This document shows, piece after piece, positions 1 to 39,268 of a stretch of 39,268 nt of DNA (the stretch's first letter is position 1; every line of letters starts with the position of its first letter). The position numbers and the translations under genes were made by a program. The stretch spans positions 1 through 39,268 of the forward strand of contig NCHB01000014.1 of assembly GCA_002281755.1 (NCBI GenBank), read 5' to 3'. Origin of the DNA: Sulfurovum sp. 16-42-52. GTDB lineage: Bacteria; Campylobacterota; Campylobacteria; Campylobacterales; Sulfurovaceae. The notes beneath the pieces were generated by a model. That model saw nothing but the letters and a program-made list of their open reading frames with translations, ran no database searches and was not told the origin of the DNA.

Positions 1-98
1 AAACTGTCCGAATACTAATCGGCTAGCTGTCCGACACAAAAACGGCTGGCTGTCCGAATACTAATCGGCTGGGTGTCCGAATGGGTCCGGCGTGAGCA
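1..98. mobile_element. Partial transposon end with 23-bp tandem repeats (possibly IS21 family)
   Basis: Three and a half copies of a 23-bp unit run head to tail from position 4: units begin at 4, 27, 50 and 73, each opening with CTGTCCGA (the last with GTGTCCGA). Copies one and three are identical over 21 bases; the second differs in its centre. Each unit holds an inverted CCGA...TCGG or CCG...CGG. Read on the minus strand, the likely outer boundary is TGCTCACG at 98, so the element would begin with 5'-TG. Multiple short repeats inside the ends and a terminal TG are known for IS21-family elements. The family call is inference, because no transposase gene and no second end lie in the window. 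The element interrupts the neighbouring reading frame. Confidence 0.45.
4..90. repeat. 23-bp direct tandem repeat array, about 3.7 copies
   Basis: Unit starts are at 4, 27, 50 and 73 with an exact 23-bp period. The constant parts are the opening (C/G)TGTCCGA and the closing CGGCT(A/G)G; the 7-8 central bases vary in the second unit and the fourth is truncated after about 18 bases. There is no spacer of independent sequence between copies. They look like binding sites for a protein (a transposase if the element call is right). Confidence 0.85.
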
Positions 99-313
99 AG
101 TAAAGCTATAGCCTCTTTAATATCATATGAAAGACTGGTCTCATCTAGTAAATATTTTTGTATCATACCATCAGTTGCAAAATAAATATTTTCATCTATA
201 GCTAAAAGTTTGAATATCTCCCCTAAGGTTCCTGTTTTTTCTAAAATCGGTCTTGCCTTATCTTGTATTGCAGGAGTCATGTCCTCAAATTCTGGTAGTT
301 CTATATGTGCCAT
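23..313 (-). pseudogene. Carboxymuconolactone decarboxylase-like protein, truncated by the transposon end
   Basis: The reading frame starts with ATG at 313 behind an AAAGGA ribosome binding site. About the first 72 residues look native: an acidic N-terminus, then the helix ending LGEIFKLLAIDENIY, then KEAIALL. In the CMD/AhpD-like fold the next element would be the redox Cys-x-x-Cys helix, which is absent. Instead the frame runs into the repeat array and stops at 23, so the last 24 or so residues are translated transposon sequence. It is the third gene of the operon after the two YeeE/YedE halves, 28 bases downstream. CMD-like proteins are often peroxidase or decarboxylase relatives working with thiols. 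Without the Cys pair this copy should be inactive. Family assignment is by resemblance of the N-terminal half only. Confidence 0.6.
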
Positions 314-340
314 TTTCTTTTCCTTTATGTTAATTAAATT

Positions 341-937
341 TTATTTTTCTTTGAAATCTGCAGGGTCTTTATACTCTATAGTGGGAAGCAAATAAGCAGT
401 CACTAAAAGAACTGTGCTAAAAATGATTACAATGAGTAAACTATGTCCTTCAAAAAAATCAACCACTCTGAGTTTACCAAGGTTCGGTCCCGTAAATTCA
501 TTTATCCATGGATAAGCCAGAGTGAATACTAATCCTCCGAACATTCCGCCAATTACTCCTACAAGAGCATCAACTCTACCTTCTGAAACCGAAACAAAAA
601 AGGCAGAAGGGCATTTACCCAGTATGACCAAACCTATGCCAAACAATATTCCTCCTATGATGAGTCCACCTAGTATGACAGGTTTAACATGAAAAGTTGC
701 ATAGCCTGCCTGAGTTAAAAAATAAAAGCCAAGACTAGATAAGGCTACAGTTGTCATAGCCATTCTTGGTACCAATGTGTCTTCAAATATCATAAAACCA
801 GCCATTTTTTCAAACTTGTCAAGTCTGGAGTATAATATAATAGCACCAAATAAAAATCCTATAAGTAAAACAGTCCATACAGAACCATGCCCTTCATTTG
901 CAACTATTGCAAACATCTTTTGAATACTCTCTATCAT
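341..937 (-). CDS. YeeE/YedE-family membrane protein, C-terminal half type
   Basis: A 198-residue integral membrane protein with about five hydrophobic segments (near residues 18-36, 60-80, 85-112, 125-147 and 165-187). The segment around residue 108 carries the Gly-Lys-Cys-Pro-Ser motif, and the following GVIGGMFGG stretch is typical of the YeeE/YedE (sulphur transport) family. Full-length relatives such as TsuA move thiosulfate across the inner membrane using conserved cysteines, and this Cys fits one of those positions. Here the transporter is encoded as two half-proteins, as in the PmpA/PmpB arrangement. The ATG overlaps the upstream gene's stop as ATGA (937-934), so the two are translationally coupled and probably form one transporter. 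The actual substrate is not shown by sequence. Confidence 0.8.
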   Translation of the reverse strand: MIESIQKMFAIVANEGHGSVWTVLLIGFLFGAIILYSRLDKFEKMAGFMIFEDTLVPRMAMTTVALSSLGFYFLTQAGYATFHVKPVILGGLIIGGILFGIGLVILGKCPSAFFVSVSEGRVDALVGVIGGMFGGLVFTLAYPWINEFTGPNLGKLRVVDFFEGHSLLIVIIFSTVLLVTAYLLPTIEYKDPADFKEK

Positions 938-1446
938 TTTTTACAAACCTTTTTTTTATAAAAGAATCGACCAGTTATGACTCCTGTGCCTAAAGCGACT
1001 ATCACAAAAATAATGCCACTAATAGCTAATTGACTTCCTCCTGATAAGATATGTCCCGCATTGCAACCACATGCCAATCTTGCACCAAAAACAAGTAAAA
1101 ATCCAGCGATAAAGCTCCAAATCATACGAGACTTAATTGACTTATTTTTTCTCTCTTTCCAAAGGGTTGGTATATAGCTAATATGAAAAGTTTTAGTTAC
1201 AAATATTGACATAAAAAGCCCTCCAAAAAATACTCCTATGAGCATTACTCCTTCCCATGCTCCAGATTTTTCTATCTCTTCTACATAGATGTGGTTTTGA
1301 GAATCCAATCCAAAAAGAATTGTGGAAAGGTAAGCCATTCCTGTTGATGCACCAATGGGTCTATTTGCACCAAAACTTGAAAAACTAAAATAAAAAAGAA
1401 GGCTCATAAATATTCCACCAACCCACCAAGGTATCTGTTTAGGCAT
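934..1446 (-). CDS. YeeE/YedE-family membrane protein, N-terminal half type
   Basis: Start chosen at the ATG at 1446, which has an AAGGAG site 8 bases upstream; an in-frame ATG at 1497 lies inside the operator/promoter and is unlikely. The product is 170 residues with about four membrane segments. The third contains GARLACGCNAGH, matching the GARLAxGCxxGH signature of YeeE/YedE sulfur-compound transporters, with two cysteines (CGC). It is first gene of a three-gene operon with the C-terminal half (4-base overlap) and the truncated CMD-like gene. Transcription starts from a TATAAT on the minus strand (1501-1496), and a palindromic operator follows immediately, so control by the divergent MerR-type regulator is expected. 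Import of thiosulfate or a similar sulfur compound is inferred from family. Confidence 0.8.
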   Translation of the reverse strand: MPKQIPWWVGGIFMSLLFYFSFSSFGANRPIGASTGMAYLSTILFGLDSQNHIYVEEIEKSGAWEGVMLIGVFFGGLFMSIFVTKTFHISYIPTLWKERKNKSIKSRMIWSFIAGFLLVFGARLACGCNAGHILSGGSQLAISGIIFVIVALGTGVITGRFFYKKKVCKK

Positions 1447-1467
1447 TTTAAATACTCCTTGTGTTAA

Positions 1468-1492
1468 TAACGTAAAGTTTAACTTTACGTTA
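1468..1492. promoter_or_regulatory. Perfect 12-bp palindromic operator for the MerR-type regulator
   Basis: Two perfect 12-base arms, TAACGTAAAGTT and AACTTTACGTTA, are separated by one base. The palindrome begins 4 bases downstream of the minus-strand -10 box of the YeeE/YedE operon and covers its predicted start of transcription. It lies at about -50 to -25 relative to the divergent regulator gene. A 21/25 identical copy lies at 2239-2263. The position over the start site suggests repression rather than the usual MerR activation from between -35 and -10. Confidence 0.75.
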
Positions 1493-1495
1493 TGC

Positions 1496-1525
1496 ATTAT
1501 ATGCTATAATTCTTACATAAAGTTT
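1496..1525. promoter_or_regulatory. Back-to-back -10 boxes and a third operator half-site
   Basis: A TATAAT on the minus strand (1501-1496) serves the transporter operon and a TATAAT on the plus strand (1505-1510) serves the regulator; only three bases (TGC) separate them. Three bases downstream of the plus-strand box, at 1513-1525, TTACATAAAGTTT matches one arm of the palindromic operator in most positions. Such a half-site over the regulator's own start suggests autoregulation. The -35 elements are weak on both sides. Confidence 0.55.
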
Positions 1526-1538
1526 AAGAGGATTTCTA

Positions 1539-2216
1539 ATGGAATATAAAATATCTGAATTGGTAGCAAAAACGGATGTGCCGAAATCTACTATCCTTTA
1601 TTATATAAAAGAGGGATTATTACCTCAAGCACATAAAATAAAGTCAAATGTGCATCGCTACAGTAGTGAACATGTAGAGCTGATTGGATACATTACATAT
1701 ATGAAAGAGAATTTTGGCACTACGAATGAAGAACTCAAAGATGTACTGCAAAACAAAAATAAATCTTTTTCCACATCATTTAGCATGATCACGCCATTAA
1801 TGAACACCTTAAGTGCCATCTCACAAGAAAGTAATCATTACACTAAAGACGCTTTTATAGCGGAATTTGCTGTAGATAGTGAACTACTAGAGAGACTACT
1901 GAATGATGAAATTCTCATGCCAATAAATGATAATGATTTTACAGAAAAAGAAGCTTCAATAATGAAACTTGTAGGTTATTTCAATGAAGTAGGTATTGAA
2001 TATGACATACTTAAACTTTATGTTTTTCATGCCAAAGCACTCAGTCTACTTGAACATCAAATACAAACAAAACTCTGTGATGTTAGAAATGATGAAAACT
2101 TCTCTGTATTATGGAAAATTATTTTTGGAACACTCTTTAATGCTAAGGAATATATCTTCAATAGACAAACCTATAAAGCATTTTTTTCTACACTAAAAAG
2201 TGAAATATTAAATTAA
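1539..2216 (+). CDS. MerR-type transcriptional regulator with two HTH-like modules
   Basis: A 225-residue protein whose residues 3-70 form a clear MerR DNA-binding domain: YKISELVAKTDVPKSTILYY followed by the wing and the helix pair ending near LKDVL. Residues 101-160 appear to repeat the same layout (YTKDAFIAEFAVD..., LNDEILMP, then a helix ending YDILK), so the protein seems to hold two tandem MerR-like modules instead of one plus a coiled coil. It has a single cysteine (residue 180), so a classical multi-cysteine metal site is unlikely. The gene has its own TATAAT at 1505-1510 and an AGAGGA site before the ATG. It is divergent from the YeeE/YedE operon and upstream of the exported protein gene, both of which carry the matching operator. 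The inducer is unknown; a sulfur compound is the natural guess. Confidence 0.85.
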   Translation: MEYKISELVAKTDVPKSTILYYIKEGLLPQAHKIKSNVHRYSSEHVELIGYITYMKENFGTTNEELKDVLQNKNKSFSTSFSMITPLMNTLSAISQESNHYTKDAFIAEFAVDSELLERLLNDEILMPINDNDFTEKEASIMKLVGYFNEVGIEYDILKLYVFHAKALSLLEHQIQTKLCDVRNDENFSVLWKIIFGTLFNAKEYIFNRQTYKAFFSTLKSEILN

Positions 2217-2233
2217 GTATAAGGGTCACATGA

Positions 2234-2263
2234 TACAATAACGTAAAGTATGACTTAACATTA
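2234..2263 (+). promoter_or_regulatory. Promoter and second copy of the operator before the exported protein
   Basis: An extended -10 box, TGATACAAT, ends at 2239. A 25-bp sequence starting at that base (2239-2263) matches the operator at 1468-1492 at 21 of 25 positions; its left arm TAACGTAAAGT is identical and the right arm is degenerate. As at the transporter promoter, the site follows the -10 box directly. A ribosome binding site AAGGA (2271-2275) and ATG at 2282 follow. Confidence 0.65.
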
Positions 2264-2281
2264 TTATTTAAAGGACTAGAA

Positions 2282-2623
2282 ATGAGAAAGATTAAAAAAC
2301 TTAGTTTCACTGTTGTAAGTATGCTGCTTGTAAGCACAATTTTACCAACAGTTTCGATGGCAGATGCAAAGAAAGGTCATAGACTCTATAAGAAAAAACT
2401 TCAAAAAAATTGTAATTTTCCAGGTTCAATTTTTGCCAGAAATCATACACAGGATGAATGGGAAAAGATTAATGAAGATGGATTGTTCAAAGAAGAAACA
2501 AAAAAAATATGCCCTCAAATAGATATAGATAAACTCAATGAAAAACAGTGGAAAGATATCTATGATTTTACATATAAATATGGAAAAGGTGGAGAGATCC
2601 CAAATGGATGTGATCCAAAATAA
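2282..2623 (+). CDS. Small exported protein with three cysteines, cytochrome c-like start without haem motif
   Basis: A 113-residue protein with an N-terminal signal peptide (KIKK, then a hydrophobic stretch from residue 8 to 25, with likely cleavage after VSMA at residue 27). The mature part begins KKGHRLYKKKLQKNC, which resembles the start of small class I cytochromes c (G-x-x-L/I-Y...C), but there is no CxxCH, so it should not bind haem covalently. Cysteines are at 44, 77 and 110. The segment TQDEWEKINEDGLFKEE is strongly helical and charged. It is probably periplasmic. The operator copy in its promoter links it to the YeeE/YedE genes, so it may bind or present a sulfur compound to the transporter. 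Similar proteins are, to my memory, common in Campylobacterota and often loosely labelled cytochrome c; function unknown. Confidence 0.65.
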   Translation: MRKIKKLSFTVVSMLLVSTILPTVSMADAKKGHRLYKKKLQKNCNFPGSIFARNHTQDEWEKINEDGLFKEETKKICPQIDIDKLNEKQWKDIYDFTYKYGKGGEIPNGCDPK

Positions 2624-2650
2624 AACGCTGTATTAAAAAGGTATAAATAT

Positions 2651-3048
2651 ATGAAATTAATTAAAAAAAAATACTTTTAACAATATTCAACACAATAACA
2701 TATGCACAGAGTTTTTATGTGTTCAGCTGGGTAGACAGTTATGATACCATCGTGGCAAATATGTCAACAAAAACACAAAAATAGTGTGAAGATATACAGT
2801 CACTGATGCAAAAGATGTCATAAAGAGATAGGTGTAAATATAGAAGGACACATCCTTCTCGTGTGCTTGTGTTTGTTATTTCTGATGTTTCTATAACACT
2901 CAATTTAGATAAAGACAGCTATCCTAAACAGTTTACTAATACACGTTTTACACCCATTATTTATATTGTAAACTCAACGACGGAAAAGATAGAGCATAAG
3001 TTTGTAGGGCACAGCGCTAGAGATGAGTTTTTACATCTCATAAAGTAA
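2651..3048 (+). pseudogene. Decayed exported thioredoxin-fold protein
   Basis: Pieces of one ancestral protein appear in different frames. An ATG at 2651 starts a lysine-rich signal peptide that breaks at a run of A. After a frame change the text reads TYAQSFYVFSWVDSYDTIVANMSTK and stops at a TAG near 2782. A third piece contains Cys-Lys-Arg-Cys-His (codons from 2807), a CxxC redox motif. The last piece (2863-3048) reads ITLNLDKDSYPKQF...TRFTPIIYIV...KFVGH, which fits the C-terminal half of thioredoxin-like proteins with the cis-proline loop. Several frameshifts and stops make it non-functional. It directly follows the sulfur regulon and was probably its thiol-disulfide partner. Confidence 0.6.
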
Positions 3049-3199
3049 TGATTTCTATCATCTAGCTATTACTAACTTCACTCAATGCCTAATGTAAAAA
3101 GTCTAAATATTATACTTTTTTGAATACCTTGATAATATATACAATTTTATGAGGTTTTTATTAAGTCAAAAATAGTGAAGATTATATAAATGAAAGTAC

Positions 3200-3232
3200 G
3201 TAATTTAGGGGAATAAATCCCCATGAAATTAC
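3200..3232 (-). terminator. Hairpin just downstream of rnpB
   Basis: GTAATTT (3200-3206) pairs with AAATTAC (3226-3232), and GGGG (3208-3211) with CCCC (3219-3222), around a seven-base loop. It lies about 10 bases past the predicted 3' end of the RNase P RNA on the minus strand. The downstream minus-strand sequence is T-rich but has no long T run, so termination is plausible rather than certain. The bases 3049-3199 show nothing I can name. Confidence 0.4.
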
Positions 3233-3239
3233 AGGAGCA

Positions 3240-3570
3240 ACGATAAGCCGGGTTTTGTCGTGGGTAGTTATTTATCTAGGCGTAGTGTTGCCAGTACGCT
3301 CAAGCGAAGTATGAGTGCTGAGTAAACAGCGCGTGAGACTTATACCATATACTTCTTGCTGCGAACAGGGTTTACCTGGCTACCTATGTTACCATAAGCA
3401 CCGGTGGGCTCTTACCCCACCCTTTCACTGTGACCACCGAAGTGGCTACCTACTTTCTGTTGCACTTGCCCTCAGATTACTCTGGCCATCCGTTAGATGG
3501 AGTCCCGTCTCACTTGCAGCCCGGACTTTCCTCTCGTGACCTAAGTCACCAGCAACTACCTGTTGCACCT
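3240..3570 (-). ncRNA. rnpB: RNase P RNA
   Basis: Read on the minus strand, the conserved GAGGAAAGTCCGGGC of the RNase P RNA core lies near its 5' end (around 3520-3535). The GGTAAGAGCCCACCGG region is present around 3400-3415, and the 3' end carries ACAAAACCCGGCTTATCG (3242-3260). This is the bacterial type A catalytic RNA that removes 5' leaders from tRNA precursors. A TATAAT on the minus strand at 3582-3577 places the start of transcription near 3570. Ends are estimated to within about 10 bases. No protein gene is credible inside it. Confidence 0.92.
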
Positions 3571-3576
3571 GTTGAA

Positions 3577-3582
3577 ATTATA
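3577..3582 (-). promoter_or_regulatory. -10 box of rnpB
   Basis: TATAAT on the minus strand, seven bases before the predicted first base of the RNase P RNA. No convincing -35 box is seen at the normal distance. Confidence 0.55.
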
Positions 3583-3619
3583 ACATAGCAATGCAGGTAT
3601 TTTACTTTTAACAAGCACT

Positions 3620-3898
3620 TCAGCTATTCATCTTTCCTATGGCACAGGAGACAAAACTTTTGGCTTTAGCAGAGGTGTTTTCAACAAAACCCATTTGCTC
3701 TGTAGCGAGGGGATATCCTATCTTCTTGAGTGCTTTTGCCAATACTTCCATCTGCTCTTCTTCTATATCAAGTGTGATTTCACGAGGTGTTTTAGTCAAA
3801 TCCACTTCTACTTCGCCAAATGTTTGAGAAAGTGTTTCTTTCAGTGTGTTGGCACAGCCTCCACATTTTACATTCATCACTTGTAGTGTTTTGCGCAT
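3620..3898 (-). CDS. Heavy-metal-associated (CopZ-like) domain protein
   Basis: A 92-residue cytoplasmic protein. Residues 1-67 form a single HMA domain: the beta strand TLQVMNVKC, the metal site CGGC (Cys12 and Cys15) at the start of the first helix, and the closing KALKKIGYP loop. Such domains carry Cu(I) or related soft metals to P-type ATPases or other acceptors. The 25-residue C-terminal extension with a third cysteine (Cys84) is beyond the usual 65-70 residue chaperone and may be unstructured. It lies 100 bases after sucD, same strand, with a small GC-rich hairpin (3965-3983) between them, so it may or may not share the transcript. No metal ATPase gene is in the window. Confidence 0.8.
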   Translation of the reverse strand: MRKTLQVMNVKCGGCANTLKETLSQTFGEVEVDLTKTPREITLDIEEEQMEVLAKALKKIGYPLATEQMGFVENTSAKAKSFVSCAIGKMNS

Positions 3899-3999
3899 TT
3901 GTTAGCCTTTTTTTTGATTCTATCTTCAGTATTGTGCAGGTTGTGTGTAACAGAAGTTGGAGATTCTCGGGACAGGCCCGAGAGGAGGATAAAAATTTC

Positions 4000-4875
4000 T
4001 TACGCGCGAGAAAGTACTTCTCTCACGGCTTTACCGATTTCAGCGGGTGAAGCAACGACTCTTGCACCTGCAGCTTGCAGTGCATCCATTTTTTCTTTTG
4101 CTGTACCTGCTGAACCAGAGATGATAGCACCTGCATGCCCCATTCTTTTACCTGCTGGCGCTGATTGTCCAGCGATAAATGCAACAACAGGCTTCGTGAT
4201 ATGCTCTTTGATGTACGCTGCTGCCTGAATCTCAAGGTCACCGCCGATTTCACCGATCATCACAATCGCATGTGTTTCAGGATCTTCTTGAAACATTTGA
4301 AGCAATTGTTTGTAAGATAGTCCGATAATCGGATCTCCACCGATACCTACAGCCGTAGAAATACCAAAACCTTCTTTTACAACCTGATTGGTGCCTTCAT
4401 ACGTCAATGTACCAGACTTAGAGATAAGACCGATGTTTCCTTTTTTGAAAATCATACCCGGCATAATCCCAATCTTACACTCATCTGCCGTGATAATACC
4501 AGGGCAGTTTGGTCCAATCGTTTTCATGTTTTTCTTAACGGCATAAGCTTTTGCCATCTGCATATCTCTAACAGGAGCACCTTCAGTAATGATGACTGCA
4601 AGCTCAATGCCTGCATCCGCAGCTTCCATCACGGCATCTGCTACAAATGCCGGTGGAACAAATACCATAGATACCGTCGCACCTGTTGCTTGTACTGCTT
4701 CTCTTACTGTGTTAAACACTGGTTTGCCAAGATGCTCTTGTCCGCCTTTGTTTGGTGTTACACCACCCACGATTTTCGTGCCATACGCGATACACTGCTC
4801 CGCATGAAATGTCCCCTCACTGCCTGTGAACCCTTGAACGATAACTTTTGTGTCTTTATTTACTAAAATACTCAT
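4000..4875 (-). CDS. sucD: Succinyl-CoA ligase, alpha subunit
   Basis: A 291-residue protein of normal length. The N-terminal Rossmann CoA-binding domain has [10 protein letters not shown] (residues 15-24). The C-terminal ligase domain contains the phosphohistidine His247 in GHAGAIISG. With SucC it interconverts succinyl-CoA and succinate with formation or use of ATP; in reverse-TCA organisms it runs toward succinyl-CoA. The ATG at 4875 lies two bases after the sucC stop, with the ribosome binding site inside sucC, so the two are coupled. Downstream is an HMA protein rather than the 2-oxoglutarate oxidoreductase genes that follow sucD in Campylobacter. Confidence 0.97.
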
Positions 4876-4877
4876 TT

Positions 4878-6056
4878 TTACTCTCCTTTAGCCGCTGCTA
4901 CTGCTTTTGCCGCACCATCAGCGAGGTCGGTCGCAGCGATTACATTTGCGATATTTGCATTTTTGAGGATCTCTGCTGCTTCAGGTGCATTGGTACCGTC
5001 AAGTCTTACGATCACCGGTACATGAACATCAACCAGCTTTGTTGCTTCCAAAATACCGTTTGCAATACGGTCACATCTTACGATTCCGCCAAAAATGTTT
5101 ACAAAAATAGCTTTTACTTTTGGGTTTTTAAGGATGATCTCAAATCCTTTTGCAACTGTCTCAGCATTTGCTTTACCACCCACATCAAGGAAGTTTGCCG
5201 GCGTACCGCCCATATAGTTTATCGTATCCATCGTACCCATCGCAAGTCCTGCACCGTTTACCATACACCCGATCTCACCATCAAGTGCAACATAGCTCAG
5301 TCCATACTGACCTGCTTCTCTCTCGTCCGGATCTTCTTCAGTGATATCTCTCATCGCTTCGATTTCAGGATGTCTTCCCAACGCTGAATCATCAAAGCCC
5401 ATTTTACCGTCAAGCGCAAGAAAGTCACCGCTTGCTGTTTTGATGAGCGGGTTGATTTCAATCATCTCTGCATCATTTTCCATGTAAAGTTTAAAGAGTT
5501 TGGATGCAAAAGAGATCATCTTCTTTTGTTCAGCAGGATCCGTGATCCCTAAACCAAACACCAGCTCTCTACCATGGTAACCTTGAAAACCAATAGCAGG
5601 GTCAACAGCGATTTTAATGATTTTCTCCGGTGTATCGTGTGCAACGGTTTCAATATCCATACCGCCTTCAGTTGAAGCCATGATAATAGGCATTTCAGCA
5701 GCTCTGTCAAGTACAACAGAAAGATACAGTTCATCAGCAATTGCAGCACCCTCTTCTATGTAGACTTTTTGAACCAGTTTTCCTTCAGGACCTGTTTGGT
5801 GTGTCACCAAGGTCATACCCAAAATTTCAGTCGCTAAGGTTTTGACTTCATCAAGAGATCTAGCAAGTTTTACACCCCCGCCAAGTCCTCTTCCGCCTGC
5901 ATGAATCTGTGCTTTAACCACCCAGACACTGCCGCCTAGTTCTTGTGCATTTGCTACAGCCTCTTCAGGCGTGTTAGCGATGATACCTCTTGGTGTTGGA
6001 ACACCATACTTTTGAAATATTTGTTTCGCCTGATACTCATGAATATTCACGTGCAC
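4878..6056 (-). CDS. sucC: Succinyl-CoA ligase, beta subunit
   Basis: A 392-residue protein. The N-terminal ATP-grasp domain starts [20 protein letters not shown] and holds the [18 protein letters not shown] loop that binds nucleotide near residue 50. The C-terminal part has [13 protein letters not shown], the conserved region contacting the alpha subunit's phosphohistidine. It binds the nucleotide and succinate in the SucCD complex. A leader of 170 bases separates it from fumC; a GGGGG/CCCCC hairpin (6196-6211) in that gap may end the fumC transcript, so sucCD may have its own promoter. Codon use and composition match its neighbours. Confidence 0.97.
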
Positions 6057-6195
6057 TCCTTTAAAATTACGATATGTCAGCGTATTATACGCTTAGACAA
6101 AATAATATTGGATGAATTTAATTATTCTATAAGATGATTTAATGAAAGTGGTAAATATTTACACAGTTTGGAAACAAAAGTATTACAGAAAGTGT

Positions 6196-6211
6196 GGGGG
6201 CAAATACCCCC
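6196..6211 (-). terminator. GC-rich hairpin after fumC
   Basis: GGGGG (6196-6200) pairs with CCCCC (6207-6211) across a six-base loop, 15 bases past the fumC stop on the minus strand. A T run (TTTTTTT) precedes rather than follows the stem, so this may be an mRNA-stabilising hairpin or a weak terminator. Confidence 0.35.
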
Positions 6212-6226
6212 GATTGAGAAAAAAAC

Positions 6227-7624
6227 TTAGGCTTTAGGTGCTATCATCTCTTGCGGTTTTACATTTTTATCAAAGTCTTCTGCAGACATAAAACCGAGTG
6301 CTACGGCTTCTTCTTTAAGTGTTGTACCGTTTTTGTGCGCTGTTTTAGCTATTTTTGCTGCATTTTCATACCCGATATGCGGATTAAGTGCGGTGACCAG
6401 CATCAAAGAATCATTGAGGAACTTATCGATATTGGCTCTAATTGGCTCAATACCCACAGCACAATGTGTATCAAAACTTCTCATAACATCTGATAGAAGT
6501 TTAACGGATTGCAAAATATTATAGGCTATAACCGGTTTAAAGACATTCAACTCGAAGTTACCTTGAGATGCTGCGATACCTACCGTGACATCATTACCCA
6601 TGACTTGTACCGCGACCATGGTCATCGCTTCAGCCTGTGTCGGATTGACTTTGCCCGGCATGATGGATGAACCCGGTTCATTTTCAGGTATCTCTATTTC
6701 GCCCAAACCACACCGTGGACCTGAAGCCAGCCATCTAACGTCATTTGCGATTTTCATCAGGTTAGCTGCAAGCGCTTTGAGTGCACCACTAAGTACCACT
6801 TCTGCATCGTGTCCTGTAAGTGCATGAAATTTATTTGGCTGAGAAACAAAACCATAGTCTTTTGCCATAAAGGTATTGAGCTTGGCTGCAACCCTTTGTG
6901 AAAATTCAGGATGTGAGTTCAACCCTGTTCCTACAGCTGTACCGCCAATCGCGATCTCTCTACAGTACACAAGGGCATCACCTATCTGTCTGAGGTTAGT
7001 CTCAAGCATGGCCACATAACCAGAAATCTCCTGACCCAGTGTCAAAGGTGTGGCATCCTGCAGGTGTGTTCTTCCGATTTTAACGATGTCGTAAAATGCT
7101 TTTGATTTTGCATCAAGTGTTGCTTTAAGCTGCTCTAGTGCAGGGATAAGATTTTCTGTTACCGCGATCACTTCAGCGATACGCATCGCAGTAGGATAGG
7201 TATCGTTTGAACTTTGACCTTTATTGACATCATCATTGGGGTGCACGAGGTTTTCTTTGGTAAAGTCTCCTCCAAGCAATTCGGTTGCTTTATTTGCAAC
7301 CACTTCATTTACATTCATATTTGACTGTGTACCTGAACCTGTTTGCCATACGACAAGAGGAAAGTTGTCATCAAGTTCTCCAGCGAGTATCGCTTCACAT
7401 GCTTGTGAAATCGCAACTGTTTTTGCATCATCCAGACGCCCTAGTTCTTGATTGACCAAGGCGCACGCTTTTTTAAGATTTGCAAAACCGTACACTACTT
7501 CCAGAGGCATTTTCTCATTGCCGATCTCAAAGTTGTGTACCGATCTTTGTGTTTGAGCAGCCCAATATTTGTCAGCAGGGACTTTCATCTCCCCCATGGT
7601 ATCTTTTTCAATTCTAAAATTCAT
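6227..7624 (-). CDS. fumC: Fumarate hydratase, class II
   Basis: A 465-residue protein from the ATG at 7624, which has a GAAGGG site 6 bases upstream; an in-frame ATG 30 bases earlier has no site and its residues do not fit the family. The class II fumarase/aspartase fold is clear: [14 protein letters not shown] at the N-terminus, [32 protein letters not shown], and the catalytic loop signature [11 protein letters not shown]. It is an iron-free homotetramer that interconverts fumarate and malate. It sits between mdh and sucC, linking the malate and succinate steps of the TCA or reverse TCA cycle. The gap to mdh is about 50 bases, suggesting one transcript with it. Confidence 0.96.
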
Positions 7625-7675
7625 GTTTTTCCCTTCTTTGTATTCTGTGTGCAATGTTAGAGCTGCTAGATGATT

Positions 7676-8632
7676 CTAAGCATCAAAAAAGTTTTTCTCT
7701 TTAAGTACATTAATCATACTTCTTACCGACTGAACACTTTTTTCAAATCTCTCTTTTTGGTCTTCATTCAGTGTCATCTCAAAAAGTTTTTCAACCCCAT
7801 TGGCACCAAGCGCCACAGGTACACCTGAGACTACATCTGAATGCCCATAATGTCCATCCAAATAAACCGCACATGGGTGAATCTGTTTGGTGTCTTTCAA
7901 CATCGCTTCGACCATAATCGCTGTAGATTTTGCAGGGGCATAGTACGCAGAACCTGTTTTGAGATATCCAACGATCTCTGCACCGCCATGTTTGGTTCTC
8001 TCAACTACTTCACTGATTTCATCTTCAGATAAAATATCAGTCAACGGCACACCTGCAACGGTTGAAAACTTTGGTAATGGCACCATATCGTCACCATGCC
8101 CTCCCATGACTGAAGCACGAATCTGTCCTGAACCGTAACCGATTTTTTCAAAGATAAAGTGCGCCATTCTTGCAGAGTCCAAAATACCTGCCATACCAAC
8201 CACTCTCTCTTTGGGGAATCCTGATTCTTTCAGTGCCACATAGGTCATCACATCAAGCGGATTGGAAACCATAATGATAATAGAATCAGGTGCGTATTTT
8301 TTCACATCTTGGATAACCTCTTTGGTAATCTCTGCATTGATCATCAAAAGATCATCTCTGCTCATCCCTGGCAATCTTGGGCTTCCTGCAGTGATAACAA
8401 CAATGTCAGAACCTTCCATTTCAGCCGCATCATCGGCTGCAGTTACAATCGTGTGAGAGCGCGCAGCATTGGCTGCTTGAGACATATCTAACGCTTTGCC
8501 TTTTGCAATCTCTGTGTTTCTGTCTCTAAGTACAACTTGATGACATACGCCATTCATGGCAAGGATAAACGCTACAGTAGCCCCTACGTTTCCTGCTCCT
8601 ATGACTGTTACTTTTTTACCTTTTTTAACCAT
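7676..8632 (-). CDS. mdh: Malate dehydrogenase, lactate-dehydrogenase-like type
   Basis: A 318-residue protein from ATG 8632 (AAGGAT upstream); a longer in-frame ATG at 8689 would add 19 residues that do not resemble the family. It has the NAD-binding VTVIGAGNVGATVAF at the N-terminus, the substrate loop SRDDLLMINAEI after the PGMSR segment, and the catalytic His in MGGHGDDMVP. The PGMSR arginine in the mobile loop favours dicarboxylates (malate/oxaloacetate) over lactate. It forms homotetramers in the cytoplasm. The neighbours icd and fumC place it in the same pathway. The 248 bases upstream hold a hairpin for icd and otherwise nothing I can name. Confidence 0.95.
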   Translation of the reverse strand: MVKKGKKVTVIGAGNVGATVAFILAMNGVCHQVVLRDRNTEIAKGKALDMSQAANAARSHTIVTAADDAAEMEGSDIVVITAGSPRLPGMSRDDLLMINAEITKEVIQDVKKYAPDSIIIMVSNPLDVMTYVALKESGFPKERVVGMAGILDSARMAHFIFEKIGYGSGQIRASVMGGHGDDMVPLPKFSTVAGVPLTDILSEDEISEVVERTKHGGAEIVGYLKTGSAYYAPAKSTAIMVEAMLKDTKQIHPCAVYLDGHYGHSDVVSGVPVALGANGVEKLFEMTLNEDQKERFEKSVQSVRSMINVLKEKNFFDA

Positions 8633-8837
8633 GATTACAATCCTTGTTGTGTGAGAATTATAGGGGACCTCAAGCAAAACATAAGTCATTACTTATGTGA
8701 TCAATTATGCCTTGCGATAGAAGAGGCTACATCAACCCTATGTTAAAAGTATCTTTTTACACTAGATAATTAAGAAGTGTTCAGAATATTATTCTGATGA
8801 ATGCATAGCATACCAAAATATTCATGTATTTTAGGCA

Positions 8838-8868
8838 CAAACATTGTACAAAAAGCGTACAATGTTTG
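8838..8868 (-). terminator. 12-bp perfect hairpin downstream of icd
   Basis: CAAACATTGTAC (8838-8849) pairs perfectly with GTACAATGTTTG (8857-8868) around a seven-base loop. It begins 13 bases after the icd stop codon on the minus strand. The stem is strong but AU-rich and lacks a clean T run afterwards, so it is a probable transcript end or 3' stabiliser. Confidence 0.5.
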
Positions 8869-8880
8869 CAAAATATTTAC

Positions 8881-11064
8881 CTAGATAGCATCAATAATAG
8901 CATTCAGTGTTGCAGATGGTCTCATCGCTTTAGACGCCAATTCGTCATTTGGATGGAAGTATCCGCCAACGTTTTGCGGTTTGCCTTCTACTGCAAGAAG
9001 CTCTTCCATAATCTTCGCTTCATTTTCTTTGAGTGCTTTTGCTACAGGAGCAAATTTTGCAGCCAATTCAGCATTTGAGCCTTTAGCCAATGCTTCTGCC
9101 CAGTATTGTGCCAAGTAGTAGTGAGACGCTTTATTGTCTGGCTCACCTACTTTTCTTCCCGGCTCTTTAGAGTTGTCTAGGTAACCGTTGTTTGCTTCAT
9201 CTAATGCTTCAGTCAATGCTTTAAGTTTAGCATCATCATGTTTTTGACCGATAAATCTGAGTGACTCAGCCAATGCCAAGAACTCACCGAGTGAATCCCA
9301 TCTGAGGTGGCCTTCAGCCAAAAACTGATCCACGTGTTTAGGAGCAGATCCACCCGCACCTGTCTCATACAAACCACCACCTGCAAGCAATGGAACGATT
9401 GAAAGCATCTTAGCGGATGTTCCAAGCTCTAAGATCGGATACATATCTGTCAAGTGATCTCTAAGAACGTTACCTGTTACCGCAATGGTGTTTTTACCTT
9501 CACGGATACGTGTGTTGGTAAATCTCGTTGCATCAGTAACTTTCATAAATTGAATATCTAGCCCTGATGTATCGTAATCTTTTAGGTATGCTTTCACTTT
9601 TTTGATCAGTTCTGCATCATGTGCTCTGTTTTCATCTAACCAGAACACCGCAGGGATACCTTCAAGTCTTGTTCTTTCAACAGTCAATCTTACCCAGTCT
9701 CTGATTGGGATGTCTTTAACACGAGACATTCTCCAGATATCGCCTGCTTCACATTCAAAACTCATCAATACTGTACCATCTTCAGCCGTAACTGTGACTG
9801 TTCCTGCTTCAGCAAGTTCAAACGTCGTTGGGTGAGAGCCGTACTCTTCTGCTTTTTGAGCCATAAGTCCGATATTTTGCATAGTACCCATAGTTGCTAC
9901 ATCATACTGACCGTGTTTTACACAATCCGCTACCATCTCAGCATGGAACATCGCATAGGTAGAGTCAGGAATAACAGCAACTGTCTCAAGCGCAGCACCT
10001 GTTCTGTCCCATTGTTTACCACCTTCTCTTACTACAACAGGCATAGAAGCATCGATAATCACATCGTTAGATGCGTTGAAGTTTGTTTGACCTTTATCAG
10101 AATCAACCATAGCGATTTTTGGTTCATCACTGTCAACCACCGCTTGGAACGCAGCTTTGATCTCAGCTTCTTTTGCGTGACCTTTGATTTTTTTCTCCAA
10201 GTCTGACATACCCATGTTTGGATTTACGCCAACTTCTTTAAATGTGTCTGCGTATTTTGCAAATACATCTGCGAAGAAAGCTTCAAATGCATAACCGAAC
10301 ATGATTGGATCAGAGATTTTCATCATTGTCGCTTTTAAGTGAAGAGACCAGATTAGATTTTTTGCTTTTGCATCTTCGATAGTTTTCTTGTAAAAAGTTT
10401 TCAATGCTGCAACTGACATGAAGGTACCATCAAGTACTTCATTTGCAACACCATCAATAGTCTTCAATTCTTTACCGTTAAGTGCAATTGTTACTTTTTG
10501 ATCTTTATCAAGTGTAACAGATTTTTCATTCCCGTAAAAATCACCCTTGCCTTCCATATGTGCAACATATGCTTTTGAGTTTTCAGCAAATGCTCTGAGT
10601 TTGTGTGGGTTCTTTTGAGCAAATCTTTTAACGGCAACTGCGGCACGTCTGTCTGAGTTACCTTCTCTAAGCACTGGGTTAACAGCTGAACCTAAACATG
10701 TAGAATATTTAGCTTGAATCGCTTTCTCTTCATCTGTTGTCGGATTTTCAGGATAGTTAGGGATATCATATCCTTGACCTTGAAGCTCAGCGATACAATC
10801 TTTAAGCTGACCGGCTGATGCTGAAATGTTTGGAAGCTTAATGATGTTTCCATCTGCCTCTAAAACCACTTCACCAAGCTTAGAAAGCTCATCTTCAGCA
10901 AGACCCATAGCAGCAAGTACTCTTCCTGCAAGAGAGATATCGCTCTCAACCACTTCAACACCTGCAGCTTGTGTAAATGCATTAACGATTGGTAGCAATG
11001 AATACGTAGCCAAAGCTGGCGCTTCATCTATTTTTGACCATATGATTTTTGGTAATTTTGACAT
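8881..11064 (-). CDS. icd: Isocitrate dehydrogenase (NADP), monomeric type
   Basis: A 727-residue protein, close to the usual 735-745 of the monomeric IDH family and far from the 400 residues of the dimeric type. It starts SKLPKIIWSKIDEAPALATYSLLPI, with family motifs LREGNSDRRAA (substrate-binding), KATMMKISDPIMFG, and FWLDENRAHDAELI in the second domain. It catalyses oxidative decarboxylation of isocitrate to 2-oxoglutarate with NADP, or the reverse in carbon fixation. Monomeric IDH next to mdh and sucCD is a known Campylobacterota arrangement. The start at 11064 has AAGGAA upstream. The 146-base leader carries several GTTAC-type repeats described separately. Confidence 0.97.
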   Translation of the reverse strand: MSKLPKIIWSKIDEAPALATYSLLPIVNAFTQAAGVEVVESDISLAGRVLAAMGLAEDELSKLGEVVLEADGNIIKLPNISASAGQLKDCIAELQGQGYDIPNYPENPTTDEEKAIQAKYSTCLGSAVNPVLREGNSDRRAAVAVKRFAQKNPHKLRAFAENSKAYVAHMEGKGDFYGNEKSVTLDKDQKVTIALNGKELKTIDGVANEVLDGTFMSVAALKTFYKKTIEDAKAKNLIWSLHLKATMMKISDPIMFGYAFEAFFADVFAKYADTFKEVGVNPNMGMSDLEKKIKGHAKEAEIKAAFQAVVDSDEPKIAMVDSDKGQTNFNASNDVIIDASMPVVVREGGKQWDRTGAALETVAVIPDSTYAMFHAEMVADCVKHGQYDVATMGTMQNIGLMAQKAEEYGSHPTTFELAEAGTVTVTAEDGTVLMSFECEAGDIWRMSRVKDIPIRDWVRLTVERTRLEGIPAVFWLDENRAHDAELIKKVKAYLKDYDTSGLDIQFMKVTDATRFTNTRIREGKNTIAVTGNVLRDHLTDMYPILELGTSAKMLSIVPLLAGGGLYETGAGGSAPKHVDQFLAEGHLRWDSLGEFLALAESLRFIGQKHDDAKLKALTEALDEANNGYLDNSKEPGRKVGEPDNKASHYYLAQYWAEALAKGSNAELAAKFAPVAKALKENEAKIMEELLAVEGKPQNVGGYFHPNDELASKAMRPSATLNAIIDAI

Positions 11065-11091
11065 GTTTATATTCCTTCATTTTGATTTAAT

Positions 11092-11146
11092 GTAACAATA
11101 TAGTAACACTTTTTCATTATTAGATAATTGAAACAATATGTTACTA
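11092..11146 (-). promoter_or_regulatory. Repeated GTTAC motifs in the icd leader
   Basis: On the plus strand TGTAACAATATAGTAACA (11091-11108) and ACAATATGTTACTA (11133-11146) repeat the same words in direct and inverted orientation; TAGTAACA at 11101-11108 is the exact reverse complement of TGTTACTA at 11139-11146. They lie 30-80 bases upstream of the icd start, where a promoter must be. A regulator-binding role is inference only. Confidence 0.3.
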
Positions 11147-11210
11147 AAAAGTTATATTATTTATTTGTTTCAATACTACACATATTTTGTCCTATTTATG
11201 GCACACGATA

Positions 11211-11657
11211 CTAACAAATGATATATTCTGCTCTCAAGCCTACCGCCACAGGTGCCTCAAGCCTCACAAACCTCTCATCTTTGCCAGTACTGCAGAGTTC
11301 ATAGGGAACATAAATAAACCGTGCACCTATTTTATTTTTGATCTGACTCTTTTCTTCTAAATGTAACCGTATGGCGCTAGGCGTATCTTTGGCAAACGTT
11401 TCAGGCATACGTGCATCTACTGCTAACACCAATACTTCAACATCATTTTCTTTGATACGTACCCTTAGCAACTCTTCAAGCAAATGATAACTTTGGGCGC
11501 TGTCCTGCTCTTCATTGTCAAAAAATTCGACTACACCCTTTTCATTTAGTAACAGTAAAAAGGGTTGAAAATGTTTTGTTTTCTCAAGTGTGCTTTGGAC
11601 ACGATTGACAGACGCCTCTAAAAGCCTAAATGCTTTTTCATCTTGACTCTCTTGCAT
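11211..11657 (-). CDS. Uncharacterised 148-residue protein
   Basis: Not recognised. A soluble, mixed alpha/beta protein without signal peptide or membrane segment. Visible segments: a helical N-terminus (EKAFRLLEASVNRVQSTLEK), a strand-turn FLLLLNEKGVVEFFDNEE, a second helix SYHLLEELLRVRIKEN, a hydrophobic strand VEVLVLAVDARMP, and near the end KIGARFIYVPYELCSTG. It is followed by the C-terminal EYIIC. It begins 26 bases after the dnaE stop on the same strand and is probably cotranscribed with dnaE. Coding character is supported by codon use like its neighbours and by the tight fit. No function should be assigned. Confidence 0.7.
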   Translation of the reverse strand: MQESQDEKAFRLLEASVNRVQSTLEKTKHFQPFLLLLNEKGVVEFFDNEEQDSAQSYHLLEELLRVRIKENDVEVLVLAVDARMPETFAKDTPSAIRLHLEEKSQIKNKIGARFIYVPYELCSTGKDERFVRLEAPVAVGLRAEYIIC

Positions 11658-11683
11658 CCCTGTTTTTCCTGCTTTGACTTAAT

Positions 11684-14600
11684 TTAATTTTCAATCACAA
11701 TGGTCTCTTCAAGATACACACCAAGCTCTTTGGCTTCTTCAAGAATCAGATCACTTACTTTCATCTTGGACTCAATAATCACATCGGCAAGTTTAGACTT
11801 GATGTGTAGCTCCAAAGGTCGTTTGCCCGGATACTTTTCAACCAGACACATCAACTCTTCTACGATTTTTGCATCCGGCATCAGCTTGAGTGCCAAGATA
11901 AGCGGTGGCTGTTCTGGTTCAGGTGTGTGTTTCTCTTCTTTTTTGACTTTTACTTTCTCTTTTTTGGCATCCTTGAGCGATTCTATCTTGAGTATGGTCA
12001 TACGCGTAAAATCGCCGTCTTTTCCTATCTTAACCTTAAAAGCGATAGGTTTTGTGATATCCAAATCTTCTTCGAGTTCTTTGAGTTTGCCTTCAAAGAG
12101 CATCAATTCGATATTGCCATGCAAGTCCATGATATTGGCGATACCAAACTTGTTGCCTTTTTTACTGATCTTCTCCGTGATACTTTCTATTTTACCTATC
12201 AAAAGCGCTTCTGAACCATCTGCAAGGTCTTCTATCTCTGAACTGAGCGTGTAGTTGATGCTCTCAAGCGTCTCTCTGTATTTGTCCAAAGGATGCCCTG
12301 AAACATAAAAGCCCAGCGACTCTTTTTCCATCTGGAGTATCTCCATCGCATCGAACTCCGGCATGTGCGTCAGTCCTAAAACGATCGAGGTCATCCCATC
12401 ATCTCCGCCAAACAAAGAACCTACAGCCTGTTTTTTTGCATCCCCGGCTTTTTTGGCAGTCTCCACTATCTCTTCTATCTGCATCAAAAGCGCTTGACGG
12501 CTGTATCCAAAACTGTCAAATCCCCCTGCTTTGATCAGCGATTCGATGACTTTTTTGTTGACCTTGCTCGCATCAATACGCGATACAAAATCAGAAAAGT
12601 CTTTAAACTCCTCCTCTGCCCTAGCGGCGAGCATCGCGTTAATGGCGATATCACCCGCACCTTTAACCGCGCCCATACCAAACATAACCACTTCTTCACC
12701 CTCAATGCTGCGGGCTTCAAACATCAGCCCTGACTTATTGATGTCCGGTGGAAGCAGCTTGATACCCATACGTTTAAGTTCATCGACATACTTGACCACT
12801 TTATCGGTATTGTTCTTCTCCAAAGTCAAGATAGCCGCCATAAACTCAGTCGGATAATAATACTTCAGATACGAAGTATAAAAGGTAATCATCGCATACG
12901 CGGCCGAGTGGGATTTGTTAAACCCGTAGCCCGCAAACTTCACGATCAGATCAAACAGTATTTCTGCTTTGTCCCTGTCAAACCCTTTATTGCTTGCACC
13001 TTGTGCAAACTCATCTTTGAGCTTGTCCATCTCTTCTTTGATCTTTTTTCCCATCGCTCTACGCACTAAATCCGCACCACCCAGACTAAATCCGCCAATG
13101 GTCTGCACGATCTGCATAACCTGCTCTTGATACACAATAACCCCGTAGGTAGGCTTGAGTATAGGTTCGAGTTCAGGGAAAATATAGGTGATTTGGGCAC
13201 GTCCGTGTTTACGCTCCACAAAATCATCGAGCATCCCTGATTCCATTGGTCCGGGACGATAGAGTGCAAGCATCGCAATGACATCTTCAAAGCCGTTTGG
13301 TTTGAGCTTTTTGGCAAGCTCCTGCATCCCTGCAGATTCTATCTGGAAAAGACCCAGTGTTTCACCCGTACTGATATAGTCGTACACTGCTTTGTCTTCA
13401 ATGTTCTCTTCCACAAAGTTAATACGCTTACCGTATCGTTTTTCTACCAACTGCAACGCTTCTTCTATGACAGTGAGCGTCTTAAGACCCAAAAAGTCAA
13501 ACTTGATCAAGTCCACATCTTCAACATACTTACCCGAATACTGTGTTGCAAGCGTATCAAGTCCTGTTGGTTTGAACAACGGTGTTTTTTGCCACAGCGG
13601 TTCGTTACTGATGACCACACCTGCAGCGTGCGTGCCTGCGTTGCGGTTCAGTCCTTCCAGCGCCAAAGCGTACTCCCATGTGCGTTTGGCTTGAGGGTCA
13701 CTCTCAAGGAGTTCTTTGATTTTAGGTTCTTTTTCATATGAGGCTTTCAGATCAATTCCAAGCTCATCAGGTATCAGTTTTGCCATTGCATCGGCTTTGG
13801 AGTAAGGCATATCAAGAACCCGTGCCACATCGCGGATTACCCCTTTTGCCAAAAGCTTACCAAAGGTGATGATCTGCGCCACGTTATGACGCCCGTATTT
13901 ATCTACCACATAGTCAAGTATCTCCTGCCGTCTTGCCTGACAAAAGTCCATATCGATATCCGGCATAGAGATACGCTCAGGGTTCAAAAAACGCTCAAAA
14001 AGCAAACCGTAGGGAATGGGGTCGATGTCTGTGATACCGAGCGAATACGCCACAAGCGAACCCGCAGCAGACCCACGTCCGGGGCCCACAGGTATGCCCA
14101 TTTGCTTCGCAGCATCCACAAAATCCCAGACGATCAGCATATAGCCGGGAAACTTCATAGCATTGATGATATCTATCTCTACTTGCAGCCTCTCTTTGTA
14201 CTCTTGGTGTTTGGCTGCAGGAACGATTTTGAGACGATTTTCAAGCCCTTTTTGCGCCGCTTCAATAAAAAGTGCTTTATCATTTTGAAGTGAATACTCT
14301 TTATCAGGTTCGGGCATCACGAGCCCAAACTCTGTGCCACGTGTTCTTGCAAATTTGAAGTTAGGCGGGGTAGCATCACCCAGTTTAATCTCAAGGTTGC
14401 ATTTGTCGGCTATTTCTTGTGTATGGTGCAGTGCTTCGGGGATATCGGCAAAGAGTTCTGCCATCTGCTGGGGTGATTTGACATAAAATTCATGCACGGA
14501 GTGACGCAGACGCTTGGGGTCATCATAGAGTTTGTTCATCGCGATGCACATAAACGCCTCATGCGCATCGGCGTCTTTTTGCATCGTATAGTGTGTATCG

Positions 14601-15253
14601 TTGGTGGCGATAATCTTGATACCCGTCTCTTTAGAGATTCGAATAATCTGCTGATCAATACGGTGCTGATCCCCAATGCCATGACGCATCAGTTCAAGAT
14701 AAAAGTCATCTCCGAAGATCGCCTTGTACTCCAGAGCAACCGCTTTGGCCTTCTCGTACCCCTGTGCCCCGAACTTGACGTTTCTCTCTGAAAGATTGAG
14801 GTGCCAGTTGACCTCACCCTGCAAACAGGCAGAAGAACAGATAAGCCCCTCCGAACATTCAGCCAAGAGCTTTTTATTGATACGCGGATAATAATAAAAC
14901 CCGTCGATATACCCTTTTGAGCTCAGATACATGAGGTTTTTGTAGCCCGTGTCATTTTTAGCATACAAGCAGACATGAAAACGCTGACGCATACTTTTAT
15001 CACCCAAATCGTCTTGATTATGCAGATAGGCTTCCATACCGATAATCGGTTTGATGCCTTCTTTTTTCATGGTATTGTAAAAGTCTATCGTGCCAAACAT
15101 ATTGCCATGGTCAGTCATCGCCACAGAGGTCATGCCCTGCTCTTTGATTTTTTGCGCAAGGGCTTTTATTTTATTGGCACCATCAAGCAATGAGTATTCG
15201 GTATGAAGATGAAGATGGGTAAATTGAGGAGTGTGTTTGGGTTCTTCTGACAT
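11684..15253 (-). CDS. dnaE: DNA polymerase III, alpha subunit
   Basis: A 1189-residue replicative polymerase of normal length. The N-terminal PHP domain has HLHLHTEYSLLDG (residues 13-25), TDHGN (47-51), GMEAYLH and THY motifs. The polymerase palm holds the catalytic pair in PDIDMDF, and the third aspartate in KFDFLGLKTL. Fingers, the tandem HhH, the beta-clamp-binding region and the OB fold (LIGKIESITEKISKKGNKFG near residue 1000) follow in the expected order. All residues that form the PHP metal site in proofreading homologues appear kept. The start at 15253 has AAAGG upstream. The 93-base gap to the DJ-1-like gene upstream leaves room for a promoter. Confidence 0.97.
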   Translation of the reverse strand: MSEEPKHTPQFTHLHLHTEYSLLDGANKIKALAQKIKEQGMTSVAMTDHGNMFGTIDFYNTMKKEGIKPIIGMEAYLHNQDDLGDKSMRQRFHVCLYAKNDTGYKNLMYLSSKGYIDGFYYYPRINKKLLAECSEGLICSSACLQGEVNWHLNLSERNVKFGAQGYEKAKAVALEYKAIFGDDFYLELMRHGIGDQHRIDQQIIRISKETGIKIIATNDTHYTMQKDADAHEAFMCIAMNKLYDDPKRLRHSVHEFYVKSPQQMAELFADIPEALHHTQEIADKCNLEIKLGDATPPNFKFARTRGTEFGLVMPEPDKEYSLQNDKALFIEAAQKGLENRLKIVPAAKHQEYKERLQVEIDIINAMKFPGYMLIVWDFVDAAKQMGIPVGPGRGSAAGSLVAYSLGITDIDPIPYGLLFERFLNPERISMPDIDMDFCQARRQEILDYVVDKYGRHNVAQIITFGKLLAKGVIRDVARVLDMPYSKADAMAKLIPDELGIDLKASYEKEPKIKELLESDPQAKRTWEYALALEGLNRNAGTHAAGVVISNEPLWQKTPLFKPTGLDTLATQYSGKYVEDVDLIKFDFLGLKTLTVIEEALQLVEKRYGKRINFVEENIEDKAVYDYISTGETLGLFQIESAGMQELAKKLKPNGFEDVIAMLALYRPGPMESGMLDDFVERKHGRAQITYIFPELEPILKPTYGVIVYQEQVMQIVQTIGGFSLGGADLVRRAMGKKIKEEMDKLKDEFAQGASNKGFDRDKAEILFDLIVKFAGYGFNKSHSAAYAMITFYTSYLKYYYPTEFMAAILTLEKNNTDKVVKYVDELKRMGIKLLPPDINKSGLMFEARSIEGEEVVMFGMGAVKGAGDIAINAMLAARAEEEFKDFSDFVSRIDASKVNKKVIESLIKAGGFDSFGYSRQALLMQIEEIVETAKKAGDAKKQAVGSLFGGDDGMTSIVLGLTHMPEFDAMEILQMEKESLGFYVSGHPLDKYRETLESINYTLSSEIEDLADGSEALLIGKIESITEKISKKGNKFGIANIMDLHGNIELMLFEGKLKELEEDLDITKPIAFKVKIGKDGDFTRMTILKIESLKDAKKEKVKVKKEEKHTPEPEQPPLILALKLMPDAKIVEELMCLVEKYPGKRPLELHIKSKLADVIIESKMKVSDLILEEAKELGVYLEETIVIEN

Positions 15254-15346
15254 AAAATAGACCTTTGCTTAGAGTATCTTAATATAGCAAAGCTTAGGTA
15301 AATTTAGATTGAAAACATCATGAACCCGAACAAGAAAGATGATGCT

Positions 15347-15907
15347 TTAACAGTATCCCAGCAACATACCGTCTTTGACTGCCTGCATGCTCTCTTTACC
15401 CACAAGACGTTCTACGATGGCAAGCCCAAAACACAACGCTGTGCCCGGCCCCTGAGAAGTCATCACATTGCCATCAGTCACTACTTTGGCATCATCCCTG
15501 TATCCAGGATGGTCTATCTCCTCTTTGGCTCCGGGATAACAGGTGTAACTCTCACCCAGCACACCCGCTTTTTTGAGCACAAACGGTGCTGCACACATGG
15601 CTCCGACAATTTTTTTTGCTTTAAATTCTTGCACCAATTCAAGTATCCGTGGATTTTCAGCCAATGCATAGGTACCACCCCAGCCGCCAGGCAGCACCAT
15701 CATATCAAAATCATCTGTTATCACATTTTTAAGAGATGTATCTGCCTGTACTGTAATGCCGTTTGCACCCAGCACCAACGCATCTTGAAATACATCTTCA
15801 AGATAAGCAGTCTGTACCTCAATCCCTCCGCGACGCATCACATCAATCAAAGCAACCGCCTCAACCTCTTCAAATCCTTTTGCCAGAGGCAATAATACTG
15901 ATGCCAT
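15347..15907 (-). CDS. DJ-1/PfpI family protein
   Basis: A 186-residue protein of the DJ-1/ThiJ/PfpI superfamily, subclass closest to human DJ-1 and E. coli YajL by its opening ASVLLPLAKGFEEVEAVALIDVMRRGGI. Glu16 and the nucleophilic Cys105 in GAMCAAP are in place, as is the PGGWGG loop. Members act as glyoxalase/deglycase-like enzymes or redox-responsive chaperones; which of these applies here cannot be read from sequence. Start ATG at 15907 with AAGGAG upstream. It precedes dnaE on the same strand and appears to be its own unit. Confidence 0.88.
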   Translation of the reverse strand: MASVLLPLAKGFEEVEAVALIDVMRRGGIEVQTAYLEDVFQDALVLGANGITVQADTSLKNVITDDFDMMVLPGGWGGTYALAENPRILELVQEFKAKKIVGAMCAAPFVLKKAGVLGESYTCYPGAKEEIDHPGYRDDAKVVTDGNVMTSQGPGTALCFGLAIVERLVGKESMQAVKDGMLLGYC

Positions 15908-16045
15908 ACAAAACTCCTTTTTCTTTGTTTTTTAGTAGTCTATCAAAATTCTATCTGTATTTCAAAAAAATACACTTTTTTGAAATACTAAAATTTATAA
16001 TTATTTTTTATATATAAAAACAGTTTTTTTTAATAAATTATTTTG

Positions 16046-16075
16046 TATAATTTTTGACTATAAACATAAAGAGGA
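16046..16075 (+). promoter_or_regulatory. Promoter -10 box and ribosome binding site of the small exported protein
   Basis: TATAAT at 16046-16051 is followed by a 30-base leader with AGAGGA at 16070-16075 and the ATG at 16083. The region upstream (15960-16045) is very AT-rich with T runs, as usual for Campylobacterota promoters that lack a clear -35 box. Confidence 0.55.
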
Positions 16076-16082
16076 TTTTAGA

Positions 16083-16295
16083 ATGAAAAAAATGATTACA
16101 ACAACACTGCTCGCTGCTACATTACTCACAACTGCGGTTCAGGCTGATGTTGCTACCGTATGGGAAGAGATGAAAGAGGCAGCTACAAGTATGCTACAAG
16201 ATACGCCTGCAGTACAAAAAGAAGTTGTGGCAGAAACGGTTCAGAAAAACGACGAGACTACCGCTAAAACAGAAGAGAACACAAAAGAATCTTAA
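16083..16295 (+). CDS. Small exported acidic protein, unknown function
   Basis: A 70-residue protein with a clear signal peptide (MKKM, hydrophobic TTTLLAATLLTTA, cleavage likely after VQA at residue 21). The mature 49 residues are hydrophilic, rich in Glu, Lys and Thr, with no cysteine and a probably disordered C-terminal tail (ETVQKNDETTAKTEE). A strong -10 box, a good ribosome binding site and a solid terminator downstream support a real, well-expressed gene. It is a single-gene unit between two minus-strand genes. No family recognised; a periplasmic role is all that can be inferred. Confidence 0.7.
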   Translation: MKKMITTTLLAATLLTTAVQADVATVWEEMKEAATSMLQDTPAVQKEVVAETVQKNDETTAKTEENTKES

Positions 16296-16321
16296 TCTTT
16301 TGTGTGAAAAAAACGACGCAT

Positions 16322-16355
16322 AAGACAGACTTCAGACAAACCTGAAGTCTGTCTT
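16322..16355. terminator. Strong bidirectional terminator between the small exported gene and efp
   Basis: A perfect 14-bp stem: AAGACAGACTTCAG (16322-16335) pairs with CTGAAGTCTGTCTT (16342-16355), loop of six. On the plus strand it is followed by ATTTTGC. On the minus strand a T7 run follows about 8 bases later. The stem overlaps two bases of the efp stop codon, so it ends both convergent genes. A second 10-bp inverted repeat (16279-16288 with 16296-16305) spans the stop codon of the small gene. Confidence 0.75.
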
Positions 16356-16920
16356 ATTTTGCTTTCTCCAAATACTCACCTTCAACTGTATTGACTTTTA
16401 TTTTCTCGCCTTCAAGGATGTGAAAAGGCACTTGTATCACTGCGCCGCTGTTGAGCGTAGCCGGTTTTTTACCGCCTTGAGAGTCACCTTTAAAGTTTGG
16501 TGGGGTTTGCACCACTTCATAGACATAAGTATCGGGTATCTCAACAGAGATGGCTTTGCCATTGTGAAAAAGGATATCTGCTTCCATACCATCTACCATG
16601 TAGTCAAACGTATCTTTGCCTACTTGAGCATGCGTTAGACCAATCTGCTCGTAAGATGTTGTGTCCATGAATTGCAAAAACTCACCGTCATCATAGAGAT
16701 ATTGCATCGTTGTTTGCTCTAACGCTGGGACTTCAAATTTGTCTCCTGCGTGTACAGTTTTTTCAATCACCTTTCCTGTACCGAGGTTTTTGATTTTTGC
16801 ACGAACAAAAGCTGCGCCCTTGCCTGGTTTTACATGTTGAAACTCTATCACCCTGAAAGGGACACCGTCTATTTCAAGTCTAGCACCTTTTTTGATATCA
16901 CTCATTCCGATTGTAGCCAT
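16354..16920 (-). CDS. efp: Translation elongation factor P
   Basis: A 188-residue protein with the three beta-barrel domains of EF-P. The tip of domain I reads [12 protein letters not shown], with Lys34 at the position that is modified by lysyl addition in E. coli. The C-terminal barrel carries [23 protein letters not shown] binds the ribosome between the P and E sites and relieves stalling at proline runs. No epmA or epmB is seen in the window, so modification cannot be judged. It lies 60 bases downstream of the RND efflux operon on the same strand, with its own ribosome binding site AAGGAG. Confidence 0.96.
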
Positions 16921-16980
16921 GTTAGCTCCTTAAAAATAATACGCGATTATAGCAGATGCTTGGTAAAAAGTTTCAGAGCG

Positions 16981-18705
16981 CTATCTTGTAATCGAAATCG
17001 TATGATCCTCCACAATCTCTTCTTTTTTTTCAAAATCCATCGCTTTGGCATTGTCCATGAGTACCGGCACAAAAAGAAGCGAAACAAACACCGCTGCGAC
17101 TGTACCTGAGATAAGTGCAACACCCAATCCGCCAAAAACAGGATCACCCGCAAGCAAAGCGGATCCCAGTATAATGGCAACCGCAGTCAGTGCAATCGGT
17201 TTGGCTCTGGTCGCGGTTGCAATTGCAATGGCTCTGCGTTTCTGGATCCCTTCACTCTGCATCAAAGACTTCGCAAAATCGATAAGTAAAAGTGAATTTC
17301 GAGACGAGATACCGATGAGGGCAATAAACCCGATCAATGAGGTAGCCGTCAAAAAGAAGGTCTCTGAGGTAAACCAATTTGCCACCCAGTGCCCCACAAT
17401 CACACCGATAAGCGATAAAAATGAACCCAAAAGTACAATGCCGCTTATCACAAAACTTTTATAGTAAATCACCAACAAAAGAAAAATAAGCAGTAAAGCC
17501 GAGATGAACGCCGCACCCAAATCTCTAAAAGTATCCAGCGTGACCTTCATCTCACCATCCCAGCGAATGAGAAACTGTTCATGGGTTTTTTTGTCTTCAA
17601 GCGTAAAATCAAACATATAGGTTGAAAAATCTGCCTTGGTGATACTGTACTCTTTTTCAAACTTTTCAAGCATCAAAGCGCGTGCATCCAAGAGAGGATA
17701 GACTTGTGAGACCATATCAGTCTCGGCTATCACATTGACCATACGGGAGAGATTTTTATGCATAATCATCGGATTTGATTTCACTTTTTTGATTGTCACC
17801 ACCTCACCCAGCGAGACCATCATCCCTGCAGTGTTCATGAGATTTAAAGAAGAAAGCTTACTCTGAAGCGTTTCAATACTCGGTTTGGCAATTTGTTTAC
17901 TCTCTTTATCAAGAACAAGAAATATCGGTATCTGATCGGGTGCATTGTTGGCATTTTTATGGGCTATCACCATCCCTTCAAAGGCAAGATACAAGATATT
18001 GTTGACCTGTTCGACACTTAAACCGCTTCGCGCGATTTTTTCTTTATCGGGTATCAACTCGTATTTGTCATACTCCTCATCCGCCATGATGTCAATATCA
18101 ACCAATCCTTCTGTCTGTCTTAAAATATCAAACACTTCACCCGCGATACGCCGTGTTGTTTGGGCATTATCACCATGCACTTCCACAACGATAGATGCCA
18201 TCGTCGGAGGACCGGAGGGTTGTTCTATAAATTTGATACTCGTACCTTTAGTGAGCGATTCACACGCCTGTTGTATTTTGGGTCTTAATCGCTGCACCAT
18301 GAGAAACGAAGGTTCATCACGATGGTGTTTGTCAGTCAAATTGACAGAAATCTCTGCAACATTTTCGCTGTTTTTCATGCTTGCCCCTTTCACAAGCCCC
18401 GCATAATCAAGCGGTATCCCTTGCCCAAGAAAAAGCTCTATATTCATCACTTCTTTTTCTTTTTGCAAAGAGTCGATGACACACTCACTCACTGCTTTTG
18501 TTTGATCAATGGATGATCCTGTAGGCGTATCGATATAAATTGAAAAGGTGTTGTCACTTTTGCCTGGCAGCATTTTTGCCAAAACAAGTTTACTCGGAAA
18601 CATCAAAAGCGACAGTGCAAAAGCAACAGCAGTCAGTAGTATCACCCGTTTCTTTTTTGCTTTATCACTCAAGATATCATAAATAAAATGTTCAAGTTTT
18701 TTCAA
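16981..18705 (-). CDS. RND efflux pump, C-terminal half (separate polypeptide)
   Basis: A 574-residue protein matching the second half of AcrB-type RND permeases: one membrane helix at residues 20-40 (equivalent to TM7), the PC1/PC2 porter region (about 50-390), then five helices from 395 to 560. The motif ISSRNSLLLIDFA places Arg469 where AcrB has the essential Lys940. The start codon is TTG at 18705, overlapping the stop of the N-terminal half as TTGA, with AGGAGG seven bases upstream. That strong site argues for deliberate reinitiation rather than a sequencing frameshift. The two halves should assemble into one pump working with the upstream adaptor and TolC-like proteins. Substrate unknown. 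Confidence 0.88.
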   Translation of the reverse strand: MKKLEHFIYDILSDKAKKKRVILLTAVAFALSLLMFPSKLVLAKMLPGKSDNTFSIYIDTPTGSSIDQTKAVSECVIDSLQKEKEVMNIELFLGQGIPLDYAGLVKGASMKNSENVAEISVNLTDKHHRDEPSFLMVQRLRPKIQQACESLTKGTSIKFIEQPSGPPTMASIVVEVHGDNAQTTRRIAGEVFDILRQTEGLVDIDIMADEEYDKYELIPDKEKIARSGLSVEQVNNILYLAFEGMVIAHKNANNAPDQIPIFLVLDKESKQIAKPSIETLQSKLSSLNLMNTAGMMVSLGEVVTIKKVKSNPMIMHKNLSRMVNVIAETDMVSQVYPLLDARALMLEKFEKEYSITKADFSTYMFDFTLEDKKTHEQFLIRWDGEMKVTLDTFRDLGAAFISALLLIFLLLVIYYKSFVISGIVLLGSFLSLIGVIVGHWVANWFTSETFFLTATSLIGFIALIGISSRNSLLLIDFAKSLMQSEGIQKRRAIAIATATRAKPIALTAVAIILGSALLAGDPVFGGLGVALISGTVAAVFVSLLFVPVLMDNAKAMDFEKKEEIVEDHTISITR

Positions 18706-20342
18706 GCGTCATCCTCCTCTGAGTGATGATTTCCATGCCCGCTGTGCTTGTCTCTCTTGAGAAGTTTTAAGCTCAGATACGGGGTAAAGATATAAGCAAC
18801 AAAGAGCGATGCAATCAGTGCAACAGGCACATTGTAGGGGATCGGTTTCATAAAGGAGCCCATCATCCCTCCTACAAATGCCATGGGAACCATCGTTAAG
18901 ATGATAGCTAAGGTTGCAATATTGGTCGGTGCACCTATCTCATCGGTTGCCTCAACAAGAATATCTTTCATCTCCTTGCCTTCTGAACCATGGCTATGCA
19001 AATGTCGGTGGATATTTTCAATCACGATAATCGCTGCATCCACCAGTAAACCCAAGGAGAGCAAAAGTGCAAAAAGGGTGATTCTGTTCATTGTCTGATC
19101 TGTCATCCATGCCGTAAAGAGTGTCACAGCCAAAATCGCGGGCACCGTAAAAGTAACAATGATAGACTCTCGCCACCCCAAAGCAAATACCAGCATCAAT
19201 GCAATAATCACAATCGTAATCATAAGATGATGCATCAGCTCATTAACCGCTTCATTGGCGCGCTCACCGTAGTTTCGTGTGACCACATATCCGATACCCA
19301 TTTTATCCAGTTCTTGCGCATAACTTTTGAGTACGCTTATAACCTCTTGGGAAACATTCACCGCATTGGTGCCTGCAAGTTTTGCCACACTCAAAGTGAT
19401 TTGACTTTTTGGCTCACCCAATGCCGCATTTTCTACTTCAGATTTACCCTCTTGTTTTTCTTTCGTAAGGATAGATGCTGTCTGAAAGTTTTGTATATCC
19501 AGTCCCTTGGTTACCGTGGCTACATCCCTTAGATAAATAGGTGAATCCATATACTGCGCCACAATGACATTCCCCACATCTTCTACACTTTCTATGGCAT
19601 TTTTTACCCCAAAAACAACCATTTTATGATCATCCGTTCTGCCTTTGACATTGGGAACATTGACTGCTATGGACTGTACTGCTTTCATCACTTGTCCCAA
19701 AGAAAGCGTATATCCTGAAAGTTTTGCGATGTCGATTTGGATGTTATATTGTGATTTTCTTGCACCTTTAAGTGTTGTTTTGGCTACATTTTCTACTGCA
19801 TTGATTTTTTGCTGTACTTTTCTGACCATTTCAAACAACTTGCTATCCTCAACCTTTTGCATCTCTTTGGCATAAAACGCCACGGTTACAATAGGGATAT
19901 CAATATCAATATCAAAAGGTTTAATCAGTGGCTGCATCACACCCTTTGGCATATCATCCATATTTTGCATCACTTTATCATAGAGTTTGAGGTTCGAGTC
20001 TTCCCTATTTTCTCCAATATAGTACATCACATTAACCACACCCACATCATTCATCGCCATGCCGTAAACATGTTCGATACCGCGCACTTCACGCAGTTTT
20101 CGTTCGAGTGGATTGAGGATGATATTTTCAACCTCTTCCGGTGTAGCTCCGGGCATCGCAACGATGACTGCTCCACCGGAGATAGCAATCTGTGGATCTT
20201 CTTCTCTTGGCATGGTACTGAGTGCCAAAAAACCCAAAAGAAGCAGTATCGCTCCCAAAATAGGCGTCAGAGGATTGAGTAAAAAAGTTTTTGCCAACTT
20301 TCCCGCGACATTGACAATCTGATAGGGTTTTTGATGTTCCAT
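18702..20342 (-). CDS. RND efflux pump, N-terminal half (separate polypeptide)
   Basis: A 546-residue inner-membrane protein equal to the first half of an RND permease: TM1 at residues 25-43, PN1/PN2 porter and docking region (about 45-350), then TM2-TM6 from 370 to 527. The TM4 motif GLLVDAAIIVIENIHRH keeps Asp435 (AcrB Asp407) but has Ala in place of the second aspartate, as in CusA-like pumps. The protein ends in a His-rich tail (HSGHGNHHSEEDDA) right after TM6, where the linker to TM7 would normally run. It starts seven bases after the adaptor gene and overlaps the C-terminal half by four bases. Porter motifs MPGATPEEVE and NPLERKLREV are typical of the HAE-like branch. Confidence 0.9.
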   Translation of the reverse strand: MEHQKPYQIVNVAGKLAKTFLLNPLTPILGAILLLLGFLALSTMPREEDPQIAISGGAVIVAMPGATPEEVENIILNPLERKLREVRGIEHVYGMAMNDVGVVNVMYYIGENREDSNLKLYDKVMQNMDDMPKGVMQPLIKPFDIDIDIPIVTVAFYAKEMQKVEDSKLFEMVRKVQQKINAVENVAKTTLKGARKSQYNIQIDIAKLSGYTLSLGQVMKAVQSIAVNVPNVKGRTDDHKMVVFGVKNAIESVEDVGNVIVAQYMDSPIYLRDVATVTKGLDIQNFQTASILTKEKQEGKSEVENAALGEPKSQITLSVAKLAGTNAVNVSQEVISVLKSYAQELDKMGIGYVVTRNYGERANEAVNELMHHLMITIVIIALMLVFALGWRESIIVTFTVPAILAVTLFTAWMTDQTMNRITLFALLLSLGLLVDAAIIVIENIHRHLHSHGSEGKEMKDILVEATDEIGAPTNIATLAIILTMVPMAFVGGMMGSFMKPIPYNVPVALIASLFVAYIFTPYLSLKLLKRDKHSGHGNHHSEEDDA

Positions 20343-20348
20343 AACTGC

Positions 20349-21146
20349 CTACCTGATGATAATCTTGGCATACATACCCGGATAGACTCTATTACCCTGA
20401 TCATCAAAGTGTATCTTGATCTTAAACTTATGTGTCATAGGTTTTGCATTGGGTATGATGGAGGCTATCTTGCCAGTGGTGTGCAGCAAAAGAGACGGTA
20501 TCTCTATCTCGACCTCCTTATCTAACTTCACACTTCCCAACTGTGACTCACTCAATTCAGCCTCTATGCTGAGCCTGCTCAAATCGGTCAAAACCACTGC
20601 CGGCATACCGGGAATCGCCATCTCTCCTTCGTTGAGCCGTTTATCGACAATTACGCCATCATTGGGTGCTTGTATTTTGAGATAATTGTACTGGTTGAGC
20701 ACTTCTTCTTTTTTTGCCAAAGCCTGATCGACTTGCTGCTGTGAGATTTCCACCATATCTTTGAGATTTTTTGCCGCAAGCTGCAGCATTTCAAATTCAT
20801 ACTTGGAGACCATCTTCTTTGCATAAAGTCGTTCGTGTCTTGCCAGGTTTGTGAGTATATTATTGTATTGGTTTTTATTCATCTGCAAAGAGAGTCTTGC
20901 CTGAGATATAGCCAAATCCACCTGCGTCTGCGCCGAATCAATCTCTTTTGAATCGATCTCGTACAGAAGTTGCCCCTTCTTAACGATGTCACCCTCAGAG
21001 ACTGCCATATGTTTGACATACCCCATATAACGGCTTGTGAGCATCTTTTGGTTATCTGAGACCACCGATCCGCTAAGATTTATCTCTGCAGCGCAAAGTG
21101 ATGTGATACTAAGTACAAATATCGTTGTTTTCATAAGTCTATTCAT
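20349..21146 (-). CDS. Periplasmic adaptor (membrane fusion) protein, short form
   Basis: A 265-residue adaptor, with a signal peptide (hydrophobic residues 7-18, AAE at the cleavage site). The order is: first half of the lipoyl domain (GYVKHMAVSEGDIVKKGQLLYEID), a coiled-coil hairpin (residues 75-150), second lipoyl half (YLKIQAPNDGVIVDKRLNEGEM), and a beta-barrel (LSIEAELSESQL...). It ends at YPGMYAKIIIR, so the membrane-proximal domain of longer adaptors (350-400 residues) is missing. It bridges the RND pump and the outer-membrane channel. The ATG at 21146 overlaps the TolC-like gene by eight bases and has AGGAA upstream. Confidence 0.88.
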   Translation of the reverse strand: MNRLMKTTIFVLSITSLCAAEINLSGSVVSDNQKMLTSRYMGYVKHMAVSEGDIVKKGQLLYEIDSKEIDSAQTQVDLAISQARLSLQMNKNQYNNILTNLARHERLYAKKMVSKYEFEMLQLAAKNLKDMVEISQQQVDQALAKKEEVLNQYNYLKIQAPNDGVIVDKRLNEGEMAIPGMPAVVLTDLSRLSIEAELSESQLGSVKLDKEVEIEIPSLLLHTTGKIASIIPNAKPMTHKFKIKIHFDDQGNRVYPGMYAKIIIR

Positions 21147-22530
21147 ATCTGTTTCCTGTGTTCAATATACTGTTGAGTTCAAATATCTTGGTATTACGTT
21201 CATTTTTAACGCTTAGCAGTTTAAGTAGTATCTCGAGCTCTTGCGACTGCTTCATCAGAACATCGGAGATAGAAGCAATGCCCTCTTTATAGCGCGATTG
21301 ATAATTTTCATACACTTTTTTGGAAAATACCAACTGCTTGGTGAAGCTCTTAACATCTGCATTTTTACTTAATATCTCTGTTTCCAGTTTTTTGACCTGC
21401 AACTTCACACCTGACTTCGCCAAAGCCACCTGATTTTGTGCGCGAAGGTAGTTCACTTTTGCTTTTTCAAGATCTGCTGCATCAGACCCGCCGTTAAAAA
21501 CATTCCAAGAGAGTTGCAGACCGACAGTATAAAACTCCTTTTGGGCAAATTCATTCCACAACACATTATCTGCGCTACCATACTCACCAAATGCTCCTAA
21601 AGTTGGCAAATATTTTGCTTTTTCGACATTGACTGCCATGTGTGAAATCTGCTGACCTAAGAGTGCCTGCTGAATATCTATATTGTTACTCTCAACCTCT
21701 TGAGCAATAATAGAGGGCATCGGTGCCATATCATTCACCTTTTTGATGGAATCCACCTCTTCATTGAGTAAAAAAGAGAGAAACTGATACGCTAGATTTT
21801 TATTGAGTTTGGCTTGATTCACCATACTTTGGGCTTCAGCTTTACGGGCTTGTACTTCCAGTAAATCAATTTCCTGCGCGTACCCCTCTTGCATCATAGA
21901 TGAGACGACAGATTCGAGCTGTTGAATATTTAGCATAATCTGAGAAAGGTTGATGATATAATTTTCGACCAAAGAGATGTCATAAAATGCTTTTTTGGTT
22001 TGGTATATTTTTTCATTCATCAGTTTTTGTGTGTCCCACTGACTCATACGCTGCAATGCTTCTGTGATACGTTCATACTCTGAGAGTTTTCCTCCTGTGT
22101 ACAAAGGCAGCATGTAGGTGGCTTTAGAGAGATAATGATTTCTTGCCTCAGGATAATTCAAATCATCAGGAGCAGTCGCAAGTAAAGTTGTACCGCCATC
22201 AAACGTAGGACTCCCCGGCGTGATAGTGTCCATTTGAGAAATAAATTCATTAAACCCAAAATCTCCAAACGTAGCCTCTCGGCTTTGAAGCTTAAAGCCA
22301 AAAACATTGCCCGCATCATTGGAACGCATTCCTGAGATGGAAAGATCCAGCTTGCCGTAATTCATTCCTTTAACCGATTGGTTCTCATAGGCTTTCATCT
22401 GTTCAGTAAAACGTGAAATTTTGAGCTGTAAATTATTGTTTTCAAGCCTATGCAAAGCTTGATTGAGTTCCAAGTTGTGCAAGCCGGCACATAACGGCCA
22501 TGCTAAAAGAAAGATAAAATACTTTTTCAT
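21139..22530 (-). CDS. TolC-like outer-membrane efflux protein
   Basis: A 463-residue protein with a signal peptide (KKYFIFLLAWPLCAG, residues 2-16) and the two repeated OEP domains of the TolC family: long helices with QALHRLENNNLQLKISRF in the first and QALLGQQISHMAVNVEKAKYLPTLGAFGEYG in the second. It should form a trimeric channel in the outer membrane. It is the first gene of the efflux operon, followed with overlap by the adaptor and the split RND pump. A TATAAT on the minus strand (22564-22559) and AAGAAGG ribosome binding site give a short leader. The upstream 190 bases to serA's end contain no other gene. Confidence 0.9.
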   Translation of the reverse strand: MKKYFIFLLAWPLCAGLHNLELNQALHRLENNNLQLKISRFTEQMKAYENQSVKGMNYGKLDLSISGMRSNDAGNVFGFKLQSREATFGDFGFNEFISQMDTITPGSPTFDGGTTLLATAPDDLNYPEARNHYLSKATYMLPLYTGGKLSEYERITEALQRMSQWDTQKLMNEKIYQTKKAFYDISLVENYIINLSQIMLNIQQLESVVSSMMQEGYAQEIDLLEVQARKAEAQSMVNQAKLNKNLAYQFLSFLLNEEVDSIKKVNDMAPMPSIIAQEVESNNIDIQQALLGQQISHMAVNVEKAKYLPTLGAFGEYGSADNVLWNEFAQKEFYTVGLQLSWNVFNGGSDAADLEKAKVNYLRAQNQVALAKSGVKLQVKKLETEILSKNADVKSFTKQLVFSKKVYENYQSRYKEGIASISDVLMKQSQELEILLKLLSVKNERNTKIFELNSILNTGNRYE

Positions 22531-22558
22531 GCTGCACCTTCTTTGAATATGTAAGATT

Positions 22559-22564
22559 ATTATA
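22559..22564 (-). promoter_or_regulatory. -10 box of the efflux operon
   Basis: TATAAT on the minus strand, 29 bases before the TolC-like ATG, followed by the AAGAAGG ribosome binding site (22538-22544). No operator-like palindrome is apparent and no regulator gene lies next to the operon. Confidence 0.5.
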
Positions 22565-22728
22565 CCAAACTAACAGATTTTTTCTGTGGCTATGACTAAC
22601 TAAGGCGTGTATTTTATCATACATAATATAAAATAATAATTAAAATTACTTTGTATTATATTAATCCTGCGATACTAAACTTTTGTCATGATAGTTGCAA
22701 TAAAATTAGAGAAGGGGAAGGAGTCTGC

Positions 22729-22749
22729 AAAGCGGCACAATACCGCTTT
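22729..22749 (-). terminator. Small hairpin after serA
   Basis: AAAGCGG (22729-22735) pairs with CCGCTTT (22743-22749), loop of seven, directly after the serA stop on the minus strand. No T run follows, so termination is uncertain. Confidence 0.35.
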
Positions 22750-22754
22750 ACATT

Positions 22755-24344
22755 TTAAAGTGTCGCGTGTGAAACGCTAATACATGCCTTAAGAGCTGCA
22801 AGCTCTTCAAGCAATGCTTTTTTGATCTGACCATCAACACGAACGACAGCCAAGGCTTGCTTGTTACTCGCACGTCCCAGTCTAAAATCAGAAATGTTCA
22901 AACCATTTTCAGCCATGATTCTGCCCACGTCACCGATGACACCCGGAGTATCGGTGTTTCTAAAGAATACCATTGTACCTTTTGGTTCAACATCCAAGGT
23001 ATACTCATCTATCTCAATAATACGCTGTTGGGTATCATCAAATACCGTACCTGCAATCGAAATCGTTCCATTTGCAGTGGTTAATTTGATACCTACTTTA
23101 TTGGTGAAACCGCTATGGTTAGGTTTAACCTCTTTTGTTATCTCTATACCACGCTCTTGTGCAACAAATTCTGCATTGACATAGTTAATTTGATCACCCA
23201 AAGATTCAGTCAATACACCGACGGTTGCAAACGTACCCATAGATTCCAAATGTTCAGCCACAGGACCTGTTGCCATCACTTTGATAGACTTTACGGCACT
23301 TTTGGTTACCTGTGCACAGAGATGCCCTATTTTTTGTATCAGCTCAAGATAAGGTCTTACAAAATCAGGCAATTCATTCTCTTTGATAGGAAGATTGAGT
23401 GCATTAGGGTACGATATGCCTTTGGCTGCGGCAACTGCACCTTCGGCAGCTTGAATGGCAATATTTCTTTGTGATTCTTTGGTGTTGGCGCCCAAGTGCG
23501 GTGTTACGGTTACAGTATCAAGGTCCAACAACGGATGATCTGTCGCAGGCTCTTTGTTAAATACATCAATACCCGCCATAGCAATTTTTCCGGATTTGAG
23601 TCCCTCTAAAAGCGCATCTTCATCATAAAGACCCCCTCTGGCACAATTGATCAAAATCACGCCGTCTTTCATTTTTGCTATCTCATCTTTACCGATCATT
23701 CCTACGGTTTCAGCATTTTTGGGTGTATGAATCGTAATGATATCACAGGCTAAGATATCTTCAAAATTTTTAGTATACCCGATATCAAAATCGGTTGCTT
23801 TACTGGCATCAATATAAGGGTCATACGCCACAACATCCATCTCAAAGGCTTTTGCACGTTTGCCTACGCGTGAACCGATATTTCCAAAACCAATGATACC
23901 GAGTTTTTTATCTTTAAGCTCCGTACCGTACCAATCTTGTCTTCTCCAGACACGATCTAGTTTGAGATTGTTGTGTGCATAGGGAAATTGTCTTACACAA
24001 GAGAGCATATGTGCCATTGTCAATTCAACTGCGGCAATGGTATTAGCCGTAGGCACGTTCATAATGACGATACCTTGTTTGCTTGCGCCGGGGATATCCA
24101 CATTGTCAACGCCCACACCGGCACGTACAACGGCTGTCACTTTTTTAGCTGCAGCCAAAAATGCTTCATCCACATCTGTAGATGAACGGGTAATCACAAC
24201 ATCTGCCAAAGGAATAATTTCAGAAACCAGCAAATCTTTAGGCTCATCTGCTGCATTGATCAATTCTATTTCACTATCATTTGCAAGAATATCCAATCCG
24301 TCTTGGTGGATGTGATCACAAACAACAATTGTCTTTTTTGACAT
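22755..24344 (-). CDS. serA: D-3-phosphoglycerate dehydrogenase
   Basis: A 529-residue protein of the long SerA form. The N-terminal and nucleotide-binding domains contain LGIIGFGNIGSRVGKRAKAFEM (Rossmann), the catalytic Arg region INCARGGLYDEDALLEGL, and HLGANTKESQRNIA with the catalytic His. The intervening domain (about residues 320-450) and a C-terminal ACT domain (VIGDVGRIMAENGLNISDF) complete the fold, so serine feedback inhibition is plausible. It oxidises 3-phosphoglycerate as first step of serine synthesis. Start ATG 24344 with AAAGGA upstream. It follows rpsA as in Campylobacter, with a 118-base gap. Confidence 0.97.
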   Translation of the reverse strand: MSKKTIVVCDHIHQDGLDILANDSEIELINAADEPKDLLVSEIIPLADVVITRSSTDVDEAFLAAAKKVTAVVRAGVGVDNVDIPGASKQGIVIMNVPTANTIAAVELTMAHMLSCVRQFPYAHNNLKLDRVWRRQDWYGTELKDKKLGIIGFGNIGSRVGKRAKAFEMDVVAYDPYIDASKATDFDIGYTKNFEDILACDIITIHTPKNAETVGMIGKDEIAKMKDGVILINCARGGLYDEDALLEGLKSGKIAMAGIDVFNKEPATDHPLLDLDTVTVTPHLGANTKESQRNIAIQAAEGAVAAAKGISYPNALNLPIKENELPDFVRPYLELIQKIGHLCAQVTKSAVKSIKVMATGPVAEHLESMGTFATVGVLTESLGDQINYVNAEFVAQERGIEITKEVKPNHSGFTNKVGIKLTTANGTISIAGTVFDDTQQRIIEIDEYTLDVEPKGTMVFFRNTDTPGVIGDVGRIMAENGLNISDFRLGRASNKQALAVVRVDGQIKKALLEELAALKACISVSHATL

Positions 24345-24462
24345 CTTGTATCCTTTACTTTAAAAAAATTAAATTGTATAACATATGGGTAATGTGACTA
24401 TTTGAAAAAATTAGTCTTGTAGAAGCACGGACTTTCTGGGAAAATCCCAAAAAGTATCCTCA

Positions 24463-26115
24463 TTATCTTTTAAATTTGTCTCCGAAAGCATCACCCAGGG
24501 TCATACTGTCATTTTGCTCCAAATTAATCTGATCCATTGCTTCTCTCTCTTCTTGACGCTCTAGTCTTTTGACAGAAACTCTGATTTTATCCGCATTACT
24601 GTCAATAAAACTGATTACACCTGTAATCTCTTGACCTTTTTCAATCTCATCAAATTTAAGCGGATGAAGATCTTCCGTTCTGATGAGTGCATCAATACTG
24701 TCTCCTAGAGAGATAAACACACCAAAATCTTTTTTGTCTTTCACCACACCTGTGACAATACTGCCATTTTTATGGTTTTGTGCAAATGCTTTTACAGGAG
24801 AGTCTTCCAAGGCTTTTTTGCTCAATGAGATTTTCCCTGCATCTGTGTCTATTTTGATGATTTTAACTTCAACTTCATCACCGACTTTCAACTCAGATTT
24901 TGCATTTTTTGCTTTATCCCAAGATATTTCCTGATTGTGAAGCAAACCTTCAACTGTACCGACTTTGACAAAAGCACCAAAATCAGTAACTGATGTAACG
25001 GCACCTTTTACAACATCACCCACTCTGTACTCAGAGGTGAAAGCATCCATCGGTTTTGGCAGAAGATTTTTCAAACTAACTCTGAGTCTTCTTCCTTCTT
25101 TATCAACTTCAATCACTTCAACATTCACTTCTGTATTGTTTTCAAGGTAATCTTTAGGGTGTTTTACATTTTTGTCCCAAGAGATTTCAGAGACATGCAG
25201 GAATGCTTCCAAATCTTCACCCAAATCAACAAATACACCATAAGGCTCGATGTTTGATACGGTTGCTGTCACAGTATCACCTACACCGATGATAGAATCA
25301 ATGTCTGCCCAAGGATCTGGATTAGCATCTTTGATCGACAGGGAAAGGTGTCTTTTCTTTTTATCGTACTCTAAAGCAATCACATGGACTTCGTCGCCTT
25401 CAGCAAAATATTTAGAAGGATTTACGGGACCTTTGTGAGAGATTTGAGAGTAGTGAACAAGACCGTCCATACCGCCAACATCAACAAACATACCGTAAGA
25501 GGTAATCTTTTTGATCGTTCCCACGACAGGATTTTTATTTTCAAGAAGCTCTGAGACGATTTCATCAGTTTTAGATTTGTCACGTTCTATCAACTCTTTT
25601 CTTGAGACAACAACAGAACCTTTTTCTTTATCGACTTTAACGATAACCGCTTTGACTTTTTTACCCAGTGGATCAGTTTTTGAAGAAAGATACGAAAGTG
25701 TACGTGGCATAAAGAACTCCAAACCGTCACAATCTACAACATAACCGCCTTTATTTGCCTTGGTAATGGTACCTTCGATAACATATTCCTGCTCATCATC
25801 ATACTCGGCTATAAACTCTTTGAGTGCTACTCTTCCGAGTGCTGCTTTATGTGAAATGCGCCCTCTGCCCATGTTGATAACGTCAATCGTGTCGCCTACT
25901 TTAAAAACAACGTTACCCGCTTCGTCTTTGAGCTCGTCCAAACTAAGGGTTGCATCTCTGCCCCCACCGATATCGATGACTGCTATCTCGTCTTTTTCAT
26001 CAATTTTAACAACTGTACCCGCTACCAAATCACTTTTTGATTCTGACTTCTTAAACGATTCCTCAAGCATCGCCTCAAAATCTACATCTTCTATTTCGAT
26101 ATCTTCGAACTTCAT
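24463..26115 (-). CDS. rpsA: 30S ribosomal protein S1
   Basis: A 550-residue protein made of six S1 RNA-binding repeats. Recognisable repeat cores are GTVVKIDEKDEIAVIDIGG, GTITKANKGGYVVDCDG, GTIKKITSYGMFVDVGGMDGLVH, ATVSNIEPYGVFVDLGEDLEAFLH, GAVTSVTDFGAFVKVGTVEGLLH and GVVKDKKDFGVFISLGDSIDALI. It helps the 30S subunit capture and unfold mRNA. A minus-strand TATAAT (26152-26147) and AAGGAT ribosome binding site give it a promoter of its own after aroA. Length is close to that of E. coli S1 (557). Confidence 0.97.
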   Translation of the reverse strand: MKFEDIEIEDVDFEAMLEESFKKSESKSDLVAGTVVKIDEKDEIAVIDIGGGRDATLSLDELKDEAGNVVFKVGDTIDVINMGRGRISHKAALGRVALKEFIAEYDDEQEYVIEGTITKANKGGYVVDCDGLEFFMPRTLSYLSSKTDPLGKKVKAVIVKVDKEKGSVVVSRKELIERDKSKTDEIVSELLENKNPVVGTIKKITSYGMFVDVGGMDGLVHYSQISHKGPVNPSKYFAEGDEVHVIALEYDKKKRHLSLSIKDANPDPWADIDSIIGVGDTVTATVSNIEPYGVFVDLGEDLEAFLHVSEISWDKNVKHPKDYLENNTEVNVEVIEVDKEGRRLRVSLKNLLPKPMDAFTSEYRVGDVVKGAVTSVTDFGAFVKVGTVEGLLHNQEISWDKAKNAKSELKVGDEVEVKIIKIDTDAGKISLSKKALEDSPVKAFAQNHKNGSIVTGVVKDKKDFGVFISLGDSIDALIRTEDLHPLKFDEIEKGQEITGVISFIDSNADKIRVSVKRLERQEEREAMDQINLEQNDSMTLGDAFGDKFKR

Positions 26116-26269
26116 ACCTATCCTTATGTGTGCCTAATTTTGTGTTATTATACCCTTATTTTTTATGAAGATGCTTACTGGGTAAATGACCGATACACCT
26201 CGTATTTACGCCTCCTAAAGGCATAAATGAAGGGCACTGTAAAAAGAGATTTAAGTTTGTTTTGTGTTC

Positions 26270-27556
26270 TTAAGCGTAGTGGCTTATCTTTTCAAACTCT
26301 TCAAAATAGGTGGGAAAGGTTTTTGATGTACATTCTGGTTCATTGATGGTCACCGAAGCGCTATCCAAAGCCAAAAGCGAAAAACACATCGCCATGCGGT
26401 GATCATCATAGGTATCAATCGCGGCATGTCTAAGCGTATCAGGTGGCGTGATTTTCAAATAATCTTCACCCTCTTCTACTTCTGCCCCCACTTTTCTTAG
26501 TTCAGTAGCCATAGCGCTGAGTCTGTCTGTTTCTTTGACTCGCCAGTTGTAGATATTGCGTAACACGGTTGTGCCTTTGGCAAACAAGGCTGTGGTTGCG
26601 ATGGTCATGGCTGCATCGGGTATATGGTTAAAATCCATATCGATCGCATGAAGTTCACCTTTACTCACGGCAACATAGCTATCACCCCACTCTACTTTTG
26701 CTCCCATTTTCTCCAGTACATCCACAAATAGTACGTCACCCTGTATACTTGTTTTACCGATGCCGGTCACTTTCACTTTTCCACCTTTAATCGCAGCAGC
26801 AGCTAAAAAATACGAAGCTGAAGATGCATCACCTTCTACCATAAAGCTCTCCACTGCCTTATAATTCTGATTGCCTTTGATGGTAAATGTTTTGTAGTTC
26901 TCATGAATGACTTCGACACCAAAGGTCTTCATGATGTGTAGGGTGATATCGATGTATGGCTTGGATACGAGCTCTCCTATGATGGATATTTTCATATCTT
27001 CTTTGGCTAACGGTGCTGCCATCAGGAGTGCGGTTAAAAACTGACTGGAGATGGCACCATCTATCTGCACATCTCCTCCCCTGAGTCCTTGCGCTTCTAT
27101 CAATAGTGGTGGATAGCCTTCATTTTCCTCGTAGGTAATGTGTGCACCTGCTTGCCTGAGTGCATCTACCAAATGACCAATGGGTCTTTCCTTCATACGA
27201 GGCTCACCCGTGAGAACATAAGTGCCCGTTCCCAAGCATAAAGCAGCACACAGTGGTCGCATCGCCGTACCCGCATTACCCAAAAACAGTTCTTGCATCT
27301 GCACAGCGTGTATGGCTCCGCCATTGCCTGTTATGCTACATTGCGTTTTATCGTCTGAAAGGGTATAGCTGATACCTAACTGTTTTAGGGCATTAAGCAT
27401 ATGTCTGGTGTCATCACTTTGCAAAAGATTGGTAATTTTTGTTGTACCCTTTGCCAATGCAGCCACCAGCAAGGCTCTGTTTGAAAGACTTTTAGATCCG
27501 GGAAGATGAATCTCGCCCTCAATGGCGTCAATCGGTTTTAATGTCAAGGTATTCAT
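26270..27556 (-). CDS. aroA: 3-phosphoshikimate 1-carboxyvinyltransferase (EPSP synthase)
   Basis: A 428-residue enzyme. The start at 27556 overlaps the ispH stop as ATGA; a frame extension further upstream lies within ispH and is not native. It contains the substrate-binding [18 protein letters not shown] (residues 15-32), [17 protein letters not shown], which covers the phosphoenolpyruvate-binding region, [16 protein letters not shown] and the C-terminal [14 protein letters not shown]. It joins shikimate-3-phosphate and phosphoenolpyruvate in chorismate synthesis. [10 protein letters not shown] with Gly and Ala at these places is the ordinary class I type. Cotranscription with ispH, pheT and pheS is likely. 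Confidence 0.97.
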
Positions 27557-28404
27557 CGCTTCGCGTCTGCCTCTTTCATTTGCTGTATCCGATCGATGAC
27601 ATTTTGTACAATCCAGTCTGGCGTAGAAGCACCTGCTGAGATACCGCAAAGGTTTTTGTCTTTGAACCAAACTGCTTCAAGCTCTTTTTCATTCTCTATC
27701 AAATAACTATCTACACAATCACGCTGACAGATACTATGGAGTTGTTTGGTGTTGGAAGAGTGTTTTCCCCCGATAACGATCATTACATCTGCCTTTTTTG
27801 CCAAGTCAGAAGCAGCGTCTTGATTTTCAAATGTTGCGTTGCAAATCGTGTTAAACACCCGTACTTCTTTACGGGTTGCCATGAGTGCGGTGACTATTTT
27901 TGCAAAATCTTCAGGTTTTTTGGTCGTCTGAGAAACCACTGCGACTTTACCTTTAAGCGGCAGTGCTTCAAGTTCCTCTGATTCAAGCACGATAAACGCA
28001 TCTTGGGCATCTTGGGCATAAGAGACCACCCCTTTGATTTCAGGGTGTTCTTTGTCTCCAAATATCACGATGCTATACCCCTCAGCACTCATCTTTTCAA
28101 CAATATTCTGAGGAGTTGTGACATAAGGACAGGTGGCATCTATGATTTTATTGTCACGCAATTGCAAAGCACGGAGTTCCTCTTTGGGGATACCGTGGGT
28201 ACGAATCACCACCGTGGCATCATTTTGAATATCTGTCAAATCATGCACAATATCAATGTCAAACCCAACTTTTAGCCTGTCTATCTCGTCTTTATTGTGA
28301 ATGAGTGGTCCGTAGGTAACCGATCCTCTGTGTTCTTCAGCTATCTCAATAGCCCTTTTGACACCAAAACAAAATCCGTAACTTTGCGCCAACTGTATTT
28401 TCAT
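27553..28404 (-). CDS. ispH: 4-hydroxy-3-methylbut-2-enyl diphosphate reductase
   Basis: A 283-residue iron-sulfur enzyme, last step of the MEP isoprenoid pathway, giving isopentenyl and dimethylallyl diphosphate. The three cluster cysteines are Cys12 ([10 protein letters not shown]), Cys92 (DATCPYV) and Cys188 ([15 protein letters not shown]). Also present are the conserved [10 protein letters not shown] and [11 protein letters not shown] loops that bind the diphosphate. It lies four bases after pheT and overlaps aroA, in the middle of a tightly packed operon. Electrons would come from ferredoxin or flavodoxin, not encoded here. Confidence 0.97.
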
Positions 28405-28408
28405 CGTT

Positions 28409-30742
28409 TTACCTCAACTCTGCGTTGCATTCTTTCTCAAGAGCAGACATAATGGCTGACATCACAGACTCGATATCACCCTCTTCAAGTGTTTTATCCA
28501 TAGACTGAATAAAGCACCGTATCGTAAGACTTTTTTTCTGGCCCAATTTTTCATCTTCATAAATATCGATAGGATAACACTCTTTGAGCATAGGAAGCAC
28601 CAATCTATTGAGTACTTTGGCTACCTCAAAGTACCCTAAATCTTTATCGATGACTACGGATAAATCTTTATACACACCTTGAAAATTCGAGATAGGCTTT
28701 GCGTTGATATGCTTAGGCAAAAATGCCTCAAAATCAACTTCTGCAATGTATGTGACAGGTATATCAAAAAACTCCTGAACGCTAGGATGAAGTTTTGAGA
28801 CAAATCCGCATACTACGTTGTTTACGACTATATTCGCCGACTGATAAGGGTGAATCAAGCCATTGTCATAGGTGCAAGGAACCAATTCAAAAACACCTAT
28901 CACCGCTGACACTTTTTGTACAAAAGAGGCAAAATCTATCATCTTTGGTTTTCCGGCATTTTTCACACTTTCAGCCTCTATCTGCCCTGAAAACACAAAA
29001 GCCATCACCTCTTTTTGTTCGCGTTTACTGCCAAATACTGCCCCCATTTCAAAAAGAGGGATAGATTTTTTCGTGTAGCTTACATTGCGCTTTACAGCAG
29101 TAAGCAGGTTGATTAAAATAGTCGATCTCAGGGTATTGAGCTCTTCAGCAATAGGATTGATGAGATCCAGTTCCTCTTTTACTACAGTAAAATGATATTT
29201 TTCCACTAGGGCTTTTGGAGTAAATACATAGGAGACATTTTCATAAAACGAAACACCCACTGCGCGGTTTTTAAACTCTTTTTTTGCCTGATACCATTGT
29301 GTCGTATCATTAAGACGCGGTTGTTCAGCAAAAACCAAAGGTTTAGCAGTGATATTATTGATACCGATGATACGGACTATCTCTTCAGCGATATCCTGTA
29401 TGTGCTTGATATCGTGTCTGAAAAGCGGTATGCGTGCCGCAACCACATCATGCCCCATAGCAGAGATGCCAAACCCGAGTTTTTGCAAAATGGTGACGAT
29501 TTTTCCAATCTCAATATCCATACCGATAATCGCTGAAATCTCCTTGGTGCTTACCACAACCGTATCATTTTCACGGGCCACCTCAACAGTCAAAGAACCT
29601 TCATAACAGGCAATATCAGTGAGTGTATTCATCAAAGAAGCAAGAAACGAAAGACCAAAAACAAGGTCAGGGTTAGAACCCCTTGATGTTTTATAGTATA
29701 GTTCATCGGTTTTGAGTGAAGTACCTGCAACCGCATCGACCAGGACATCAGGATGAATATAGCTTGCTTCAAGCAAAAGCTCTTTTGTTTCATCACTGGC
29801 TATGGTCTCTTTTTGCTGATACACACCTGCAACAGAAAAGACTTCGTTGTTTCCCGTTATCTCAATGATACCTTTGGTTTTTGCTACAGGACGTACAGAG
29901 ATTTTATTGTCTGTGTTTCGAAACACCCTGCTGTTATAGGCACGTAACACGACACCTGTAGTATGGGTCGCATAGGCTAATATATTGGCAAGCTTATCTT
30001 CTGTTTTTATCTCTACAATGGCTAAACGCAACTGCAATAAAAAACTATTGGAAAGATGCTCCAGCGTTGCAAGCTTAAAGTGCAGATCCGCATCCATCTC
30101 ACCTTGGGTATGGATCTCTGCTTCTCTGGCGATACCCAGTTGCATTTTTTCTTTTTTCTTGTACTCAAACGGTTTCATATCAAGTTCAAGTGCCACACTC
30201 AAATCTCTTGCTACGCCGTAAATACTAAGACAATCCCCCCTGTTGGCAGTAAGCTCAAGCTCTATGATCGTATCTGCTACTGTTGCAAAACTACCCAACT
30301 CTTCACCCACCTTGAGTGTGCCGATACTCTCATCGAGTATCATGATTCCCTCACCCATCTGGGGCAATCCAAGCTCGCTGGCAGAACACACCATGCCCTC
30401 ACTCTCCACACCACGGAGTTTAGCAGGCTTGATCACCAGTCCGCCAGGAAGCTCTGCACCGATAGTTGCGACCGCTACATACTGCGCATCTACTACATTG
30501 GCAGCACCGCAAACTATCTGTCGTATACCCTCTCCCACGTCGATAGTACAGACATTCAGCTTATCTGCATCGGGATGTTTTTCACACGTGAGTATCTTGC
30601 CTATGACTACTTTGGGGGGGATCACTGTTTGTTTGAGACTATCTACTTCCAACCCTATGGCATTGAAGGTTTCATACAGCTTTTCGTTGGAGACACTTCT
30701 CAGGTCCACAAATTCATTTAACCACGACCTTGTTACTATCAT
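28409..30742 (-). CDS. pheT: Phenylalanyl-tRNA synthetase, beta subunit
   Basis: A 777-residue subunit. The N-terminal EMAP/OB tRNA-binding domain reads [26 protein letters not shown] (about residue 45-70), with GAANV and [23 protein letters not shown] following. The B3/B4 editing domain lies in the middle and the B5 domain ([20 protein letters not shown]) after residue 400. The C-terminal ferredoxin-fold anticodon-binding domain starts near [16 protein letters not shown]. It pairs with PheS to charge tRNA-Phe and to edit mischarged tyrosine. It overlaps pheS by four bases. Confidence 0.97.
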
Positions 30743-31731
30743 CTAAACTGCTCCAACAAACGTATATCTCCCTCAAAAAGGCTTCTTAAATCCGGTATTT
30801 TATGCATCAACATCGCAAAACGCTCTACACCCAATCCAAAGGCATACCCGCTCACCTCTTCATAGCCGACAGCTTTAAATACATTGGGATCCACAATACC
30901 ACAGCCCAGTACTTCAAGCCAACCCGTATGCGAACAGACCCTGCATCCTTCACCTTGACAGAAGATGCAGGAGATATCTACCTCAGCTGAAGGCTCGGTA
31001 AAAGGGAAAAAGCTTGGTCTAAAACGCACTTCAACTTCCCCAAACATATACTGTAAAAAGTCAGTCAGTATCGACTTGAGATTGGCAAAACTGACTTTGC
31101 CTTTGGCATCCACCACAAGACCCTCAACCTGATGAAACATCGGTGTATGCGTAATGTCATAATCACGTCTAAAGACGGTTCCAGGGGCAATCATCCGAAT
31201 AGGCGGTTTTGTCTGCATCATCGTGCGTATCTGTACAGGAGAGGTATGGGTACGCAGCAGTCCGCCGTCTTTAAAATAGAATGTATCCTGCATATCGCGT
31301 GCAGGATGGTGCTTAGGAAGGTTGAGCGCTTCAAAGTTATGAAAATCATCTTCAACCATCGGTCCGCTTTGAACTGCAAAATTGAGTGCCACAAAATAAT
31401 CAATAATCTTGTCCATCGTCTGCATCACGGGGTGCAGTGCACCTTTTTGTGCAAATTCGCCATAGAGTGACACATCGATAGCTTCAGACTTCAGTGCTGC
31501 ATGGATGGCTTCGGATTTGAGTGTTTCATAGCGTGCATCAAAGCTTTCCTGCAAGAAGGTTTTAGTGGTATTGAGCCCCTCTGCAAATGCTTTTTTTTCT
31601 GGACCTGGAACATCTTTCATTTTGGCAAATTCTACCGCCAGAACACCCTTTTTTCCAAAAAGTTCAACCCGTACTTTTTCCAATGCTTCAAGCGTATCGG
31701 CTTGAAGGATTTTTGCTTCTAGTTCTTTCAT
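30739..31731 (-). CDS. pheS: Phenylalanyl-tRNA synthetase, alpha subunit
   Basis: A 330-residue class II synthetase subunit. The N-terminal coiled coil is followed by the catalytic core, with motif 2 around [35 protein letters not shown] upstream, and motif 3 in [18 protein letters not shown]. An internal [17 protein letters not shown] insertion with four cysteines looks like a zinc-binding knuckle, seen also in other PheS. It is the first gene of the pheS-pheT-ispH-aroA operon; a GAGG site precedes ATG 31731. The HIT-protein gene diverges from it across 121 bases. Confidence 0.97.
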
Positions 31732-31813
31732 AAAACCTCTATATGACTGCTGTAATAGCCGTGATTTTATCCAAAAGATACTAATAAGGGGATTTATTGA
31801 CTTGGTTATGTGC

Positions 31814-31819
31814 TATAAT
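31814..31819 (+). promoter_or_regulatory. Extended -10 box of the HIT-protein gene
   Basis: TATAAT preceded by TGC gives an extended -10 element. The nearby TTGACT at 31797-31802 is only 11 bases upstream, too close for a working -35, so the extended -10 probably suffices. Confidence 0.5.
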
Positions 31820-31852
31820 TGAGCACTCAAATACCCCTTAAAGGACACGCCG

Positions 31853-32206
31853 ATGTGCATATTTTGCAAAATTGTCAACAAAGAAATTCCCAACAATACC
31901 GTTCATGAAAGTGAACATTTTTTAGCCTTTCACGACCTCTATCCTAAAGCGCCTATACACATTCTCATCATCCCTAAAATACATGTAGACTGCTTTGGAG
32001 ATGTCTCAGCAGAGACTATGGCAGGTTTGACACTCTTTACGCAGGAAGTTGCTAGAAAAACAGGTGTGGATAAAACAGGTTACAGACTCATTACCAACAA
32101 TGGTGACGATGGAGGGCAAGAGGTACATCACTTGCATTTTCATCTTTTAGGCGGCGCAAAACTGGCATGGGATCACTCCCATGAAGACGCGCACAAAAGT
32201 TTGTAA
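31853..32206 (+). CDS. HIT-family nucleotide-binding hydrolase (HinT type)
   Basis: A 117-residue protein of the Hint branch. It starts CIFCKIVNKEIP, with the Cys2/Cys5 pair seen in many members, and ends in the histidine triad HLHFHLL, with His93, His95 and His97 on the catalytic strand. Such enzymes cleave adenosine phosphoramidates, including aminoacyl-adenylates. It is divergent from pheS, an arrangement I recall from Campylobacter, which fits a role in clearing aminoacyl-AMP made by synthetases, though this is inference. It ends in a hairpin shared with the convergent ABC-F gene. Confidence 0.92.
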   Translation: MCIFCKIVNKEIPNNTVHESEHFLAFHDLYPKAPIHILIIPKIHVDCFGDVSAETMAGLTLFTQEVARKTGVDKTGYRLITNNGDDGGQEVHHLHFHLLGGAKLAWDHSHEDAHKSL

Positions 32207-32211
32207 AACCG

Positions 32212-32233
32212 CTTTACTTTTAACAAAGTAAAG
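32212..32233. terminator. Bidirectional terminator between the HIT and ABC-F genes
   Basis: CTTTACTTT (32212-32220) pairs perfectly with AAAGTAAAG (32225-32233), loop TAAC. It fills the 36-base gap between two convergent stop codons. The stem is AU-rich with no clear T run, so efficiency may be modest. Confidence 0.5.
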
Positions 32234-32242
32234 AGTAACACG

Positions 32243-34081
32243 CTAAGCATCTATCTCTTCGAGCTTCAACTCATACGCTGCCACAATCTCATCATCTTTT
32301 TGTGTGGCACGCTCTAAACGCTCAAAGAGTGCATCTATCTCTTGTTGTATGAGTCCTACTTCTTTAGAGAGTTCCATGATGGCACCGTTGTCCGCACGCG
32401 CAGAAGCAGCCCCAAGTGCTTCATTCTTACTTGCAAGTTTAGCTTCAGCGATTTCGAGCTGTTCTTCACACAGTTTTATCTCTTTCGTGTAGGGTTTGCG
32501 GGCTTCGTTGCGTTCTTGTGTCACAACCTTGCGTAGTTGTTTTCTTTCTTTGTGGTTGATTTTGGGTTTTTTCTTTTTAGCAGGCTCAGACCCCTCTTCC
32601 TCTTCCCATCCTATTTTTTCCAAAAACTCATCATAGGTGCCGTTAAAGTACTCAGCCCCTCCCTTATGGAAGATGATGAGCGCATCAGCCAGCCTTCTTA
32701 GCAACATCTCAGAGTGCGTAACCATGATGAGTGAGCCTTCAAAACCTTCTATGGCATCTGCCAGTGCATCGATAGACTGCATGTCAAGGTGGTTGGTCGG
32801 CTCATCCAAAAAGAGCAGGTTTGCCGGTGTACCGATAATTTTACCCAACATCACCCGACTGCGCTCTCCCCCTGAGAGCACTTCAATCTTCTTTTCCGCC
32901 AGATCTCCTGAAAACATCATACGACCACAAATGGCGCGCACCTCTGCAAACCCTATCTCTTTACTCACAGAACTGATTTCATCGATAATGGTCGCTTTGA
33001 CATCCAAACGCTCGATGTTCGTCTGTCCAAAGTGCGCAAACTTTGTAGAAGGGTGAAACTCCAGCGTGCCTTGCTGATGGGGCAATTCCCCTGCGATGTA
33101 GTTAAGCAAGGTTGACTTACCCTTACCGTTTTTACCGATAATCGCCAGTCTCTGACCCTTCTCCAAGGCAAAAGTAACCCCGTTAAAAAGCGGCTCATCA
33201 GGCTTATAGCCAAACCCCAGATTATCCGCACGTAAAAGGATCTTGGCAGGCGTATCACTGTAGTTAAATTTAAACGCCAGTGTCGCTTCCTGCTGCAAAT
33301 CCTCCATCTCATCCATTTTGTCCAACTCTTTTTGTTTGGACTGTGCCAATGCCGCTGTGGAGGCTCTGGCTTTATTGCGCGCTACAAACTCTTCGAGTTC
33401 TTTGCGTTTTTTATCCTGATTGGCTTTGGTCTTCTCATAGGTTTCATCTTCCATCTCAAGGGTGGCATAGTATTTATGGCTATCTCCTGCGACCAAACGC
33501 AATCCCTTACGGTGAACCCCCATCGTATGGGTACTCACCGAGTCCATAAAGTCACGGTCATGGGTAATGAGTATCACTTCACCTTCAAACTCATTGATAA
33601 AGCTCTTAAGCCAACGCAGTGAGAGGATATCAAGGTAGTTGGTCGGCTCATCGAGAAGCAACATATTGGGCTCTGTTGCCAAAAGTTTCACAAGGTTAAT
33701 GCGTATCTGGTAACCTCCGGAGAAACTTAAAGGGTCTTTATCCAGGTCTTCTTCACTAAATCCCAGTCCAAAAAGCAGTTTTTCTATCTTATAAAAATTC
33801 CATTGCTCATCCTCAGGAAGCACCAATGCACACTCTTCGCGTACCGTTTTTTCGGTAAACACCAAATGCTGTTTCAGTGTACCTATCAAATAGTTTTTAG
33901 GGATACTGATATCGCCTGAATCATAACTCTCTTCACCCAATATCATCTTAAACAGTGTGGATTTTCCTGAACCGTTTCGCCCTACAAAACCTATCTTCTG
34001 TCCTGCAATCATCTTCAGGCTTGCGTCATTAAAAAGGGTTTGCCCCCCGAAACTTTTCGTGAGATTTGTTATTTGTATCAT
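32243..34081 (-). CDS. ABC-F family ATPase (Uup/EttA-like)
   Basis: A 612-residue soluble protein with two ABC domains and no membrane segment. Domain 1 has Walker A GRNGSGKST, signature FSGGYQIR and Walker B NMLLLDEPTNYLD. Domain 2 has Walker A GKNGKGKST, signature LSGGERSRVML and LLFLDEPTNHLD. The linker between them (KTKANQDKKRKELEEFVARNKARAST) is charged. The C-terminal 100 residues are a lysine-rich coiled coil (KKKKPKINHKERKQLRKVVTQ...), as in Uup-type proteins. ABC-F proteins act on the ribosome, often to relieve stalling. The gene appears monocistronic. Subfamily assignment is tentative. Confidence 0.9.
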   Translation of the reverse strand: MIQITNLTKSFGGQTLFNDASLKMIAGQKIGFVGRNGSGKSTLFKMILGEESYDSGDISIPKNYLIGTLKQHLVFTEKTVREECALVLPEDEQWNFYKIEKLLFGLGFSEEDLDKDPLSFSGGYQIRINLVKLLATEPNMLLLDEPTNYLDILSLRWLKSFINEFEGEVILITHDRDFMDSVSTHTMGVHRKGLRLVAGDSHKYYATLEMEDETYEKTKANQDKKRKELEEFVARNKARASTAALAQSKQKELDKMDEMEDLQQEATLAFKFNYSDTPAKILLRADNLGFGYKPDEPLFNGVTFALEKGQRLAIIGKNGKGKSTLLNYIAGELPHQQGTLEFHPSTKFAHFGQTNIERLDVKATIIDEISSVSKEIGFAEVRAICGRMMFSGDLAEKKIEVLSGGERSRVMLGKIIGTPANLLFLDEPTNHLDMQSIDALADAIEGFEGSLIMVTHSEMLLRRLADALIIFHKGGAEYFNGTYDEFLEKIGWEEEEGSEPAKKKKPKINHKERKQLRKVVTQERNEARKPYTKEIKLCEEQLEIAEAKLASKNEALGAASARADNGAIMELSKEVGLIQQEIDALFERLERATQKDDEIVAAYELKLEEIDA

Positions 34082-34147
34082 TATACATCCGTCATAGTGG
34101 GAATTTAGGTCGCAATTATAGCCAAAAGTGTATTAGGCTGTCTGATT

Positions 34148-34181
34148 TTGACAAACTTAAAACACAAAAATATGCTATAGT
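34148..34181 (+). promoter_or_regulatory. Promoter of the four-cysteine mini-protein, possibly leaderless
   Basis: TTGACA at 34148-34153 stands 17 bases from TATGCT (34171-34176); overlapping it is an extended TGCTATAGT (34174-34181... T of the -10 ending at 34181). Either box puts the start of transcription within a few bases of the ATG at 34187, leaving no room for a ribosome binding site. Confidence 0.4.
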
Positions 34182-34186
34182 AGGAC

Positions 34187-34393
34187 ATGAAAATACAACT
34201 GTGCAAGAAATTCATACATCATGATATGCTTGAAAAAAAACTTTCCAAAGCATTTCCTGATGCGACCATCATGACCAAATCATGCATCGATATGTGTAAA
34301 GTATGCAAAAATAAGCCTGCTGCAAGTGTGCATGGCGAAAAACTAAAAGCAAAAGATATTGCTAAACTGATTTCCAAGATAGAAAAAGCCTAA
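34187..34393 (+). CDS. Small four-cysteine protein, thioredoxin-like ferredoxin type (DUF1450-like)
   Basis: A 68-residue protein with cysteines at 6, 33, 37 and 40. The layout MKIQLCKKF...LEKKLSKAFPDATIMTKSCIDMCKVC...AASVHGEKLKAKDIAKLISKIE is strand-helix-strand-cysteine loop-strand-helix, like the thioredoxin-fold [2Fe-2S] ferredoxins and the DUF1450 family. Four cysteines would suit an iron-sulfur cluster or a metal site, which is inference. The first ATG is preferred because it keeps Cys6. It stops three bases before the convergent OsmC-like gene. Its exact role is unknown. Confidence 0.7.
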   Translation: MKIQLCKKFIHHDMLEKKLSKAFPDATIMTKSCIDMCKVCKNKPAASVHGEKLKAKDIAKLISKIEKA

Positions 34394-34396
34394 ATC

Positions 34397-34858
34397 CTAC
34401 GAACAACACGCCCCGCCAAAACCATCTTCTTGTAGTGCTTTCATGCTCATCAATGCTTCATTCTCTACAATCACTTCACCATTTTGAATGACAGTGTAAC
34501 GAACCTGCACCGAGTCGCGAATGGAGTTTACCGTCGTACAATAGCTCTCCAAAGATGCACCAATATACCGCTTGGCTTTAATCGCATCAAAATCGCCTTC
34601 AAAATCATAGATAATATGCATTGAGACAAATTTCATAGGCACTGAAGTGCTGCGTTCTATTTCTGCTTTTACAGTGTAATTCCGTACTTCAAAACCATCT
34701 TTTTCTGCCATCATCACCAAATCAATTCCTGTACACCCTATGATTCCTGTCGCAAAGTATTCCACCGGTGTTATCTCTTTACAGTCCAAAATAAAAGAAG
34801 ACTTTAACGTGTTTGCCTTAAATGTTTTATCACCCCTATACTCCACTGATACTTCCAT
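34397..34858 (-). CDS. OsmC/Ohr-family protein
   Basis: A 153-residue protein. ATG 34858 is chosen because AAGGAG lies six bases upstream; the GTG two codons earlier would overlap that site. The fold begins with VSVEYRGDKTF, then the central helix YFATGIIGCTGIDLVMMAE carrying the first conserved cysteine (about residue 48). The second expected position is at SLESYCTTVNSIRDSV (about residue 110). This arrangement matches OsmC/YhfA-type thiol peroxidases that reduce organic hydroperoxides. The C-terminus adds a GGACCS tail with an extra vicinal cysteine pair, beyond the usual family end. It is convergent with the four-cysteine gene and divergent from selO. Confidence 0.85.
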   Translation of the reverse strand: MEVSVEYRGDKTFKANTLKSSFILDCKEITPVEYFATGIIGCTGIDLVMMAEKDGFEVRNYTVKAEIERSTSVPMKFVSMHIIYDFEGDFDAIKAKRYIGASLESYCTTVNSIRDSVQVRYTVIQNGEVIVENEALMSMKALQEDGFGGACCS

Positions 34859-34955
34859 GCTCACTCCTTTAACTGATTTTAGACAGTGTACCCTATTGTC
34901 TCTTGCAGTACAAAATCTTAGCTTCTCTTAAGGATAATACCTGTAAAACCCTTGC

Positions 34956-36395
34956 ATGACATTAGATACCATGACTTTAGAAACAGCCTATCTTTCGCTC
35001 GATTCCGAATTTTATGCCATGAGTACCCCTGAACCACTTGATGAACCTTATCTCATCAGCTTCAATCCCAAAGCAGCAGAACTCATTGGATTAGACACAG
35101 ACACAGCAACGGATCCTCGTTTTGTAGCCCTACTCAACTGTACCTTTGTACCAAAAGGCACACGCCCGTTTTCCATGTGTTATGCCGGACATCAGTTTGG
35201 ACATTTTGCAGGACGCTTGGGAGACGGAAGAGCCATGAACCTAGGCAGCATCAACGGCTGGCATCTTCAAACCAAAGGAAGCGGTGAAACCCTCTATGCA
35301 CGTATGGCTGATGGTCGTGCGGCGTTGCCCTCTTCCATTCGCGAATACCTTATGAGCGAAGCCATGTTTCATTTGGGTATCCCTACAACACGTGCTCTTG
35401 GTATCATCGGTTCACAAACCAAAATTATACGCAGTCCTATTGAACGCGCTGCGATTGTGATGCGTCTCTCTCCAAGTTGGGTACGTTTTGGTACATTCCA
35501 GTATTTTCACTATTTTAAAGAGTATGACAAGCTCAAATCCCTCACCGAGTATGTCATTACCGAGTCATACCCCCACTTGCAGCACGATGAAGATCGCTAT
35601 TTCAAATTTTTTTGTGAAGTGGTGGATCGCACCGCCACGCTGATTGCCCAGTGGCAAGGTGTTGGCTTCATCCATGGCGTGATGAATACAGACAATATGT
35701 CCATAGCAGGTCTCACCCTAGATTACGGACCTTATGCCATGCTCGATGATTTTCAGTACGGCTTTGTCTCCAACAAAAGTGACCGTGCAGGCCGTTACAG
35801 TTACGCCGAGCAGCCCAATGTCTCCTATTGGAACCTAACGATGCTATCTCAAGCACTTTCCACACTCATCGACAAACAAAAGATGCAGCAAAAACTTGAT
35901 GATTACGGTGCTTTCATTTATCCTGATGCCTATACTCTGGTTATGTGTAAAAAAATGGGACTTTTTAGAAGGCTGGAGGAAGATAAAGAACTGATTGAAG
36001 CACTCTTACGAGCATTGCAGGATGCCTATGTGGATTACACGATTTTTTTTCGTACACTCTGCCGATACGATGGGGAAAGAAGCCCATTGTATGATATCGC
36101 CATGAATCCCGTAGCCATCCATAACTGGCTCAACCTGTATGATGAAAGACTCTCAAAAGAAACACATACCCAAATCCAGCGTCAAGAAGCTATGCTCAAA
36201 ACCAATCCAAAGTATGTCTTAAAAAACTATATGCTTCAAGATGCCATTACGCTGGCTAAACGGGGGGATTTCACTTTAGTAGAAACCCTATTGTATCTCG
36301 CAGCCCATCCTTATGATGAACTGCCTGAGTTTGAACATTTTGCCAAAGAGACACCTGAAGAACACAAAAACATCACATTTTCCTGCTCTTCTTAG
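34956..36395 (+). CDS. selO: SelO (YdiU) protein adenylyltransferase
   Basis: A 479-residue pseudokinase-fold enzyme. It opens YLSLDSEFYAMSTPEPLDEPYL, has the glycine-rich GHQFGHFAGRLGDGRA (residues 79-93), LQTKGSGETLYARMADGRA, and the catalytic segment HGVMNTDNMSIAGLTLDYGP with Asp246/Asn247 and Asp256. SelO transfers AMP to Ser/Thr/Tyr of proteins, including redox-linked targets, and in E. coli protects under oxidative stress. The last residues are C-S-S, with Cys477 at the place where some SelO carry selenocysteine. No strong ribosome binding site sits at normal distance (AAGGAT is 20 bases away), so the start is approximate. It adjoins OsmC-like and four-cysteine genes, a small redox neighbourhood. 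Confidence 0.93.
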   Translation: MTLDTMTLETAYLSLDSEFYAMSTPEPLDEPYLISFNPKAAELIGLDTDTATDPRFVALLNCTFVPKGTRPFSMCYAGHQFGHFAGRLGDGRAMNLGSINGWHLQTKGSGETLYARMADGRAALPSSIREYLMSEAMFHLGIPTTRALGIIGSQTKIIRSPIERAAIVMRLSPSWVRFGTFQYFHYFKEYDKLKSLTEYVITESYPHLQHDEDRYFKFFCEVVDRTATLIAQWQGVGFIHGVMNTDNMSIAGLTLDYGPYAMLDDFQYGFVSNKSDRAGRYSYAEQPNVSYWNLTMLSQALSTLIDKQKMQQKLDDYGAFIYPDAYTLVMCKKMGLFRRLEEDKELIEALLRALQDAYVDYTIFFRTLCRYDGERSPLYDIAMNPVAIHNWLNLYDERLSKETHTQIQRQEAMLKTNPKYVLKNYMLQDAITLAKRGDFTLVETLLYLAAHPYDELPEFEHFAKETPEEHKNITFSCSS

Positions 36396-36409
36396 AAGAG
36401 GTAAATCAA

Positions 36410-37018
36410 CTAATCGTCAAGCCCATGGTATTTTCTATATACCCCTCTAGCATAATCAGGTTTCAGCCCGCGATGCTCTTCAATCTCTTCTCTCTCCTCT
36501 GCGATATGCTCTTTTTTGATCTCAATAAGCATCTCCCATCTTTTCACTAACACCTCTTTAATCTGTGCTTCAAAATCACACTCATATTCAGGGTACGCTG
36601 CTTTTAATTTTGTCAAGATATCACTAAATGCTGAGGCTTCGATGAGTGCAAGCTGCTCTTTGGGATGCGTCTCTTTCACTTCAACCAACTGTCTCCATCC
36701 CACCACGATAACCTCTTTTAACTCCTGCTCCACACTTCCCTCTTCACCGGGAAATTTTTCACTCAGCGCAGCAGCAAGATCTTCTAGGCTATGAGACTCT
36801 ATGATTTCAAGCTCTTCTTCAAAACGCTCCAACTCTGCCTCATACTCACCCGCAGCTTCATACAGTGCTGCAATCTTTGCATTGGCTTCACTTCGAGCAT
36901 TACTGGGTCGCTTTATTGCGTCAGAATCTTCTTTTTTGATGCCAAAACTAGCCCTAAGCTCCTCCATTTGCAGTTCCATTAAAAGCTTTTCACTTTGCGG
37001 TTTTTCAGCCATACTCAC
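36410..37018 (-). CDS. Uncharacterised acidic protein with a tandem 42-residue repeat
   Basis: No family recognised. A 202-residue, highly charged, mostly helical, cytoplasmic protein. Residues 77-118 and 130-171 are two copies of one 42-residue module: each has a helix ending in an aromatic-proline turn (EKFP / AAYP), then a helix of the form E-x-x-[LI]-KEV...W...L-x-E-[IV]-K-x-x-H. Upstream, residues 43-75 form a Glu-rich coiled coil, and the C-terminus ends GLKPDYARGVYRKYHGLDD. The start is GTG at 37018 with GAGGAG close upstream; ATG at 37012 is the alternative. It is convergent with selO (14-base gap) and divergent from the CYTH gene. Confidence 0.75.
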   Translation of the reverse strand: MSMAEKPQSEKLLMELQMEELRASFGIKKEDSDAIKRPSNARSEANAKIAALYEAAGEYEAELERFEEELEIIESHSLEDLAAALSEKFPGEEGSVEQELKEVIVVGWRQLVEVKETHPKEQLALIEASAFSDILTKLKAAYPEYECDFEAQIKEVLVKRWEMLIEIKKEHIAEEREEIEEHRGLKPDYARGVYRKYHGLDD

Positions 37019-37107
37019 GATACTCCTCTACCATCATTTTGTTATCCATTGAAATGACTCCACTATATATATTTAATATTTATTTTTACTTAAAGGGTTT
37101 AAAGTTG

Positions 37108-37113
37108 TATAAT
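37108..37113 (+). promoter_or_regulatory. -10 box upstream of the CYTH gene
   Basis: TATAAT, with the ATG of the CYTH gene 57 bases further on and AAAGG about ten bases before that ATG. The rest of the 151-base gap is AT-rich without other features. Confidence 0.4.
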
Positions 37114-37169
37114 AATTTGTACCATAACCAATAAAATACACACTTTAATCATCACAAAGGCACATCCTC

Positions 37170-37634
37170 ATGGGCATAGAAATAGAACGCAAATTCCTCA
37201 TAAACCCTGCAAAACTTCCCAAACTTACCCATGGCTACACCATCAAACAAGGCTACATCCCTACCCGTGACTTTACCACCGTACGCATCCGCATACAAGA
37301 CAAAGAAGCATTCCTCACCATCAAAGGCAAAAGCCAAGGTGCATCACGCCTTGAGTTCGAGTACCACATCCCTCTTGCAGATGCAGAGACGATGTTAGAG
37401 AGCCTCTGCGCCGTCTCCCACATAGACAAAACCCGCTACCTTCTAGTTCACCAAGGACATACTTGGGAAGTAGATATCTTTAAAGGACTCAATAAGGGTT
37501 TGATACTTGCTGAGATAGAGCTATTCAGTGAAAATGAAGCATTCGAGTTACCTGAGTGGGTGACAGAGGAAGTCACGCATGATGCGAGGTATTTCAACTC
37601 TGAATTGATTGAAAATCCGTATTTGAGGTGGTGA
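37170..37634 (+). CDS. CYTH-domain triphosphate tunnel enzyme
   Basis: A 154-residue protein of the CYTH (CyaB/thiamine triphosphatase) superfamily. It opens MGIEIERKFLI with the E-x-E-x-K signature (Glu4, Glu6, Lys8), followed by the basic strand TTVRIRIQDKEAFLTIKGKSQG and RLEFEYHIPL. The end carries the acidic strand ILAEIELFSENE. Such tunnels bind inorganic triphosphate or triphosphorylated compounds with divalent metal; bacterial short forms are often tripolyphosphatases. The exact substrate cannot be told. It is convergent with argH, their stop codons one base apart. Confidence 0.9.
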   Translation: MGIEIERKFLINPAKLPKLTHGYTIKQGYIPTRDFTTVRIRIQDKEAFLTIKGKSQGASRLEFEYHIPLADAETMLESLCAVSHIDKTRYLLVHQGHTWEVDIFKGLNKGLILAEIELFSENEAFELPEWVTEEVTHDARYFNSELIENPYLRW

Positions 37635-37635
37635 A

Positions 37636-39027
37636 CTAACCTTTTTGAGAACTTAGCCAACCCTTCAAACTCTCCACCTGTTCCAAAGTCCTCACTGTAG
37701 CCGTACCGCCTTCAGATAGTCGGGCATTCATCGAGGCACGGTTGTCTAGTAGTGCTACCACACCTTCACCTATTCTCTCATCTATACTTTGCAAGTCTGT
37801 TAAAGAAAGTTCAGAGATATCTAACCCTTTTTCTTCTGCAAGATTGACAACATTACCCGTGATGTGGTAGGCATCACGAAATGGAAGACCTGCTTCCTTT
37901 ACAAGGTAGTCTGCCAAATCGGTTGCAGAGAGGTGTCCTATCATGCATGCCAATTCCATTTTGTCCGCATTGACTGTCATCTCAGCGATCATCTCATTGA
38001 GCACCTGTAAGCTTAAAATGGCTGTGCGAACGGAGTCAAAGACTCCTTCTTTGTCTTCTTGCATGTCTTTATTGTACGCAAGAGGTAAGCCTTTCATCAC
38101 AGTAAGAAGACCGACAAGATTACCATTTACCCGTCCTGTTTTGCCACGAAGCAGTTCAGGGATATCAGGATTTTTTTTCTGCGGCATGATGGAGCTACCT
38201 GTGGCATGACGGTCACTTAGTGTCACCCACTTAAACTCACTCGCACTCCACAAGATAAGCTCTTCACTCAAGCGACTGATGTGCATCATCATCGTAGAGA
38301 TATTAAAAAGTATCTCTAGTGCAAAATCACGGTCACTCACAGTATCGAGACAATTCAATGTCGGTGCAGTAAACCCAAGTTTATCTGAGGTAATCTGACG
38401 GCTAATTGGATGTGGCGTACCAGCCAATGCAGCACACCCTATAGGGGAGTAATTATTACGCGCGTAAGAGCTCATAAAACGCTCATAGTCACGCTTAAAC
38501 ATACTTGCATACGCCAATAGATGATAGCCAAAGTTTATCGGTTGTGCGTGTTGTAAATGTGTCATACCTGGTAGCATTGTATTTGCATGAGTCTCTGCTA
38601 CAGATACAAAGGTAGTAATATTTTCTAAAAGCAAATTCGCAATAACTTTAGTGTTTTTTTGTACATAAAGCCTGAAGTCTAGTGCCACTTGATCGTTACG
38701 GCTACGCGCTGTGTGTAACCGTTTGCCTGCATCACCTACCTTTTGTGTCAAACGCCCTTCTATTGCCATGTGAATGTCTTCATCATCCCCATCAAGCACA
38801 AATACTCCAGACTCCACTTCCTCTAGTATCTCAATTAAACCAAATTCAATCTTCTCAAAATCCTCTTTAGAGATGATACTCTGCTCATACAGCATATAGG
38901 CATGCGCGCGTGAACCTTGGATATCCTCTCCATAAAGTACTTTGTCAAAAGGGAGTGAATTGTTCAAATCCTGAAGCAGTTGTGAACTCTTTTCCGAGAT
39001 TCTGGCAGATGCAATTTTTTTAGACAT
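37636..39027 (-). CDS. argH: Argininosuccinate lyase
   Basis: A 463-residue member of the fumarase/aspartase superfamily. ATG 39027 (AGGAA upstream) is chosen; the in-frame ATG at 39102 adds 25 residues unlike the family. Motifs: [40 protein letters not shown] (trimmed view; substrate-binding HTARSRND), [13 protein letters not shown] with the catalytic His, and the signature loop [15 protein letters not shown]. It splits argininosuccinate into arginine and fumarate. A GATAAAAT near 39062 may be its -10 box. It sits next to an rRNA operon's 3' end on the same strand. Confidence 0.96.
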
Positions 39028-39186
39028 ATCGTTTCCTAAAATGAAGTAAAGTGGGTGTATTTTATCTAAAAAGAAGTTCAAAGGGGTTTTAATAAAGTAC
39101 AATCAGCTACATAAAGAAAGAAAATATATGAATATAAATATAAAATTTTGGGTTAAAAAAGGTAGAAGTAGTCAATAAACTCAAAG

Positions 39187-39268
39187 TGGCAGCGACCTAC
39201 ATTTCCACAGACGTAGCCTGCAGTATTATCGGCGATGGGAGGCTTGACTTCCAGGTTCGGAATGGAGC
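39187..39268 (-). rRNA. rrf: 5S ribosomal RNA, 3' part (gene continues beyond the window)
   Basis: Read on the minus strand from the right edge, the sequence runs GCTCCATTCCGAACCTGGAAG, then CATCGCCGATAATACTGCAGG, and ends GGTCGCTGCCAC, which is the standard order of loop B/C and helices IV-V of a bacterial 5S rRNA. About 80 of some 115-120 bases are present. The 3' end is estimated at 39187. The T run TTTTTT at 39161-39154 (minus strand) downstream may end the rRNA transcript. The 16S/23S genes would lie to the right. Confidence 0.9.

Follow-up and report, generated by a model that had tools for sequence, protein, structure and literature searches.

The window analysed here, a stretch of 39,268 nucleotides from Sulfurovum sp. 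16-42-52 (contig NCHB01000014.1), carries a gene for a MerR-type regulator between genes of the YeeE/YedE family and a gene for a small exported protein (EXP). The majority of well-studied MerR proteins are activators. An earlier note on this DNA had proposed a repressor, with palindromic sites placed over the start of transcription of a small sulfur regulon. The question raised by this locus is what the palindromes are for, which protein reads them and which signal is sensed. In our reading, the regulator is a non-canonical MerR-type autorepressor that acts at two operators and is released by a sulfur signal. We give this reading a probability of roughly three in four.

Two palindromic operators were found in the window (Table 1). 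Both the perfect palindrome (O1) and its imperfect copy (O2) were present as the earlier note had described them, and the first base of O2 is the final base of the TACAAT box. The number of matches to the degenerate operator pattern expected in the 39-kb window was 0 (100 shuffles). In the whole genome (1,987,317 bases), AANNTWAAGTNNNACTTWANNTT at 0 or 1 mismatch was matched by O1 and O2 only. A relaxed pattern reached nine further places, all with two mismatches, and the total of a control pattern was identical. O1 and O2 are the sole two strong sites of the 2.0-Mb genome. A third site had also been claimed, a half-site at 1513-1525 (+). Ten of its 12 bases match here, but they are kept only in relatives with 90-92% identity. 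Across 37 loci, the best half-site score 3' of the regulator -10 box was 6.6 versus 5.9 ± 0.85 in shuffles, at varying offsets. With no conservation beyond the closest relatives, this site was dropped from the system.

Table 1. Features of the locus, in window coordinates; all promoters are predicted from conserved -10 boxes.
Feature	Position	Strand	Description
AhpD/carboxymuconolactone-decarboxylase-like (CMD) gene start	97..313	-	about 72 codons; cut off by repeated element at contig end
YeeE/YedE half 2	341..937	-	198 aa; Pfam Sulf_transp 65.4 bits, E 8.1e-18
YeeE/YedE half 1	934..1449	-	171 aa from conserved start; Pfam Sulf_transp 58.0 bits, E 1.5e-15
Operator O1	1468..1492		25-bp perfect palindrome, 12+1+12 = TAACGTAAAGTTTAACTTTACGTTA; 23-bp conserved core 1469-1491
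-10 box of divergent YeeE/YedE-CMD promoter	1496..1501	-	TATAAT; 4 bp before operator core
-10 box of regulator promoter	1505..1510	+	TATAAT, extended: TGCTATAAT; O1 over its -35 region
TAAG element	1512..1515	-	10 bp upstream of divergent -10 box
Regulator	1539..2216	+	225 aa; MerR N-terminal DNA-binding domain and ~125-aa helical C-terminal domain
TAAG element	2220..2223	+	10 bp upstream of EXP -10 box; columns conserved 80-100% in 20 loci
-10 box of EXP promoter	2234..2239	+	TACAAT
Operator O2	2239..2263		21/25 copy of O1; abuts -10 box of EXP gene
EXP	2282..2623	+	ORF for exported 113-aa protein; homologs behind operators in cis and in trans

Regulator relatives were drawn from named genomes and from 175 genomes of the same family. 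Homologous loci without a conserved palindrome had been named beforehand as evidence against the proposal. Of the 40 orthologous loci whose upstream region could be read (Sulfurovum, Sulfurimonas and Sulfuricurvum), 38 kept the palindrome before the regulator gene, at regulator identities of 45-100%. The consensus is a 23-bp palindrome, AACGTWAAGTnnnACTTWACGTT, and its distance to the regulator start codon is 37-84 bp, mostly 45-54. Of the two exceptions, L012 has identical arms and a centre shorter by 1 bp, and in L005 foreign DNA whose end reads TTAGAGGTGCCC has been inserted between the two -10 boxes, so that the operator and the regulator gene are separated. In the genome of L005 (G122), the operator and an AhpD-like CMD gene were observed on another contig (L107), behind the other end of an element of the same kind. 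After this insertion with TTAGAGGTGCCC ends, the operator had remained beside the CMD gene and the regulator had been split off.

A second palindrome was present in 20 loci, about 700 bp past the regulator start and directly 3' of its stop codon. The mean column identity was 0.80 for O1 versus 0.32-0.37 in the non-promoter (left) flank, and 0.83 for O2 versus 0.35. The two arms also changed together, with 37 two-sided changes versus 27.9 in shuffles. None of 500 shuffles equalled this value, and the signal was lost when the register was slid. Such correlated arm changes are as expected of a site read by a symmetric dimer. The palindromes belong to a real, strongly conserved and genome-specific module of predicted regulatory function.

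To link the operator with its reader, a sequence-only model was built from 51 sites and run over the 175 family genomes. Strong operators (E about 0.004 or better) were found in 25 of 25 genomes that hold an ortholog (identity 60% or higher) versus 1 of 150 genomes without one (Fisher p 2e-29, uncorrected for shared ancestry). The one genome with a strong operator and no ortholog (G015) has it before a gene for a 1136-aa fused membrane protein, of the kind that adjoins a related MerR paralog (30-34% identical). Because of this co-occurrence, and because the paralogs own a different palindrome, AGTGTAAAGTnnnACTTGACACT, it is overwhelmingly likely that the regulator is the binder predicted for the operator. 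The paralogs resemble the regulator over their full length (~30-34% identity) and likewise have their palindrome 5' of the gene. They differ in lacking Cys180, in their neighbour (an LplT/Aas-like membrane-lipid protein, named by eye from sequence) and in the operator position on a consensus TTGACA -35 box. In five loci of this related subfamily (L057, L058, L059, L060 and L061), AGTGTAAAGTnnnACTTGACACT was seen over a TTGACA-like -35 box, with the LplT/Aas-like protein beside the regulator gene.

The regulator matched Pfam MerR_1 with 51.8 bits (cut-off 21.6, E 8.6e-14), and its N-terminal winged helix-turn-helix places it in the MerR superfamily. The AlphaFold2 model has a mean pLDDT of 90, and residues 1-77 gave PbrR691, SoxR and CadR as the best structural matches (Z 9-10). 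The C-terminal domain aligned with that of Rv1828/FtsR of M. tuberculosis over 119 residues (Z 8.1, rmsd 4.6 Å), a weak resemblance with a Z in the range where a shared arrangement of helices may suffice. The regulator also weakly matched NCBIfam FtsR; however, the identity to Rv1828/FtsR is 16%, and that protein has another function. Cys180 (codon 2076-2078), at the end of a long helix in the model, is invariant in all 40 orthologs, is the sole cysteine in 28 of them and is absent from the five paralogs examined. This pattern suggests Cys180 as the candidate sensing thiol, and the residue may instead be structural. Metal-sensing MerR proteins require two C-terminal metal-binding cysteines (PMC9909328), whereas here the one invariant cysteine is far from the usual loop. 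The ArsR fold and the two conserved sensing cysteines of SoxR, SqrR and BigR were not found either, the protein being MerR-type with a single conserved cysteine. A search for the regulator on plasmids gave no match, and the only hit in a defence-system library, where the MerR helix weakly matched mads_1, was judged meaningless.

The target genes were then compared across loci. Both YeeE/YedE halves exceed the family cut-off of 27 bits (PF04143) and fall far below the TsuA and YedE equivalog cut-offs. They match opposite halves of the Sulf_transp profile, which means that two genes together encode one transporter. EXP gave no Pfam or NCBIfam match. In relatives, the first divergent gene is CMD/AhpD-like in most loci, not YeeE/YedE. 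After the CMD gene, a gene for an exported DsrE/DsrF-like protein (Pfam DsrE 47.4 bits) often comes next, and thioredoxin-like proteins with a CPWC motif follow in several loci. The YeeE/YedE pair comes first in the window and in L006, L014 and L019. The claim that the operator controls YeeE/YedE and the exported protein was thus supported but incomplete, the divergent gene being mostly AhpD/CMD-like elsewhere.

Operators were also found in trans in five genomes (G137, G138, G097, G089 and G090), always before YeeE1-YeeE2-DsrE and/or EXP, and in three cases two of them stood back to back. Five family genomes have a YeeE1 of the close subtype (75-100% identity), each time with an operator beside it; the many YeeE copies with 50-57% identity are another subtype. 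The trans operators and the pairing of YeeE1 with the operator indicate that the operator follows its target genes when they are moved.

At the contig end, window positions 1-96 are the end of a repeat-rich element with copies of CTGTCCGAATACTAATCGGCT, found near letter-for-letter in the ends of contigs C42, C3 and C34 of the same genome. A mobile element has probably inserted here, which broke the assembly as well. The remainder of CMD and a close DsrE gene were sought elsewhere in the assembly and not found. On the other side, 3' of EXP, positions 2640-3048 hold an apparently decayed copy of the thioredoxin-like CPWC protein of the relatives, in which the ORF at 2863-3048 shares 36% identity with a portion of the L013 CPWC protein. 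Positions 3228-3571 (-) encode the bacterial RNase P RNA class A (Rfam RF00010, 254.3 bits), an ordinary housekeeping gene.

Our results suggested that this is probably a small gene set for sulfur import and handling that is kept off until a sulfur compound is sensed. The nature of the signal is read from gene context, namely YeeE/YedE, DsrE-like and CPWC thioredoxin-like proteins, and peroxide or disulfide stress would be an equally good reading of the AhpD-like partner. The same repressor design might then answer to peroxide, disulfide or electrophile stress and not to a sulfur growth substrate. The commonest first target is AhpD/peroxidase-related (NCBIfam TIGR01926 E 1.3e-21, below cut-off; AhpD core domain above cut-off), and the CPWC proteins that follow it in several loci also fit. 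However, YeeE/YedE and DsrE-like proteins are sulfur-trafficking families, and in the five genomes genes of the DsrE and EXP types are present in every trans cluster, accompanied by YeeE/YedE in three and by CMD in none. We regard the stress signal as unlikely, yet as a serious competitor to the sulfur signal.

The placement of the operators relative to the predicted promoters bears on the mode of action. In all 38 loci, a gap of 3-6 bp (mostly 4) separates the divergent -10 box from the operator core that follows it. For EXP the gap is 0 in 19 of 20 loci, a TAYAAT-like box ending exactly at the operator edge. The regulator promoter is different: the palindrome is upstream and ends 12-15 bp before an extended -10 box (TGnTATAAT or GGGTATAAT), and therefore covers the -35 region. 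One geometry at three promoters, as the earlier note had it, was thus confirmed at the two target promoters (operator 0-6 bp past the -10 box) and not at the regulator promoter. Its observation that the divergent -10 boxes are three bases apart was reproduced, and the two boxes are close together in nearly all loci. The two promoters thus face and overlap each other, so that a single bound dimer could close the pair. The position 3' of the predicted -10 boxes in the conserved loci supports a repressor-type operator over the start of transcription. Also supported, as predictions, are autoregulation and a regulon that is small and self-contained.

A dual regulator, which represses the two target promoters but, bound near position -37, activates its own gene, would also make use of this placement, since the O1 centre is ~37 bp before the likely regulator start, near a class II activator position. 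This is improbable: the regulator promoter has a strong extended -10 box, so that an activator is probably unneeded, and the paralog palindromes of the same kind on a consensus TTGACA -35 box fit repression. Quite improbable is a classical MerR activator, which twists promoters with over-long spacers and switches its targets on at the signal. The typical MerR N-terminal domain agrees with it, and long-spacer activation is typical of the family (PMC9909328). But the palindrome lies between -35 and -10 at none of the three conserved -10 boxes, being 3' of the -10 box at two promoters and 12-15 bp before it at the third; the classical layout, a 19-20 bp spacer that holds the operator, was not found at the predicted promoters of the 38 loci, and the C-terminal metal-site cysteine pair is absent. 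A role as RNA hairpins at the 5' ends of the target transcripts, for attenuation or RNA stability, is very hard to defend: O1 and O2 are both inside the predicted transcribed region of the targets, but the innermost loop would have only 1-3 bases, 28 of 51 sites have a mismatch at one inner pair, there is no T-run downstream, the same motif occurs outside the regulator transcript, and motif presence tracks the gene of a DNA-binding protein across genomes.

A further element was observed at the target promoters. TAAG (WAAG) precedes both target -10 boxes by exactly 10 bp and is conserved across loci. TAAG-N10-TANAAT occurs twice in the 39-kb window, exactly at both target promoters (0.57 expected; 9 of 100 shuffles reach two), and at the EXP promoter the TAAG column identity was 0.80 versus 0.35 for the next ten columns. 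An extra half-site for the regulator is not supported, because the distance to the operator differs between the two promoters (-10-to-operator gap 0 versus 3-6). TAAG was also compared with the Campylobacter -35 motif TTTAAGTnTT, which was reported with a 19-bp spacer to the -10 box in cj0183 (PMC3824568); the position does not fit.

For the autorepressor, we infer the following course of binding, repression and release. A regulator dimer would bind the 23-bp consensus. At O1, one dimer would shut two promoters, since it would cover both the initial bases of the divergent YeeE/YedE-CMD(-DsrE) transcript and the -35 region of the overlapping, face-to-face regulator promoter. At O2, it would bind directly behind the EXP -10 box. 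Release from DNA would follow when the regulator is modified, perhaps at Cys180, by a compound of reduced sulfur, for which sulfane sulfur or polysulfide is the likeliest candidate. The transporter, the exported sulfur-handling proteins and more regulator would then be made.

Such a placement had been thought undescribed for MerR proteins, which did not hold. HnoC, McdR and CvkR (at the tnsB promoter, PtnsB) are MerR-type repressors reported with palindromes over the start site and the -10 box (PMC9938897), so placement over the start of transcription is not new. The palindrome position at the predicted promoters agrees with their mode, in which the palindrome overlaps the -10 box and start site. 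They share the MerR-type DNA-binding domain with our regulator, whose repressor mode is predicted from operator position. In contrast, their targets concern nitric oxide signalling, cell division and transposition and include no sulfur genes, their operator sequences are unlike those here, and assays of CvkR argued against autoregulation (PMC9938897). In logic, the system also resembles the sulfane-sulfur repressors SoxR/sHdrR-SoxT1A of Hyphomicrobium, where a repressor gene adjoins YeeE-like transporter genes in a small reduced-sulfur regulon and cysteine chemistry is the sensor (PMC10451225, PMC11582611); here Cys180 is only a candidate. Those repressors belong to the unrelated ArsR class (~124 aa, two sensing cysteines), whereas ours is a 225-aa MerR-type protein with one invariant cysteine. 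SoxR was reported to be confined to Proteobacteria (PMC10451225), and is thus not in Campylobacterota.

In the open-access literature searched, we found no MerR persulfide sensor and no MerR protein that controls YeeE/YedE or DsrE genes in Campylobacterota, which leaves their absence unproven. As far as this literature shows, the regulator subfamily, the operator, the regulon and the candidate sensing residue Cys180 are new. A bolder form of our reading is less likely than not: this MerR subfamily may sense sulfane sulfur or polysulfide via Cys180 and control sulfur import and handling in Campylobacterota, in the role that the ArsR-type SoxR has in Proteobacteria, with one dimer closing two face-to-face promoters and TAAG marking the regulated promoters.

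Sulfur-oxidising Campylobacterota dominate hydrothermal vents and redoxclines. How they sense reduced sulfur is largely an open question. The locus supplies a concrete regulator, a defined operator, a short target list and a candidate sensing cysteine, and its regulator is probably a further MerR-type protein that acts as an ordinary blocking repressor.
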